The position numbers and the translations under genes were made by a program. The notes below the pieces were generated by a model. The model saw only the letters and a program-made list of their open reading frames with translations. It searched no databases and was not told the origin of the DNA. DNA of 64,000 nt from Pseudomonas sp. MYb185. GTDB lineage: Bacteria; Pseudomonadota; Gammaproteobacteria; Pseudomonadales; Pseudomonadaceae. The stretch spans positions 6,071 to 70,070 of the forward strand of contig NZ_PCQD01000005.1 of NCBI RefSeq assembly GCF_002979975.1, in the 5' to 3' direction. How positions within the stretch are numbered: the first letter of the stretch is position 1; every line of letters starts with the position of its first letter. Below, one piece after another: positions 1 to 64,000 of this stretch.

Positions 1-140
1 GTCGAGCAGGCGCTCGACAACCCGAGGGCACTGCTCGGGGTGTAGCGCCCCCGCGCTACGCCTGCGGACCCAACCTCAACCCCGTCGTCGAGCCGATCGC
101 GGCCCGGTCCGATCGCGGCCCGAGGCGCTCGACAACCCGC
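1..140. repeat. Intergenic hairpin repeat cluster, one hairpin with an enlarged loop
   Basis: Three hairpins of the AGGC-loop family are visible. GTCGAGC-AGGC-GCTCGAC lies at 1-18. GTAGCGC-CCCC-GCGCTAC lies at 42-59. A third GTCGAGC/GCTCGAC stem (87-93 with 127-133) has a 29-nt insertion before its AGGC loop, made of two identical 13-bp copies (94-106 and 110-122) separated by GTC. From 141 to 304 I see no gene or further structure. The cluster is cut by the window edge, so its full extent is unknown. Confidence 0.8.
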
Positions 141-304
141 GTACGCCTCAGGGCACGGCGCCTATACCTTCCACCCCTATACCAAAACAGCACTACTGCT
201 TACGTGGCCTGCCCAACAACTCTGATCGTCCGATCACCTCCCGCCCACTTTCAGGCTTATCTGGCTCCGAGAAGGCTGCCTGAGCGATCGCCTCATCTAG
301 CCCT

Positions 305-1528
305 CTAAAGCTTCGGACTCCGCAGAGAAGCCATCCCATCATTCCAGGCATGCACCATGTGCTTGGCAACGGTATGCCAGCGAGGCTCATTCTGAGCCGC
401 TTCGATCACTTCCTGTCCGACCTCTACTGCCGATTCACACAAGCGCTCCACCATCTCTGCATAGCGCTTAGGCGCAATGCCCAGTCTGGCCTTGAAGAAC
501 CGCTCCAAGGTTTTTCCCACTGCCCAGGTTTGCCGTCCATCAACTGGCAACCCCGGTGGGTTGGCGGCATAACGTGGATACGCCTGGGTGGTGACGAGGT
601 CATAGACCGGCGTATAAACCACGTCTTGCAAGCCGGTGTAATACAGAGCGATGTTTTTGGTATGGCAATCGGTATTGCGCACTACATAGTTGGTCAGCAA
701 ATGCCAGCCAAATAGCTCCAGTTGCTGCCTCATGGCTGCGGCAGGCACATATACTCGGGTGGCATTCAGGGCACGTTCGGTCGTCGTTGCATATTTTTCG
801 TGGGGCGGTAGTCCCAGCAAACTGCAGGCATCCTCGACCCCGTGCGTGACGGCACCCTGCGCATCCACGTCGAACCGATCCACCACTAGCACGCGCCCGT
901 CTTCCGACATGCGTGTCCTGGCCACCGGCACGACATTCAGTCTCTCCAGCACTCGCATGGTGTAGAACTCGTTGAACCCAAGATAAGGGGTGCTGTCATC
1001 CGAGCCTTTGATGATATGGCGGCTGGTACGCAATGTGGGTTTCCCGACGGCATGCGCAGGCGCCTCTGTATCTTCTTCCGGTGCCATGAACTTGGGCACC
1101 ATGCCGGAAATGGATGTCCGGGCATATCGACGCACCAGGCTCGAAAAATGCACCGTGGTGTTCTCAGCTTTGAGCAAGGATTCTATTTGCAGTGGCTCCA
1201 TATCCCCACCTGGCGCCCCGCCCTCAGGCGTAACGGTGACACGTCCAATCCCGATTCCACCCACCACCGCCAGCAGTGAAAGGTCCGTGCCATCAAGCAG
1301 CGGCCCGAACTCTTCGCGGATGATGCTTAGCAGATAGCCTTCGGGCAGGTTCTGGCGAAAAAAGGGATGCAGATCGCGCGGCCAGCGCCAGGGTTCCGCA
1401 CGTACTGGCATCGTCAGACTGACGAAATCAGCGGGATCGGTATCCGGCAAATAGCTCAGAAGGTATTCGTCACGTTCCCGGTAGAGTTTGGCGACTGTCC
1501 TTCCGCACACATGCACGTCGAGTTTCAT
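305..1528 (-). CDS. hipA: HipA-family serine/threonine kinase toxin
   Basis: This 407-residue protein has the HipA arrangement of an N-terminal subdomain and a C-terminal kinase core. Visible motifs are ISGMVPK (about 140-146, equivalent to the loop carrying the autophosphorylated serine of E. coli HipA), a lysine in HIIKG (about 174), NTDCHTKN (285-292, catalytic Asp 287) and VYDLVTT (308-314, metal-binding Asp 310). All key residues look intact, so the kinase is probably active. Known HipA proteins phosphorylate aminoacyl-tRNA synthetases and cause growth arrest; the target here cannot be read from sequence. The start codon overlaps the stop of the upstream hipB-like gene by 4 bp (ATGA), which implies translational coupling. 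It is slightly shorter than E. coli HipA (440). Confidence 0.9.
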   Translation of the reverse strand: MKLDVHVCGRTVAKLYRERDEYLLSYLPDTDPADFVSLTMPVRAEPWRWPRDLHPFFRQNLPEGYLLSIIREEFGPLLDGTDLSLLAVVGGIGIGRVTVTPEGGAPGGDMEPLQIESLLKAENTTVHFSSLVRRYARTSISGMVPKFMAPEEDTEAPAHAVGKPTLRTSRHIIKGSDDSTPYLGFNEFYTMRVLERLNVVPVARTRMSEDGRVLVVDRFDVDAQGAVTHGVEDACSLLGLPPHEKYATTTERALNATRVYVPAAAMRQQLELFGWHLLTNYVVRNTDCHTKNIALYYTGLQDVVYTPVYDLVTTQAYPRYAANPPGLPVDGRQTWAVGKTLERFFKARLGIAPKRYAEMVERLCESAVEVGQEVIEAAQNEPRWHTVAKHMVHAWNDGMASLRSPKL

Positions 1529-1788
1529 GGATCGTCCTCCCGACGTTGCTCGGCCAGGATGTCCTCGATAGTTCGGATGTGACCCTGTTTGACAGGCTTG
1601 AGGTCGTAGCCTGCTGCTTCCAGCAATCGCAGCAATGCGGAAACGCTCATGTCGCCTTTGGCAAGGCTCTCCATGCGGGCAACGGTCGTGCGCGAGACTC
1701 CCGCGCGTTGGGCCAGGGTTTCTTGGCTCAAGCCTGCTTCTCGGCGCACGCTACGCAGAAAGTCTGCAACGTCAGCTAATGTTGTCAC
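1525..1788 (-). CDS. hipB: HipB-like XRE-family antitoxin and repressor
   Basis: This 87-residue protein is mostly a Cro/C1-type helix-turn-helix (residues about 5-65), with the recognition region around SQETLAQRAGVSRTTVARME. The C-terminal tail is short and charged. It precedes the kinase gene with a 4-bp overlap, the standard antitoxin-first order. It should bind and neutralise the HipA partner and repress the operon. A perfect inverted repeat about 40 bp upstream of its start (1829-1848) is the obvious operator candidate. The identification rests on HTH content plus position beside hipA. Confidence 0.88.
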   Translation of the reverse strand: MTTLADVADFLRSVRREAGLSQETLAQRAGVSRTTVARMESLAKGDMSVSALLRLLEAAGYDLKPVKQGHIRTIEDILAEQRREDDP

Positions 1789-1828
1789 TGTGTCCTCTGG
1801 GCGTCAAATTTTGGGTTTTAAAGATAAA

Positions 1829-1857
1829 ATGTAGCTTGCGGGCTACATTGCCGCAAG
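1829..1857. promoter_or_regulatory. Candidate HipB operator: nested inverted repeats
   Basis: ATGTAGC (1829-1835) and GCTACAT (1842-1848) form a perfect 7-bp inverted repeat with a 6-nt spacer. Overlapping it, CTTGCGG (1835-1841) and CCGCAAG (1851-1857) form a second perfect 7-bp inverted repeat. The two arrangements are mutually exclusive as hairpins but could both be protein-binding dyads. They lie just upstream of the hipB start in otherwise AT-rich DNA, where an autoregulatory operator is expected. The function is inferred from position and symmetry only. Confidence 0.55.
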
Positions 1858-1976
1858 GAGTGCACTTGAAATCTTGCTTAAAGATGGAAGGAGCATTTAA
1901 AGAGGGGATTGTAGCCTTCAGGACTCAAGCTGGCCGAATCCGACTTATTTTGATGCCCGACGGATACAATTTATGG

Positions 1977-2010
1977 CTCGGTCATCCTTCATCCTCGAAG
2001 GATGACCGAG
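1977..2010. terminator. Perfect 14-bp-stem hairpin downstream of the AraC gene
   Basis: Bases 1977-1990 pair perfectly with 1997-2010 around a 6-nt loop (ATCCTC). The structure lies 23 bp beyond the stop of the minus-strand AraC-type gene and faces the hipBA promoter region. There is no clear T-run on either side, so if it is a terminator it is atypical; it may instead be a mobile hairpin element or an mRNA-stabilising structure. Confidence 0.45.
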
Positions 2011-2033
2011 TGCAGGGTGAGGGGCGTGCGGGC

Positions 2034-3086
2034 TTATACCAGCACCGTATTCTCCGGTCGGCCCAGCGTCTGTTCACGAAAGGCGGTTGGGCTCATGTTG
2101 GTCCAGCGGCGGAAGGCGCGGGTGAAGCTGCTGGGGTCGAGAAAGCCCAGCTCGAAGGCGATGCGCCCGAGGTTCAGGCGGTTTTCCTGGATCAGCTTGA
2201 TGGCCAGCTCCATGCGCACTTCATCCAGCAGTTTTTCATAGGTGGTGCAGGTTTCGCTCAGCTTGCGCCGTAGGTGCCGTGGGCTGACGTTGAAGGGCAT
2301 GGCGACCAGCTCCTCGGAGATCTCCCGCTCGGACAGCAACACGCGAATCCGTTGCTTGACCTGTTCGGCGAAGTCCACGTTGGGCAGATCCTCGAGCATG
2401 TCTTCCAGGGAGGCGTCCAGGCGCTTGAGCAGAAAGGCATCACTGGTCGGCAGTCGGGCGTCCAGGGCCCGGCGGCTGAGGCGTACGGCGATTCGCTTGC
2501 TGCTCAGCCTGACCCGCGTACCGAGAATCTTCTCGCAGTCCTCCCGCCTCTTTTCGGCATCGCCACCGAGGCGGACTTCCATGACCAGCGGCAGGTTCTC
2601 CGCTTCCATTTCCTTCCATGAATTGACGCATCGGGATACCAACGCCTCGATCTGCAAGGGGTGGGCGGCACCCTTGGGTTCGAAATACACTGTCACTGAA
2701 TGCTCGTCTTCGACCGAATACAGCTGCACCTGGGTGCTGAATACTTGTATGAAACGCACAATGCGTTGGACAGCTGCGCCAGCTGTCTCACTGGAGCGGG
2801 CTGTAAGGGCCAATAATTGCATCGTTGGACTGGTGAAGGCCTGCCCCATGCGCAGGGCGAAACACTCATCCTTGCTGAGGCTCGCCGCGGCGTGCCAGAG
2901 GCGATTCATGTCTGTTTGGCTGATATGGCGCAGACTTACGTCATCGGGGCCGTTGTATGAGCGCAGATCCTCGGGCAAATCGCGAATCTGTTTCCCATAG
3001 GTACTCAATGCCTGAATGATGCCCCTGGCCCATAGCGCTCTTTCCTTGAGGCGATGGCAGGGAAGTGGCGGAAGTACGTGGCTCAT
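2034..3086 (-). CDS. AraC-family transcriptional regulator (OruR-like architecture)
   Basis: Taken from the ATG at 3086 the product has 350 residues; AAAGAGGA lies about nine bases upstream of this start, whereas a possible earlier ATG at 3140 has no Shine-Dalgarno. The N-terminal ~200 residues fit the 'arabinose-binding-like' domain of AraC proteins that detect fatty-acid- or ornithine-like ligands, and the last ~100 residues form the double HTH (AIKLIQENRLNLGRIAFELG, then FLDPSSFTRAFRRWTNMSP). It is divergent from the DUF1302/DUF1329 operon and probably controls it. The inducer is unknown. Confident for family, tentative for target. Confidence 0.88.
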   Translation of the reverse strand: MSHVLPPLPCHRLKERALWARGIIQALSTYGKQIRDLPEDLRSYNGPDDVSLRHISQTDMNRLWHAAASLSKDECFALRMGQAFTSPTMQLLALTARSSETAGAAVQRIVRFIQVFSTQVQLYSVEDEHSVTVYFEPKGAAHPLQIEALVSRCVNSWKEMEAENLPLVMEVRLGGDAEKRREDCEKILGTRVRLSSKRIAVRLSRRALDARLPTSDAFLLKRLDASLEDMLEDLPNVDFAEQVKQRIRVLLSEREISEELVAMPFNVSPRHLRRKLSETCTTYEKLLDEVRMELAIKLIQENRLNLGRIAFELGFLDPSSFTRAFRRWTNMSPTAFREQTLGRPENTVLV

Positions 3087-3350
3087 GCCGGCATTCCTCT
3101 TTGTTGTTCTTATTTGTAACGATTCTTGTCGTTGAGACATAACATAGAGCAGCTGCAGCCATTATGCAAAAAAATACAACAGACTATTGCCGTCGAGAAA
3201 TTGATCACATTCATCCAGTGAATGTCCTGCAGAGCCAAGGTATTGGTCCGAATCAGCCAAATCGTTTCAGCGCTCCGTGACAGACTTGATAGCGACCGTT
3301 CGGCTCCCCCAAGGCCGGAGGGTATGGATCCAATCTAACGGAGCAGCACA

Positions 3351-5165
3351 ATGACAAAAACAAAGCATGCTTGGGCGCTGGCCGCGTTGCCTCTGGCAAT
3401 CGGGCTAGCCAGCTTCACAGGCTCGGCAAATGCAGTGAACTTCAATATTGGTGAAATTGAAGGGCAACTTGACTCACAGCTGTCCATCGGTGCCAGCATG
3501 TCAATGTCCGGTCCGGACAAGCGCTTTATCCATACACTGACCGAAATCAATGGAGTGAATCAGGGTGGGGAGGCAGCTGCACGTACATCGGATGACGGCC
3601 GGCTCAACTATAAGAAACACGATGTGTTTTCCAAGATTTTCAAGGGCTCCCACGATCTGGAACTACGCTATGGCAATTCAGGTGCCTTTATTCGTGGCAA
3701 CTACTGGTATGACTTTGAAACCAAGGACGGCAGTCAGCGTTTCTATGATGTGAGTGATTCCGGTCGTCACCCATTGCAGAAGGGCTCGGGTATCCAACTG
3801 CTCGATGCTTTCGTCTATCACAACTATTCCATCGGCAATAACCCTGGCAACGTGCGTCTGGGGCGCCAGGTGGTCAGCTGGGGTGAGGGTGTCTTCATCC
3901 AGAATGGTATCAACTCGATCAACCCGATCGACGCCTCTGCGTTTCGCCGTCCCGGTGCGGAGCTGAAAGAGGGGCTGATGCCGGTTGAGATGCTGTATCT
4001 GTCCCAGGGGCTGACCGAGAACCTGACGATGGAGGCCTTCTACCAGCTCAAGTGGCACGGCACCATTGCTGATAACTGCGGAACGTTTTTCTCTGGTTCG
4101 GATGTGGTGGGGCGTGAATGTAATGACCGCTTAGTATTTGCAGGGGCTGATCTGCCTCATGGTACTCAGCCCAACGGAACATTCATCGCTCGGACTCAGA
4201 AAGACAAGGAGGCTAGCGATAGCGGGCAGTTCGGCGTGGCGTTCCGTTGGTTTGTGCCAGAGCTGAACAACACTGAGTTCGGCTTTTATGCGCTTAATTA
4301 TCATAGCCGAAACCCTATCTACTCCAACGTGGCGGGGACGCTAGCTGGTGGTGTTGGTGTTCCGACTCCTGGTTATGACGGTAGTTTCGGGGCTGCGGGT
4401 TATTTCTTTGAGCATCCTGAAGATATCCGTCTCTACGGTATCAGCTTCGGTACTGATATTGGCGGTACCTCTGTAGCGGGTGAAATCAGTTACCGACCAA
4501 ACATGCCGCTGCAGATCAACTCTGGCGACATGAGCCGTACCGCTTTGCTGGCTGCTCTTGGGCAGCCTGACAATACTCACCGCGATCTGCATAACAGTCT
4601 CGCTCCAGGCGATTATATCCGTGGCTATGAGCGCAAGGAGTTCTGGCAAGCATCTATGAGTGCGGTGCATTTCATTGATCGTATTCTGGGAGCAAGCCGG
4701 TTGTCGCTGATTGGAGAGGTCGGCGCTAACTACATCAGTGGCCTTGGCACGGGTAACGGTACTACCAAATTTGGTAGAGATTCTCTGTTTGGTCAGAGCC
4801 CATACGCGGATGGCACCTGTTCGTCCAACTCAGGCGCTGCGGGTGAGTCCCCTCATGCCGCAAGTTGGTGTGAAAACAACGGCTTCTTCACCGACTGGTC
4901 CTGGGGCTACCGCATGCGTGCCTCCCTGGATTACAGCAACGTGTTTGCCGGTATCAACCTGAGTCCGAACGTGGCGTTTTCCCATGATGTCGAGGGTTAC
5001 AGCCCCAACTTCAACGAAAATGCCAAGTCGGTCAGCCTCGGTCTGAATGCCGATTACGCCAACAAGTACAACGCCAGCATCAGCTACACCAACTTCTTTG
5101 ATGGCAAGTACAACACCCTGGTTGATCGCGACTTTGCCGCTGTCAGCTTTGGCGTAAGTTTCTAA
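3351..5165 (+). CDS. DUF1302 family outer-membrane protein
   Basis: The 604-residue protein begins with a clear Sec signal peptide (hydrophobic core, cleavage probably after SANA, about residue 28). The rest is rich in aromatic residues and Gly/Asn with alternating hydrophobic strands, and ends in ...AAVSFGVSF with a terminal Phe, as outer-membrane beta-barrels do. It matches the DUF1302 family. In pseudomonads these genes are almost always next to DUF1329 genes and often near hydrophobic-compound degradation loci, so a role in uptake or handling of lipophilic substrates is inferred. It is 18 bp upstream of the DUF1329 gene, in the same operon, and divergent from the AraC regulator. The 264-bp gap before it shows no operator I can recognise. 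Confidence 0.9.
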   Translation: MTKTKHAWALAALPLAIGLASFTGSANAVNFNIGEIEGQLDSQLSIGASMSMSGPDKRFIHTLTEINGVNQGGEAAARTSDDGRLNYKKHDVFSKIFKGSHDLELRYGNSGAFIRGNYWYDFETKDGSQRFYDVSDSGRHPLQKGSGIQLLDAFVYHNYSIGNNPGNVRLGRQVVSWGEGVFIQNGINSINPIDASAFRRPGAELKEGLMPVEMLYLSQGLTENLTMEAFYQLKWHGTIADNCGTFFSGSDVVGRECNDRLVFAGADLPHGTQPNGTFIARTQKDKEASDSGQFGVAFRWFVPELNNTEFGFYALNYHSRNPIYSNVAGTLAGGVGVPTPGYDGSFGAAGYFFEHPEDIRLYGISFGTDIGGTSVAGEISYRPNMPLQINSGDMSRTALLAALGQPDNTHRDLHNSLAPGDYIRGYERKEFWQASMSAVHFIDRILGASRLSLIGEVGANYISGLGTGNGTTKFGRDSLFGQSPYADGTCSSNSGAAGESPHAASWCENNGFFTDWSWGYRMRASLDYSNVFAGINLSPNVAFSHDVEGYSPNFNENAKSVSLGLNADYANKYNASISYTNFFDGKYNTLVDRDFAAVSFGVSF

Positions 5166-5183
5166 GCAGGCTAGGAGAAAAAA

Positions 5184-6560
5184 ATGCATATGCAGAAAAT
5201 GATAATCGGCGCCTGCGGTCTGGCTCTGAGTCTGGTTGCCACAGCGGTATCGGCCCAGAGTGTCAGCCAGTCTGAAATCGACCAGTTGGGCACTACCCTG
5301 ACTCCGATCGGTGCGGAAAAGGCCGGTAACGCGGCAGGCACCATTCCCGAGTGGACCGGCGGTCTGCCGACGGATGCGGGTAGTGACTTGCCCAACAACT
5401 TCCTGCAGAACCCATTCGAGGGGGAGCAGGCGGAGTTTGTAATCACGGCGCAGAACTACCAGGAGTACAGGGACAATCTGACTCCTGGCCAGGTGGCGAT
5501 GTTCGAGCGCTATCCGGAAACTTTCCGCATGCCGGTCTACAAGAGCCAGCGTACGGTTGGCTTTCCCCAGCGTATCTATGACCAGGTTAAGCAGACTGCA
5601 GGTCAGGCCAAGCTGGTGAATGGTGGTGACGGTATCGAGAACGTTACCCCGGGCGCTTCCTTCGTCTTCCCTGTGCCGAAATCCGGTGCGGAAGTGATCT
5701 GGAACCACATGACGCGCTACCGCCTGAACGTGCATCGCTGGTATATGCAGGCCATGCCGCAGACTAATGGTTCCTACACGCTGATCAAGCTGGAAGAGGA
5801 AGTGGGCTACCCGAACCTGATGCCCGATATCGACGCAACCACCATGCCCAACACGCTGTTGTTCTTCAAACAGCGGGTGAACGCGCCGGCGCGTCTGGCC
5901 GGTAACGTGCTGCTGGTGCATGACAGCCTTGACCAGTTGAAAGAGCCGCGTATGGCGTGGGTATACAACGCCGGTCAACGTCGGGTACGTCGTGCGCCGC
6001 AGGTGGCCTACGATGGTCCGGGTACTGCATCGGACGGTATGCGTACCTCGGATAACTTCTCCATGTATAACGGTGCTCCTGACCGCTACAACTGGGAGTT
6101 GATCGGCAAGAAGGAAATCTACCTGCCCTATAACTCCGGCAAGCTGACTACGCCGGGCCTGAAATACGCGGACGTACTGAAAGCAGGCCACGTTAACCCC
6201 GAACATACCCGTTTCGAGCTGCACCGTGTATGGGAAGTACAGGGTAACGTGAAGCAGGGCCAGCGTCATATCTATGCACAGCGTAACTTCTTCATAGATG
6301 AGGACTCCTGGCAGATCGGTCTGGCTGATCATTACGACGGCCGTGGCACCTTGTGGCGTGTCGGTGAGGGACATATCTCCTTCAACTACAAGCACCAGAT
6401 CCCCGGTTATGCTCTGGAGACCCTGTATGACCTGCTGGCTGGTCGTTACATCGCCCTGGGCATGTACACCGAGGAAGCCTCCGCTCCGCAGTTTGGCGGT
6501 ACGCCTCCGACCTACAACCAGTTCACTCCGGCTGCTCTGAGGGCTGCAGGGGTACGCTGA
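5184..6560 (+). CDS. DUF1329 family periplasmic/outer-membrane-associated protein
   Basis: This 458-residue protein has a signal peptide (cleavage about VSAQ, residue 24-26) and the DUF1329 signature region near its mature N terminus (PIGAEKAGNAAGTIPEWTGG). The family adopts a LolB-like fold and is thought to bind lipid-like ligands. The start at 5184 is chosen because AGGAG lies six bases upstream. It follows the DUF1302 gene by 18 bp and is followed by a strong terminator, which closes a two-gene operon. No cysteine lipobox is seen, so it is probably soluble or peripheral. Its role in transport or outer-membrane lipid handling is an inference from family context. Confidence 0.9.
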   Translation: MHMQKMIIGACGLALSLVATAVSAQSVSQSEIDQLGTTLTPIGAEKAGNAAGTIPEWTGGLPTDAGSDLPNNFLQNPFEGEQAEFVITAQNYQEYRDNLTPGQVAMFERYPETFRMPVYKSQRTVGFPQRIYDQVKQTAGQAKLVNGGDGIENVTPGASFVFPVPKSGAEVIWNHMTRYRLNVHRWYMQAMPQTNGSYTLIKLEEEVGYPNLMPDIDATTMPNTLLFFKQRVNAPARLAGNVLLVHDSLDQLKEPRMAWVYNAGQRRVRRAPQVAYDGPGTASDGMRTSDNFSMYNGAPDRYNWELIGKKEIYLPYNSGKLTTPGLKYADVLKAGHVNPEHTRFELHRVWEVQGNVKQGQRHIYAQRNFFIDEDSWQIGLADHYDGRGTLWRVGEGHISFNYKHQIPGYALETLYDLLAGRYIALGMYTEEASAPQFGGTPPTYNQFTPAALRAAGVR

Positions 6561-6590
6561 TTGCTGTAGTACGCTTTACGTTTGGGTTTG

Positions 6591-6617
6591 AGGGGCATCT
6601 TCGGATGCCCCTTTTTT
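6591..6617 (+). terminator. Rho-independent terminator of the DUF1302-DUF1329 operon
   Basis: GGGGCATC (6592-6599), a TTCG tetraloop and GATGCCCC (6604-6611) form a perfect 8-bp stem followed by six T residues. It sits 31 bp after the DUF1329 stop codon. The UUCG loop is the unusually stable type, so termination should be efficient and it insulates dsdA. Confidence 0.95.
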
Positions 6618-6679
6618 ATTTCCACCAGCTGCTATCATGCCATTCACCCTCTGAATAACCGTGAATACGAGGAAATATC

Positions 6680-8031
6680 ATGAGCATAGTATCGATTGAT
6701 CGCTGGCTGGAAGGTCACCCCCTGGTGCAGGAGCTGGTGGCATTGAAGGAGACGGCCTGGTTCAATCCGGCTGTGCAACCTGCAGCTGTGGCGTTGGCTG
6801 ACGTGGGGCTGACGCGGGAGGATGTGGCGGACGTCAGTGCCAGACTGGGTCGCTTTGCACCCTATATCGCCCGGGTATTTCCGCAAACCGAGCCGGTCGG
6901 TGGGATTATCGAGTCGCCGATCCAGGCGGTGCCGCGTATGCAGGAGGCCATCAGCACACGTTATGGCCTGCCCTTGCCGGGCCAGCTATGGCTCAAGCTG
7001 GATAGCCACTTGCCGATTTCCGGCTCGATCAAGGCGCGGGGCGGGATCTACGAAGTGCTCAAGCATGCCGAGGATCTGGCATTGGCCGAAGGGCTGTTGA
7101 GCACGGATGACGATTACTCGAAGCTCGACAGCGACGAGGTGCGGGCGTTCTTTCGTCAGTACCGCATCGCGGTAGGCTCCACCGGTAACCTGGGTATGTC
7201 GATCGGTATCATGAGCGCCACGCTTGGCTTCGATGTGACCGTGCACATGTCCGCCGATGCCCGGCAATGGAAGAAGGACAAGCTGCGCTCGCACGGGGTG
7301 ACGGTGGTCGAGCATGCCTCGGATTACAGTGTGGCGGTGACCGAGGGCAGAAAGCAGGCGGAACAGGACTCGGCCTGTCATTTCATCGACGATGAGAACT
7401 CCACCAGTCTGTTTCTCGGCTATGCGGTGGCTGCCGGGCGGTTGAAGTCGCAGGTGGCGGACGCCGGTGTGGTGGTCGACGCCGAGCACCCGCTGTTCGT
7501 CTATCTGCCCTGTGGTGTGGGTGGTGGGCCGGGCGGTGTGGCGTTCGGTCTGAAGCTGGCGTTTGGTGATGCTGTGCATTGCATTTTCGCCGAGCCCACG
7601 CATTCTCCGTGCATGCTGCTGGGGGTCTACACCGGGCTGCATGATGAAATATCGGTGCAGGATTTCGGCATCGACAATATCACTGCTGCTGACGGCCTGG
7701 CCGTGGGCAGGCCATCGGGGTTTGTCGGCAAGGCCATGCAGCGGCTCATCGACGGTTATTACACCATCAGCGATGAAGAGATGTATGCGTTGCTTGCATT
7801 GCTGGAGCAACAGGAGGGCATTCGTCTGGAGCCTTCGGCGCTGGCTGGTGTGCCGGGGATCGCTCGTATCCTGTCAGCGGACCAGGAGGCTTATCGCCAG
7901 CGTCTGCAGTTGAGTGCAGAGGCGCTGGCCAATGCCACGCACCTGGCCTGGGCTACCGGTGGCAGCATGGTACCGGATGATGAAATGGCAGCCTATCTGG
8001 CCAAGGGGCGGGCGGCTCTGGGGGAAACGGC

Positions 8032-8038
<7 letters not shown>
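6680..8038 (+). CDS. dsdA: D-serine dehydratase (D-serine ammonia-lyase)
   Basis: The 452-residue product matches DsdA along its whole length. The PLP-lysine motif is visible as SGSIKARGG (about residues 114-122), preceded by the substrate-loop segment WLKLDSHLP, and the glycine-rich phosphate-binding loop CGVGGGPGG lies near residue 280. It converts D-serine to pyruvate and ammonia in the cytoplasm, detoxifying D-serine or using it as a nutrient. GAGGAAAT precedes the start. No dsdC regulator or dsdX permease is adjacent, so regulation is not evident. Its end overlaps the convergent wcaJ-like gene by 7 bp. Confidence 0.96.
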
Positions 8039-9447
<1,409 letters not shown>

Positions 9448-9527
9448 GGTGGGTACCTTTAATTTGTTCTGTGTTTGGAGGGAGCGAGCTGCGGCGTGGT
9501 GGTGCAGGAGCCGGAAGACAAGTGGAA

Positions 9528-9734
9528 GGCCGCGTTCCATCCCGGCCAGCGGCGTTTCATGCACCTGCGCGGGTCGAGATGGAACTCGACCTTCCTTTCG
9601 GGTCTGTGTTTGGGCGCTGCGCCAGTGGTGTTGTCGTCGAGCGGGGGCTCGACAACCCGGTGTTATGGATGGCCGGGTTCCATCCCGGCCTGCGGTGTCT
9701 CATGCAGCTCTGCTGGTCGAGATGGAACTCGACC
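9528..9734. repeat. Hairpin repeats, about 1.4 copies of the 143-bp unit
   Basis: Two TTCCAT-loop hairpins start at 9528 (degenerate stem, GGCCGCG against CCCGGCC) and 9671 (perfect), exactly 143 bp apart, the same period as in the large array at 18955. Each is followed by an ATGGAA-loop hairpin GGTCGAG/CTCGACC, the last at 9715-9734. A GTCGAGC/GCTCGAC hairpin sits between them. The block lies between two genes of the polysaccharide locus. Confidence 0.9.
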
Positions 9735-9752
9735 CTCCGGAACCTGCGTTAG

Positions 9753-10856
9753 TCAGCCCTGTACCTGCAGTTGCAGAAACAGCTTTTTCCAGTAGCAAAT
9801 GACCGTCGCCAGGGAGAAGTACTGTCTGGCCGAGCAGACGATGGCCTCGGCCGGTGGACTGTTCTGCTGCTGGAGCGCGGCTTCGATGGATTGCAGGTCC
9901 TCGATGACCGTCAGCCCCTGCACTGCCAGAGCCTGCTGCACCCAGCTGAAGAAGGGTGTTTTCACGCCGATCACTGGTGTACCCAGGCTCAGGGCATAGA
10001 AGAAGCTGCCGCTGACGATCATGTCGTCATCGGCATGGGACAGGATCAGCCCGCGGGCGGTGCCGACCAGCTCTCTGGCTTCTTCCTCGGATAGAAAACG
10101 GGGAATGAACTCGACCTGCTTGCCCTGGGCAGCGATTTGCAGCCGCTTGAAATACTCCTGGTCATCGCAGGGGCCGGCGACGATAAGCAGCTGATCGACG
10201 GGGAAGCTGTCGATCAGTTGTTCGATGTTCTTGTACGGCATGACCCGGCCGAACACGATGAAGTGCCTGTCCTTGCCCGTTTTGCTCATCATGGGTTGTT
10301 CGTAATACAGCGGATGCGGGATGTAGTGCTTGTCCGGAAAGTGGCCGCTGTGGGTGGCGGTAGCCGAGTACAGGCGCTCGGACAGGTCGATGATCCTGGT
10401 CAGGGCGGGCGCGCATCGGCTCTCGGCGTGATGAGGGTAGATGTTGTGACGCACATAGATCAGGCGCCGGGCCAGGATGCGGAAGGTGAGAATCTGCACG
10501 AAGTACGCGATGATCCCCGGTAGTGACAGCTTGCCGGTGGCGGGGTTGGCGGTCTTGTGTTCCAGCCAGTTGACGATGATGACATCGAAGAATCCGGGCC
10601 GAAATTGCAGCATGCGCCACAGAGACCTGGTCGAGGGTGACAGTGGGTAGACCTGCCCAAGGTGCGCTAGGGCGTCCTGGGTACGTTGCACATAGGCGTT
10701 TTCATCTGCGAATCCGGGTACATAGCCGATTTTCAGGCGCTGGTCCGGTTCACTATGCAGGGTTTGCTCGTCGGCGGAGCACCGGCCTGCCGATTGGGAG
10801 CGGGCGTCAGTCTGTGCGGAGCGTGAATAGAGTGCGGCGCGGAGCATTCGGATCAT
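9753..10856 (-). CDS. Glycosyltransferase (GT-B fold, polysaccharide locus)
   Basis: The 367-residue product has a two-domain GT-B layout: an N-terminal half with IGYVPGF and a membrane-proximal hydrophobic stretch (about 110-130), and a C-terminal half with HFIVFGRVMPYKNIEQLI and an ALSLGTPVIGVKTPF nucleotide-sugar-binding segment. The usual EX7E motif is replaced by a histidine/aspartate-rich stretch (LSHADDDMIVSGSFF), as in beta-mannosyl or glucuronosyl transferases of the GumK type. Since the locus encodes UDP-glucose dehydrogenase, a glucuronosyltransferase is possible but unproven. No good Shine-Dalgarno precedes the ATG; residue 4 is an alternative Met. The first ~40 residues are poorly structured. 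Confidence 0.82.
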   Translation of the reverse strand: MIRMLRAALYSRSAQTDARSQSAGRCSADEQTLHSEPDQRLKIGYVPGFADENAYVQRTQDALAHLGQVYPLSPSTRSLWRMLQFRPGFFDVIIVNWLEHKTANPATGKLSLPGIIAYFVQILTFRILARRLIYVRHNIYPHHAESRCAPALTRIIDLSERLYSATATHSGHFPDKHYIPHPLYYEQPMMSKTGKDRHFIVFGRVMPYKNIEQLIDSFPVDQLLIVAGPCDDQEYFKRLQIAAQGKQVEFIPRFLSEEEARELVGTARGLILSHADDDMIVSGSFFYALSLGTPVIGVKTPFFSWVQQALAVQGLTVIEDLQSIEAALQQQNSPPAEAIVCSARQYFSLATVICYWKKLFLQLQVQG

Positions 10857-10879
10857 GGCATCGAATCTGCGTTGGGAGG

Positions 10880-11020
10880 TCAGGAGCGAATCAGTTGGAG
10901 TTTGCGTTTGGCCAGGCCCAGCAGGCGGTTACTCTTGTTGAGACAGGCCAGCCATGGATAGCGGCAGTTACCGTTGTGGATGCGGGCATTCCGTTCGACT
11001 ACTTGCTCAGTCGTAGGCAC
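10880..11020 (-). CDS. Possible 46-residue basic protein, or frameshifted tail of the pyruvyltransferase
   Basis: The GTG at 11020 has GGGAGG eight to nine bases upstream and opens a 46-codon frame ending at 10880. Its first 14 bp overlap the end of the pyruvyltransferase gene, and it stops 23 bp before the next glycosyltransferase. About two thirds of third positions are G or C, consistent with coding. The product is basic and ends KRKLQLIRS; I do not recognise it. It is either a small gene of the locus or a C-terminal piece of the upstream protein displaced by a frameshift. Confidence 0.4.
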   Translation of the reverse strand: MPTTEQVVERNARIHNGNCRYPWLACLNKSNRLLGLAKRKLQLIRS

Positions 11021-12353
11021 AGGCCATTTCCTCCCGTTTGCTGTCAGGGTATTCGGGGGTGGTGAAGTTCCGGCCCGCCATGGTGCGCACTTCCGGCAGT
11101 TTGCTGAGCAGGTGCTGGCGCAGATCCTCCGGGTGCGACATCACCTGACGGATGACACTAACCACGCTTTGGCCGAAACCGGGGCGAGGGTCGACGCAGA
11201 GACATTCCGCACCGAACAACCGCATCAGCCCTTCGACCTTGCCTTGGGTAGCGAGGGTGATTGCCGGTACGCCGTGATACAGGGACATGATGGCCAGGTG
11301 CATGCGACCGGTGACCACCAGGCTGGCGCCGGCGGTCAGGCCGCGAATCTGCGCAGGGCGGAGCAGGTGATCGATCAGCAGAACCTGTTCATCATCGAGT
11401 GCCTGATGAATCTGACGGCATAGCAGCAGGTCGTCACCACCGGGGCGGGAGACGTGAGGCAGCAGTACTACCTGCAAGCCCTGGTGCTGCAGTTCGCTGA
11501 TTACGTGCCGGTACTCCTCGATCTGCTGGTGCCCCTTGCCAATCAGGCCGCTGGCGTTGACCAGGGCATAGCGACTATTCGTGGGCCGTGAGCCGAGCAG
11601 ATGGGCGGCTGCTTCAAGGTTCACGGTGCGTGCGGCGAACACGATGTCCGACACCTCAGTGACATTGGTCAGGCCGTCCGCGCGGGCCCGTTCGGCTGAT
11701 AGCGGATCTCGCAGACACAGTTGTACTCCGGCGGCGGTGGCGCGTTTCAGTGCTGCCAGAGCATGGTGATGGGCGCGCCCGTTCCAGCTGAAGCCCAGAA
11801 TTCGCACCGGCACGCCGGTGCGCGCTGCCAGCCAGGCGAGGTTGGCCCTGTTGCTTGAGGCGTGCCAGTTGTAGGCGCCGTCCATGATGTCGGCACCGAT
11901 GATGGCCACGGCGTGGGCGTGGCGCAGCAACTGATGAAAGCGCAGCGCACTGGGCAGATGGCTGGCCAGGTGACCATAGATGAGCCCCGGCAATACCATC
12001 AGCTGGGCCCGCTCGCTGTACTCGGCCGGCAGGCTGATATCGGCGGATGTGCGGCAGACGATGATGATGTGGCCTGGGGTGTTTTCCAGAAAGCACTCGA
12101 CCATGGCCTGGTCGCCGATATTACCGCCGCCCGGTGGGGCAATCAGCAGACTGTAAGTAGGAGTCCATTTCCCGCCAGCGACGGCAAGCCGTGGGGTGTA
12201 GCGCGCCTGCGCTACGCCGGCTGCCGATGATGCCGGAGCCTGTCGTCGAGCGGGCGCTCGACCACCCGGATGCTTGAGGAGATGAGACAGCAGGCGGTCA
12301 CACAGAAACAACAGGGGCGGGTAGCCCAGAGTGGCTTTCAGATACTTTTTCAT
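11007..12353 (-). CDS. Polysaccharide pyruvyltransferase family protein
   Basis: The 448-residue protein carries the family's N-terminal motif APPGGGNIGDQAMVECFLE (about residues 72-90), a central GADIMDGAYN, and a C-terminal segment TGRMHLAIMSLYHGVPAITLATQGK, which matches the conserved RxH sugar-binding region. Family members add pyruvate ketals from PEP to sugars in exopolysaccharides, in the cytoplasm before export. AGGATC precedes the ATG. Residues about 28-58 are encoded by two hairpin repeats, giving a low-complexity Ala/Arg/Pro stretch before the catalytic domain, so the N terminus is probably extended relative to homologues. The stop codon lies inside a possible downstream small gene. 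Confidence 0.9.
   Translation of the reverse strand: MKKYLKATLGYPPLLFLCDRLLSHLLKHPGGRAPARRQAPASSAAGVAQARYTPRLAVAGGKWTPTYSLLIAPPGGGNIGDQAMVECFLENTPGHIIIVCRTSADISLPAEYSERAQLMVLPGLIYGHLASHLPSALRFHQLLRHAHAVAIIGADIMDGAYNWHASSNRANLAWLAARTGVPVRILGFSWNGRAHHHALAALKRATAAGVQLCLRDPLSAERARADGLTNVTEVSDIVFAARTVNLEAAAHLLGSRPTNSRYALVNASGLIGKGHQQIEEYRHVISELQHQGLQVVLLPHVSRPGGDDLLLCRQIHQALDDEQVLLIDHLLRPAQIRGLTAGASLVVTGRMHLAIMSLYHGVPAITLATQGKVEGLMRLFGAECLCVDPRPGFGQSVVSVIRQVMSHPEDLRQHLLSKLPEVRTMAGRNFTTPEYPDSKREEMACAYD
12198..12262. repeat. Two hairpin repeats inside the pyruvyltransferase gene
   Basis: GTAGCGC-GCCT-GCGCTAC (12198-12215) and GTCGAGC-GGGC-GCTCGAC (12245-12262) are both perfect 7-bp-stem members of the AGGC-loop family found in intergenic regions. 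Here they are read in frame as coding sequence. Confidence 0.9.
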
Positions 12354-12392
12354 GATGATCCTGGGGATGTCAGAGGGACGATATGGGCGGTG

Positions 12393-13871
12393 TTACTGGT
12401 CCGGTAGGTGTCTGGCCCGCAACAGGGTTCTGGAGCTGAGTACCAGGGCCACGCTGTTGCGGAAAAGCGGCCAGATCAGGCAGGTAAGCAGCAGGCTGGC
12501 AGCCATCAGCGGTACGCTGATGAGCAGCTGTAGCGCATGCGAATCACCCCAGGTATGGGCTCCGAACCAGGTCAGGCCGGCGCAGAGGGCATGCCCGGTA
12601 ATGATGATCAGGCCGTTGCGTAACATACCCAGTACCGGCGCGCCGGAATGCCGTAGAAAGCGCAGGCCCCACAGCCACATCACCGCCATGCCGCTGGCTA
12701 CTGCGATGCCTACACCGGCCATACCCCAGAGCGCACCGAACAGGATGCAGACAATCAGTACCGGTCGGGAAATCAGGATGAAACGCAGATGCTGCCCGGT
12801 CAGTCCCTTGGACAGGAACACCCAGTAGCTGGCATAGCTGGCCGCCTGGAAGATCCCCGCTACTGCGAGAATGCGGAAGATCGGCACCGCTGGGGCCCAT
12901 TGCGGGCCCAGTACCAGCAGGATCAGCGGTTCGGCCATGGCTGCGGCAAAACTCAGCAGCCCGACGATCACATGCAGCATCACCGTCTGGCCGTGCAGCA
13001 GGAACTGCCGATACCGCTGTGGTTCGTGCTGCAGTCGCGACAGCACCGGCAGCGCGATGGTGGTGGCCGGCGCATTGATCTGGTTCAACGGCAACATGGA
13101 TAGCTGGTAGGACTTGTTGTACAGGCCGAGGGATTCGGCGCCGAAGCGATAGCCGATGATCAGGCTGTCCAGATTGCGTGTGGCATAGGCGATCAGTTGA
13201 GTGCCCATGAGATTGCCGCCATAGCGCAGCAGCGCGCGCATGGGTACGCTGCGCCGTGGCAGGCTCGGCAGCCAACGCGCGCTGACCAGCAACACGCACA
13301 GCGTGGCGACGGAGAGGGCCAGTTGCTGCCCCACCAATGCCCAATAGGCGAAGCCGTTCAATGCCATGAACACACCGGTGCCGAGACCGCCGGCCATGCC
13401 GATGATGTCGACCAATGCCAGATTGCCAAAGCGCATGCTGCGATTGAGTTGCGCCCGGTACTGGGTGGAGATGCCGTTCAATACGAAGGTGATTGCCAGC
13501 ACCTGGGTGATGGGGACCAGTCTGGGTTCGCTATAGAAAGCGGCGATCGCCGGAGCTATGCCGAGCACCAGCAGGGCAAGGCTCAGGCCGATCGCCGAGT
13601 TGATCCAGAACAGGTTGCTGCGTTGCTGCAAACAGAGGGTATCGGCCTGCACGGCAGCCGATGACAGGCCGAAGTCGCGCACCACCTCACCGATGCCGGT
13701 GAGCACGACGACCATGGCCAGCAGGCCATAGTCATCGGGGGATAGCAGGCGTGCGAGAACCACAATGCCGCAGAACTGCAGCATTATCTTCACGCCCTGG
13801 CCACCCATGGTGAGCACGGCGCCCCGGGCAGCGATGCTGCCGAGGCCTTTGGGTTGAGAAACAGCACTCAT
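12393..13871 (-). CDS. Wzx-like lipopolysaccharide/exopolysaccharide flippase (MOP superfamily)
   Basis: This 492-residue polytopic protein has roughly 12-14 hydrophobic segments and the N-terminal pattern RGAVLTMGGQGVKIMLQF...VVLARLLSPDDYGLLAM that is typical of WzxC-type colanic-acid exporters and oligosaccharide flippases. It should translocate the undecaprenyl-diphosphate-linked repeat unit to the periplasmic face, where the Wzy-like protein at 17617 polymerises it. It is in the minus-strand polysaccharide locus between manC and the pyruvyltransferase gene, with short intergenic gaps (39 and 29 bp). The substrate cannot be inferred from this sequence. Confidence 0.92.
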   Translation of the reverse strand: MSAVSQPKGLGSIAARGAVLTMGGQGVKIMLQFCGIVVLARLLSPDDYGLLAMVVVLTGIGEVVRDFGLSSAAVQADTLCLQQRSNLFWINSAIGLSLALLVLGIAPAIAAFYSEPRLVPITQVLAITFVLNGISTQYRAQLNRSMRFGNLALVDIIGMAGGLGTGVFMALNGFAYWALVGQQLALSVATLCVLLVSARWLPSLPRRSVPMRALLRYGGNLMGTQLIAYATRNLDSLIIGYRFGAESLGLYNKSYQLSMLPLNQINAPATTIALPVLSRLQHEPQRYRQFLLHGQTVMLHVIVGLLSFAAAMAEPLILLVLGPQWAPAVPIFRILAVAGIFQAASYASYWVFLSKGLTGQHLRFILISRPVLIVCILFGALWGMAGVGIAVASGMAVMWLWGLRFLRHSGAPVLGMLRNGLIIITGHALCAGLTWFGAHTWGDSHALQLLISVPLMAASLLLTCLIWPLFRNSVALVLSSRTLLRARHLPDQ

Positions 13872-13900
13872 GTGGTTGCGGGTTCCGTGCGGTTGGGGGG

Positions 13901-15337
13901 CTACGCCTTGGTGGTGGCAGGGGCTTTTTCCACTCGCCCGTACCTGTCCTCGAATCGCACGATGTCGTCCTCGCCCAGATAGGAGCCCGATTGCACTTCG
14001 ATCAGTTGCAGGTCGATGACGCCGGGGTTTTCCAGGGTGTGGACCTGGCCGATGGGGATGTAGGAAGACTGGTTCTCCGTCACCAGGTAGGTCTTGTCGC
14101 CATTGGTGACCTTGGCGGTACCGCAGACCACGATCCAGTGTTCGGCGCGGTGATGGTGCATCTGCAGGGACAGCTTGGCGCCGGGTTTCACGGTGATGTG
14201 CTTGACCTGGTAGCGATGGCCATGATCGATGGAGTCGTATACGCCCCAGGGGCGATAGACTTCCCGGTGGCTGATGTGCTCCTGGCGGCCGGTGGTCTTG
14301 AGCTTTTCCACCAGGGCCTTGACGTCCTGCACCCGGTCGCGGTGTGCGACCAGTACGGCGTCCTTGGTTTCGACGATGATCAGGTCATCCACGCCGAGGG
14401 TGGCGACCAGGCGGTGGTCGGCGCGGATCAGGGTGTTGCGCGATTCATGGGCCAGCACGTCGCCCTGCACAGCATTGCCTGCGGCATCCTTGTCGCTGAT
14501 GTCCCACAAGGCGGACCAGGAGCCGATATCACTCCAGCCGGCATCCAGGCCGACCACCACGGCATCGGCGGTATTTTCCATGACGGCGTAGTCGATGGAT
14601 TCATCCGGGCAGGCGGCGAAGGCTTCGGCATCGACCCGGGTGAACAGCATGTCATAGGCTTTGCCCAGCGCCGCTTCCCGGCAGGCGGTGAGAATATCCG
14701 GACGGTGCTCGGCCAGCTCCTCCAGGTAGCGCGAGGCGCGGAACAGGAACATGCCGCTGTTCCAGAAGTATTCTCCTGATTCCACATAGGCATGGGCGGT
14801 GTCGGCGTCGGGCTTCTCCACGAAGCGGTTGACGGCATACGCCCGCTCACTCAATCGCTGGCCCTGCTGGATATAGCCGTAGCCGGTCTCGGCGCTGGTC
14901 GGCACTATGCCGAAGGTGACCAGTTTGCCGGCTTCGGCCAGCGGAATCGCTGCCTGTATGCTGTCATGGAAGGCTGCAACATCGGCAATCCGGTGGTCGG
15001 CCGCGAGAATCAGCAGCAGCGGATCCTGCCCGGCGGTAGCCAGTTTGATCGCTGCCAGGGCGATGGCCGGTGCGGTATTGCGCCCGCATGGTTCGAGAAT
15101 GATGCGGGTATCATCCATGCCCAACTGCTCCAGCTGCGTGGCAGCCATGAAACGGTGCTGCTCATTGCAGATCAATAGCGGTTGTGCGCAGGACAGCCCC
15201 CTGAGGCGGCCGATGGTGGCCTGCAGCATGGTCAACTGCTGGTCCGCCAGTGGCAGGAATTGCTTGGGATTGAGCTGGCGGGATAGTGGCCAGAGTCGGG
15301 AACCGGAACCGCCGGCCATGATTACGGGCTGCAACAT
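13901..15337 (-). CDS. manC: Mannose-1-phosphate guanylyltransferase / mannose-6-phosphate isomerase
   Basis: With the start at 15337 (AGGAG seven bases upstream; an ATG six bases earlier is too close to it) the bifunctional enzyme has 478 residues. The N-terminal nucleotidyltransferase domain shows [15 protein letters not shown] and FVEKPD, and the C-terminal cupin isomerase domain shows [10 protein letters not shown] and [11 protein letters not shown] with its metal-binding His residues. It makes GDP-mannose in the cytoplasm from mannose-6-phosphate via mannose-1-phosphate; the phosphomannomutase needed between is not in this window. The start lies 2 bp from the stop of the preceding glycosyltransferase gene, so the two are translationally coupled. 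AlgA is the functional equivalent in alginate producers. Confidence 0.96.
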
Positions 15338-15339
15338 GG

Positions 15340-16485
15340 TCATACTCCTGTCGGGCTGAAAGAGGGATGCAGGTTGAACTCCTGGATGGCCACAGCCACC
15401 GTCCGGGAAAACCGTTCGCGAAACAGCTCGACGGAAAAGTGCTCCGCCTGTTCACGGCAGCTTTCGGGACTGATGGCGTGGCCGGTCGTTTCGAAGCGCT
15501 CCACAGCCTGGATGAGCGATTCGACATTCTGCTGGGGGAAGAACAGCCCTGTTCGGCCGTCAATGACGGTTTCCAGGGCTCCGCCCTTGCCATAGGCGAT
15601 CACCGGCGTGCCGCAGGCCATGGCCTCGACCGGGGTGATGCCGAAATCCTCTTCGGCGGCGAACACGAACGCCTTGGCTTCCTGCATGTGGCGTTTCATT
15701 TCGGGGAAGGGCAGAAAGCCGGTAACGGTGATGTTGGCGGCGCCGGCCGCCTTGCTGCGTACCTTATGGATATCCGGGCCGTCACCGATGATCACCAGTT
15801 GGCGCTCGGGCATCTGCCGGAAGGCCTCGGCGATCAGGTCCATGCGTTTGTAGGGCACCATGCGCGAGGCGGCGACATAGAACTCTTGCTTGCTGCGCTG
15901 CAGGGTGAAATCCTGGATGTTCACCGGCGGGTACACCACCTCGGCCGGGCGTCGGTAGCACTTCTGCACGCGCCGGGCGATGAACTCGGAGTTGGCGATG
16001 AACACGTTGACGCCGAGTGAGGAGCGCGCATCGAAGTTACGGATGTAATGCAGCGACCAGCGGGCGATCCAGTTCTTCAGCCCGCGGCTGAGGCCGGACT
16101 CCGACAGGTATTGGTGCTGCAGGTCCCAGGCGTAGCGCACCGGCGAGTGGATGTAGCAGATATGCAACTGGTCCGGCCCGGTCAGCACGCCCTTGGCTAC
16201 GGCATGTGAGCTGGAAATGATCAGGTCATAGCTGCTCAGGTCGAACTGTTCGATGGCCAGCGGCATCAGCGGCAGATAGTTGCGGTAACGCTTCCTGGCC
16301 ATGGGCATGCGCTGAATGAACGAGGTGGTGGCCTGCTTGCCATTGAGGAAAGCACGCTGATCCTCTTCCAGGAAGTCGACCAGGGAAAACAGGTCGGCGT
16401 CCGGGTACAGCTTCAATATCTGTTCGACTACACGCTCGGCGCCTGAATAGACGGTGAGCCAGTCAACAACGATGGCAACTTTCAT
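15340..16485 (-). CDS. GT4-family glycosyltransferase, probable mannosyltransferase
   Basis: The 381-residue protein is a GT-B enzyme of family GT4. It has an N-terminal [14 protein letters not shown] acceptor loop, [15 protein letters not shown] in the linker, a nucleotide-sugar region GDGPD, and the retaining EX7E motif as [21 protein letters not shown] near residue 285-305. It closely resembles WbaZ/GumH-like mannosyltransferases, and the immediate downstream neighbour makes GDP-mannose, so mannosyl transfer is a reasonable inference. AAAGGAA precedes the ATG. It acts on the cytoplasmic face of the inner membrane. Confidence 0.92.
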
Positions 16486-16553
16486 TGCAGGTTCCTTTGA
16501 TGTTGATGAACGATGAGAACTCCCACCCTGTCGTTGGTGGTGTTTCTACTGGC

Positions 16554-16633
16554 CATTGCGAGCCCGAAGGGCGTGGCAATCCATGGGCACCGAGCCTGTG
16601 GATTGCTTCACCGTTTCACGGTTCGTAATGACG
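16554..16633. repeat. CATTGCGAG/GGCAATCCA inverted-pair element
   Basis: A copy beginning CATTGCGAGCCCGAAGGGCG and ending GGCAATCCA is followed at once by its degenerate inverse, TGGATTGCTTCACCG...CGTAATGACG. The same pair occurs at 54374-54476 in the opposite order. This family is distinct from the AGGC and ATGGAA hairpins; similar CGTCATTGCGAG sequences are widespread in bacterial genomes. Confidence 0.85.
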
Positions 16634-16640
16634 TCTGTGG

Positions 16641-17642
16641 TTAGTGGGCCGGCAGCTTTTCCAGTGCCTGGCTGACCAGTTCTGCGGTTCTGTCCCAGGT
16701 GAAGTTGCGGGCCTGGATCAGGCCCTTGGCGCTGAGGGTGTCACTCAGTTCCGTACTACCCGCCACGGCGATCATGGCGGTGGCGATGCTTTCGGTATCC
16801 GTCGGGTCGACATACAGTGCGGCGCCCGCGCCGACTTCCGGCATGGAAGAGATCCGCGAGGTGATGACTGGTGTGCCGCAGGCCATGCTTTCGGCCACCG
16901 GCAGGCCGAAGCCTTCGTACAGGGAGGGGAACACCGTAGCGATGGCGCCGCGGTACCAGGAGGCCAGTTCGGTTTCGCTGATACGCCCGGTGAATACCAC
17001 CTTTTGCTCCAGACCTTCACGGTGGATCAGGCGTTGCAGGTCGGGTGTGGTCGTGCCGGTGAACACCAGTTTGCTGTCGCGATGCAGGCCGCTGTGTCCG
17101 AAGGCCCGCACCAGGCGCTGCTCATTCTTGTGGCCCTTGCGGTTGCTGCAACAGAAGAAGTAGGGGAAACCGGGCTGTTTGGGCGCCACCTCGCTGTGGA
17201 ATACATCGCTGACGCCGTTGCCTACCACACTGACGCACTCCGGCTGGCAGCCTGCCCAGTCGATGATGCGCCGACGCGAGAATTCCGACACGGTCAGCAC
17301 CTGCGCGGCCTGGTGTACCGCGGGGCGGATGATCAGTTGATAGAAAAGCTTTTTCAGCGCCGAGCTGTTGTGTTCGACATCCAGATGATTGAGGTCATGG
17401 ATGGTGAACACGAAGGGCAGGCGGCTGGTCGACGGCGGGATATAGCCCGGGCTGTACAAGGCCTTGGCGCCACTGCTGGCCAGCCAGCGACCGAGCTTGA
17501 CCGAGGATACGAAGGAGCTTGGATGGCCCGCATCGGTGAACAGGCAGGTGAAGTTGAGTCGGTCCTGCAGTTCGGTGGCGAAGCGGCCAATGCCATGCTG
17601 GCCGATCCACCTGGAATCAAAGGCTATGTGCGAGTGCTGCAT
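16641..17642 (-). CDS. GT4-family glycosyltransferase
   Basis: The 333-residue GT-B protein starts with the acceptor-loop pattern DSRWIGQHGIGRFATEL, has FTIHDLNHLD and FFCCSNRKGHKNEQRLVRAF, and carries the EX7E motif in [19 protein letters not shown] (about residues 235-255). This layout is typical of GT4 mannosyl- or rhamnosyltransferases of exopolysaccharide loci. CGGAGCCACC precedes the ATG. Its first 26 bp overlap the end of the polymerase gene upstream. Sugar specificity is not evident. Confidence 0.92.
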   Translation of the reverse strand: MQHSHIAFDSRWIGQHGIGRFATELQDRLNFTCLFTDAGHPSSFVSSVKLGRWLASSGAKALYSPGYIPPSTSRLPFVFTIHDLNHLDVEHNSSALKKLFYQLIIRPAVHQAAQVLTVSEFSRRRIIDWAGCQPECVSVVGNGVSDVFHSEVAPKQPGFPYFFCCSNRKGHKNEQRLVRAFGHSGLHRDSKLVFTGTTTPDLQRLIHREGLEQKVVFTGRISETELASWYRGAIATVFPSLYEGFGLPVAESMACGTPVITSRISSMPEVGAGAALYVDPTDTESIATAMIAVAGSTELSDTLSAKGLIQARNFTWDRTAELVSQALEKLPAH

Positions 17643-18927
17643 GGTGGCTCCGTGAAAATTGAGGGGATTTCAGACTTACGCAGAGCTGGTCGAAGTAGAA
17701 GAACAGCGCCAGGACCGGCAACAGCCAGAACGGATAGAAGACAATCTGGTTGAAGTGCCCGGCCCAGAGCAGGGTCAGTGCGGTGTAGACGACGAGTTTC
17801 TTGAACAGCAGGTAGGGCAGGGGCGAGGCCAGCAGGCGCAGCTTGTTGCTGATGACCCAGGCCCAGGCCCCGGCTGCGATAAAGCTGAGCAGGGTGCCGA
17901 CGAAGCCATAGCTGATGATTACCAGTTGCAGGCTGGAGTCCACCTTGGTGCCGGTCTTGAACAACTGCCTTATGGAAAAGTTGTAGCCATGCCCCAGCAG
18001 GGGATGCTCGGCAATCAGGTTGACCCCGGTCTGGAATGCCCTGACCCGCGACAGCGCGGAGTTGTCGGCGCGGGTGGTGGTGAAGCGCTCGACTACCCGT
18101 TCGATCTGGCTGTCGAAACTGTAGATCAGCGCCAGGATCAGAAACGGTGACAGCAGCAGGAAATAGACGTGGGCCGGGCGCACGGTAATGCGCTTCATCT
18201 GGTACTGGGTGACGGTGCTCAGCAGCCTGATACCGAACAGGCAGGCGAAGGCGAACAGCGCCAGGGAGATGCCAGAGCGGGAGAAGCTGAACAGCAGCGC
18301 TACCACCATCAGCAGGAAGATGCCGAAATAGTGGGTATGGCGGATGACCATGGTCGCCATCAGGATCGGCAGCACTATGATGGTGCCGAAGAAGTTCGGG
18401 TCCAGATAGGTGGAGACCAGGCGGAACTGGTGGGGGTCGCCAGTGAAGTTGATGCCCATCTGCTCGAGCTTGAGCCAGAGCACGGTAGAGTCGGGATACA
18501 TGGCCAGCACCACGAAGCTGAAGACCGTGGCGACGCCATAGGTGATGGTGAACGCCTTGGCCAACCGGGAGATGTCGTCACGGAATATCCAGTGCATGGC
18601 CACGCCGGCGGCAAAGGCCGAGAGGATCATGGCGCTGAGGCGGATGTTGTAGAAGATAGCGTCGCTGGCCGCGCCGTAGTGATAGATGCCGACTCCGAGG
18701 GAGAAGGTGTTGAGGCACAGCAGGAACAGTACCGCCCTGGAAGTGATGAGCCGCTTGAAGTTCTTGACCAGGATCGGCGCGGCGCACAGGTACAGGACCA
18801 GTTCGCTGGCATTGATGTTGCCGAACGAGCCGGCAATCGGCACGAAGCGCGGCAGGTTGCCGAGTACGACGAACAGGAATACCAGCAACAGGAATGCTGT
18901 GTTGAGGCGGAAATACTGGGGTTTCAT
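17617..18927 (-). CDS. Wzy-like O-antigen/exopolysaccharide polymerase
   Basis: The 436-residue protein is almost entirely hydrophobic, with about 11-12 predicted membrane spans and a larger loop between late spans (about residues 270-330) that contains ERFTTTRADNSALSRVRAFQ and HPLLGHGYNFS. The LLGHGY-type loop is typical of the Wzy_C/O-antigen ligase superfamily. In this locus, with Wzx- and Wzc-type partners, it should polymerise repeat units in the periplasm. A ligase role is possible, but no LPS-core genes are nearby. It is directly downstream of the 1-kb repeat array and overlaps the next gene by 26 bp. Confidence 0.87.
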   Translation of the reverse strand: MKPQYFRLNTAFLLLVFLFVVLGNLPRFVPIAGSFGNINASELVLYLCAAPILVKNFKRLITSRAVLFLLCLNTFSLGVGIYHYGAASDAIFYNIRLSAMILSAFAAGVAMHWIFRDDISRLAKAFTITYGVATVFSFVVLAMYPDSTVLWLKLEQMGINFTGDPHQFRLVSTYLDPNFFGTIIVLPILMATMVIRHTHYFGIFLLMVVALLFSFSRSGISLALFAFACLFGIRLLSTVTQYQMKRITVRPAHVYFLLLSPFLILALIYSFDSQIERVVERFTTTRADNSALSRVRAFQTGVNLIAEHPLLGHGYNFSIRQLFKTGTKVDSSLQLVIISYGFVGTLLSFIAAGAWAWVISNKLRLLASPLPYLLFKKLVVYTALTLLWAGHFNQIVFYPFWLLPVLALFFYFDQLCVSLKSPQFSRSHHAALAHSL

Positions 18928-18954
18928 GATGGCTCGGTCTGGTTGTTAATGGAT

Positions 18955-19954
18955 GGCCGGGTTCCATCCCGGCCTGCGGTGTCTCATGGCGCGCTGCTGG
19001 TCGAGATGGAACTCGACCTTCCTTTATGGGTTGCGTTTGGGCGCTACGCCTGTGGTGTTGTCGTCGAGCAGGCGCTCGACAACCCGGTGTAATGGATGGC
19101 CGGGTTCCATCCCGGCCTGCGGTGTCTCATGCAGCTCTGCTGGTCGAGATGGAACTCGACCGGGTCGCGATCGACCTTCCTTTCGGTTCTGCGTTTGGGC
19201 GTTACGCCTGTGGTGTTGTCGTCGAGCAGGCGCTCGACAACCCGGTGTTATGGAGGGCCGGGTTCCATCCCGGCCTGCGGTGTTTCATGTTGCTCTGCTG
19301 GTCGAGATGGAACTCGACCGGGTCGCGATCGACCTTCCTTTCGGGTCTGCGTTTGGGCGCTACGCCTGTGGTGTTGTCGTCGAGCGGGCGCTCGACAACC
19401 CGGTGTTATGGAGGGCCGGGTTCCATCCCGGCCTGCGGCGTCTCATGGCGCGCTGCTGGTCGAGATGGAACTCGACCTTCCTTCTTCCTTGGGTGTACCG
19501 CCCCGGATCTGTGTTTGGGCGCTATGCCTGTGGTGTTGTCGTCGAGCAGGCGCTCGACAACCCGGTGTTATGGATGGCCGGGTTCCATCCCGGCCTGCGG
19601 TGTTTCATGGCGCGCTGCTGGTCGAGATGGAACTCGACCTTCCTTTCTGGGCTGCGTTTGGGCGCTATGTCCGTGGTGTTGTCGTCGAGCGGGGGCTCGA
19701 CAACCCGGTGTAATGGAGGGCCGGGTTCCATCCCGGCCTGCGGTGTTTCATGGCGCTCTGCTGGTCGAGATGGAACTCGACCTTCCTTTCGGGTCTGTGT
19801 TTGGGTGCTACGCCTGTGGTGTTGTCGTCGAGCGGGTGCTCGACAACCCGGTGTTATGGAGGGCCGGGTTCCATCCCGGCCTGCGGTGTTTCATGCTGCT
19901 CTGCTGGTCGAGATGGAACTCGACCTTCCTTGGGGTGTAGTGCGCCTGCGCTAC
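18955..19954. repeat. Tandem array of seven hairpin units, 143-bp basic period
   Basis: Seven GGCCGGG-TTCCAT-CCCGGCC hairpins start at 18955, 19098, 19256, 19414, 19576, 19719 and 19862, giving periods of 143, 158, 158, 162, 143 and 143 bp. Each unit also has GGTCGAG-ATGGAA-CTCGACC 24 bp later and (except the last) a GTCGAGC/GCTCGAC hairpin. The two 158-bp units carry the same 15-bp insertion (with TCGCGA) after the second hairpin; the 162-bp unit has a different ~19-bp insertion. The array ends with GTAGTGC-GCCT-GCGCTAC (19937-19954). Open frames across it are stop-free by composition and not genes. It splits the polysaccharide operon between a glycosyltransferase and the polymerase. Confidence 0.97.
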
Positions 19955-21168
19955 GCCAGGGGTGTTGTTGGTGAGCGTGTGTTTGACAGCTCGTGCCGCT
20001 GGGCGAGTTGTTCGAAGGTGCGCAGGTAGTGCTGGGTGATGCCTTGTCGGGAGAACTGCTCGGCCCAGGTGGTGCATTGCGTGGCGACTTCCTGCCGGTC
20101 CTGCCTGGCCAGTTTGCCTACGGCGTCGGCGAAGGCGTCGGCATCATCGGGCGGGCAGGCGTAGCCGGTTTGGCCCTGGTTGATGATTTCCGGAATGCCA
20201 CCGCGATCCGAGCCGACCACCGGTACACCATAGGAGGCCGCTTCCAGCACCACCCGGCCCAGGGGCTCGGCCCATTGCGAGGGCACCAGCAGGATGTCGA
20301 TGTTGGGGAAGAACTGCGCCGGTGGTACATGCCCCAGCCAGGTCAGCGGCAGATCCCCATTGGCGGCCTGCAACTGCGCCATATACGCGGGCTGGCCAGT
20401 GCCGGCGATCTGCAGGCGGTAGCCCGGCCCGAGCCTGCGACACACCTGCAGCGCGACTTCGATCCCCTTGGATGGCTCGATCCTGCCCAGATAGCCAAGC
20501 GTGATGACGGCCTCTGTCGCGTCGGCCCGTGGTGGCTGGTCCGGCTGGGCTATCGAGTTGTAGATCACCTCGGCGGGCGCCTGCGGGAAATAGCCAAGCT
20601 CCTTGTGCAGTCTGCCGACATGGTCGCTGATCGCTACATAGCGCTCAACGTGCTGCGAGCGCCATTTCTTCACCAGGGAGAACAGCCGGCAAGACAAGGA
20701 TGCGGGGTTCTGGTTGTGCTTGCCGTCATACAGCGTGCAGTTGGGGTGGATCAGATAGTAGTCCCGCGAAGTATGCACCACCGCAATGCCCAGCGCCCGC
20801 GCTGCATCCCACACTGCCACGGAGAATCCGGCCAGGTTGTTGGTGTGCAGCACATCCGGTTGGATCTGTTCCAGCAAGTCACGCACATCCGCCCGCGCCA
20901 GCGGGTTGTAGATATCCAGCAGATGCCACGATAGGCGCAGCAGGGAATTGCGCGTTGGCGAGAATGGCCAATAGATGTTTCGCAGCGGCAGGCGATACAG
21001 GGTCACGCCGTTGAGTTGTTCCACCGTTCGCTGCTGCGCGTCATGCAAGGTAATGACGCTGACCCCATGCCCGGCATCGGCCAGCGATTCGGCCAGCAGT
21101 TGCACGGACACCTCGGCGCCGCCGATCCGGTAGGGGTAATACAGGGTATTGAGCATGGCGATCTTCAT
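19951..21168 (-). CDS. GT4-family glycosyltransferase with repeat-derived C terminus
   Basis: This 405-residue GT-B protein has the GT4 acceptor loop NTLYYPYRIGGAEVSVQ, TLGYLGRIEPSKGIEVAL in the C-terminal domain, and a retaining motif in EPLGRVVLEAASYGVPVVGSD. The ATG follows the ugd stop by one base (TGAAATG), with AGGG inside ugd as ribosome-binding site, so translation is coupled. Its TAG stop (19951-19953) lies inside the last hairpin of the repeat array, and the last ~10 residues are not family-like; the original end was probably replaced when the array formed. The catalytic domain seems complete. Confidence 0.92.
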   Translation of the reverse strand: MKIAMLNTLYYPYRIGGAEVSVQLLAESLADAGHGVSVITLHDAQQRTVEQLNGVTLYRLPLRNIYWPFSPTRNSLLRLSWHLLDIYNPLARADVRDLLEQIQPDVLHTNNLAGFSVAVWDAARALGIAVVHTSRDYYLIHPNCTLYDGKHNQNPASLSCRLFSLVKKWRSQHVERYVAISDHVGRLHKELGYFPQAPAEVIYNSIAQPDQPPRADATEAVITLGYLGRIEPSKGIEVALQVCRRLGPGYRLQIAGTGQPAYMAQLQAANGDLPLTWLGHVPPAQFFPNIDILLVPSQWAEPLGRVVLEAASYGVPVVGSDRGGIPEIINQGQTGYACPPDDADAFADAVGKLARQDRQEVATQCTTWAEQFSRQGITQHYLRTFEQLAQRHELSNTRSPTTPLA

Positions 21169-21169
21169 T

Positions 21170-22492
21170 TCATCGCCCTATGGCGTAATAGTGGAAGCCC
21201 TTTTTCTGCATGCGCACGGGGTCATACAGGTTGCGTCCATCGAAGATCACCGGACTGCTCAGGTAGTTGGCGATCAGCTCGAAGTCCGGCGCCTTGAATG
21301 CCTGCCAGTCGGTGATCAGGATCAGCGCATCGGCGCCCCTGAGGGCAGACTCCTTGGTACCGCACAGCTGCAGATCATCACGATGCAGATACAGGCGCTG
21401 GGTCTCTTCCATGGCTTCGGGATCATAGGCCTGCACTCGTGCCCCCGCTTGCCAGAGCGCTTCCATCAGCACCCGGCTGGGGGCTTCACGCATGTCATTG
21501 GTATTGGGTTTGAACGCCAGCCCCCAGATGGCGAAGGTCTTGCCACTGAGGTCGCCGTTGAAGTGCCGGGATATCTTGCGGAACAACATGGTCTTCTGTT
21601 CCTTGTTGCGTGATTCGACCGCCTTGAGAATGCGCGCGTCGAAGTCGATGCTGTCCGCGGTGCGGATCAGGGCCTGGATGTCCTTGGGGAAACAGGAGCC
21701 GCCATAACCGGCGCCGGCGTAGATGAAGTGATAGCCGATGCGCGGATCCGAGCCGATGCCCTGGCGCACCATCTCGATATCGGCACCCAGCTGTTCGGCA
21801 AGGTTGGCCATTTCGTTCATGAAGCTGATCTTGGTGGCGAGCATGCAGTTGGCGGCATACTTGGTCAGCTCCGCGCTCTGCACATCCATGACGATGATTT
21901 TCTCGTGAATGCGATTGAACGGAGCGTACAGCTCGCGCATCACTTCCTCGGCTTCACTGCTGTCGGTACCGATGATGATGCGGTCGGGACGCATGCAATC
22001 GGCCACCGCCGAGCCTTCCTTGAGAAATTCGGGGTTGGAGAGCACCTCGAAGGTCAGCGTCTGATTGCCCCGGCCAGCGAGTATCCGGCTGACGGTGTCA
22101 TGCACGCGCCGGGCGGTGCCCACCGGTACGGTGGACTTGTTGACGATGATGCGATGACCGTCCATATGCTCGGCGATGGTGCTGGCCACGGCGAGGACGT
22201 ATTGCAGGTCGGCGGAGCCATCTTCATCCGGTGGCGTGCCGACAGCGATGAACTGGACGCTGCCGTGCTGCACGCCCTGCGCCGCGTCGGTGGTGAAGTG
22301 CAGCCGGCCTGCGGCGTGGTTGTCCCTGACCAGGTTTTCCAGACCGGGTTCATGGATCGGGATCTGGCCTTGCTTGAGCTGCTCGATCTTGTCTGGGTCC
22401 ACATCAACGCAGACGACGTGATGGCCGACTTCTGCGAGCACGGCGCCTTGCACCAGGCCGACATAGCCGGTGCCGAATACGGTTACTTTCAT
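21170..22492 (-). CDS. ugd: UDP-glucose 6-dehydrogenase
   Basis: The 440-residue enzyme has the N-terminal NAD-binding fold [20 protein letters not shown], the catalytic-cysteine motif [12 protein letters not shown] (about residues 253-264, Cys 260 region), and the central STVPVGTA and [10 protein letters not shown] segments. It oxidises UDP-glucose to UDP-glucuronate with two NAD+ in the cytoplasm, which points to glucuronic acid in the polysaccharide. CAGGGAAC precedes the ATG. In bacteria, Ugd is often activated by tyrosine phosphorylation by Wzc, which is encoded 60 bp upstream. It is the second gene of the operon. Confidence 0.97.
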
Positions 22493-22552
22493 GTTCGTTC
22501 CCTGTCATCAAGAGGGCAGAGTGGGTCAGCGGGTGGGGGATCAACCGGGCGT

Positions 22553-24781
22553 TCAGGCCTTCTCGGATTTGTATTCGTAGAAGTAATGGCCGTAGTGACT
22601 GTATCCATACACGGATGACTTCTTGATTACGGCGTTGAAGATGGCTCCCTTGAGCTGGATATCGTCCTGCTCGAAACAGCGCTTGGCGGCTTCGATCTCC
22701 TTGGCCGAGTTCTGGCCGAAGCGGGTCACCAGCAGGCAGATGCCCGCCTCGCGACCGACAATGGAGGCATCGGTAACCGCGAGTACCGGTGGCGTGTCGA
22801 TCACGATCAGGTCGTAGCGCTCGTCGACTTCACTGAGGAAGCGACGGAAGTTCTCATGCATCAGCAGCTCGGAAGGGTTGGGCGGAATACGCCCGCGGGG
22901 TATCAGGTCCAGGCTGTCGATCTCGGTACGATGGATGGCGCCGTCGAGGCTGAGCCGCGCGGTGAGCAGCTCGGATAGTCCGTCCCTGGGGGGCAGGCGA
23001 AATACCTTGTTGAGATAGCCCTTGCGCATGTCCGCATCGATCAGCAGTACCTTCTGCCCGGCCTGGGCCATGGTTGCGGCCAGGTTGGCGGCGACGAAGG
23101 ACTTGCCCACCGAGGGGCTGGGGCCGGAAATCATCAGCACGTTGTTCTTCGCTTCGGCATGAGCGAAGTGCAGGCTGGTGCGCAGGCGGCGCAGGGACTC
23201 CACGGCCAGGTCGGCGGGGTTTTTCATGGCCAGCAACAGGGAGTTGCGTTGTGCCGCCTTGCTGTTGCTGCGCAGGTTCTTCTCCAGATACTCCTGGTCC
23301 TTGCTGAATGGGATGGCGGCATACACCGGCAGCCCCAGGTGCTCGATGACCTCGGGATTTTCCACGCCGCGATTATGGATCTGCCGCAGCAGCACCACGG
23401 CAACGCCGAGAAAGCCGCCGAACAGCGTGGCCAGGACGGTGATCAGTGCCTTCTTCGGTTTGACCGGGCGCGATACGCTGGCATCCGCGGCGTCGATGAT
23501 GCGCACGTTGCCGACGGTGCCGGCGCGCAGTACATCCAGCTCCTGGGAGCGGTTGAGCATCGCGGTATACACCTCGGTGGTCACCGCTACGTCCCGGGAC
23601 AGGCGTAGCAGCTCCTGCTGGGTTTCGGGCAGTTCGTCGACCTTCTTGCTCAACTCGTTGCGCTGGCGCTGCAACTGCTGGGTCTGCTCGAGCAGGATCT
23701 GGTAGGACGGATGCTCGCCAGTGAAGCGGCGTTGCAGCTCGGCGCGCTTGAGATTCTGCTCGGAGATCAGGGTATCCAGTTCGATGATCTGACTCAGTAC
23801 CGACTGGGTCTCGATGGAGATATCGACCGACTTGCTGCTCATCTGGAAGTCATTCAGGGCCTGCTCGTAGCGCTCCAGTTCCGAGCGAACCTGGGGCAAC
23901 TGCTCGCGCAGGAATTCCAGGCTCTGCGCCGCTTCGGCGGAGTTGCGCTCAACGTTCTGGCGAACATAGAGACGGCTGACTTCATCCAGTACGCGAATGG
24001 AGTGCCGGTGATCCGGATGCTGCAAGCTCAGGCTGATGATGCCGGAATCCTTGGAACGTTCGCTGGCCTCCAGCTCGTTCTGGTAGTACATGATGGTGTT
24101 CAGCAGACGGTTGCGGGATACGCTGAAACGCGTGCCTGGTCGGGCCAGCAACGTGGCGATCTGTACCTTGAAGCCGTTCTGGTCGATCTGCTGGCCGGTC
24201 TGGCCAGCCAGCAGCTGTGTGTCATGTTCATCGTAGATACTGAAGTAATCATACTCACCGGCGACCAGCGTCAGGGGCTTGTCCAGATACTCGACCGGCA
24301 CCTCCAACTGGAAGATATCCAGCTCCTCGCCACCCCAGGCATATTCGGCCAGACCAAACCAGGGGATGGCCAGCTCGCCCTTGAACTGCGGTTGAAAGCG
24401 CCGCGCCGCCCACTCACCGATGAGGGGGAAGTGGTTGGGCGCGGAAACCGTATCCAGTTTCAGGTTGATCACGGCCTGACCTATCACCGCTCTGGATTTG
24501 AGCAGCTCGATCTCCGTGACGGCTTTGGAAGGGGTGCCGAAGACGTCAGAGAGTTCCGAGAGCCCTGCCAGGCGACCGCCGCTTTTTTCCTCGACCTGGA
24601 TCAAGGCGTTGGCCTGGTAGATCGGCGTCGCCAGGATGGCGTAGGCCATGCCCAGCAGGGCAAAGACGACGGTCAGGCCGACGATGACCCATTTGCCCTC
24701 GATGAGCGCGCCGAACAGCACCGCCAGATCGATTTCATCGGTATTGCTCTGGTTCCGATAGGGAGACGTGATGTTTTGCAT
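22553..24781 (-). CDS. wzc: Wzc-type tyrosine autokinase / polysaccharide co-polymerase
   Basis: Start 24781 (AAGGA upstream) gives 742 residues. An N-terminal Wzz domain is framed by two membrane segments (about 32-52 and 425-445) with a long periplasmic coiled-coil region. The cytoplasmic BY-kinase domain shows Walker A SGPSPSVGKSFVAANLA, Walker A' LLIDADMRKG and Walker B LIVIDTPPV. The C-terminal tail is tyrosine-rich (YGYSHYGHYFYEYK), the usual autophosphorylation cluster. It controls chain length and export together with Wza and Wzb, neither of which is in the window. It is the first gene of the polysaccharide operon, directly after the gene for the wHTH-pseudokinase regulator. Confidence 0.96.
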   Translation of the reverse strand: MQNITSPYRNQSNTDEIDLAVLFGALIEGKWVIVGLTVVFALLGMAYAILATPIYQANALIQVEEKSGGRLAGLSELSDVFGTPSKAVTEIELLKSRAVIGQAVINLKLDTVSAPNHFPLIGEWAARRFQPQFKGELAIPWFGLAEYAWGGEELDIFQLEVPVEYLDKPLTLVAGEYDYFSIYDEHDTQLLAGQTGQQIDQNGFKVQIATLLARPGTRFSVSRNRLLNTIMYYQNELEASERSKDSGIISLSLQHPDHRHSIRVLDEVSRLYVRQNVERNSAEAAQSLEFLREQLPQVRSELERYEQALNDFQMSSKSVDISIETQSVLSQIIELDTLISEQNLKRAELQRRFTGEHPSYQILLEQTQQLQRQRNELSKKVDELPETQQELLRLSRDVAVTTEVYTAMLNRSQELDVLRAGTVGNVRIIDAADASVSRPVKPKKALITVLATLFGGFLGVAVVLLRQIHNRGVENPEVIEHLGLPVYAAIPFSKDQEYLEKNLRSNSKAAQRNSLLLAMKNPADLAVESLRRLRTSLHFAHAEAKNNVLMISGPSPSVGKSFVAANLAATMAQAGQKVLLIDADMRKGYLNKVFRLPPRDGLSELLTARLSLDGAIHRTEIDSLDLIPRGRIPPNPSELLMHENFRRFLSEVDERYDLIVIDTPPVLAVTDASIVGREAGICLLVTRFGQNSAKEIEAAKRCFEQDDIQLKGAIFNAVIKKSSVYGYSHYGHYFYEYKSEKA

Positions 24782-24786
24782 GATTA

Positions 24787-24803
24787 TCCTTGCGCAGGCG
24801 CAA
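24787..24803 (-). promoter_or_regulatory. Hairpin overlapping the wzc ribosome-binding site
   Basis: On the transcribed strand TTGCGC-CT-GCGCAA forms a perfect 6-bp stem whose 3' end runs into the AAGGA ribosome-binding site, nine bases before the wzc ATG. It could limit translation initiation of the operon's first gene. This is a small structure and may be fortuitous. Confidence 0.3.
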
Positions 24804-24978
24804 ATTAAGGATGGTGAAGCTCTGGCATGGCCTTTTTCAGGCACGCTACCGCCCCAGGATTTGCAGTCGGATCCTGAAAACTGTTGAGTTCTATTTGTTA
24901 AAACTTTCTCGGGCGGGCATACGGCAGCCACAACGGCTACTGCACGTTTGAGAAAAAGCAGTTTGGTAAAACGTACCG

Positions 24979-26094
24979 CTACTGCCGGAACATGTTTGCC
25001 AGGGCAGCCGACCAGATTTCAGGCTGTTGGTGATGTCCGATTCGGTGGGTGTACAGGGGCTTGACTAGGTCTTCCACAGACGCCGGCCGCAGGGAAGGGC
25101 AGGAGTGTGTGGCTGCTTCTATCGTATGCTGGATCGATCTATTGGTAATGTCTTGTCGCCAGTCAGGAAGCAGTGGCCGGGAAAAATCCGAGGCCAGTAT
25201 CTGGTACAGCAGAATTCCCAGAGAATAAATATCGCTGCGCTGGGAGACGCCGCAATTGCGGTAGGTTTCCGGAGCGCGGTAGAAACAGCTGCAATCGCTG
25301 CAATTACATTCCGTGACGGGATTGCTCACTGACTTGCCAGGTGCAGTGATCTGGATATGACCGTCTTCGGACACAAACAGGTTGCCGGGCTTCAGAAATG
25401 AATGCACGGTGCCTTTGGAGTGCTGCATGGACACTTCCCTGGCAAGGTTCATGAAAAGATCGAGCCGGTGCTCGATCGGCATGATGGATAGGTGGTGCCG
25501 TCCGGCCCAGGCATCCAGACTGGTACCACCTGCTGCGTGGAAGGCGGTGTCCTCCGCGTATGTTCCCGCTACTTCTGGCTCGACATCGACGGTGGCTCCG
25601 AAGCTGCCCTGCTCGTCGGTTGGATTGAGCGAAATGACATCCAGGTAATGCGATGACGGCGGTGGCGGGCTGATCCGTGCGCTGGTGAACAGGGGATTGC
25701 TTTTCACCTGACGTGGAGTGAGCTGGGGCGAGGGGATGATGCTGCAATCAGGCGCGGCTTCCATCTTTCTGACCGGCCCCTTGATGCGGTAGCCGACGCG
25801 GGGGATGGTAACCAGGAGCGTGGCATTTTCTCCCAGGGCCTTGCGCAGCTTGGCCGTCGCGTTAGCCAATACATTCTCCACGGTGAGGCGGCCGCCCCAG
25901 ACCGTTTGCAGCAGCTCGCCCTTGGTCACCACCTGGTCTGCGTGCTCGAGCATTTTTGCCAGTAATACCAATGGTCTACGCTCAATCGCTACAGGCGCTC
26001 CGTTAATCCTGAGTTCGAACTTCGCTTCATTGAATTCGGCTGTACCGAAGAAGTATCGGTACAGCCTGGCAGGTCGCTTATACAGTAAATCCAT
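24979..26094 (-). CDS. Winged-helix DNA-binding domain fused to a pseudokinase lobe with a CxCxxCxC motif
   Basis: Residues about 15-107 are an OmpR/ToxR-type winged helix (FELRINGAPVAIERRPLVLL ... TIPRVGYRIKG). After a ~75-residue linker comes the C-lobe of a Hanks-type protein kinase without a glycine-rich N-lobe. HRD is replaced by HSF (231-233), LKPGN is kept (234-238), DFG is replaced by APG (251-253), and the APE (274-276) and SDIYSLGILLYQIL (287-300) segments are kept. Between APG and APE lie Cys 263, 265, 268 and 270. There is no membrane segment. It is thus a soluble DNA-binding protein with a catalytically dead kinase-like sensor, perhaps metal-binding. It sits upstream of wzc on the same strand and is divergent from the ATP-grasp gene, so control of polysaccharide genes is the likely role, by inference. 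Confidence 0.85.
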   Translation of the reverse strand: MDLLYKRPARLYRYFFGTAEFNEAKFELRINGAPVAIERRPLVLLAKMLEHADQVVTKGELLQTVWGGRLTVENVLANATAKLRKALGENATLLVTIPRVGYRIKGPVRKMEAAPDCSIIPSPQLTPRQVKSNPLFTSARISPPPPSSHYLDVISLNPTDEQGSFGATVDVEPEVAGTYAEDTAFHAAGGTSLDAWAGRHHLSIMPIEHRLDLFMNLAREVSMQHSKGTVHSFLKPGNLFVSEDGHIQITAPGKSVSNPVTECNCSDCSCFYRAPETYRNCGVSQRSDIYSLGILLYQILASDFSRPLLPDWRQDITNRSIQHTIEAATHSCPSLRPASVEDLVKPLYTHRIGHHQQPEIWSAALANMFRQ

Positions 26095-26181
26095 ATGCCG
26101 TCTCCTCAGCAGAGATGAATTACGACGCTATTGGTGAACCACGACTTATTAAGGCAGATGTTTGCTGATTAAGTGTGCTGC

Positions 26182-26227
26182 GTTATTGAACCGTTATTGA
26201 TTGGTTACTGCTGAACCGGCGTTACTG
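26182..26227. promoter_or_regulatory. Phased direct repeats upstream of the regulator and ATP-grasp genes
   Basis: GTTATTGA (26182), GTTATTGA (26193) and GTTACTG (26204) recur exactly every 11 bp, and a further GTTACTGA lies at 26221. The repeats are in the 248-bp AT-rich gap between the divergent regulator and ATP-grasp genes. Helically phased direct repeats are the normal site type for OmpR/ToxR-family winged helices, so they may bind the adjacent regulator. There is no experimental basis for this in the sequence itself. Confidence 0.5.
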
Positions 26228-26342
26228 ATTCGTGAAGGCGGGCCGCTGTTTTTCATGCCTGAATAGCCCCTGTGGATGGGTGGTGGCAATCTCGTATCTG
26301 CTGCACCGACTAGGCCTCCCTCAAGTGCGCTGGGGTAAGTAT

Positions 26343-27329
26343 ATGGAAATCTTGCGTGGTTCTGCTGAAAAAATCGCTGAAAAAGCGAGAGTGTCAATCA
26401 TGTCGCCGGTTCTGGATCTTCTACCCGAGGTCGTGGAGTATCAACTGCGGTATCTGAAAAGACACGGCAAACTGTGCAACTTCAAGGACCCGAAGCGGTT
26501 GACCGAGAAACTGCATCACCGAATGCGCTATCCCTTGCCGCACTTTTCCCGCCTGGCCGATAAGGTCCTGGCCCGGGATTACATCCGGGATACTGTAGGT
26601 GAGAAGTTCAATGTCCCGTTGTACGATGCGGTGGAAATGGTAACTGCGTCACAATTTGATCGATTACCTGATGTGTTTGTCATGAAAACCAACAACAGCA
26701 GTGGTTCCGTTCGCATTGTGGCCGATAAGTCTCGGGAGAACATTGCTGAGCTGGTAGCGTTGGGCAACTCCTGGCTGCGTGATGACTTTTCCAAATGTCG
26801 CGGTGAACGACACTACAAGGCGATCCGCCCACAGGTGCTGTTCGAGCAGGCGCTATTGACGCCCAACGGACCTCCGGCGGATTACAAGGTGCATGTCTTC
26901 AATCCTGCCGAAGGGGAAAGCTTTCTCTTCGTGCAGGTCATCAATGGTCGCTTCGGCAGGATGACCCAGAATCTGTATTCGGCGGACTGGCGAAGTCTGC
27001 CATTCCGACTGGGGGGAACATTGCCGCCGAGCACCGATGCGGCGGTGACGGCGGCGCCCGACAATCTGTCCGACATGCTGGAAGTGGCCAGGCGGCTGGG
27101 GCAACCCTTTGGCTATTGCCGGGTGGATCTGTACCTGTTCGAACAGCGTATCTATGTGGGTGAAATCACTTTTACCCCGGGAGCCGGCGCTTTCAAGCTG
27201 CATCCGGCGGAATGGGACGAGAAGTTGGGAACATTGTTTCGTTGGCCGGAGATGCCCATGCCGAGTGTTGCCGAGACGATCAGCGAGCGCAGCAGTCACT
27301 TTCACGATGCGGTGAACGAGCTGGGGTGA
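26343..27329 (+). CDS. TupA-like ATP-grasp protein
   Basis: From the ATG at 26343 the product has 328 residues (a Met at 26400 is an alternative; the frame extends upstream to 26232 without a better site). It has the TupA-like ATP-grasp pattern: KDPKRLTEKLHHRM near the N terminus, VMKTNNSSGSVRIV as the ATP-binding beta strand and loop, LFEQALLTPNGPPADYKVHVF, and the metal-binding end RVDLYLFEQRIYVGEITFTPGAG. The founding member takes part in making the amino-acid part of teichuronopeptide, so this one may attach an amino acid or similar group to a polysaccharide. It is followed at 3 bp by an acyltransferase gene and is divergent from the wHTH-pseudokinase. Confidence 0.85.
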   Translation: MEILRGSAEKIAEKARVSIMSPVLDLLPEVVEYQLRYLKRHGKLCNFKDPKRLTEKLHHRMRYPLPHFSRLADKVLARDYIRDTVGEKFNVPLYDAVEMVTASQFDRLPDVFVMKTNNSSGSVRIVADKSRENIAELVALGNSWLRDDFSKCRGERHYKAIRPQVLFEQALLTPNGPPADYKVHVFNPAEGESFLFVQVINGRFGRMTQNLYSADWRSLPFRLGGTLPPSTDAAVTAAPDNLSDMLEVARRLGQPFGYCRVDLYLFEQRIYVGEITFTPGAGAFKLHPAEWDEKLGTLFRWPEMPMPSVAETISERSSHFHDAVNELG

Positions 27330-27332
27330 AGC

Positions 27333-29411
27333 ATGGACAGACACAACGGGGCGTCGGCGGCCGGTTCATTTCGCGGAGACATCGAAGGGTTGCGCGCGCT
27401 GGCGGCCTTGTTGGTGGCGATATTTCATATCTGGATGAACAAGGTGTCCGGTGGCGTGGATGTGTTCTTTGTAGCCTCCGGGTATCTGATCACGCTCTCG
27501 CTGTTGCGGCAATGCGAGCAGCAGGGCCGGGTGCGGCCACTGGTTTTCTGGGCGGGCCTGGCCCGGCGGTTGTTGCCGGCTGCGCTGCTGGTCATCGCCG
27601 CGGTGCTGCTGGGCACCTGGCTGTTGTTGCCACGGTCGCTGTGGATGCCGTCGATGAAGGAAAGCCTGGCGGCGATGTTCTACCTCGAGAACTGGCTGCT
27701 GGCACTCAACTCGGTGGACTACCTGGCACGCGACAATCTGCCCAGCCCGGTGCAGCATTACTGGGCGCTGTCGGCACAGGGACAATTCTATGCGCTCTGG
27801 CCGTTCGTCATCATGCTGGCGCTGTACCTGGGCAGGCGACTGCAACTGAATCGCCGTCAGGCGGTGATGCTGACGTTTGCCGGGGTCTTCATCCTGTCGC
27901 TGGGGTTTTCCATCATCCACACCGCTGCCAACCAGACCTTCGCCTATTTCAATACCTTTGCCCGGGTCTGGCAGTTCGCTCTCGGCGGGCTGGTGGCGAT
28001 CATGCCCTGGGCGTCGATTCCCGCTGAAATACGTCGGGTCATGGGCTGGCTGGGGTTGGTGGCCATTCTCAGCTGCGGCATGGTGCTGGATGTGTCGTTG
28101 AGCTTCCCCGGTTACGTGGCACTCTGGCCCTCGTTGGGCGCGGCGCTGATCCTGGCGGCCGGAGCGACCGTGGTGGGGGGCAGTGCAGGCCGGTTGCTGT
28201 CGATTCGACCGTTGATCTGGTTGGGCGGCATCAGCTATGCCTTCTATCTCTGGCATTGGCCGATAATGATCTTCTTCCGCGCCACCTTTGCCGAGTTGGG
28301 CGTTGCCTGGTATGGCGGGGTGCTGATCCTGCTGCTGTCACTGTTGCTGGCCTGGGGAACCACCCGACTGATCGAGAAGCCGGTGCGCAGCCATCTTGGC
28401 AGGCGGTCACCGGGCTTTGTCTATGTCACGGCCTTGGCTGCATTCGCTCCGCTGGTGCTGGCAATCGCCCTGTGGCGCAATGAGGTTCAGGGCCTGGCCG
28501 AGCAGTATCAGGTGCCGGAAACGGTGGATGCATCGTTGTATCCGGGCGCGCGGGCATTGGCTGCCGGGCTGGCGCACGGCTCCACCGAGGACACGGCCAT
28601 CATTCCGGAGCCGTTCATGGCCAGCAGGGATGTGCCCAAGCCCTATCGCGAGGGTTGCCATCAGAGTCTGCTGGGGAGCGAGGCGAGTGCCTGCCAATAT
28701 GGCCATGCGGATGGTGTGCTGACCATTGCGGTGGCGGGCAGCTCACATGCCACCCATTGGGTGCCGGCATTGGAGAAGATCGCTCTGCAGCGCAACTGGC
28801 GCCTGGTGAGCTATACCAAGAACGGCTGCCGCTTCACCGCCAATGCTGATGAATCGCCGGATAACCGCCAGAACTCCTGCGCAGTATGGAATGACAATGT
28901 GCTGGCGGCGCTCGAGCAGTTGGCGCCGGACCTGGTGTTTACCACCGCCACCGTGGCGGCGACGGCGGATCGCCCGGAGCATGTGCCGGATGGCTATGTT
29001 GAGCAGTGGAAGAAGCTGCAGCAGATGCAGCTGAGGATCATCGCCGTGCGCGATACGCCTTTCATGGGCTTCCATGTACCGACCTGCGTGGATATCAATG
29101 GCGCTGATTCGCGGCACTGCTCGCGTCCCAGGGAACAGGCGCTGGCGGCCGATCTGCGCCTGCCGCTGGAAGAGCTGGATGCGAAGGAGCAGGCTATCCA
29201 TTTCATCGATATGAGTGATTACTTCTGCACCCGTGACAGTTGCCCGGCGGTGGCGGGCAATGTCCTGATCTACAAGGACAGAAGCCATATATCCACGGTT
29301 TACATGAAGTCCCTGAGCGGCTTCCTGGCGGAGGCGATCGACCGCTCTAGCTGGCCGTTGGCTGAGCGCCAGGCCAGCCACTTTCCGAGGGGCAGACCGC
29401 TGGTGTTCTGA
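27333..29411 (+). CDS. Acyltransferase-3 family O-acyltransferase with C-terminal SGNH domain
   Basis: The 692-residue protein joins an OafA-type membrane domain (about 10 spans, residues 15-400; N-terminal signature RGDIEGLRALAALLVAIFH with the conserved Arg and His) to a periplasmic SGNH domain. The latter starts with AVAGSSHATHW (block I, with GSS rather than GDS) and ends with the YKDRSHIS block that carries the catalytic Asp and His. Such enzymes transfer acetyl groups across the membrane to polysaccharides. It lies 3 bp after the ATP-grasp gene, and both probably decorate the product of the adjacent locus. It is convergent with glmS, 21 bp away. Confidence 0.92.
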   Translation: MDRHNGASAAGSFRGDIEGLRALAALLVAIFHIWMNKVSGGVDVFFVASGYLITLSLLRQCEQQGRVRPLVFWAGLARRLLPAALLVIAAVLLGTWLLLPRSLWMPSMKESLAAMFYLENWLLALNSVDYLARDNLPSPVQHYWALSAQGQFYALWPFVIMLALYLGRRLQLNRRQAVMLTFAGVFILSLGFSIIHTAANQTFAYFNTFARVWQFALGGLVAIMPWASIPAEIRRVMGWLGLVAILSCGMVLDVSLSFPGYVALWPSLGAALILAAGATVVGGSAGRLLSIRPLIWLGGISYAFYLWHWPIMIFFRATFAELGVAWYGGVLILLLSLLLAWGTTRLIEKPVRSHLGRRSPGFVYVTALAAFAPLVLAIALWRNEVQGLAEQYQVPETVDASLYPGARALAAGLAHGSTEDTAIIPEPFMASRDVPKPYREGCHQSLLGSEASACQYGHADGVLTIAVAGSSHATHWVPALEKIALQRNWRLVSYTKNGCRFTANADESPDNRQNSCAVWNDNVLAALEQLAPDLVFTTATVAATADRPEHVPDGYVEQWKKLQQMQLRIIAVRDTPFMGFHVPTCVDINGADSRHCSRPREQALAADLRLPLEELDAKEQAIHFIDMSDYFCTRDSCPAVAGNVLIYKDRSHISTVYMKSLSGFLAEAIDRSSWPLAERQASHFPRGRPLVF

Positions 29412-29470
29412 GCAGCGGTCTTGCGCAGTGGCTTATTCCACGGTCACCGACTTGGCCAGGTTCCTGGGTT
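29405..29470. other. Predicted Tn7 attachment region at the glmS 3' end
   Basis: The end of glmS (encoding NLAKSVTVE) is the conserved target of Tn7-type TnsD proteins. Insertion normally occurs about 25 bp beyond the stop, which here is near 29408, at the stop codon of the acyltransferase gene. The site is unoccupied. This is based on known Tn7 biology, not on any insertion seen. Confidence 0.45.
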
Positions 29471-31256
29471 TGTCGACATCCGTGCCCTTGACCAGGGCAA
29501 CGTGATAGCTGAGCAGTTGCAGCGGAATGGTGTACAGGATCGGAGAGATGATGTCGTCCACCTGGGGCAGGCTGATGGTTCCTTCGCCCTGTTCCTGGTC
29601 GATGCTTTCACAGGCGAAGGTGATCAGTTCGCCGCCGCGGGCGCGTACTTCCTCCAGATTGGATTTGAGCTTTTCCAGCAAGCTGTCGCTGGGGGCGACG
29701 CTGACTACCGGCATGTCCTCGTCGACCAGGGCCAGCGGGCCATGCTTGAGCTCACCCGCGGCGTAGGCCTCGGCGTGGATATAGGAGATTTCCTTGAGCT
29801 TGAGCGCACCTTCCATGGCGATGGGGTAGTGCGGGCCGCGCCCCAGAAACAGCGCGTGGTGCTTGTTGGCGAAACGCTGCGCCAGGGCGGTGATGGCTGG
29901 TTCCAGCGCCAGTACCTGAGTGATCAGCGCGGGTAGCTTGCGTAGCGCGGCCACATTGTCGGCTACCTGCGGCGCGCTGCGGTCGCGCACTTGCAACAAT
30001 GCGGTGGTGAACCACAGCAGGGCGACCAGTTGCGTGGTGAATGCCTTGGTCGAGGCGACGCCGATTTCCGGGCCGGCATGGGTCAGCAACCGCCAGTCGG
30101 CTTCACGCACCAGCGAGCTGCCGGCGACGTTGCAGATGGCCAGGGTGGCAAGATAGCCCTGATTCCTGGCGAAGCGCAGTGCGGCCAGGGTATCGGCGGT
30201 TTCGCCCGATTGGGAGATGGTGATCAGCAATGTGTTGGCCGGTACCACCACGGTACGGTAGCGGTACTCGCTGGCCACCTCAACCTGGCAGGGCAGCCCG
30301 ACCAGGGATTCGATCCAGTAGCGGGCGACCAGCCCGGCGTGGTAGCTGGTGCCGCAGGCGACGATATGAATGTTCTGAATGTCTGCCAGACGGGTTTCCG
30401 CCTCCGGACCGAGAATGGCGGTCAGTACATGGTCGTCGCCCAGGGTGCCGCTGAGGGTGTCGCTGATGGCCTCCGGCTGCTCGAAGATTTCCTTGAGCAT
30501 GTAGTGACGGTACTCACCTTTTTCCAGGCTGTGGGCGGCGTGTTCGTAGCGTTTGACCGGACGTTCGGCCTGCTGGTACTCGCGATCCCAGATGTCGCAT
30601 TGGTCGTGGCTCAGGCGCGCATGGTCGCCTTCGTCCAAGTAGCGGAAGCGGTCGGTGACCTGCAGCAGGGCCAGCGGGTCGGACGCCAGGTAGTGTTCGC
30701 CGCTGCCCTCGCCAACGACCAGTGGGCTGCCCATGCGGGCGCAGTACAGGTTGTGCGGTTCATCCTCATGCACCAGGGCCAATGCATAGGCGCCATGCAG
30801 TTCACCGAGGGCGGCGCGAAAGGCGCTCAGCAGATCCGGGGTCTGGCTGTAATGCCAGGCGATCAGGTGCGCGACCACTTCGGTATCGGTCTCGGAGGTA
30901 AACACGTAGCCCAGATCGGTCAACTTCCTGCGCAGGGGCGCGTGGTTTTCGATGATGCCGTTGTGCACGATCGCCAGCCCTTTGGACACATGCGGATGGG
31001 CATTGTGCTCGGCGGGCTTGCCATGGGTGGCCCAGCGGGTATGGGCGATGCCCAGGTAGCCATCAGCCGGACTGGCCGCCAGGGCCTTTTCCAGTTCCGC
31101 CACCTTGCCGGTGGCGCGAACCCGCTGAATACCGGTGCCGGCGGCCAACACGGCGACACCGGCCGAATCATAGCCGCGATACTCCAGGCGACGCAGACCT
31201 TCGAGCAGAATGGGGGTGATATTGCGCTGAGCGACCGCGCCGACGATTCCGCACAT
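29433..31256 (-). CDS. glmS: Glutamine-fructose-6-phosphate aminotransferase (isomerizing)
   Basis: The start at 31256 gives MCGIVGAV, so the N-terminal Cys nucleophile follows Met removal; a GTG further upstream (31301) is in frame but would mask it. The 607-residue enzyme has an N-terminal glutamine amidohydrolase domain (TRWATHGKPAEHNAHPH) and two SIS sugar-isomerase domains (ACGTSYHAG, ISQSGETADTLAAL, and LGRGPHYPIAMEGALKLKE), ending in KSVTVE. It makes glucosamine-6-phosphate for peptidoglycan and LPS. A large hairpin array fills the gap upstream. Confidence 0.98.
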   Translation of the reverse strand: MCGIVGAVAQRNITPILLEGLRRLEYRGYDSAGVAVLAAGTGIQRVRATGKVAELEKALAASPADGYLGIAHTRWATHGKPAEHNAHPHVSKGLAIVHNGIIENHAPLRRKLTDLGYVFTSETDTEVVAHLIAWHYSQTPDLLSAFRAALGELHGAYALALVHEDEPHNLYCARMGSPLVVGEGSGEHYLASDPLALLQVTDRFRYLDEGDHARLSHDQCDIWDREYQQAERPVKRYEHAAHSLEKGEYRHYMLKEIFEQPEAISDTLSGTLGDDHVLTAILGPEAETRLADIQNIHIVACGTSYHAGLVARYWIESLVGLPCQVEVASEYRYRTVVVPANTLLITISQSGETADTLAALRFARNQGYLATLAICNVAGSSLVREADWRLLTHAGPEIGVASTKAFTTQLVALLWFTTALLQVRDRSAPQVADNVAALRKLPALITQVLALEPAITALAQRFANKHHALFLGRGPHYPIAMEGALKLKEISYIHAEAYAAGELKHGPLALVDEDMPVVSVAPSDSLLEKLKSNLEEVRARGGELITFACESIDQEQGEGTISLPQVDDIISPILYTIPLQLLSYHVALVKGTDVDKPRNLAKSVTVE

Positions 31257-31331
31257 GTTGTGGTTTCCTTGTTGCCGGGTGCAAAGACCGCAGTTTAACA
31301 CTGCTGGTCGAGGGACGATATTCTGGGGTTT

Positions 31332-31960
31332 GGGTTGTCGCGCGCCTGCGCGACAACGGGCTGGCTGCTGCTGGGAGCTCGCAGGCGTCGCGCAGGGGCG
31401 CTACACCCCGAACCAGGCACAGCGCGTTCTCGGGTTGTCGCGCGCCTGCGCGACGACGGGCTAGCTGCTGCTGGGAGCTTGCAGGCGTAGCGCAGGGGCG
31501 CTACACCCCGAAACCAGGCACAGCACGTTCTCGGGTTGTCGCGCGCCTGCGCGACGACGGGCTGGCTGCTGCTGGGAGCTCGCAGGCGTAGCGCAGGGGC
31601 GCTACACCCCGAAACCAGGCACAGCGCGTTCTCGGGTTGTCGCGCCCCTGCGCGACGACGGGCTGGCTGCTGCTGGGAGCTCGCAGGCGTAGCGCAGGGG
31701 CGCTACACCCCGAAACCAGGCACAGCGCGTTCTCGGGTTGTCGCGCGCCTGCGCGACGACGGGCTGGCTGCTGCTGGGAGCTCGCAGCAGCAGCGCAGGG
31801 GCACTACACCCCGAACCAGGCACAGCGCGTTCTCGGGTTGTCGCGCGCTTGCGCGACGACGGGCTGGCTGCTGCAGGGAGCTCGCAGGCGTAGCGCAGGG
31901 GCGCTACACCCCGAAACCAGGCACGGCACGTTCTCGGGTTGTCGCGCGCCTGCGCGACGA
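31332..31960. repeat. Tandem array of 101-bp units with two hairpins each
   Basis: The motif GGGTTGTCGCGCGCCTGCG starts at 31332, 31432, 31533, 31634 (loop variant), 31735, 31835 and 31936, that is, every 100-101 bp. Each unit has a GTCGCGC/GCGCGAC hairpin with a GCCT-type loop, then GTAGCGC-AGGG-GCGCTAC about 40 bp later. The first unit has GTCGCGC and the fifth a mismatched arm in place of GTAGCGC. The last copy ends 10 bp before the stop of the chemoreceptor gene. Units are near identical, indicating recent amplification or homogenisation. Confidence 0.97.
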
Positions 31961-31969
31961 CACTGGGGC

Positions 31970-33532
31970 CTAGCGCCGGTTGAAGCGCTTCACCAGTGCT
32001 CTCTGGCTGGTGGCGCTGGCTGCCAGTTGCAGGTTGATCTCGGCGCTGTGCCGGGCGTGGGTGGCGGTCTGGTCGGAGAGCACGGCGATGTTGGTGATGT
32101 TCTGGTTGATCTCGTCGACCACGGCGCTCTGCTCCTCGGCGGCGCTGGCAATCTGGCCGGCCATGTCATTGACCCGCTCGATGGCCTGGCGAATGCCGTC
32201 CAGTGCCTCGTCAGCCTGGATAACCAACTGGACGCCCTGGTCCGCCTGTTCGCTGCCGGCGTGCATGGTGCTGACGGCCCGGCCGGTGGCCTGCTGCAGG
32301 TTGTCGATCAGCCGGTGAATCTGTTCGGTGGAGTCGGCGGTACGCTTGGCCAGGGCTCGGACCTCGTCGGCGACCACGGCAAAGCCGCGTCCCTGTTCGC
32401 CGGCCCGGGCCGCTTCGATGGCGGCGTTGAGTGCCAGCAGGTTGGTCTGCTCGGCGATGCCCTTGATCACATCCACCACGGTGCCGATTTCCTTGGCATC
32501 GGTCGCCAGTTGCGAGGCAACGGTGGCGGCGGAGCTGACCGAGGAGGAGAGCATTTCGATCGAGTCGCGGGCCTTGCCGGCCACCAGCTTGCCCTGTTCG
32601 GCCTGCTGGTTGGCGCTGCGGGCGGCATCGGCTGCGCGATGTACGTTGCCGGCCACTTCCTGGGTGGCGGCGGACATCTCGTTGACGGCGGCCGCCACCA
32701 TGTCGGTTTCGTTGCGCTGGCGCTCCAGCTGCTCGCTGCTTTGCCTGGACAGGTCGCTGCTGTGCAGGGCCTGTTGCCGAAGTTGCTCGGTGCTGTCGGC
32801 GACGCGGGTGATGCAGGTGCGCAGTTGCGCCTGCTGGCTGTGCAGGGCCATTTCCAGTTGGCCGAGTGGTCCGCGATGGTCGGTATACATCTGTGCGAGC
32901 AGCGGATCGGTAATGCTGTTCTCGGCGCCATCGGTGAGCATGCGCAGCAGGGTGCAGTCGCGCATGTGTTTCAGCAGGATGCCGATCGGGCCACCAACCG
33001 CCGCTGCCAGCAGCAGCCCCCAGAGACCGAGAAAATGCACCGCCAGGCCGCCGAAGCAACTGAGCAGGGCGACCGGCAGCATGATCTGCGCCATGCCCAG
33101 CCAGTCGGCCGGGACCGCCTTGCGTCCGGCATTGAGCCGGGCATACAGACGGGTGGCACGGGCGACCTGGTCAGGTGTGGTCTGGGTGCGCACCGACTCG
33201 AAGCCGACTACCTCGTCGTCCTCGCGGATCGGCGTGATGAAGGCGTTGACCCAGTAGTGATCGCCATTCTTGCAGCGATTCTTGACCACGCCCATCCAGC
33301 TGCGGCCCTGCTTGAGGTCATTCCACAGGTGCGCATAGACCGCCTGGGGTACATCCGGGTGGCGCACGATATTGTGCGCCTGGCCGATCAGTTCCTCGCG
33401 GTCGAAGCCGGAAACCTCGACGAAGGCGTCATTGCAGTAGGTGACTACGCCTTTCAGGTTGGTGGTGGAAATCAGTCTCTGGTTGGCATTGAAGGTTCTC
33501 TCCCGTTGTGTCACGGGTAGATTCTTGCGCAT
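31970..33532 (-). CDS. Aer-like PAS-domain chemotaxis receptor
   Basis: The 520-residue receptor has an N-terminal PAS domain (about 10-115; [22 protein letters not shown] ... [13 protein letters not shown]) of the FAD-binding Aer type, two central hydrophobic segments (about 155-195) that anchor it in the inner membrane, and a cytoplasmic signalling domain with the hairpin tip [24 protein letters not shown] (split by one line here) and [15 protein letters not shown]. It should sense redox or energy state and signal to CheA. CAGGAAA precedes the ATG. There is no CheB/R-binding pentapeptide at the C terminus. Confidence 0.93.
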
Positions 33533-33661
33533 GGGGTTTCCTGAAGGCTCGGGTTATCTGGACTATTCTAATTAGATGTTATCCGGTGGTTATCGGCCAG
33601 ACCGCCTAGTTCTTGAACGGACTTGTCGGTCTTGAGAATTCTAAATGAGGAGCAGTCCCTG

Positions 33662-36391
<2,730 letters not shown>

Positions 36392-36401
36392 GGGACCTGT
36401 C

Positions 36402-36826
36402 GTCGAGCAGGCGCTCGACAACCCGAAGGGCGTAGCGCCGGCGCGCTACACCCCGGAGTAGCCAAGCATAATGTGGGTGCACTCGCCCCTCCCTCCAATG
36501 GGTTGTCGAGCGCCTGCTCGACGACGGCTGTTGCGAGGGGGCTGGGAATTCGCTGGCGCAGCGCCGGCGCGCTACACCCCAGAGTAGCCCAGCATAATGT
36601 GGATGCATTCGCCCTCCAATGGGTTGTCGAGCGCCTGCTCGACGACGGCTGCTGCGAGGGGGCTGGGAATTCGCTGGCGTAGCGCAGGCGCGCTACACCC
36701 CGGAGTAGCAGGTGCAAGCAGAGTGTGGATGCACTCGCCCCCCCAATGGGTTGTCGAGCGCCTGCTCGACGACGGTTGTTGCGAGATGGCTGGGAGTTCG
36801 CTGGCATAGCGCAGGCGCGCTACACC
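36402..36826. repeat. Hairpin array, roughly 124-bp units
   Basis: After a GTCGAGC-AGGC-GCTCGAC hairpin (36402-36419) and a GTAGCGC-CGGC-GCGCTAC hairpin, three units begin with GGTTGTCGAGCGCCTGCTCG at 36501, 36622 and 36749 (121 and 127 bp apart). Each unit has the GTCGAGC/GCTCGAC hairpin, a conserved 35-45-bp spacer (GGGAATTCGCTGGC), a GTAGCGC/GCGCTAC hairpin and a variable AT-richer stretch. It fills the whole space between the convergent acnA and ABC-transporter genes. Confidence 0.95.
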
Positions 36827-36840
36827 TTGAGGTGCGGAGC

Positions 36841-38667
36841 CTACTCGCCCAGAAAGCCACCTGACTGCCGTGCCCAGAGCTGGGCATACAGCCCGCCCTG
36901 ACTTATCAATTCACTGTGGCTGCCATCCTCGACGATGCGTCCCTGGTCCATGACGATCAGCCGGTCCATCTCGGCGATGGTCGACAGGCGGTGGGCGATG
37001 GCGATCACGGTTTTGCCCTGCATCAACTGGTTGAGGTTTTCCTGGATCGCGGCTTCGACTTCCGAGTCCAGCGCCGAGGTGGCCTCGTCGAGGATCAGGA
37101 TCGGCGCGTCCTTGAGCATGACCCGGGCAATGGCGATGCGCTGACGTTGCCCGCCGGAGAGCTTCACTCCGCGTTCGCCGACATGGGCGTCATAGCCGTG
37201 CCGGCCCCGGGCGTCACCGAGGCCGGGGATGAATCCGTCGGCATGGGCGCTGCGGGCGGCCTGTTGCACCATCTCCTCGGTGGCGTCGGGGCGGCCGTAG
37301 CGGATGTTGTCGCGTACCGAGCGGTGCAGCAGGGAGGTGTCCTGGGTGACCATGCCGATATGTTCGCGCAGCGAGTCCTGGCTGACCTCGGCTATATTCT
37401 GGCCGTCGATGAGGATCTGCCCGTCTTCGACATCGTAGAAGCGCAGCAGCAGGTTCACCAGGGTCGACTTGCCGGCACCGGAGCGGCCGACCAGGCCGAT
37501 CTTTTCCCCGGGGCGGATGTGCAGGTTCAGTTCGTCCATCACCCCATGGCCCTTGCCATAGTGGAACTGCACATGCTCGAAGCGGATATCGCCTTGAGTG
37601 ACCTGCAGGCGTTTGGCATCGGGCCGATCGGTGACCAGTTGCGGGCGGGAGATGGAACTGATGCCATCCTGCACGGTGCCGATATTCTCGAACAGTGCGG
37701 AGATCTCCCACATGATCCACTGCGACATGCCCCACAGCCGCAGTACCAGGCCGACCGCCACGGCGACGGCGCCAACGCCGATGATCTCCTGCAGCCACAA
37801 CCAGATGGCCAGCCCGGTGACGCTGCTCAGCAGGATGCCGTTGAGCACGTAAAGTGACAGGTTGACCAGGGTCACCAGGCGCATCTGCCGGTAGACGGTG
37901 TCCATGAACCCGGTCATGCCCTCACGGGCGTGGACGGCTTCGCGCTGTGCATGGGAGAACAGCTTGACGGTCTGGATATTGGTGTAGCTATCGACCACGC
38001 CGCCGGTCATCACCGAGCGCGCATCGGCCTGCTGCTCGGCGACCTTGCCGAGCCGGGGGATGAAATAACTCATCATCAGCAGGTAGCCAGTGGCCCAGGC
38101 GAGCATGGGCACGATCAACCGCCAGTCGGCCAGGCCCATCACCAGCAGGGTGCCGAGGAAGTACACGGCGACGTAGTTGAGCACGTCGATCAGCTTGATC
38201 ACGCACTCGCGCACTGCCAGGGCGGTCTGCATCATCTTGGTGGCGATGCGGCCGGCGAATTCATCCTGATAGAAGGTCATCGACTGGCGCAGCAGGTAGC
38301 GGTGTACCAGCCAGCGGATACGCATCGGGTAGTTGCCCATCAGCGTCTGGTGGCTGAACAGCGAGTTGATCAGGATCAGCAGCGGTAACAGGCCCATGAC
38401 CACCAGGAACATGCCGGTCAGCTTCCAGCCTTCGTTCTGCACGAAGGTACTGCGGTCCTGGTGCGACAGCCAGTCGACGATATTGCCGAGGAAGCTGAAC
38501 AGCCACACCTCGGTGATGGCAATGCCTGCCATCAGCACGGCGGCGATGATCAGGTACGGCCAGGAGCCCCGGGTGTAATGCAGACAGAATGCCAGCAGCG
38601 TGCGCGGCGGCTGGGTGGGTTCTTCTGCGGGGAAGGGGTCGAGACGTTGTTCAAACCAGCGGAACAT
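36841..38667 (-). CDS. ABC exporter, fused permease and ATP-binding domains (MsbA-like)
   Basis: From the Met at 38667 (residue 29 of the longer frame; sequence MFRWFEQRLDPFP is the usual start in relatives) the protein has 608 residues. Six membrane spans lie in about 30-330. The ATPase domain shows Walker A GLVGRSGAGKST, Q-loop VTQDT, signature KLSGGQRQRIAIAR, Walker B ILILDEATSALD and the H-loop AHRLST. It is a type-IV half-transporter that would act as a homodimer, exporting a lipid or hydrophobic compound. No substrate genes are adjacent. The Shine-Dalgarno is weak, so the start is tentative. Confidence 0.9.
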   Translation of the reverse strand: MFRWFEQRLDPFPAEEPTQPPRTLLAFCLHYTRGSWPYLIIAAVLMAGIAITEVWLFSFLGNIVDWLSHQDRSTFVQNEGWKLTGMFLVVMGLLPLLILINSLFSHQTLMGNYPMRIRWLVHRYLLRQSMTFYQDEFAGRIATKMMQTALAVRECVIKLIDVLNYVAVYFLGTLLVMGLADWRLIVPMLAWATGYLLMMSYFIPRLGKVAEQQADARSVMTGGVVDSYTNIQTVKLFSHAQREAVHAREGMTGFMDTVYRQMRLVTLVNLSLYVLNGILLSSVTGLAIWLWLQEIIGVGAVAVAVGLVLRLWGMSQWIMWEISALFENIGTVQDGISSISRPQLVTDRPDAKRLQVTQGDIRFEHVQFHYGKGHGVMDELNLHIRPGEKIGLVGRSGAGKSTLVNLLLRFYDVEDGQILIDGQNIAEVSQDSLREHIGMVTQDTSLLHRSVRDNIRYGRPDATEEMVQQAARSAHADGFIPGLGDARGRHGYDAHVGERGVKLSGGQRQRIAIARVMLKDAPILILDEATSALDSEVEAAIQENLNQLMQGKTVIAIAHRLSTIAEMDRLIVMDQGRIVEDGSHSELISQGGLYAQLWARQSGGFLGE

Positions 38668-38763
38668 GAAAGCAGCCTGTGGCAACAGCGAAGGCTGGGC
38701 ATTATGCGCGCTGAGGGGAGTCGGGCTCAAGTGAGAAGGCATGCGCTGCACGGTTGAAAGGAA

Positions 38764-38842
38764 GGCCGAGTTCCATCTCGGCCAGCGGCGTTGCAGGCGG
38801 CTCCGTTGGTCGAGATGGAACTCGACGGGGTTGCCATCGACC
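38764..38842. repeat. Hairpin repeats with an intermediate stem
   Basis: GGCCGAG-TTCCAT-CTCGGCC (38764-38783) is intermediate between the GGTCGAG and GGCCGGG stems. It is followed by GTCGAG-ATGGAA-CTCGAC (38809-38826) and a weaker GGTTGCCATCGACC (38829-38842). The rest of the 257-bp gap 38668-38924 shows nothing else I can name. Confidence 0.88.
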
Positions 38843-38924
38843 TTTCATGCTTCTCTGTACTTGGGAAGACTTTCATGATGCAGTGCTCCACAATGATATG
38901 AGTGATTCAGGCCATAGGTGATCC

Positions 38925-39734
38925 ATGACCTGGTGGAAAAGTCTGTTGGGAAGGTTGTTGATGAGTGATCGGGAAACCCTGCTGGAACGGCGCCGTGATG
39001 ACTACGGTTCGCTGCGGATCACCGAGAACGGGGAGGGTTATCGGTTTCTGTATTTCGGTGAGCTGACCGAACAGAGCTGTGTTTTTCACGCCGATCCGGC
39101 GTGGCTGGAATACGATTACACCCGGGCCATGCTGCTGGGCGCGTTCTGGTGCGCGCCACCGGCGCAGATGACCTTGCTGGGGCTGGGTGGTGGCGCGTTG
39201 GCCAATTGCCTGGTGCGGCATTTCGCGCCGGGTCGGGTGACCGCAGTCGAGCTGCGGGCCGAGGTGCTGGCGCTGGCCCGGCACTGGCTGGGCCTGTCGG
39301 ATGACCCGCGTCTGCAGGTGCGGATCGGTTGTGCCGAGCGGTATATCGCTGCAGCCCCCGCCAGTTGCGATCTGCTGTTCGTCGATCTGTACATGGAAGG
39401 CGGGCTGTCGCGTCTGCAGTTGCAGGCGAACTTCTTCGCCAAGTGCCAGCGGGCGTTGCGACCCGGTGGGGTGCTGGTGATCAACCAGTGGCAGATGGGC
39501 GACAGTGGTCTGCCCTACGCTGCAGCCATGCTCGGCGACCTGTTCGGCGAGCAGTACCTGCAGGTTCAGGTGGAGGAGGGCAATATCATCCTGTTCGTGC
39601 CGGCGGTGGGTGACCCGCCGCTACCGCTGGACCGGCCGGCCATGCATGCCTGGGCAGTGGCCCTGGAGCCGCAGCTGGGGTACTCGCTGCAGCCCTACAT
39701 CAATGATCTGTACCGCGCCGGAGAGGTGCTGTAG
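38925..39734 (+). CDS. Spermidine-synthase-like methyltransferase-fold protein
   Basis: The 269-residue protein has the Rossmann core of spermidine synthases: the glycine-rich LLGLGGGALANCLV (about residues 83-96), VTAVELRAEVLALAR and the acidic DLLFVDLYMEGG. It lacks the canonical polyamine-synthase GGGDGG motif, so aminopropyl transfer is doubtful and a SAM-binding enzyme of unknown substrate is the safer call. A second start at 38961 has GGGAAGG upstream and is equally possible. It ends 13 bp before the convergent SprT-like gene. Confidence 0.8.
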   Translation: MTWWKSLLGRLLMSDRETLLERRRDDYGSLRITENGEGYRFLYFGELTEQSCVFHADPAWLEYDYTRAMLLGAFWCAPPAQMTLLGLGGGALANCLVRHFAPGRVTAVELRAEVLALARHWLGLSDDPRLQVRIGCAERYIAAAPASCDLLFVDLYMEGGLSRLQLQANFFAKCQRALRPGGVLVINQWQMGDSGLPYAAAMLGDLFGEQYLQVQVEEGNIILFVPAVGDPPLPLDRPAMHAWAVALEPQLGYSLQPYINDLYRAGEVL

Positions 39735-39747
39735 CGCTCGCAGGGCC

Positions 39748-40239
39748 TCAGCCGACGCGGTGCTGCTGGCCGGTGAAGTGCAGCAGGTCGCCGCAGCGCC
39801 GGCACTGATATCGCCGCCCTCGGCGCACCAGGGCATGGCGCTGGGGGGTGAAGGGAATGTGCTCGGGGCAGCCGCAGCGGTACAGGTAGCGGGTGCTGCG
39901 CCGTTGCGGGACCGGATAGTCATGGCAGCGGTGAGCGGGCAGGCCGAACAGGCCGGTCATCAGGCTCTGCCATTCACGGCCATGCGGGCGGATACGCTCG
40001 CCATACAGGGCATAGGCGATCAGGTGCGCGGCCTCGTGCGGTACCGTCTGCAGCAGGAAATCGTCACGATGGTCGCGGTACATCTGGCCATTGAAGCGCA
40101 GCAGGTTGCGATACAGGTAGGCTACGCCCGCCTTCTGGCCGCGCAGGTCAAGGGTAACCTGGGGACGCTCGAAGGTTCTGCCGAAATGTTGTTCGGCGTG
40201 TTGATAGCAGTGTTCCAGGCGATGCAGTATCTGATCCAT
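39748..40239 (-). CDS. SprT family zinc metallopeptidase-like protein
   Basis: The 163-residue protein matches SprT: the zinc-binding helix HEAAHLIAY (about residues 69-77) with the catalytic Glu, and a C-terminal zinc-ribbon with CGCPEH and CRRCGD Cys pairs. Eukaryotic relatives (SPRTN) cleave DNA-protein crosslinks; the bacterial role is unsettled. The start is at ATG 40239 with no Shine-Dalgarno, and a TATAAT lies only five bases upstream, so a leaderless mRNA is likely. It is divergent from the DUF4010 gene. Confidence 0.9.
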   Translation of the reverse strand: MDQILHRLEHCYQHAEQHFGRTFERPQVTLDLRGQKAGVAYLYRNLLRFNGQMYRDHRDDFLLQTVPHEAAHLIAYALYGERIRPHGREWQSLMTGLFGLPAHRCHDYPVPQRRSTRYLYRCGCPEHIPFTPQRHALVRRGRRYQCRRCGDLLHFTGQQHRVG

Positions 40240-40244
40240 GCGGC

Positions 40245-40250
40245 ATTATA
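40245..40250 (-). promoter_or_regulatory. -10 element placing the SprT start at the transcript 5' end
   Basis: On the minus strand a perfect TATAAT ends five bases before the ATG (40237-40239), so transcription would start at or next to the A of the ATG. A TTTACC lies 19 bp upstream of it as a possible -35. This implies a leaderless mRNA. Confidence 0.5.
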
Positions 40251-40284
40251 AGGGTGTGGACGCAGGGCAGGTAAAGGAAACGGG

Positions 40285-41571
40285 ATGAATGCATTGAGCT
40301 ATGGCAGTGAGCTGACGGGGTTGCTGATTGCGCTGGCGGTGGGGCTGATCATCGGCTTCGAGCGGGGCTGGCAGTCGCAGAATCTGGACGAGGCCCGGCA
40401 TGAAGAGATCGATGACCAGACGGTGACCGGCATCCGTACCTTCGGTTTGCTGGGCCTGTCCGGTGGGGTGGTGGCGCATCTGGCGATGCTGTCCTCGGAT
40501 CTGTTGCTGGCGGCGGCGCTGCTCGGTGTGGCGGCGTTGTTGATCGTGGGCTATGTGCACAGCAGCAAGGCCACCGGCGACCTGGGGGCGACCACGGAGG
40601 TGGCTGCCCTGCTGGCTTTTCTGCTGGGGGCGTTGGCGGTTTACGGGCTGCACCTGGAGGCGGCCACCGCAGCGGTCATCACGGCGGTGCTGCTGGGGGC
40701 CAAGGAGCGCATTCATACCCTGTTGCGTAGCCTGTCGCGCCTGGAGCTGAATGCGTCGTTGCAACTGCTGGTCATCGTGCTGGTGGTGTTGCCACTATTG
40801 CCGAATGAGCCCATGGGGCCATGGGACAGCCTCAACCCCCGGATCATCGGCTGGCTGGTGCTGTTGATTGCGGGTATCAGCTTTATCGGTTATTTCGCGG
40901 TGAAGCTGCTGGGTGATCGTGTCGGGCTGGTGCTGACCGCTCTGTTGGGTGGGCTGACTTCGAGTACCGCGCTGACGCTGGCATTTTCCCGGATGGCGCG
41001 AGTGGACGTGTCCCGGCACGCGCTGTTGGGGGCCGGTATCGCGCTGGCCTGCGGCACCATGGCGCCGCGCCTGCTGCTGGAAGTGGCGGTGGTCAATCGT
41101 GCGCTGGTATGGCCTCTGCTGCCGGGGATCGTCGGGTTGGCACTGGTGCCGTTGCTGGCGGTGGGCTGGGTCATCCATCGTCATCGGGGTGAGCAGGGGA
41201 TACGCAACAGTCCGCCGGTCAGCAATCCGCTGGATCTGCAACAGGCGCTGGTCATGGCTACGCTGCTGACACTGGTATTCATGCTGTCGCGCGGTGCCGA
41301 GCAGTGGTTCGGCAGTGAAGGGGTATACGTGCTGGCGCTGCTGGCCGGGATCGCCGATGTGGATGCCGTTGCCATTGCCCTGGCGCAGCAGGCGAAAGGG
41401 GATTTGGCCGACGATGTGGCGGTGCGCGGCATCCTGCTGGCGGCCTTGACCAACACCGCGGTCAAGGCGGGCATCGTACTGGTGGTGGGCGGCTGGTCAC
41501 TGGCGCGCTGGGCCAGCTCGATCCTGCTGCTGGCGCTGGTTGCTGGAGGGGTGGGGCTGGCCCTGGTCTGA
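40285..41571 (+). CDS. MgtC/SapB-DUF4010 family membrane protein
   Basis: The 428-residue protein begins with an MgtC-like domain (LLIALAVGLIIGFERGWQ, and IRTFGLLGLSGGVVAHL; about 1-140) followed by the DUF4010 domain with further membrane segments, about 11-12 in all. MgtC relatives are linked to magnesium limitation and acid tolerance, but this two-domain form has no assigned role. AAAGGAAACGGG precedes the ATG. Its 3' end borders a hairpin block. Confidence 0.87.
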   Translation: MNALSYGSELTGLLIALAVGLIIGFERGWQSQNLDEARHEEIDDQTVTGIRTFGLLGLSGGVVAHLAMLSSDLLLAAALLGVAALLIVGYVHSSKATGDLGATTEVAALLAFLLGALAVYGLHLEAATAAVITAVLLGAKERIHTLLRSLSRLELNASLQLLVIVLVVLPLLPNEPMGPWDSLNPRIIGWLVLLIAGISFIGYFAVKLLGDRVGLVLTALLGGLTSSTALTLAFSRMARVDVSRHALLGAGIALACGTMAPRLLLEVAVVNRALVWPLLPGIVGLALVPLLAVGWVIHRHRGEQGIRNSPPVSNPLDLQQALVMATLLTLVFMLSRGAEQWFGSEGVYVLALLAGIADVDAVAIALAQQAKGDLADDVAVRGILLAALTNTAVKAGIVLVVGGWSLARWASSILLLALVAGGVGLALV

Positions 41572-41584
41572 GTGCCCCTTTATC

Positions 41585-41806
41585 GGGTTGTCGAGCGCCT
41601 GCTCGACGACAACACCACGGGCATAGCGCCCAAACACAGCCCCGAAAGGAAGGTCGAGTTCCATCTCGACCAGCAGAGCAGCATGAAACACCGCAGGCCG
41701 GGATGGAACCCGGCCATCCATAACACCGGGTTGTCGAGCGCCTGCTCGGCGACGGGTGTTGCGCCGTGGCGGGGAGTTCGCTGGCGTAGCGCGGGCGCTA
41801 CACCCC
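41585..41806. repeat. Hairpin repeat unit in reverse orientation plus two hairpins
   Basis: One 143-bp-type unit is present on the opposite strand: GTCGAGC-GCCT-GCTCGAC (41590-41607), GGTCGAG-TTCCAT-CTCGACC, then GGCCGGG-ATGGAA-CCCGGCC. A further GTCGAGC hairpin with one arm mutated and GTAGCGC-GG-GCGCTAC (41786-41801) follow. It fills the gap between convergent genes. Confidence 0.92.
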
Positions 41807-41851
41807 GATGATTCGAGTGGCTGCGAAGTGGCAGGGGTGCTCCACCCTGGT

Positions 41852-42319
41852 TCAGAATATGCCGCTATCCAACCCCGCGGCCATATACAACCCGAGCTCC
41901 TCGGCTTCGTCGACGAACTCGGGCTTCCAGTCGCCACGCAGCACCAGCGGATCGCGCGCCCAGCTCCAGCGCAGGCCGGTGACGATGCTTTCGATGGCGC
42001 GGCGGGTGCCGGTGCCGTCCATGCCGGCGCGGATATACAGGGCGCAGGGCAATCCCTGCTGCTGTTCCAGCACCGGGTAATAGCACCGGTCGAAGAAGTC
42101 CTTCAGTGCGCCGCTCATGTAGCCGAGATTCTCCGTGGTACCGAGGATGATGGCGTCGGCCTGCAGTACATCCTCCGGCGTGGCCTGCAGGGGGGCCACC
42201 CAGCGGGTGGATACGTTTTCGATATCGGGACTGGTTGCGCCGCGCAGCACCGCGTCCACCAGCTTGCGGGTATTGTCCGATGGGGCGTGGGCGACCACCA
42301 GCAGTTGTTTCCTGGCCAT
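41852..42319 (-). CDS. Flavodoxin-like NAD(P)H-dependent oxidoreductase
   Basis: The 155-residue protein is a single flavodoxin-like domain: an FMN phosphate-binding start (LLVVAHAPSDNTRKLVDAV), ILGTTENLGYMSGALKDFFDR around the second FMN loop, and a short C-terminal helix. GAGGACGCC precedes the ATG. It could be a WrbA-type or NADPH-dependent FMN reductase; the substrate cannot be told from sequence. No operon partners. Confidence 0.85.
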   Translation of the reverse strand: MARKQLLVVAHAPSDNTRKLVDAVLRGATSPDIENVSTRWVAPLQATPEDVLQADAIILGTTENLGYMSGALKDFFDRCYYPVLEQQQGLPCALYIRAGMDGTGTRRAIESIVTGLRWSWARDPLVLRGDWKPEFVDEAEELGLYMAAGLDSGIF

Positions 42320-42432
42320 GGCGTCCTCATGACAGCGATGATGAGTGATTGCACTCAGTGTAGGGCGTTACAGTGCGGTTTGGCGACAGCCATCGGCTAT
42401 GGGGTGGGCAGGAAGAGGGGAGGTTGGCAGGA

Positions 42433-42459
42433 GCGGGCGCTGCCAGAGACAGCGCCCGC
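42433..42459 (-). terminator. GC-rich hairpin after the choice-of-anchor lipoprotein gene
   Basis: GCGGGCGCTG (42433-42442) pairs perfectly with CAGCGCCCGC (42450-42459) around a 7-nt loop, 12 bp past the stop of the minus-strand lipoprotein gene. It lacks a T-run on the minus strand, so it is a probable but not textbook terminator. Confidence 0.5.
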
Positions 42460-42470
42460 GGGTCTTGCTG

Positions 42471-44465
42471 TTACTGCGCGGTGCGTTCCAATTGATTGAT
42501 CTGGTAGATCACCGTGGTACCACTGACTTCGTTGCCGACGATCAGCAGCGGTTCACCGTTGGGCGAGTCTTCGGCGGAGACGAACACCAGGCCTTCCGGC
42601 CCAAGGTCGCCGGCTTCTGCCAGGCGGTTGGCGTCGGCCAGATCCTCGGGGTCGTCAACCCAGTTTTCACGGGTGTTCAGGTAGTCCTGGAACAGCGGCT
42701 CCTGCGGGTTGCTGATATCGAATACCATCACTCCGCCCATGCGCTCGAGACCGACAAAGGCGAAGGTCTGCTCGCCGATCCGGCCCAGGGTTATACCTTC
42801 CGGCTCGGGGCCCTTGGCGTCGCTGCGGCTGTCGAACGCATTGCCTTCATCATGACCGGAGTTGAAGTAGTCGAGGCAGGGGATATTGCGATCCGGTCCG
42901 AGCCGGCACTCGAATCCGCTCTGGTCGGCCAGGAACTTCTCGAAGAAGTCGCCGGAGTCCCATACCTGCTGGCCGTCCTCATCCCAGATGGAGAAGGAGC
43001 GGGCACCATAGGAGTACAGTGTGTGGTACATCAGGTAGCCATTGCTGGCGTCAGCACCCGGGGTTGGGTTACCAGCGGCATCATGATAGATCGGGCTGCC
43101 GTCCTCGTTGGTGTGATAGCCCTGTACCCAACTGATGTTCAGGCGACCCAGACCACCATTGTCGGGGCTGGCCGCGTCCTCCCGGCACGCACCCGCCTGT
43201 TTGCCCGGGTTCAGCCCGGCACCGCAATAGCCGAATACTTCAGGATCGAGTACGGCACCGACGGCGAGGTCGTACAGCTGTGGCGGCATGTCATCGGCGA
43301 AGCGGCGGGAAAAGCCCTCATGATGAACCAGGTGCTTGACCCGCAGCTCTTCGACAAAGCCCTGGCTGCGATCACCGGGTAGCGCTTTAGCAGTGCCCCA
43401 GTAGGCGTCGTTGTCCTCTCCCCAGGCGCGGGCATCACCTTCGTTGGCCGAAACGAGATAGGTCTTGCCATCCACGCTGTAGCTGGCAATGGCGTCAGGG
43501 TGATACATGCCGACCACGCCCGGCCACAGCTGGAAGTTGAGCAGCGGCGCGCCCTTCTCTCCGTCTTCGTCGCTGGCATCAATGGCGTTGCCTTCCTGGC
43601 CATAGTCCTTGTAGCCCAGCGGCAGGATGTCAGTGATGGTGGCGCTGGCGATATCCAGCTTGGCGAAGGCGTTGTTTTCCTGCAGCGAGACCCAGGCAGT
43701 GGCGCTGTCGTCGGAGACGGCGATGTATTCCGGCTCCATGTCCCGGGCGACGCTGGCGATATTATCGTGGCCATAGCGCTGGCTGTTGTCGGCGGGGCCG
43801 TAGATGCGTACCCCCTTGGCGATCAGTTCCTGTTTCCGGGACTCGAAGTGGGCGAAGCCGGCGGTGCGATTGGTGCCGAAACCGGTTCGGTCCTCGAGCA
43901 CTTCGATGATGCTGACCGAGCCTTCGGGGTCGATCGAGTAGTCATCGCTCGGCTCGCCTTCGTTGGCTGTGAGCACGTATTTGCCATCGGGGGTGAAGGT
44001 GACCATGTCCGGCAGAGCGCCGACCGGGGCACTGTCGAGCAGCACCAGGCTGGTGGCGTCGTACAGCTCGACGGCTCCGGGGCTGGTCTTGGGGGAGGCT
44101 TCAACGGCCACGGCGAGCAGCCCATCATGCCAGGCGACACTGTTGATGGTGGCAGACGGAACGGAGGTGACCAGCGACTCGATGAACGTCGGGTTGGCCG
44201 GATCCGCCGCGTCCAGCACATCAACCGCGCCGGATTGGGCGTTGACGATGAATATGCGCTGGTTGACCGGATCGAAGGCGGGAATCTCCGCTGCACTGGC
44301 ACCGAATACACCGCTGGAATAGCGCCCCAGCTTGCTCAGCTCGATATTGATCGGCGTGGGGTCGGCCGGGCCACCATTATCCCTGTTGCTACTGCTGCTA
44401 TTGCCCAGGCAGCCAGCCAGAGCGACGGACATGGCCAGAGTGCTGACCGCAAACCATTTGTTCAT
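42471..44465 (-). CDS. Choice-of-anchor I family lipoprotein, beta-propeller
   Basis: The start at 44465 (AAGGAAT upstream) gives 664 residues with a lipoprotein signal ending in LAGC (Cys about residue 20). The mature protein has propeller-type repeats such as VDVLDAADPANPTFIE, MVTFTPDGKYVLTANEGEPSDDYS and YLVSANEGDARAWG, and it resembles the choice-of-anchor I / alkaline-phosphatase-like family. Function is unknown; a periplasmic or surface role tied to phosphate or esters has been suggested for relatives. The longer frame upstream to 44651 has no signal and is rejected as start. It is divergent from the Yip1 gene. Confidence 0.88.
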   Translation of the reverse strand: MNKWFAVSTLAMSVALAGCLGNSSSSNRDNGGPADPTPINIELSKLGRYSSGVFGASAAEIPAFDPVNQRIFIVNAQSGAVDVLDAADPANPTFIESLVTSVPSATINSVAWHDGLLAVAVEASPKTSPGAVELYDATSLVLLDSAPVGALPDMVTFTPDGKYVLTANEGEPSDDYSIDPEGSVSIIEVLEDRTGFGTNRTAGFAHFESRKQELIAKGVRIYGPADNSQRYGHDNIASVARDMEPEYIAVSDDSATAWVSLQENNAFAKLDIASATITDILPLGYKDYGQEGNAIDASDEDGEKGAPLLNFQLWPGVVGMYHPDAIASYSVDGKTYLVSANEGDARAWGEDNDAYWGTAKALPGDRSQGFVEELRVKHLVHHEGFSRRFADDMPPQLYDLAVGAVLDPEVFGYCGAGLNPGKQAGACREDAASPDNGGLGRLNISWVQGYHTNEDGSPIYHDAAGNPTPGADASNGYLMYHTLYSYGARSFSIWDEDGQQVWDSGDFFEKFLADQSGFECRLGPDRNIPCLDYFNSGHDEGNAFDSRSDAKGPEPEGITLGRIGEQTFAFVGLERMGGVMVFDISNPQEPLFQDYLNTRENWVDDPEDLADANRLAEAGDLGPEGLVFVSAEDSPNGEPLLIVGNEVSGTTVIYQINQLERTAQ

Positions 44466-44624
44466 GTGCATCCTATTCCTTGATGTATTGGGTGGCCCAT
44501 TGATACGGGCCGCACATGACAGCTGAATGGCGTTCCGGTTGCCGGGAAGTGACATTTTCGGGTCTGGTGCCGGGCGGGTGAGGGTGAAGCGGTGTGCGAT
44601 GGAATGGTGATGATTTTTAATCGC

Positions 44625-44644
44625 TATCACAATATGGTGTGATA
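44625..44644. promoter_or_regulatory. Perfect inverted repeat between divergent genes
   Basis: TATCACA and TGTGATA form a perfect 7-bp dyad with a 6-nt spacer (ATATGG) in the 326-bp AT-rich region between the lipoprotein and Yip1 genes. The half-sites are in the reverse order to a Crp/Vfr site (TGTGA-N6-TCACA), so a different regulator is implied. A plausible TATAGT -10 for the Yip1 gene lies about 50 bp downstream. Nothing else is recognised in this gap. Confidence 0.45.
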
Positions 44645-44791
44645 TTGCCAATGGTTCTAATGACGTAGGTTTTATTTAATCGGGATTTAACTATAGTCAA
44701 GGACAAGATCGCTGCGACAGTATGTCGCACCTTCTGCCTGCGACTCGGTATCGATGGAGCGCAGGACAATAACAAATCAGGAGGGCAGACC

Positions 44792-45391
44792 ATGATCAAC
44801 AACGTAGTGGGGCTTTTCATCAATCCCAACCGTGCCTGGAGAACCATCAAGGACGGCGAGGCACGCATCGGACCGATGTACCTGGTCCATGTGCTGATAC
44901 TTGCCGCGATTCCCGCGGTTTCCGCCTATATTGGCACCACCCAGGTCGGTTGGACCATAGGCACACTGGAACCGGTCAGGCTCACCCAGGCCAGTGCCTT
45001 GCAGATGACCTTCCTGACATGGCTGGCGATGCTGGCCGGGGTAGCGATCATGGGGGCCTTCATTCACTGGATGTCGCGCACCTACGATTCCAGCCCGACC
45101 CTGAGTGAATGCGTCATCTTTGCTGCCTATACCGCGACGCCGCTGTTCATTGCCGGCCTGGCGGCGCTTTACCCGAACCTGTGGTTGGCGATGACGGTAG
45201 GCACGGTGGCGATTTGCTACACGGTATATCTGCTCTATCAGGGTATTCCGATCTTCATGGAGATCCCGACGGAAGAGGGCTTCCTGTTCTCCAGCTCGAT
45301 CCTGGCCGTGGGCCTGGTGGTGCTGGTGGGCATGATGGCCACCGCCGTGATCTTCTGGGGGCTGGGCATCGGGCCGATCTACCTGCGTTAG
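44792..45391 (+). CDS. Yip1 domain membrane protein
   Basis: The 199-residue protein has five predicted membrane spans and the Yip1 N-terminal region VVGLFINPNRAWRTI, followed by a TYDSSPTLSECVIFAAYTATP loop. Bacterial Yip1 proteins are of unknown function. AGGAGGG precedes the ATG. A terminator follows 50 bp after its stop. Confidence 0.88.
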   Translation: MINNVVGLFINPNRAWRTIKDGEARIGPMYLVHVLILAAIPAVSAYIGTTQVGWTIGTLEPVRLTQASALQMTFLTWLAMLAGVAIMGAFIHWMSRTYDSSPTLSECVIFAAYTATPLFIAGLAALYPNLWLAMTVGTVAICYTVYLLYQGIPIFMEIPTEEGFLFSSSILAVGLVVLVGMMATAVIFWGLGIGPIYLR

Positions 45392-45441
45392 ACATTCCAC
45401 TGCGCCGGGGCTGCGGGAGCATTGCCCCGGCTACCGCTACA

Positions 45442-45470
45442 CGCCGTCGGTTCGACGGCGCTTTGTTTTT
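45442..45470 (+). terminator. Rho-independent terminator after the Yip1 gene
   Basis: CGCCGTC (45442-45448) pairs with GACGGCG (45454-45460) around GGTTC, followed by CTTTGTTTTT. It separates the Yip1 gene from ttcA. Confidence 0.85.
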
Positions 45471-45523
45471 ATACGACTCGATTCCCGGTAGAATGCAGCC
45501 TTTTGAGCATCCCGGATCCCATC

Positions 45524-46348
45524 ATGTCCAGCCTGAGCGTCAACCAGAACAAACTGCAGAAGCGTCTGCGCCGCCTGACCGCCGAGGCGGTCACTGATTA
45601 CAACATGATCGAGGACGGCGACAAGATCATGGTGTGCCTGTCAGGTGGCAAGGACAGCTATACGCTGCTGGACATGCTGCTGCATCTGCAGAAGGTGGCG
45701 CCGATCCGCTTCGAGCTGGTTGCGGTGAACATGGACCAGAAGCAACCGGGCTTTCCCGAGGAGGTGTTGCCGGCCTATCTGGAGGAGCTGGGCATCGCCT
45801 ATCACATCCTCGAGCGTGACACCTATTCGATCGTCAAGGAGAAGGTGCCGGAGGGCAAGACCACCTGTTCGCTGTGTTCGCGTCTGCGCCGGGGCAACCT
45901 GTATACCTTCGCCGATGAGATCGGTGCGACCAAGATGGCCCTGGGGCACCATCGTGACGATATCGTCGAGACCTTCTTCCTGAACATGTTCCATGGTGGC
46001 AACCTCAAGGCCATGCCGCCCAAGCTGCGCTCCGATGATGGCCGCAATGTGGTCATTCGCCCGCTGGCCTACTGCAACGAGAGCGATATCGAGGCGTACG
46101 CGCAGCTGCGCGAATTTCCGATCATCCCCTGCAACCTGTGCGGCTCGCAGGAAAACCTGCAGCGTCAGGTGGTCAAGCAGATGCTGCAGGCCTGGGAAAG
46201 GGAAACCCCGGGCCGGGTGGAAAATATCTTCCGCTCGCTGCGCAATGTACAGCCCTCGCAGCTGGCCGATGCCAGCCTGTTCGATTTCGCCAGCCTGAAG
46301 GTGGATACCAGCGCGACACCGCGCTTTGTCAATGTGATGAATCTCTGA
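45524..46348 (+). CDS. ttcA: tRNA 2-thiocytidine(32) synthetase
   Basis: From the ATG at 45524 the enzyme has 274 residues and starts [17 protein letters not shown]; an earlier in-frame Met at 45422 lies before the terminator and is excluded. The PP-loop [13 protein letters not shown] is at about 40-52, and the CxxC motifs TTCSLCSR (about 115-122) and PCNLCGSQ (about 203-210) bind the [4Fe-4S] cluster. It thiolates C32 of certain tRNAs using ATP. Confidence 0.97.
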
Positions 46349-46378
46349 ACCGCTCCGGCAACCTGAAAGGCGACCCCC

Positions 46379-47053
46379 ATGCGTGATTACCGTTGGCTTG
46401 AAGAGTATTGTCTGAACCGCTTCGGCTCACGCCAGGCGCTGGAGGCGCGCCTGCCGATAGCGCGCCCAGCCGAGGAGTTACGGGCCCTGAGCGATGACCG
46501 CTATCTATCCAACATTGCCTTGCGGGTCTTCCGTGCCGGCCTCAAGCACAGTGTGGTGGATGCGCGCTGGCCGGCATTCGAGGAGGTGTTCTTCGGCTTC
46601 GATCCGCACAAGGTGGTGCTGATGAGCGCCGAGCATATCGAGCGGTTGATGCAGGACAAGCGGCTGATCCGGCACCTGGCCAAGCTACGCAGCGTGCCGC
46701 GCAATGCCCAGATGGTGCTCGACCTGAACCGGGAATACGGCAGCATGGGTAATCTGATCGCCGACTGGCCGGGCGAGGATATCGTCGGCCTCTGGCGATT
46801 GCTGGCGAAACGCGGCAATCAGCTCGGTGGGCTGTCGGTGCCGCGCTTCTTGCGCATGGTGGGCAAGGATACTTTCGTCACGACCGGGGATGTGCTGACG
46901 GCGCTCACGGGCATGGGCGTGCTGGATCGGCCCACCGCCACCAGCCAGCGGGACCTGGCGACGGTGCAGAAGGCCTTCAATCAATTGGCTGATGAAAGTG
47001 GTCGGTCAATGGGCCAATTATCGGCCATGTTGGCCTTTACCGTGAATCATTAA
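46379..47053 (+). CDS. DNA-3-methyladenine glycosylase I-like protein (HhH-GPD superfamily)
   Basis: The 224-residue protein aligns with the helix-hairpin-helix part of Tag: RYLSNIALRVFRAGLKHSVV, FDPHKVVLMSAEHIERLMQD, and RLIRHLAKLRSVPRNAQMVL. The zinc-binding cysteines and histidines of E. coli Tag are absent, and a different C-terminal region replaces them, so activity on 3-methyladenine is uncertain. It lies 30 bp after ttcA and may share its transcript. Confidence 0.8.
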   Translation: MRDYRWLEEYCLNRFGSRQALEARLPIARPAEELRALSDDRYLSNIALRVFRAGLKHSVVDARWPAFEEVFFGFDPHKVVLMSAEHIERLMQDKRLIRHLAKLRSVPRNAQMVLDLNREYGSMGNLIADWPGEDIVGLWRLLAKRGNQLGGLSVPRFLRMVGKDTFVTTGDVLTALTGMGVLDRPTATSQRDLATVQKAFNQLADESGRSMGQLSAMLAFTVNH

Positions 47054-47147
47054 CAGGTTACGCGCATAGCCTGAACCTTCACCTCAAGACTTGACCTCAA
47101 CTCCTTGTCAGGGCAAGGTTAGCGAGTATTCTCGCTGAGGCTGTGGC

Positions 47148-47654
47148 ATGCGTGCTATTCACTTGCTCCTGGTATTGTCACTGGCTGTACTGGCCGGGTG
47201 CGCCAGTGCGCCGCAATCGCCGCCAGCCCCAGCCTACGCTCCAATGCCGGAAACACCCTCCGCTGCGGCCTCCAGCTATAACGATGACCTGCTGTTCCAT
47301 GCCTTCACGCTGGTCGGTACGCCGTACCGCTGGGGCGGTAACAGTCCGGAGGTGGGGTTCGATTGCAGCGGCCTGATCAACTACGTCTTCCGTGAAACCG
47401 CGGGCCTGAGCCTGCCACGTACTACGGCAGGGTTGAGCCAGCTACCGGGCAAGGCACCGGCCAAGGCGCTGCGCCCCGGTGATCTGCTGCTGTTCGCCAC
47501 CAGTGGCAAGCGGGTCGATCATGCGGGTATCTATGTGGGTGACGGGCGTTTTCTGCACGCACCCAGCACCGGGGGCAAGGTGCGGATAGATGACCTGCAG
47601 GCCAGTTACTGGCAGCGCAGCTTCAACAGCGCCCGTCGGGTGCTGGATCACTGA
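47148..47654 (+). CDS. NlpC/P60 family lipoprotein endopeptidase
   Basis: The 168-residue protein has a lipobox (LAGC, Cys 18) and an NlpC/P60 domain with catalytic Cys in GFDCSGLINYVF and His in VDHAGIYVG, plus the third polar residue in the FLHAPS region. It is probably an outer-membrane lipoprotein cutting peptidoglycan peptides, similar to Spr/MepS but short. Confidence 0.93.
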   Translation: MRAIHLLLVLSLAVLAGCASAPQSPPAPAYAPMPETPSAAASSYNDDLLFHAFTLVGTPYRWGGNSPEVGFDCSGLINYVFRETAGLSLPRTTAGLSQLPGKAPAKALRPGDLLLFATSGKRVDHAGIYVGDGRFLHAPSTGGKVRIDDLQASYWQRSFNSARRVLDH

Positions 47655-47678
47655 GGATATCGGGGTGAGCGGGCGCTA

Positions 47679-48758
47679 TTACATAGCTTGCACACGATCC
47701 TGCAACCGTCCGCTGCTGACCAGTTCCAGAAACTCATCACCCAGGCGCTGACTTTCCGCCATCGCCCGGCGCCAGTAGTTTTCCCGTCCCTGATCGTCCC
47801 GGATGAAACGACGATAATCGCGCCGGTCCGGCAGCTTGCCGTGGGGCAGGCGGGCGAGATAGGCTGGGGAGGGCGCCAGCAGGAGCACGTCGGCGATCTG
47901 TCCGGCATTGGCCTTGCGCCAGGGCAGTGCCTTGTCGAACCAGCCCGGCACCACCCGGTCGATGAAATGCGGGTACAGCACCACGCCGGGAGCGCGCCAG
48001 GGTAGGTCGAGGTGGTAGTCGAGCAGGCCACCGTCGCGGTAGACCCCCTGGCTGGCGCCGGGAATGTCGGTGACCGCCTGCATCACCATGGGAATCGAGC
48101 CGGATGCCAGCAGCGCCGGGCGCAGGTTGTCGGTATTCAGCGTGACGTAACTGGTGACGAAATCCTGCAGCTCGTCCAACGGTGGCAGCAGGCGTTCGTC
48201 ATGCAATATGACCCGTTCGAACCAGCGCTTGAGATGGCGCCGACCGAGCAGGTTGCTGCCGGCGACACCGCCGAGCCCGAGCCCCAGGCGTGACGGGTGA
48301 TCATGCTGCAGCAGGCGCAGGCTTTTCACCACCATGATATTGAGGTGATACAGCGGATTGCCCAGGATGTGCTGCTCCTGGTCCTGGAGCAGCTGATCGA
48401 GCATCTGCGCGCAGCGCCGGCTGATTTCGGCCACGCTGATGCCCTTGGGAAAGCGTTGCTGGGTATAGAGCTCACCCAGGCGCTGCAAGCCGGCTACCGG
48501 ATCCGGCAGGCAGACGCTGGCAAACCGCCAACTGCCGATGGAGGCACCGATCAGGCTGCGTGGTTGCGGGGCCTGGGGCAGCCAGTCGCCGAACAGGGCG
48601 ATGTCCAGGCCCTGGATGCCCAGCGCCTTGGGGCCACCCGCCGCGCCGGGAATCAGATGGACATCGGCTGGTTGCAGGCCGGCGCTGCGAATATGCTGCA
48701 GCGCCCGGGTGCCGGCGCGAATGGTCAGGGCCGGTTCGTGAATATGAATTGCAGTCAT
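47679..48758 (-). CDS. Patatin-like phospholipase family protein
   Basis: The start at 48758 (MTAIHIHEPALTIRAG) gives 359 residues. The serine hydrolase motif is GASIGSW (about 72-78) and the dyad Asp is in YRDGGLLDYHL (DGG), with an oxyanion-hole GGPKAL segment near the N terminus. It should hydrolyse acyl chains from lipids. It is convergent with the NlpC gene and divergent from the PepSY-PhoPQ-like operon; the phased repeats at 48803 lie in the shared promoter gap. Confidence 0.88.
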   Translation of the reverse strand: MTAIHIHEPALTIRAGTRALQHIRSAGLQPADVHLIPGAAGGPKALGIQGLDIALFGDWLPQAPQPRSLIGASIGSWRFASVCLPDPVAGLQRLGELYTQQRFPKGISVAEISRRCAQMLDQLLQDQEQHILGNPLYHLNIMVVKSLRLLQHDHPSRLGLGLGGVAGSNLLGRRHLKRWFERVILHDERLLPPLDELQDFVTSYVTLNTDNLRPALLASGSIPMVMQAVTDIPGASQGVYRDGGLLDYHLDLPWRAPGVVLYPHFIDRVVPGWFDKALPWRKANAGQIADVLLLAPSPAYLARLPHGKLPDRRDYRRFIRDDQGRENYWRRAMAESQRLGDEFLELVSSGRLQDRVQAM

Positions 48759-48802
48759 GGTGTTCCAAAGGTGAATCAGGTGACCGGGAACAAACCCTGG
48801 CA

Positions 48803-48840
48803 TTAAGCCTGGATTCAGCTTGTTTTAAGGTTGAATTCAG
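48803..48840. promoter_or_regulatory. Four 11-bp-phased response-regulator half-sites
   Basis: TTAAG (48803), TTCAG (48814), TTAAG (48825) and TTCAG (48836) are spaced by exactly six bases each, a perfect 11-bp period, and another TTCAG lies at 48856. They are 49 bp upstream of the first PepSY gene. Tandem TTAAG-N6-TTAAG is the site reported for the P. aeruginosa BqsR regulator, and PhoP/PmrA-type regulators also use 11-bp direct repeats, so autoregulation by the downstream OmpR-family regulator is likely. Confidence 0.65.
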
Positions 48841-48888
48841 TTTCCCGGTCTACCATTCAGTTGTGTTCAAACAACGGAGCTTCATGAT

Positions 48889-49197
48889 ATGAAAAAACTT
48901 ATTGCACTGTCTTGCGCTGCACTTCTGAGCATGGGTTCTGCCGCGGTGTTCGCTGACGATGACGTCAGCTCTGCCGAAGCGGCCCGGCTGATCGAAGAGG
49001 GCAAGATCAAATCGCTGGAAAGCCTGGAAGAAAAGGCGCTGTCGGTCAAGCCTGGTCGGATCACCGATCGTGATCTGGAGCACGAATATGGACGTTACAT
49101 CTACAAGCTGGATGTCCGTGCCGATGATGGTACCGACTGGGACATCGATATCGATGCCGCGACCGGCGAAGTGCTCAAAACCGAGCAAGATGACTGA
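48889..49197 (+). CDS. PepSY domain periplasmic protein
   Basis: The 102-residue protein has a signal peptide (cleavage about VFADD, residue 22) and one PepSY domain: SAEAARLIEEGKIKSLESL ... HEYGRYIYKLDV ... DIDIDAATGEVLKTE. PepSY domains next to two-component systems are thought to modulate the sensor in the periplasm. Its stop overlaps the next gene by 8 bp. Confidence 0.9.
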   Translation: MKKLIALSCAALLSMGSAAVFADDDVSSAEAARLIEEGKIKSLESLEEKALSVKPGRITDRDLEHEYGRYIYKLDVRADDGTDWDIDIDAATGEVLKTEQDD

Positions 49198-49522
49198 TCT
49201 CAGGTCTGTCTTGAAGCCAGCCGCCCTGTGCGGCTGGCTGTGTTTTGGCCTGCTGCTGGGCTGGGCACCGCTGAGCGCCGCTGAGGACATCGATCAGGAT
49301 CAGGCCCTGGCGTTGACCGAGCGGGGCGTGATCCTGCCGCTGCAGTCCTTGATCGACGATGCCCTGGGGCGTTACCCGGGGCGTTTTCTCGAGGCTGAAC
49401 TCGAGTATGACGATGGACGCTATGTTTACGAGCTGGAAATAGTCACCCATGATCGGCGGGTGCTGGAATTGGAATACGATGCCGTGACCGGCGCGTTGCT
49501 CGATGTGGATGAGGATGACTGA
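49190..49522 (+). CDS. Second PepSY domain protein
   Basis: Start at 49190 (overlapping the previous stop by 8 bp) gives 110 residues, with a signal peptide (cleavage about LSAAE, residue 30) and a PepSY domain ([17 protein letters not shown] ... [12 protein letters not shown] ... [15 protein letters not shown]). It is a paralogue of the previous gene and overlaps the response-regulator start by 1 bp. An acidic tail ends both proteins. Confidence 0.88.
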
Positions 49523-50193
49523 TGCGGCTGTTGCTTGCCGAAGACAATATTGCCCTGGCCGACACGCTGTGCAGCAGCCTGCGCCAAGCCGGTTATGCGG
49601 TCGATTGGCGCACCGATGGCCGCGACGTGCAACTGCTCGGTGAGCAGGAAAGCTATGACCTGTGCATTCTCGACCTGGGCCTGCCCGGGCGCGGTGGCCT
49701 GGAAGTGCTGCAGAGCTGGCGCGAGCAGGGGCTGGGCATGCCGGTGTTGATCCTCACCGCACGCGGCAGTTGGACCGACCGCGTCGAGGGGCTGCGTGCC
49801 GGGGCCGATGACTACCTGAGCAAGCCTTTCCATCCCGAGGAACTGCTGCTGCGTATCCAGGGCCTGCTGCGCCGCAGTCATGGCCGGGAGCCGCAGAACC
49901 AGCTGCGGGCAGCAGGCTTGGTCCTCGACGAGGCCAGCCAGCAGGTTTCCGGCGAGGGGCTGGAGACCACACAACTGTCTGCCAGCGAATTCCGCCTGCT
50001 GCGCTGTTTCATGCTGCACGCCGGACAACTGGTGTCCAAGGCGCGGCTGGCCGAGCATCTGTACGATTACGAGGCCGAGCGCGATTCCAATGTGATCGAG
50101 GTGCAGATCAACCACCTGCGCCGCAAGCTGGGCAAGCAGGCAATCGAGACCCGGCGCGGCCAGGGTTATGTGCTGGTGGGGCTGCCATCGTGA
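49522..50193 (+). CDS. PhoP-like OmpR-family response regulator
   Basis: The 223-residue regulator has the receiver acidic pocket (E7, D8), phosphoacceptor D51 in CILDLGLPG and K101 in [10 protein letters not shown]. The stretch [20 protein letters not shown] is strongly PhoP-like. The C-terminal winged helix contains [14 protein letters not shown] and RGQGYVLVG. Start and stop overlap both neighbours, so the four genes form one translationally coupled operon. It probably binds the phased repeats at 48803-48840. Confidence 0.94.
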
Positions 50194-51539
50194 ATTCGAT
50201 TGGCCGCCAGCTCGGCGGCGGGCTGCTGGTGGTACTGCTGTTGACCGTGATGCTGGTCGGTCAGGGGGGTATCTGGCTGTTCGACCGGGCCTTGCGTGAT
50301 TACCTGAGCACCGACCTGCAGCGCGAGACCGATGCACTGCTGGCGGCACTGACCCCGTCCCCGACCGGGCTGTATCTGGATCTGCGCCGGGTCAGTCCGG
50401 ATTATCAGCGGCCTTTTTCAGGCCGCTATTTCGTGGTGCAGACCAGCGAACGCTGGCGTTCCCGCTCTTTGTGGGACCAGCGCCTGCCGCTGGATGCCGA
50501 CGATCTGCACAATACCCTGGTGCCGGGCCCGGCGGGACAGCAACTGCTGGTGCGCTCCGGCACCTTCGACAAGCTCGGCGAGCCGGTGCGCATCAGCGTG
50601 GCGATGGATTACCTGCCGCTGCTGCAGGCCTTTGCCCAGGCCCGGCTATGGCTCTGGGGGCTGGGCGCGCTGGCGGTGCTGGTCAGCCTGTTGATCCAGC
50701 AGGGGCTGCTGCGTCGCGCCTTGCGCCCGCTGCACCGCACGCGGGATGAACTGGCCGAGTGGCATGCCGGCCAGCGCCTGGTGCTCAGTGACAATGTGCC
50801 CCAGGAGTTGCTGCCACTGGTGCAGGAGATCAATCATCTGGGCGCGCAGGTCGAGCAGATTATCCAGCGTTCACGCAAGGGTGTTGGTGATCTGGGGCAT
50901 GCCCTGAAAACGCCGCTGGCGGTCAGCGAGAGTCTGTTGGCCCAGACCGATCTCGACCAGGCCGACAAGACCGCCATCGCCGCGCAATTGCAGGAGATTC
51001 GCGGTCAGCTGGAGCGAGCCCTGCAGCGCTCGCGGCTGGCGCCGGAAAGCCAGGCCGGCAAGCGCTTCAACCCGCAGCAGGACCTGCACTGGTTGCTCGA
51101 TTCCCTGCGTCAGATCCACGGCCAGCGGGTGCAGATCGAGCACCCGGCGGCGCAGGCGCAGGATTGGCCCTTCGAGCGTGAGGACATGCTGGAATTGCTG
51201 GGCAATCTGCTGGATAACGCCTGTAAATGGGCCAGGGGCAGGGTGCGCCTGGATTGGCAGATGAGCCCGCAGGCGTTGCTCCTGCGGGTGCAGGATGATG
51301 GGCCAGGGATCACGCACGAGGATCGGGAGAAGGTACTGCGCCGGGGCACGCGGCTGGATGAAAGCGTTACCGGCCACGGCCTGGGCTTGGCGATCGTTGG
51401 TGATCTGGTCGAGGTGTATGGTGGTGAGCTGGCGTTGGGGGATAGCGAATTGGGTGGGCTGGCGGTGCGGGTGAGCCTGCCGCTTTCCCCTCTCCCCCAG
51501 CCCCTCTCCCACAAGGGGCGAGGGGTGACTCGCGCCTGA
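50190..51539 (+). CDS. PhoQ-like sensor histidine kinase
   Basis: The 449-residue kinase has two membrane segments (about 10-30 and 150-170) around a periplasmic domain with a few acidic residues. The H-box is [12 protein letters not shown] (His 237), which matches PhoQ rather than the usual HExRTP type. ATP-binding boxes are [11 protein letters not shown] and DDGPGI, then GHGLGLAIV. The signal is unknown; no RExxE iron-sensing motif of the BqsS kind is seen in the periplasmic part. The last ~18 residues ([14 protein letters not shown] region) come from a repeat and are probably a late extension. Confidence 0.93.
51487..51525. repeat. CCCCTCTCCC-type palindromic repeat inside the kinase 3' end
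   Basis: CCCCTC (51501-51506) and GAGGGG (51520-51525) enclose a smaller CCC/GGG pair, giving a bulged hairpin. This C/T-rich element is common between genes in gammaproteobacteria and, when translated, gives a PLSHKGRG-type peptide. Here it forms the last codons of the sensor kinase. Confidence 0.7.
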
Positions 51540-51602
51540 GCCCACTGTGCTTCGCTGGGAGCGTCGAGCGCCAGTTCGATGAGAGCAAGTTCAGCCGTTG
51601 CC

Positions 51603-52922
51603 TCAGAGCACCATCGCCGCCACCCAGCCGAAGGCGATCAGCGGCAGGTTGTAATGCAGGAAGGTCGGTACCACGGTGTCCCAGATATGGTTGTGCTGGC
51701 CATCGACGTTCAGCCCGGCAGTCGGCCCCAGGGTCGAATCGGAGGCGGGGGAGCCGGCGTCGCCGAGGGCGGCGGCGGTACCGACCAGCGAAACGATGGC
51801 CAGCGGGCTGAAGCCCAGGTGCATGGCCAATGGTACGTAGATCGCGGCGATGATGGGGACGGTGGAGAACGAGGAGCCAATGCCCAGGGTGATCAGCAGG
51901 CCGACCACCAGCATGAGCAGGGCAGCCAGTGCCTTGTTGTCACCGATGTACGCTGCCGAGCTGGTGACCATGCTTTCGATATGACCGGTAGCCTGCATTA
52001 CCGATGCGAAGCCGTTGGCGGCGATCATGATGAAACCGATCATGGCCATCATCTTCATGCCCTCGGTGAACAGGTCGTCGGTCTCACGCCAGCGCACCAC
52101 GCCGGACAGCGAGAACACCACGAAGCCGGCCAGCGCGCCGATGATCATCGAGTCCAGCCAGAGCTGGATGCCGAAGGCGGCAATCACGGCAACCAGTGCC
52201 ACCAGCAGGGTTTTCGGCGTATATACCACCTTCTCCGGCGACTCGCCGCCGGCCACGCCAGCGACAGCATAATCGCGGCGCTTGCGGTAGCTGAAGAAGG
52301 CCACCAGCAGGCCGAACAGCATGCCCAGCGCCGGCAGGGCCATGGCATGCATGACATTGATGCCGGCGGTATCCAGGCCGCCATCCCGGACGTTGGCCAG
52401 CAGGATGTTGTTCAGGAAGATCGCGCCGAAGCCCACCGGCAGGAACATGTAGGGGGTGATCAGGCCGAAGGTCAGGATGCAGGCGACCAGGCGGCGATCC
52501 AGGTACAACTTGTTCATCACGAACAGCAGCGGCGGGATCAGCAGCGGGATGAAGGCGATGTGGATCGGCAGGATATTCTGCGAGGCCATGGCGGCTGCCA
52601 GCAGCATCAGCAACAGCATGAGGCGCAGCTTGCCGGTATTGCCCCCACGCTGACCGTCGATCATGTGCAGAGCGCGGTCCGCCAGGGCATGGGCGGTGCC
52701 GGACTTGGCGATGGCAACGGCAAAGGCGCCCAGCAGGGCATAGCTCAGAGCCACCGTGGCGCCCTTGCCGAGCCCGTCCTGAAAGGCCTGCAGCGTGGCA
52801 TCCAGGCTCAGGCCGCCGAGCAGACCGCCGGTCACCGCGCCGATGATCAAGGCTACTACCACGTGCACGCGGCACAGACTGAGAACCAGCATTACTGCAA
52901 CTGCAACGACCACTGCATTCAT
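51603..52922 (-). CDS. Na+/H+ antiporter NhaC-like family transporter
   Basis: The 439-residue protein has 11-12 membrane spans and the family's N-terminal [40 protein letters not shown] and [17 protein letters not shown] motifs. It belongs to the group annotated as NhaC-like antiporters, some of which transport amino acids such as histidine (YuiF type), so the substrate is open. It stands alone. In the 250-bp gap to the EAL gene I see no clear promoter motif. Confidence 0.85.
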
Positions 52923-53172
52923 GGTTGCTTCCTGTTTGAAAATGACTTCACTTGCACAGAACGATAGGAGAGGGCGCGTACTCTGCCGGATGCCTGAATG
53001 CCTGTCAAAATTTATGGGAGGAACGGATCATCCTTCGCTCTCCCACCTCGTCCGGCCTGCGCCGAGGATGACGGTGTAGAGCGTGACCAGTGCCATTCAG
53101 TACCGCCGTTGGTATCTTTCTGGCGACAATCTTGCATAATCTGTGTCAGCTATCTGAACTGGAGACTTTGCT

Positions 53173-54345
53173 GTGTTCGAAGGACAACCGCTGCCGTACT
53201 ACCAGCCACTGATCGATACTGCGACCGGGCGCATCGCCGGATACGAGGCCCTGGCTCGACTGCGCAACGAGGAAGGTGAAGTCATCAGTGCCGGCCCGCT
53301 GTTCACCGATCCGCAGGTGGACCAGCTGGCATTGCTGGATCTTGATCGTACGGTCCGGCGCATGGCGCTGGAGCGTTTTCGGGACACGCCCAATGGCTTC
53401 ATTACGCTGAATATCTCGCCCCTCTGGCTTGCCCAGGTGGACCCGAACGAGCCGCTGCCGAGCCTGGTACTGCTGGAAGAGATCGGTCTGTCCGCTGAGC
53501 AGGTGGTATTCGAGATCACCGGTTTGCAGGGTGACCTGGAGCGGTTGCGCGAGGTGGTGCGGCGCTACCGCGAATCCGGGATTCGGGTGGCGGTGGATGA
53601 CTTCGGTACCGGTTATTCGATGCTCGACCAGGTGATCGCCCTGGCCCCGGATTTTCTCAAGCTGGATATCCAGTTGCTGCACCAGGCCACCCGCGGTAAC
53701 AGCAACAGCTCGGATTTCGTCAAGTCGCTGGCCCTGATGGCCGAGAAAAGTGGTTGCTGGATCATGGCCGAGGGCATCGAGACCGAAGAGCACCTGCACT
53801 TTGCACTGGATTGTGGCGCGCGTTATGTCCAGGGGTTCCTGTTTGGTGCAGCGGCGGAGAATTTCCTGCCGGCAGATGCAGTGCAGCCGGTATTCTCGCG
53901 TCTGCGGGATCATTATGTGGAGGCCAAGCTGGCTGAGCGGACGCGACTGCTGGAGCTACGCACCTCGCTGGCGAGTCTGTTCGCCCAGTTACGTCGCTGG
54001 CTGGAGAAGGGCGCCAAGCCGAATGCCTTGCCGGCCCCGACGGAGTACCCCTGGCTGCTGCGCTTTTTCCTCTGCGATGCCTATGGCACGCAGATCTCAC
54101 CGAACTACGAGTGGACCGGTGAACGCTGGCAGCAGGACCCACGCTACCTCGACCACAACTGGTCCTGGCGTCCCTATTTCTACCGCATCCTGGCCGAATC
54201 CGGCGAGGACAGCCGGGTGATCCTGTCCAGCCGCTACCGCGATGCCACCACCAATCAGTACTGCATGACCTCGGGATTGTTCATCGACGACAGCCGCCAT
54301 CTGCTACTGGTGGATATCGATATGGAGCGATTGCAGGACGGTTGA
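53173..54345 (+). CDS. EAL-domain phosphodiesterase with C-terminal sensory domain
   Basis: A GTG start with GGAG nine bases upstream gives 390 residues. The EAL domain (about 1-240) has YEALAR, LNISP, FEITG (the E-x-T glutamate), DDFGTGYSMLDQ, LKLDIQ and AEGIETEEHL, so the metal-binding and catalytic residues appear complete. The C-terminal ~150 residues resemble the YkuI/Cache-like domain found in some EAL proteins. It should degrade cyclic di-GMP in the cytoplasm, lowering biofilm or polysaccharide output; a link to the polysaccharide locus is only a guess. Confidence 0.92.
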   Translation: MFEGQPLPYYQPLIDTATGRIAGYEALARLRNEEGEVISAGPLFTDPQVDQLALLDLDRTVRRMALERFRDTPNGFITLNISPLWLAQVDPNEPLPSLVLLEEIGLSAEQVVFEITGLQGDLERLREVVRRYRESGIRVAVDDFGTGYSMLDQVIALAPDFLKLDIQLLHQATRGNSNSSDFVKSLALMAEKSGCWIMAEGIETEEHLHFALDCGARYVQGFLFGAAAENFLPADAVQPVFSRLRDHYVEAKLAERTRLLELRTSLASLFAQLRRWLEKGAKPNALPAPTEYPWLLRFFLCDAYGTQISPNYEWTGERWQQDPRYLDHNWSWRPYFYRILAESGEDSRVILSSRYRDATTNQYCMTSGLFIDDSRHLLLVDIDMERLQDG

Positions 54346-54373
54346 GGGAGGAGTGTCGGCTACTCCGTGCCCG

Positions 54374-54476
54374 TGGATTGCTTCACCGCTTCGCGGTTCG
54401 CAATGACGAGGGGGCGTAATGTTATTTTGCCTACGTTCTCCGTCGTCATTGCGAGCCCGAAGGGCGCGGCAATCCA
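54374..54476. repeat. TGGATTGC/GGCAATCCA inverted-pair element
   Basis: TGGATTGCTTCACCG...CGCAATGACG is followed about 25 bp later by CGTCATTGCGAGCCCGAAGG...GCAATCCA, its inverse. It is the same element family as at 16554-16633, but with the two halves in the opposite order. It lies between the EAL and chemoreceptor genes. Confidence 0.85.
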
Positions 54477-54505
54477 CTGGCTCGGAGCACTGGATTGCCT
54501 CCCCT

Positions 54506-56152
54506 TCAGATCTTGAAGCGGCCCAGCAGGCTGCTGATCTGCTGACCGATCCGGGCCAGGTGTTCGCTGGCCTGGGCGGTCTGCTGCGCCCCATCGGTGG
54601 TTTCCCTTGCCAGTTCGGCGGCTTCGGTCACGTTGCGGTTGACATCCTCCACCACGGTGGACTGCTGGGTGGTGGCGCTGGCGATGGAGGCATTCAGCGC
54701 TACCAGGTGCTGCATGGACTGGGCGATCTGCTCCAGTGACTGCCCAGCGGCATTGACCTGTTCGACGCTGAGCTCGGAATAGCGGCTGCTCTCATTGATG
54801 ACATGCACCACCGACTGCGTATTGTTCTGCAGACGAGTGATCATGCCGTGGATTTCCTCGGTGGACTTCTGGGTACGCTGGGCGAGGTTGCGTACTTCAT
54901 CGGCCACCACGGCGAAGCCGCGGCCCATTTCGCCAGCGCGGGCAGCCTCGATGGCAGCATTCAGCGCCAGCAGGTTGGTCTGTTCGGCGATGGCGCGGAT
55001 CACATCCAGTACCGTGGCGATTTCATTGGCGTCGGCCGACAGGGTTTCCATATGGGCGACGGCGGTATTCACGCTGCCGGACAGGTGGTTGATCTGCTCG
55101 ATGGTCTTTTCCACCTGCACACGACCGAAGTCGGCGCCCTCGTTGGCACTCTCCACTTCCTGCGCAGCGGCGTTGGCATTCTGCGCTACGTCCTGCACGC
55201 CGTAGGTGATCTCGTTGATCGCCGTGGCCATGAGCTCCATGCGCTCGGACTGGCGGGTCATGCCAACGAGACTGGCATTGCTGATCTGGTCCAGTTGCTG
55301 GCTGGCGCTGATCATCTGGTTGGCGCCATCGCCCAGTTGGCCGATCAGCTTGCGCAGGTTACCGGTGAAGGTATTGAAGTGTCGGGCGAGCAGTGACAGT
55401 TCGTCTCGCGCGTCGCCGTTCAGTGTGCGGGTCAGGTCGCCTTCGCCATTGGCTATATCCCCCATGGCCTGGACCACCAGATTCAGTGGCTGGGTAATGC
55501 TGCGGGCGATGACATAAAGGATACCGATCATGATCAGCATGATGACCGTGACGACGCTCAGTGCCCAGAATACCTGCGTGCGGATCTTGGCCTGCACATC
55601 GGTGAGGATGATGCCGGTGCCGATCATGTAGTCCCAGGGTTTGAAGTGGGTGAAGGCGGACAGACGACGTACTGGATCGCTCTCACCGACCTTGTCGCCT
55701 GGCTTGACCCAGTTGTATTCGTAGTGGCCGGTACCCTGGCTGCGGGCCAGGTCGGCCATCTCCTTGATGACATTGGGCGAACCGTTCCGGCCCAGGGTGC
55801 TGAGATCGACGCCCTCGGTTTCGGGGGCGAAGGGGTGCATGAGCATGACGTAGTTCATGTCGTTGACCCAGAAGTACTCATTGCCGTCATAGCGCAGGCC
55901 GCGTAGCGTTTCCAATGCCTGATGGCGGGCCTGTTCGGGGCTCAGCTCGCCGCTGAGTTCCTTGGCGTGGTAGGCGGCCATGAGACTGTGGGCGGTTTGC
56001 ACCAGATGGGTGGCCTTGGTGATCTCGGCGGTATGGATCTCTTTACGCAGATGATCGAGAGAAATGAAGGTCAGAACCAGCAGGCTGGCGAGGGCAACGA
56101 TTAGGATCAGCCATATCCTCTGGCTAATGCGTATCCGACGTAACAAATCCAT
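54506..56152 (-). CDS. Methyl-accepting chemotaxis protein with single-Cache sensor
   Basis: The 548-residue receptor has an N-terminal membrane segment (about 10-30), a periplasmic single-Cache domain ([20 protein letters not shown], then [12 protein letters not shown]), a second membrane segment near 195-215, a HAMP linker and a signalling domain ([35 protein letters not shown]). The NEYFWVND-type motif is typical of receptors for small organic acids. GGAG precedes the ATG. The ligand is not known. Confidence 0.93.
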
Positions 56153-56231
56153 TGTTGATCTCCGCGATCTTTTATTAGTAACTACGGTCTACTTGAGAAC
56201 CTACCTTTAAGCGTTATCGACCAAGCGGCGT

Positions 56232-56293
56232 AATACTGGAGTATTTCTTTGCTGGCTGGCCAGTGTCAATGAGCCATTATTCATCTGATGAAT
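56232..56293. promoter_or_regulatory. Two palindromes upstream of the protease gene
   Basis: AATACT-GG-AGTATT (56232-56245) and ATTCATC-T-GATGAAT (56279-56293) are perfect dyads in the 298-bp gap between the divergent chemoreceptor and protease genes. They could be operators; no regulator is adjacent. Nothing else is seen in this gap. Confidence 0.3.
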
Positions 56294-56450
56294 CTACTAC
56301 TGGGGTTTGGCGTTATCGCTTGCCTCCGTCGTCTGTCCGGGCGACCTTCCGAATGGGGTGACAGCGTGTTAAATTGCCGCGGAAATTCAATGCGTACGGC
56401 ACTTTCTTCCCTCGCCCCGGTCTATCTGTTTGTTTCCTAAAGGATATTTT

Positions 56451-57143
56451 ATGCAGTTATCTATCAAGAGCCTGTCCCTCGCGGCCCTGTTGAGCACAGC
56501 GGCAGTATCCCCCGGTGTATTTGCCGCTACGCAGGAGGCCATCGAGCCGCCTGCTGATGCTGTCATGTCGGAGGACCTCACCGGCAAGGTGGTGGTGGGC
56601 TGGATCGAGAAGGGATTGATTCTGCCCGAGCAGACCGCGGTGAAGGTCAAGGTGGACTCCGGGGCGCTGACCTCGTCCATGCATGCGGTGAATCTCGAGC
56701 GCTTTACCCGCGAGGGCAAGAGGTGGGTGCGCTATGACGTCGAAGTGAAGGACGCCGATACCGGCAAGCGTGTGACCATGAACTTCGAACGTCCGGTATA
56801 TCGCCAGATCACCGTACGCGGTGCCGGCGGTGAGGACTATCGGCCGGTAGTGAAGATGCGGATGTGCATCGGCAACCGGATCTATGAAGAGCAGTTTTCC
56901 CTGCGTGATCGCAGCGACATGACCTATCCCGTGCTGCTCGGTCGGCGCACCATCGAGCATATCGGTCTGATCGATGTGTCCGATACCTTCATGCTGCCGC
57001 TGGATTGCCCGGAAACCGCCAGCGAGGACGAGCGCAACAGGCAGCAACAGCTGCGCGATGATGCCAGCCTGGTGGACGACAGTCAGATCGACGAACCATC
57101 GGAAACCGAGGAGGAGGATGACGAGCAGGAAGGCGGGGACTGA
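56451..57143 (+). CDS. Retropepsin-like aspartic protease (RimB/Zn_protease family)
   Basis: Start at 56451 (AAAGGA upstream) gives 230 residues. A signal peptide (cleavage about VFAAT) is followed by a single retropepsin-like domain with the aspartic motif VDSGALTSS (about 65-73) and the second strand MTYPVLLGRRTIEHI. The C-terminal ~40 residues are highly acidic. The family is called ATP-dependent zinc protease in databases, but the motif is aspartic. It probably works in the periplasm. Confidence 0.87.
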   Translation: MQLSIKSLSLAALLSTAAVSPGVFAATQEAIEPPADAVMSEDLTGKVVVGWIEKGLILPEQTAVKVKVDSGALTSSMHAVNLERFTREGKRWVRYDVEVKDADTGKRVTMNFERPVYRQITVRGAGGEDYRPVVKMRMCIGNRIYEEQFSLRDRSDMTYPVLLGRRTIEHIGLIDVSDTFMLPLDCPETASEDERNRQQQLRDDASLVDDSQIDEPSETEEEDDEQEGGD

Positions 57144-57152
57144 CGCTTTCGG

Positions 57153-58364
57153 CTATCCGCCCAGGATCCATCCTCCTGCCGCCGTGGCCAGCACCACCAG
57201 CCACGGCGGCAGCTTCCAGAATACCAGCGCGATCAATGCTCCGAGGGCCAGGACGAAGTCCCTTGGCCCGAGGATGCTGCTGGTCCACATCGGCTGATAC
57301 AGTGCAGCCAGTAGCAGCCCGACCACTGCTGCGTTCACCCCGGCCAGGGCGGCCTGGGCCCGGGCGCTGTGACGCAGTTGCTCCCAGAATGGAAGCACTC
57401 CGATTACCAGCAGAAATGATGGCGCGAAGATTGCCAGCAGGCAGATGATGCCATTGATCCAACTGGGCATGCCGGTGTCCATGGCGGCACCCAGAAAGCC
57501 CGCGAAGGTGAACAGTGGGCCGGGTATCGCCTGGGCTGCGCCGTAGCCGACCAGGAAGGTGTCCGCAGCGACCCAGCCTGAGTCAACCGTCTCCGCCTGC
57601 AACAAGGGCAGGACCACGTGTCCGCCCCCGAAAACCAGGGACCCGACCCGATAGAAGCTGTCGATAATTGCCAGTGTCTGGCTCGGCAGCAACGCTGTCA
57701 GCAGCGGCAGGCCGAGCAGCAGTATCAGGAACAGCCCCAGTGCCAGGCTGCCGCCGCGTCGGCTGACCCGCACGGGCTGGATGTCCGGTTCGCCGCGACT
57801 GCCGGGGCTTATCAGCGCCAGCCCCAGCAGTCCCGCTGCCAGCAAGACCGCAACCTGGATCCACAGCGTGGATACCAGCAGTACCGCCGTTGCGGCGCCA
57901 GCCATGATGGTCATGCGCAGCGGGTCGGGACACAGGGTGCGCGCCATACCCCAAACTGCCTGGGCAACTACGGCAACGGCGACCACCTTGAGTCCCTGGA
58001 GCGCACCCGAGCCGGGATCGCCATATTGGGTCAGAGTCATGGCGAACAGGATCAGTGCCAGGGCCGAGGGCAGGGTGAAGCCGACCCAGGCCGCCAGGGC
58101 GCCAGCATAGCCCGCTCGGGAAAGGCCCAGGGCCAGGCCGACCTGGCTGCTGGCTGGTCCGGGTAGAAACTGACACAGGGCAACCAGATCGGCATAACTG
58201 CGTTCTGACAGCCATTGCCGGCGCACCACGAACTCGTCGCGGAAATAGCCCAGGTGGGCGATGGGCCCGCCGAAGGAAGTCAGGCCCAGGCGCAGGAAGA
58301 TCAGGAATACGAACCAGGGGCTGCGGTCACCGCCAGGGTGCGGGGCAGGGGCGGCCTGGTCCAT
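57153..58364 (-). CDS. chrA: Chromate efflux transporter
   Basis: From the Met at 58364 (GGAG eight bases upstream; the Met at 58376 has no site) the protein has 403 residues and two CHR domains. The first shows FLRLGLTSFGGPIAHLGYF and CQFLPGPASSQVG, the second FGGGHVVLPLL and AIPGPLFTFAGFLGA, as in bidomain ChrA. It should export chromate with proton coupling; sulfate analogues are possible. It stands alone, 16 bp before the DUF2058 stop. Confidence 0.92.
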   Translation of the reverse strand: MDQAAPAPHPGGDRSPWFVFLIFLRLGLTSFGGPIAHLGYFRDEFVVRRQWLSERSYADLVALCQFLPGPASSQVGLALGLSRAGYAGALAAWVGFTLPSALALILFAMTLTQYGDPGSGALQGLKVVAVAVVAQAVWGMARTLCPDPLRMTIMAGAATAVLLVSTLWIQVAVLLAAGLLGLALISPGSRGEPDIQPVRVSRRGGSLALGLFLILLLGLPLLTALLPSQTLAIIDSFYRVGSLVFGGGHVVLPLLQAETVDSGWVAADTFLVGYGAAQAIPGPLFTFAGFLGAAMDTGMPSWINGIICLLAIFAPSFLLVIGVLPFWEQLRHSARAQAALAGVNAAVVGLLLAALYQPMWTSSILGPRDFVLALGALIALVFWKLPPWLVVLATAAGGWILGG

Positions 58365-58392
58365 GCTGGGCTCCATCAGGTCGGGTGAAGGG

Positions 58393-58923
58393 TTACCACA
58401 TCAGGTCGTCAGGCACCTTGAAGTCCGCGTAGGGATCGTCCTCATCGGCTTGCTCAGCTTCCACCTTGGCGATGATTACCGGCCAATGCGGTGCGCGCTC
58501 GGCTACCTTCTCCGCTACATCGAGGGGGATGAGTTCGAAGTGGCCAGACAGGCGGACAATGCCCAGCTTGCCACGGCTGAGTTTGGCGAATTGTTCGTCG
58601 GTGACATAGATCTTCTTGATCTTGTTCTTGGCCACGAACTGATAGGCGGTTTCGCCACCGGTACGATCCAGCTTGGCCTGTTCGATCAATTGCTTGGCCT
58701 GGGCCTCGCGTTCGCGGCGGGCGGCTTCTTCCTGGCGCTGCAGGTTCAACTGGCGGTCACGCTCGGCTTTCTCGGCACGTGCCTTCTCCACCGCAGCGGC
58801 GGTGTCGTGCACCTTCTCGGGGGTGTTCTTCGCAGCCTTCTTCTTGGCGCGCTGGGCCTGCTTGAGTTTCTTTTCATCGACCAGTCCGGCTTTGAGCAGC
58901 TGGGCTTGCAGTGAATTGACCAT
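58393..58923 (-). CDS. DUF2058 family protein (YaiL-like)
   Basis: The 176-residue protein starts with a lysine-rich coiled coil (SLQAQLLKAGLVDEKKLKQA, to about residue 90) and has the family's C-terminal domain (ETAYQFVAKNKIKKIYV, and GHFELIPLDVAEKVAER). YaiL homologues are nucleoprotein-associated proteins with unclear role. It is upstream of chrA on the same strand. Confidence 0.9.
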   Translation of the reverse strand: MVNSLQAQLLKAGLVDEKKLKQAQRAKKKAAKNTPEKVHDTAAAVEKARAEKAERDRQLNLQRQEEAARREREAQAKQLIEQAKLDRTGGETAYQFVAKNKIKKIYVTDEQFAKLSRGKLGIVRLSGHFELIPLDVAEKVAERAPHWPVIIAKVEAEQADEDDPYADFKVPDDLMW

Positions 58924-59031
58924 GCGTTGGGGCTACCTGTTACGGGGCGTGGAATTTGAGAAACGCATTCTAGGGTCTGTTGCCACCTCATCACAACCGC
59001 GCCGGTGTCTGTTCCGGTCTGTGACGAGTCT

Positions 59032-59208
59032 TCACTCGCGTTGCTTCTCCCTTCTTTCCTGTGCTTCCAGTTCGGCCTGGCGCGCTTTGATGCGTTTCAT
59101 CTGCTCCTTGCCGATCGGCATCCTGTTGGCGGTCTTGCGCAGCATGTACAGGCCGCCAATGACAGTGGCGAGAATGATCAATACAAAGATCCAGCCAGTG
59201 AGAGACAT
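59032..59208 (-). CDS. DUF2897 family small membrane protein
   Basis: A 58-residue product starts at ATG 59208 with AAGGAATCTGGAG upstream. It has one N-terminal membrane span (GWIFVLIILATVIGGLYML), then a basic, Glu/Lys/Gln-rich tail (KEQMKRIKARQAELEAQ). It fits the DUF2897 family of short inner-membrane proteins, whose function is unknown. It is 109 bp upstream of the DUF2058 gene. Confidence 0.75.
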   Translation of the reverse strand: MSLTGWIFVLIILATVIGGLYMLRKTANRMPIGKEQMKRIKARQAELEAQERREKQRE

Positions 59209-59314
59209 CTCCAGATTCCTTTTATATGAGGGTCTTGGTTACAGCATGGTTAACTGCTGGCAGGATGGCAAATCCATCGGGGAGCGGCGCGGCGTATGAG
59301 TATTGAATTCTATT

Positions 59315-59452
59315 CGTCTCTTTAGACGACTTATGGCGTATTCTTGGAATAAATCGTCATATATGACGAGTATTTCATGGGAGGTTGGGTGTTTTCGCTA
59401 TTGTCGACTATGATTACATATCTGGTTTTTATTTCGTCATATATGGCGAAAT
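59315..59452. promoter_or_regulatory. AT-rich palindromic operators of the second hipBA pair
   Basis: Three dyads share a CGTC...GACG theme: CGTCT-CTTT-AGACG (59315-59328), the perfect 14-bp CGTCATATATGACG (59355-59368), and a 22-bp palindrome with one mismatch and the core CGTCATATATGGCG (59431-59452). The centres of the last two are exactly 80 bp apart. All lie upstream of the XRE gene in an AT-rich region, as for a cooperatively bound autorepressor. Confidence 0.65.
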
Positions 59453-59490
59453 AAAAGAGTTTTTGATCACTATTCGACTGGATAGACGAG

Positions 59491-59847
59491 ATGGGTATTC
59501 AGGGGATGCTTTCAGATGAGGCGATTCTGGCTGAGTTGGGTAGCCGGATCGCTCGGCAGCGCTTGGACATGGGGTATACCCAGGCCATGCTGGCTGAGCA
59601 GGCCGGGGTATCAAAACGTACCCTGGAGCGGCTGGAGGCCGGCGCATCCACCCAGTTGACCAGCTTCATCCGTATTCTGCGGGTGCTGGGACTCCTTCAT
59701 GGTCTGGACCAGTTGCTCCCCGAGCAGGGACCCAGCCCCATGGCGCTGCTGCGAGGCAAGGGCAAGGTTCCACGGCGGGTGCGCCCCGCGGCGCCGGCCG
59801 GCATTCAGCAACCGGATGCAGCATGGCAGTGGGGGGATGAGTCATGA
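59491..59847 (+). CDS. HipB-like XRE-family antitoxin, second copy
   Basis: The 118-residue protein has an N-terminal XRE helix-turn-helix (about 12-75; RIARQRLDMGYTQAMLAEQA, then SKRTLERLEAG) and a short basic Pro/Arg-rich tail. It overlaps the following HipA gene by 4 bp (ATGA). It should antagonise HipA and repress from the palindromes upstream. It is longer than, and not closely similar to, the antitoxin at 1525. Confidence 0.87.
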   Translation: MGIQGMLSDEAILAELGSRIARQRLDMGYTQAMLAEQAGVSKRTLERLEAGASTQLTSFIRILRVLGLLHGLDQLLPEQGPSPMALLRGKGKVPRRVRPAAPAGIQQPDAAWQWGDES

Positions 59848-61145
59848 CTACCCTGGCCGAGGTACGATTGTGGGGGCGGACTATCGGTGCGGTGTCGCTC
59901 GCGGATGGCGAGGAGGTAGCGAGCTTTCAGTACGATCCTGCCTTCGTCACCAGTGACATCCAGCTATCCCCCCTGGTCATGCCCTTGTCCAGTCGGGTCT
60001 ATCGTTTCCCTGAACTGGCCAGGCAGACTTTCCATGGCTTGCCTGGCCTGCTTGCCGACAGCCTGCCGGACAAGTTCGGCAATTCCTTGATCAACGCCTG
60101 GCTGGCGGCGCAGGGGCGGACACCGGAGAGTTTCAATGCGGTGGAGCGGCTTTGCTATACCGGTAGCCGGGGGATGGGGGCGCTGGAGTTCGTACCCATG
60201 AGCGGACCGCGCCACCAGCAGTCGGGACGGGTGGATATCGAGGCGCTGGTGGCTCTGGCATCCGATGTATTGGCCAATCGCAATGGCCTTGCGACATCCT
60301 TCGCCGATGCCGGGAAGGCTGCGGCACTCAAGGATATTCTGCGTGTGGGTACCTCGGCTGGCGGGGCCAGGGCCAAGGCCGTGATTGCCTGGCATCCGCC
60401 TACCAATGAAGTTCGCTCCGGTCAGGTGGCGGCGGGAGAGGGCTTTGAGTACTGGCTGCTCAAGTTCGACGGGGTGGCGGGTAACCGTGACCGGGAGCTG
60501 GATGACCCGCAGGGGTACTGTGCGATCGAGTATGCCTATTATCTGATGGCCTGTGCTGCCGGTATCGACATGAGTGAATGCCGCTTGCTGGAGGAGGGTG
60601 GCCGCCGGCATTTCATGACGCGGCGTTTCGATCGCACCGAGGACGGTGGCAAGCTGCACATGCAGTCGTTATGCGCGCTGGCGCATTATGATTTCAACCA
60701 GGCCGGTGCGCATTCCTACGAGCAGGCGCTGCTGGTGATTCGCCGCCTGGGTCTGCCGATGCAGGCGTTGGAGGAGCAGTTTCGCCGGATGGCCTTCAAT
60801 ATCATCGCCCGCAACCAGGACGATCACGTCAAGAACATCGCCTTTCTGATGGACCGCCGTGGTGCCTGGAGGCTGTCGCCGGCCTTCGACGTTACCTACA
60901 GCTACAACCCCCAGGGCGCATGGACGGCGATGCATCAGATGTCGATGAGCGGCAAGCGCGATGGTTTTACCCTGGCAGATTTCAACGCCTGCGGCAAAAG
61001 CGCCGGTCTCAAGCGCGGGCGGGCGGAAACCATCGTGGCCGAGGTGCGTGCCAGCGTGGCGCGTTGGCCGGAATTTGCCGAGCGGGCCGGGGTGGCGCCG
61101 CAATGGATCGAGCAGGTTGCAGGGCAGTTGCGACTGGCTATATGA
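59844..61145 (+). CDS. HipA-family kinase toxin, second copy
   Basis: The 433-residue protein has the HipA N-terminal subdomain and kinase core: GTSAGGARAK (169-178, the glycine-rich loop that carries the autophosphorylation serine), Lys 207 in WLLKFD, NQDDHVKN (324-331, catalytic Asp 326) and PAFDVTYS (Asp 349). All key residues are present. It shares little obvious sequence with the hipA at 305 beyond these motifs, so the two pairs were probably acquired separately. Confidence 0.9.
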   Translation: MTTLAEVRLWGRTIGAVSLADGEEVASFQYDPAFVTSDIQLSPLVMPLSSRVYRFPELARQTFHGLPGLLADSLPDKFGNSLINAWLAAQGRTPESFNAVERLCYTGSRGMGALEFVPMSGPRHQQSGRVDIEALVALASDVLANRNGLATSFADAGKAAALKDILRVGTSAGGARAKAVIAWHPPTNEVRSGQVAAGEGFEYWLLKFDGVAGNRDRELDDPQGYCAIEYAYYLMACAAGIDMSECRLLEEGGRRHFMTRRFDRTEDGGKLHMQSLCALAHYDFNQAGAHSYEQALLVIRRLGLPMQALEEQFRRMAFNIIARNQDDHVKNIAFLMDRRGAWRLSPAFDVTYSYNPQGAWTAMHQMSMSGKRDGFTLADFNACGKSAGLKRGRAETIVAEVRASVARWPEFAERAGVAPQWIEQVAGQLRLAI

Positions 61146-61246
61146 GGTGCAATATGGCTTGACTTGGGCGGGTAAACATTTACAATGCGCGCCTGGTTCG
61201 ATGACAGGCCCGCCACCTCGGTGAATGCCTGCCGTCAGACAGATGC

Positions 61247-61323
61247 GCAGCGGTAGTTCAGTTGGTTAGAATACCGGCCTGTCACGCCGGGGGTCGCGGG
61301 TTCGAGTCCCGTCCGCTGCGCCA
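61247..61323 (+). tRNA. tRNA-Asp (GUC)
   Basis: A 77-nt cloverleaf: acceptor GCAGCGG pairs with CCGCTGC, anticodon stem CCGGC/GCCGG around CTGTCAC with anticodon GTC (61281-61283), T-arm with GGTTCGAGTC, discriminator G and encoded CCA. Anticodon and discriminator G identify tRNA-Asp. Confidence 0.97.
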
Positions 61324-61330
61324 TATACGA

Positions 61331-61363
61331 GAAAGCCCCTGATCGAAAGATTCAGGGGCTTTC
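61331..61363. terminator. Bidirectional terminator after tRNA-Asp
   Basis: GAAAGCCCCTGA (61331-61342) pairs perfectly with TCAGGGGCTTTC (61352-61363) around a 9-nt loop. T-rich ends on both sides suit termination of the tRNA and of the minus-strand DUF411 operon. Confidence 0.85.
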
Positions 61364-61377
61364 TGCTTTCTGCGGGG

Positions 61378-61824
61378 TCAGTTGCCCGGATACTCGGCAA
61401 CAACCTCCAGATCCCCGCCCTTGGTCAGCCCCACTACCTGATAGGGATCCTGCCGATCACCATACTCCATGCCAGGCGAGCCCATCGGCATTCCCGGCAC
61501 AGCTATGCCCAGCAGATCCGGGCGCGCCTGCAGGGCGAGGATCTGCTCCGCTGGCACATGACCTTCGACGAACTGGCCGCCGATCACTGCGGTATGGCAG
61601 GAGCCCAGGCGTGGCGGCACGCCCAGTTCCTGTTTTACCGTAGCCATGTTCGGCTCGACATGATCATTGACGCTGAAACCATTGCTTTCCAGGTGCTTGA
61701 TCCAGTCCTTGCAGCAGCCGCAGTTGACGTCGCGGTGGACGTCGATGGTCAGGCTGTCGGCAGCCTGGGCGATGCCGCCGAGCAGCAGGGCGGTCAGCGC
61801 GACGAAGCGTAATCTGGCATGCAT
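61378..61824 (-). CDS. DUF411 family periplasmic metal-binding protein
   Basis: The 148-residue protein has a signal peptide (cleavage about AQAAD, residue 21) and the DUF411 core: CGCCKDW (about 35-41), GSCHTAVIGG and VPGMPMGSPGME. The Cys pair and the Met/His residues suggest copper or similar metal binding. It follows the HMA-domain gene by 32 bp, in the same operon. Confidence 0.9.
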   Translation of the reverse strand: MHARLRFVALTALLLGGIAQAADSLTIDVHRDVNCGCCKDWIKHLESNGFSVNDHVEPNMATVKQELGVPPRLGSCHTAVIGGQFVEGHVPAEQILALQARPDLLGIAVPGMPMGSPGMEYGDRQDPYQVVGLTKGGDLEVVAEYPGN

Positions 61825-61856
61825 GATGTGATCCTCTGTTTTGCTATGGGTTGAAC

Positions 61857-62111
61857 TCAGTGACAGCCGCCGCAGCAGGTGGTGTGACCGTCATGGGCCT
61901 TGGCCGCGCTGGCGACGGCAGCGGGGTAGCCGGCTTCGTCCAGTGCAGCAATCAACGTCTGGCTGTCAGCCTGCCCGTCGACCTTGACCCGACCGCTGCC
62001 GAGATCAACCTCGATGCCATTGACGCCGGCCACCGCGGTCAGTGCTTCGGTAACATGCTTGACGCAGTTGTTGCAGGTCATTTCCTGTACATCCAATTCG
62101 ATGGAACTCAT
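61857..62111 (-). CDS. Heavy-metal-associated (HMA) domain protein, CopZ-like
   Basis: The start at 62111 (GGGAG nine bases upstream) gives 84 residues; the frame continues upstream to 62285 but would run through the promoter. It has an HMA domain with MTCNNCVKHV (about 11-20) and a His/Cys-rich tail ending TTCCGGCH. It probably chaperones copper in the cytoplasm. It leads the operon with the DUF411 gene under the CueR-like promoter. Confidence 0.9.
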   Translation of the reverse strand: MSSIELDVQEMTCNNCVKHVTEALTAVAGVNGIEVDLGSGRVKVDGQADSQTLIAALDEAGYPAAVASAAKAHDGHTTCCGGCH

Positions 62112-62145
62112 GGTGGGGTACTCCCTGGAGGTTTGAACTGGGAGC

Positions 62146-62176
62146 ATTTTCAACCCTGACATGGTGGCAAAGTCAA
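62146..62176 (-). promoter_or_regulatory. CueR-type promoter of the HMA-DUF411 operon
   Basis: On the minus strand TTGACT (62171-62176) and GAAAAT (62146-62151) are separated by 19 bp rather than 17, as at MerR-family promoters. The spacer holds a dyad, TTTGCCA and TGTCAGG, close to the known copper-responsive CCTTGCCA/TGGCAAGG pattern. Copper induction is therefore likely. Confidence 0.65.
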
Positions 62177-62271
62177 TCCGGCTCTGGTGCTGATCGATGT
62201 CTATAATGGTGTCAGCGTGGATCAGGCTGATGCGATCCACTTTCAACAATGAACTGAAAGGGGCGACACTC

Positions 62272-64000
62272 TTGAAAGCGTTCACGGTGATTGTCGGGTT
62301 GGCCTGCGCACTGGTCGGGCTGGTGCTGGCTCTGGGTGGTGGCTATCTGGTGACGCTGGGTGGCAGTTGGTATTACCTGCCGGCGGGTGTGGCCATATTG
62401 GTTGCCGGGATACTGATTGCAAGAGGACGTACATCCGGAGCCCTGCTGTTCGCCCTGGTTTTCCTGCTATCGGCAGTCTGGGCTATCTGGGATGCGGGTT
62501 TCGAATTCTGGCCGCTGGTGTCGCGCCTGTACATGCTGGCGGTGATGGGGCTGGTCATCGCTTTCATCTATCCCTCGATGGTGCGCCGCACTGGCGAACT
62601 GCCGGGACGGAGCGCGGTGGTGGTGCCGGTCATCATGCTGGTAGGCGTGGTCGCCACCTTTGCCGCCATGTTCATTCCAATGAACAGCCAGCTGGCCACC
62701 CGTGACCCGGTACGCACGCCCCTGGCCGACGGTGTCGAGCAGGCTGACTGGATGCACTGGGGCAACACCACCCATGGTGACCGTTTTGCCGCACTGGATC
62801 AGATCACGCCGGAGAATGTCACGCAGTTGGAGGTGGCCTGGACCTTCCGTACCGGGGAGCTGCCGGAAAGCACCGGCTCCGGTGCCGAAGACCAGAATAC
62901 GCCTCTGCAGGTCGGCGATACCCTGTACTACTGCAATGCCTACGGCAAGGTCTTCGCTCTGGATGTGGACGCTGGTGAGCAGCGCTGGATGTTCGATCCT
63001 GAAGGGCACGCTCCGGTCTGGCAGCGTTGCCGTGGCCTGGGCTATTTTGCCGAGGAGGGCGCCAGCACCCTGGCCGGCGAGACCGGCGACAGCCCGGCGG
63101 CCAGTTGTCAGCGCCGACTGTTCCTACCCACTGGGGATGCCCGCCTGCTTGCCATCAATGCCGAAACCGGGGAGCTCTGCGCCGATTTCGGTGACAATGG
63201 CACCGTCGATCTCAAGGTCGATATGGGCGAGGTGAAGGATGGCTTCTATCAGCAGACCTCCACGCCATTGGTGGCCGGTGAGCTGGTGGTGGTTGGCGGC
63301 CGTGTGGCCGACAACTTCTACGTGGGTGAGCCGCCGGGCGTGGTGCGCGCTTATGATGTGCGCAGCGGCGACCTGGTCTGGGCCTGGGATCCGGGCAATC
63401 CGGACACCACCCGCCGCCCGCCGGCAGGCGAGACCTATACCCTGGGTACGCCCAACGTCTGGTCGGCAATGTCCTATGATGCCGAGCTGGGGCTGATCTA
63501 CCTGCCTACCGGCAACACCACTCCGGACTTCTGGGCTGGCCAGCGCACCGAGCTGGATGATCTGTACAGTTCCTCGCTGGTCGCGGTCGAGGCGCAGACT
63601 GGACGGGTGCGTTGGCACTATCAGATGACCCACCATGATATCTGGGACTTCGACCTGCCGGCCCAGCCGCTGCTGTACGACATCCCGGACGAGCAGGGCG
63701 GTAGTGTGCCGGCAGTGGCCCAGGTGACCAAGCAGGGGGAAATATTCCTGCTCAACCGGGTGACCGGCGAGCCGATTGCCGAGGTGGAAGAGCGGCCGGT
63801 GCCCGCCGGTAATCTGGAAGGCGAACGCTACGCGCCAACCCAGCCGTTCTCGGTGGGCATGCCGTCGATCGGTAACGAGACGCTGGTGGAGTCGGATATG
63901 TGGGGCGCGACCCTGCTGGACCAGTTGGTGTGTCGTATCCAGTTCGCCGGTATGCGCCATGAGGGTGTATACACCCCGCCGGGCCTGGATCGCGCGTTGC
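62272..64000 (+). CDS. Membrane-bound PQQ-dependent dehydrogenase (glucose/quinate type), partial
   Basis: The frame is open to the window end (576 codons seen). The TTG at 62272, with AAAGGGG eight bases upstream, aligns with the usual start of relatives (KAFTVIVGLACALVG); an in-frame ATG at 62230 adds 14 residues. Five N-terminal membrane spans (to about residue 130) are followed by the propeller with WMHWGNTTHGDRFAALDQI, LEVAWTFRTGEL, YLPTGNTTPDFW and MTHHDIWDFDLPAQP. Such enzymes oxidise aldose or polyol in the periplasm and pass electrons to ubiquinone. The gene is truncated by the window end, not disrupted. Confidence 0.92.
   Translation, partial: MKAFTVIVGLACALVGLVLALGGGYLVTLGGSWYYLPAGVAILVAGILIARGRTSGALLFALVFLLSAVWAIWDAGFEFWPLVSRLYMLAVMGLVIAFIYPSMVRRTGELPGRSAVVVPVIMLVGVVATFAAMFIPMNSQLATRDPVRTPLADGVEQADWMHWGNTTHGDRFAALDQITPENVTQLEVAWTFRTGELPESTGSGAEDQNTPLQVGDTLYYCNAYGKVFALDVDAGEQRWMFDPEGHAPVWQRCRGLGYFAEEGASTLAGETGDSPAASCQRRLFLPTGDARLLAINAETGELCADFGDNGTVDLKVDMGEVKDGFYQQTSTPLVAGELVVVGGRVADNFYVGEPPGVVRAYDVRSGDLVWAWDPGNPDTTRRPPAGETYTLGTPNVWSAMSYDAELGLIYLPTGNTTPDFWAGQRTELDDLYSSSLVAVEAQTGRVRWHYQMTHHDIWDFDLPAQPLLYDIPDEQGGSVPAVAQVTKQGEIFLLNRVTGEPIAEVEERPVPAGNLEGERYAPTQPFSVGMPSIGNETLVESDMWGATLLDQLVCRIQFAGMRHEGVYTPPGLDRAL

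Follow-up and report, generated by a model that had tools for sequence, protein, structure and literature searches.

The DNA-binding domains of PhoB/OmpR response regulators have the winged-helix fold in common with the regulator analyzed here (Foldseek TM-scores to the target of 0.79 to 0.85), and the pho box is built from two 7-nucleotide repeats with a 4-nucleotide spacer, a tandem direct repeat with the same 11-bp period as the regulator's predicted operator (PMC3131613). The response regulators differ in carrying a receiver domain, which the regulator does not have, and in their half-site, CTGTCAT rather than TAACG. CadC/ToxR proteins resemble the regulator in placing an N-terminal winged helix on a module that is not a receiver (CadC domain 5ju7, E-value of 4.7e-7), but the regulator has no membrane helix and carries a kinase lobe in its C-terminal part. 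A single protein that combines kinase and winged-helix modules is also known in type-2 BREX, namely, PglW; in contrast to the regulator, PglW has a kinase that is active, carries several wHTH modules toward its C terminus together with a STAND domain that is inactive, and belongs to a defense system (PMC12839542). SidJ, named here only for comparison, is a bacterial pseudokinase in which a kinase fold serves something other than protein phosphorylation. In the open-licence literature searched, we found neither the short nor the long winged-helix kinase form described; a first-pass annotation of this DNA had taken the layout to be undescribed, which holds for that literature, with the change that the protein now appears to be a shortened descendant of winged-helix kinases of full length.

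The regulator is encoded in a 64,000-nucleotide stretch of DNA, the whole of which we refer to as the window, and has the following parts:

24979 to 26094, minus strand: regulator gene, winged helix plus kinase C-lobe (371 amino acids, ATG start), syntenic in six genomes of the genus
25759 to 26061, minus strand: winged-helix domain of the PhoB/OmpR type (residues 12 to 112), from Pfam Trans_reg_C, AlphaFold2, and Foldseek (VicR, PhoB-pho box)
25528 to 25758, minus strand: linker (residues 113 to 189), of low confidence by pLDDT and probably disordered, at the place of the kinase N-lobe, with the highest dN in most pairs
25039 to 25527, minus strand: predicted pseudokinase C-lobe (residues 190 to 352), with HSF for HRD and APG for DFG, and with APE, DIYSLG, and R336 kept

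By domain score and fold, the regulator qualifies as a PhoB/OmpR-type winged-helix protein. Pfam matches Trans_reg_C over residues 34 to 104 with 41.4 bits against a cut-off of 26.2, the first domain is matched in Foldseek by the DNA-binding domains of VicR, PhoB, and YycF, and 10-residue blocks of the winged helix average 82 to 97 pLDDT in an AlphaFold2 model built on an alignment of 32 rows. There is no receiver domain with a phospho-acceptor Asp (Pfam; the winged helix starts at residue 12), no transmembrane helix after the winged helix (peak hydropathy, 1.01), and no TPR match in Pfam over the 371 residues. The C-terminal part is matched by the Pfam Pkinase profile over residues 208 to 304, with 48.7 bits against a cut-off of 31.7, and this match, confined to profile positions 98 to 195 of 263, leaves out the half that corresponds to the N-lobe. 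An N-lobe with a VAIK Lys and a glycine loop is absent, with Pkinase matched only from that position onward and the linker (residues 116 to 189) modeled at <50 pLDDT.

In the same model, the blocks of the C-lobe reach 81 to 96 pLDDT over residues 191 to 350, except for 70 and 53 at residues 251 to 270, and its helices span residues 193 to 352. Structural comparison of the lobe (residues ~180 to 356) with kinase domains gives Z scores of 17.8 to 18.7 and rmsd values mostly of 2.3 to 3 Å over ~160 to 170 residues, among the 50 kinase matches listed. A gap-free phmmer alignment with PknA sets VHSFLKPGNL...ITAPG against VHRDVKPGNI...ITDFG, so that HSF stands for HRD and APG for DFG, and both APE and SDIYSLGILLYQ are found in the lobe. 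We classify the C-lobe as a pseudokinase by its fold and its retained structural motifs, with a loss of phosphotransfer predicted from the sequence. The first-pass annotation had described an OmpR/ToxR-type DNA-binding domain joined to a Hanks-type C-lobe without an N-lobe, in which both catalytic motifs were replaced; Pfam, AlphaFold2, and structural comparison agree on the domains, the PknA alignment confirms the replacements, and the C-terminal part, checked by structure prediction, models as a kinase lobe.

A remnant of the N-lobe in the linker was considered, with HYLDVISLN resembling HFVDIIDWN (beta-4) and GGTSLDAWA resembling GGDSLLAWS of intact relatives; we do not claim it, because MAFFT left HYLDVISLN unaligned and AlphaFold2 pLDDT stays <50 up to residue 189. 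Membership among defense kinases (PD-T4-6, MAD6, PglW) was also set aside, the matches being confined to the kinase lobe (residues ~187 to 347) and the neighboring genes being of polysaccharide type.

The short form is present in 8 of 37 genomes searched from the genus, with nine homologues in all. Six are syntenic orthologues (the window, G003, G007, G008, G004, and G036; the other five at 68 to 88% to the window) and three are divergent (one in G012 and two copies in G001; 36 to 40% to the window). All nine frames are open, with no stops. Close homologues were checked for full HRD/DFG motifs, and in the alignment the catalytic Asps of both are missing in all nine. The alpha-F Asp (D288), the APE Glu (E276), Gly293, and R336, which we take to be the Arg that pairs with the APE Glu in kinases, are retained in nine of nine. 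The HRD His is kept in six and is Tyr in three, and the Lys of LKP is kept in two, with Gln in four and Ser in three. That LKPGN, APE, and SDIYSLGILLYQ are kept, as had been annotated, is correct for the window, but among the orthologues only G003 shares the intact LKP, the Lys being Gln in four of the six.

Between pairs of the six orthologues, dN/dS is 0.02 to 0.12 for the winged helix (one pair undefined), 0.13 to 0.30 for the linker, and 0.13 to 0.36 for the lobe, rough figures given that dS often approaches saturation outside the lobe; lobe dS is 0.4 to 1.3. By these estimates the lobe is constrained, yet looser and faster-evolving than the winged helix. One could read it as a vestige, the protein being an autoregulatory winged-helix repressor in which what is left of the kinase does no more than keep the domain soluble, and both the faster evolution of the lobe and the erosion of its loops and catalytic residues, which goes furthest in the three divergent homologues (19 to 20 bits, under the Pkinase cut-off in Pfam), fit such a history. 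We regard it as unlikely, given that the lobe holds its dN/dS range among six orthologues at those dS values, that its structural residues are invariant in nine of nine homologues, and that the lobe helices of the divergent G012 protein still model with high confidence. In the G012 model, the catalytic and activation loops are at ~52 to 73 pLDDT, and the BRAF and FGFR2 kinase domains are among the Foldseek matches. The earlier preference for a scaffold over decay stands insofar as the dead lobe is conserved, by its open frames, its dN/dS, and its structural residues; the lobe may act as a scaffold or in ligand sensing.

No short winged-helix/C-lobe form was found outside the genus in draws of genomes from the family (298), order (293), class (369), and phylum (349) and around G684 (147 and 338), draws that overlap and in which only 5 to 13 candidates were scored per genome. 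Matches at 1e-15 occur in 27 genomes of the family draw, namely, the 8 in the genus and 19 covering only query positions up to 163, and in the order draw 6 genomes have a match, one being the window's genome and the others giving 59 to 61 bits to one part. Plasmid-borne relatives give 180 records that match the regulator, none across >80% of the query. Short winged-helix frames are present in G973 (C9:809832, 211 amino acids), G1006, and G987, and G1059 has a fragment at a contig end.

Relatives in other families, of ~900 to 1,000 amino acids (some frames longer), join a winged helix to a whole kinase. Both relatives examined have TPR matches and a hydrophobic segment, with peak hydropathies of 2.06 to 2.07 versus 1.0 to 1.5 in the four short forms tested, which have no TM-like segment. 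HxDxKPxN and DFG are present in all 24 relatives extracted (23 distinct proteins; 25 were requested and L084 was left out) with a filter that demanded the letters KP, and in 17 of 18 loci of a later, unfiltered set; MAFFT misplaces the DFG columns of intact relatives, and the DFG calls rest on the phmmer alignment and motif searches. Winged-helix/Hanks kinase/TM/TPR proteins such as L136 and L137 have the same N-terminal domain order as the regulator, whose winged helix is 55 to 63% identical to those in 20 operator-bearing relative loci and which shares with them the upstream TAACG repeat. Proteins of the L136/L137 type differ from it in having a whole kinase (HKDLKPAN, DFG), a membrane-helix candidate, and TPRs, and in length (~930 versus 371 amino acids).

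In each domain tree the nine short proteins fall into a single clade (99/94 and 100/96). The winged-helix tree places them and the relatives apart from other winged helices (95/85) and nests them among the relatives weakly (83/60); the C-lobe tree separates short proteins, relatives, and L076/L077 from other kinases (98/91), with the short proteins beside the relatives. L076 and L077 are carried as outgroup rows, though these are distant winged-helix kinases. Judged from the tree of each domain and from the TAACG repeat shared upstream, both domains of the regulator share ancestry with the winged-helix/kinase/TM/TPR family and are not a chance fusion. The simplest history would be a single fusion of winged helix and kinase, followed by loss of the N-lobe, membrane segment, and TPRs in the line of the host genus. 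Separately, L175 (G1407:C7, ~98992 to 100140), a 949-amino-acid frame, has HQSLNARN and NLG (motifs read by eye) in place of HxDLKPxN and DFG and is apparently an independent full-length pseudokinase of the same wider family; like the regulator it has a winged helix and a kinase-like domain without catalytic residues, and unlike the regulator it keeps the N-lobe length and a long C-terminal part.

The genes on the two sides of the regulator are as follows:

26343 to 27329, plus strand: TupA-like ATP-grasp gene, divergent (PF14305, 119 bits), starting at the ATG aligned across orthologues
27333 to 29411, plus strand: acyltransferase-3/SGNH membrane protein gene, after TupA (PF01757, PF19040)
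22553 to 24781, minus strand: wzc (chain-length determinant/BY-kinase), first gene of a polysaccharide cluster (PF13807, PF23607, PF02706)

In all six orthologous loci, the regulator is flanked by wzc, downstream on the same strand with an ATG (MQN...) that lines up across orthologues, and by the divergent TupA and acyltransferase-SGNH pair, the acyltransferase gene being in the same place in each (one is cut by a contig end). TupA adjoins the regulator in eight of eight regulator-bearing genomes; it is present in 11 of the 37 genomes, these 8 plus 3 of the 29 others (G023, G027, and G014). For G012 and one G001 copy, the regulator is divergent to TupA (54 to 56%), followed by a flippase-like gene (by Pfam in G012 only) with no wzc; the wzc of these two genomes is elsewhere, with TupA still beside a regulator copy. 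The other G001 copy (G001b) has the repeat, no TupA or wzc nearby, and an acyltransferase gene two open reading frames (ORFs) downstream. Linkage of the orthologues was also checked, and eight of the nine short homologues lie beside polysaccharide-type genes.

Three elements stand in the region between the regulator and TupA:

26181 to 26207, minus strand: predicted operator, three TAAC[CG] half-sites with an 11-bp period (TAACC-N6-TAACG-N6-TAACG), a repeat shared with the upstream regions of relatives
26220 to 26224, minus strand: further TAACG half-site of the window's genome, separated from the triple by 17 bp on its upstream side
26252 to 26263, minus strand: second conserved block TTCAGGCATGAA, a TTCA...TGAA inverted repeat in the divergent intergenic region, on the TupA side

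In upstream alignments of the orthologues, TAAC[CG] recurs at 11-bp steps, oriented with the regulator, and in the six orthologues the predicted operator lies ~71 to 113 bp before the regulator start, in the gap common to TupA. An exact TAACS pair at 11 bp is upstream of eight of nine regulators, G004 being the exception, with one half-site changed (TAACC-N6-TAACT-N6-TAACG). Within the window, TAACS-N6-TAACS occurs as two overlapping pairs at the regulator and one elsewhere, against 0.05 expected in 64 kb. The triple repeat has a single occurrence in the window's genome (G000) and is found in 4 of the 37 genus genomes, at the regulator in G000, G007, and G008 and elsewhere in G020, which is without the regulator; its backward control has one match (G025) in the 37 genomes. 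The block TTCAGGCATGAA is kept with small changes in six orthologous regions, with one site in the window against 0.01 expected, and may serve as a promoter element or as another binding site. A scan of positions 24600 to 26500 for a sigma-70 promoter found none, with 1.1 expected.

The repeat extends to the relatives. A strict TAACG pair is upstream of 20 of 34 relative loci (counting L106 and L108, where only the winged-helix frame was seen) versus 0.006 loci expected by shuffling, and same-strand TAACG spacings in relatives are 11 (26 pairs) or 22 (6 pairs) only, with no reversed pairs. Moreover, the repeat is present in 20 of 25 loci with the recognition-helix motif T[VI][DE][KNQ]V[LI][AP]NA, a motif derived from those same 34 loci, and in none of the 9 without it. 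Among 18 new loci, two of five with the motif have the repeat (a third has one changed base) and none of 13 without it does, so that the pooled counts are 22 of 30 and 0 of 22. Fisher values of 3.8e-5 for the first sample and 2.2e-8 pooled ignore the kinship of the loci and overstate the association, because related loci are not independent. The helix motif is not required for the repeat, because the repeat is also upstream of the three divergent short homologues, none of which fits exactly: the third motif position is Lys or Arg, and G001b also has Ser for Asn. At the level of sequence, we regard as established the domain make-up, what was lost from it, the shared ancestry, the conservation of the repeat, and its association with the recognition helix.

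Repeats alone cannot name their binder, and the TAACG repeat might be bound by another protein, its upstream placement reflecting a shared global regulator. Two loci from one genus (L176 and L177) have the helix motif and no repeat, and genome-wide the strict pair occurs 0 to 7 times per genome (14 genomes, with or without the regulator), no rarer than background and outnumbered by its backward control. We nonetheless think a different binder highly improbable in view of the pooled split by helix motif, the single orientation and spacing, and the places of the other copies: of 17 strict pairs listed away from the regulator in 8 regulator-bearing genomes, 13 were read, and 10 of these are inside ORFs (at least 90 amino acids), and the remaining 3 fall between ORFs (one in G012, two in the window's genome). 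These counts do not show a wider TAACG regulon. Two pair sequences are each shared by two genomes (G004/G035 and G007/G008), and the copies read sit inside ORFs. Of the three pairs that the window's genome has away from the regulator, two are between ORFs, so further targets are possible; these two, at G000:C6:25257-25272 (in the gap before two divergent ORFs) and G000:C17:5402-5417, may be such targets or chance occurrences.

The first-pass annotation had suggested that the regulator may link a cell signal to polysaccharide output, being next to wzc, and the wzc operon downstream could be its main target: the regulator is directly upstream on the same strand in six of six orthologous loci, and read-through from its promoter is possible. 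The wzc leader has no TAACS pair, and it contains an element of its own:

24842 to 24853, minus strand: GGCGGTAGCGTG, which matches the ops element exactly (one site against 0.02 expected), within the wzc leader and identical in six of six orthologues

We take GGCGGTAGCGTG to be the ops/JUMPstart sequence. An 8-nucleotide ops site and JUMPstart are described in the 5' UTRs of RfaH-dependent operons (PMC6358824). RfaH is encoded elsewhere in the window's genome, and Rfam over the window matched only tRNA, with nothing at the ops element. Because the exact ops is in the wzc leader of all six orthologues, RfaH control of wzc is favored, and the wzc operon probably has its own elongation control. 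Two divergent homologues adjoin TupA without wzc, and of the 24 genomes with a wzc homologue, among the 37 searched, 16 have no regulator. The link to wzc is one of adjacency; the DNA evidence favors autoregulation and the divergent TupA/acyltransferase operon, and wzc as the main target appears improbable.

A Wzb-like low-molecular-weight tyrosine phosphatase gene is upstream of wzc (within ~0.6 kb) in six genomes whose wzc does not adjoin the regulator, G033, G035, G012, G001, G022, and G002 (L129 to L134; G033 checked by Pfam/NCBIfam, the others by eye). The six regulator-wzc loci have no Wzb-like ORF between the two genes (24853 to 24979 in the window), and the regulator takes that place. 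A second wzc (60%) is at G000:C11:25285-27468 (L135), close to an RfaH gene and a glmS-like one, and this region is probably a second polysaccharide locus.

The explanation that we favor, and consider probable, is that the regulator is a one-component autoregulator of its own gene and the divergent TupA operon, cut down from a receptor and using its pseudokinase lobe as a dimerization or docking module. Loss of the N-lobe, the membrane helix, and the TPR domain from an ancestral winged-helix/Hanks-kinase/TM/TPR receptor would have given a noncatalytic, cytosolic one-component transcription regulator. The winged helix may bind head-to-tail on the 11-bp-spaced TAAC[CG] repeats, as PhoB does on the pho box, and occupancy of the repeats would control the regulator gene and the divergent TupA-ATPgrasp/acyltransferase operon, which is of surface-polysaccharide type; its own gene and TupA are the likely targets. 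The pseudokinase lobe, presumably no longer phosphorylating, most likely dimerizes or docks a partner and would set repeat occupancy in this way. Binding to the repeat, the direction of regulation, dimerization, and the signal are what we infer in this account.

A more tentative idea, which we consider possible, is that the half-kinase lobe works as an allosteric switch, sensing either a metabolite, such as a precursor of the polysaccharide, or a partner protein, such as a live kinase in the same cell, and signaling straight to the winged helix. If true, the regulator would represent a class of transcription factors made from half a kinase, and in the wider family the kinase domain would act on its own DNA-binding domain, with a TAACG operator in cis. 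Irrespective of this reading, the regulator is a conserved DNA-binding protein that appears to be built from a kinase C-lobe alone, and the repeat that it has in common with intact, probably membrane-bound relatives provides a concrete candidate operator for the short family and, in other bacteria, for many winged-helix kinases that are intact. This candidate operator opens the regulation of both the short and the intact proteins to direct reporter tests. Elsewhere in the window there are tandem arrays, apparently intergenic, at 19012 to 19931 (units of ~143 to 158 bp), 31332 to 31961 (101 bp), and 36429 to 36826 (121 bp).
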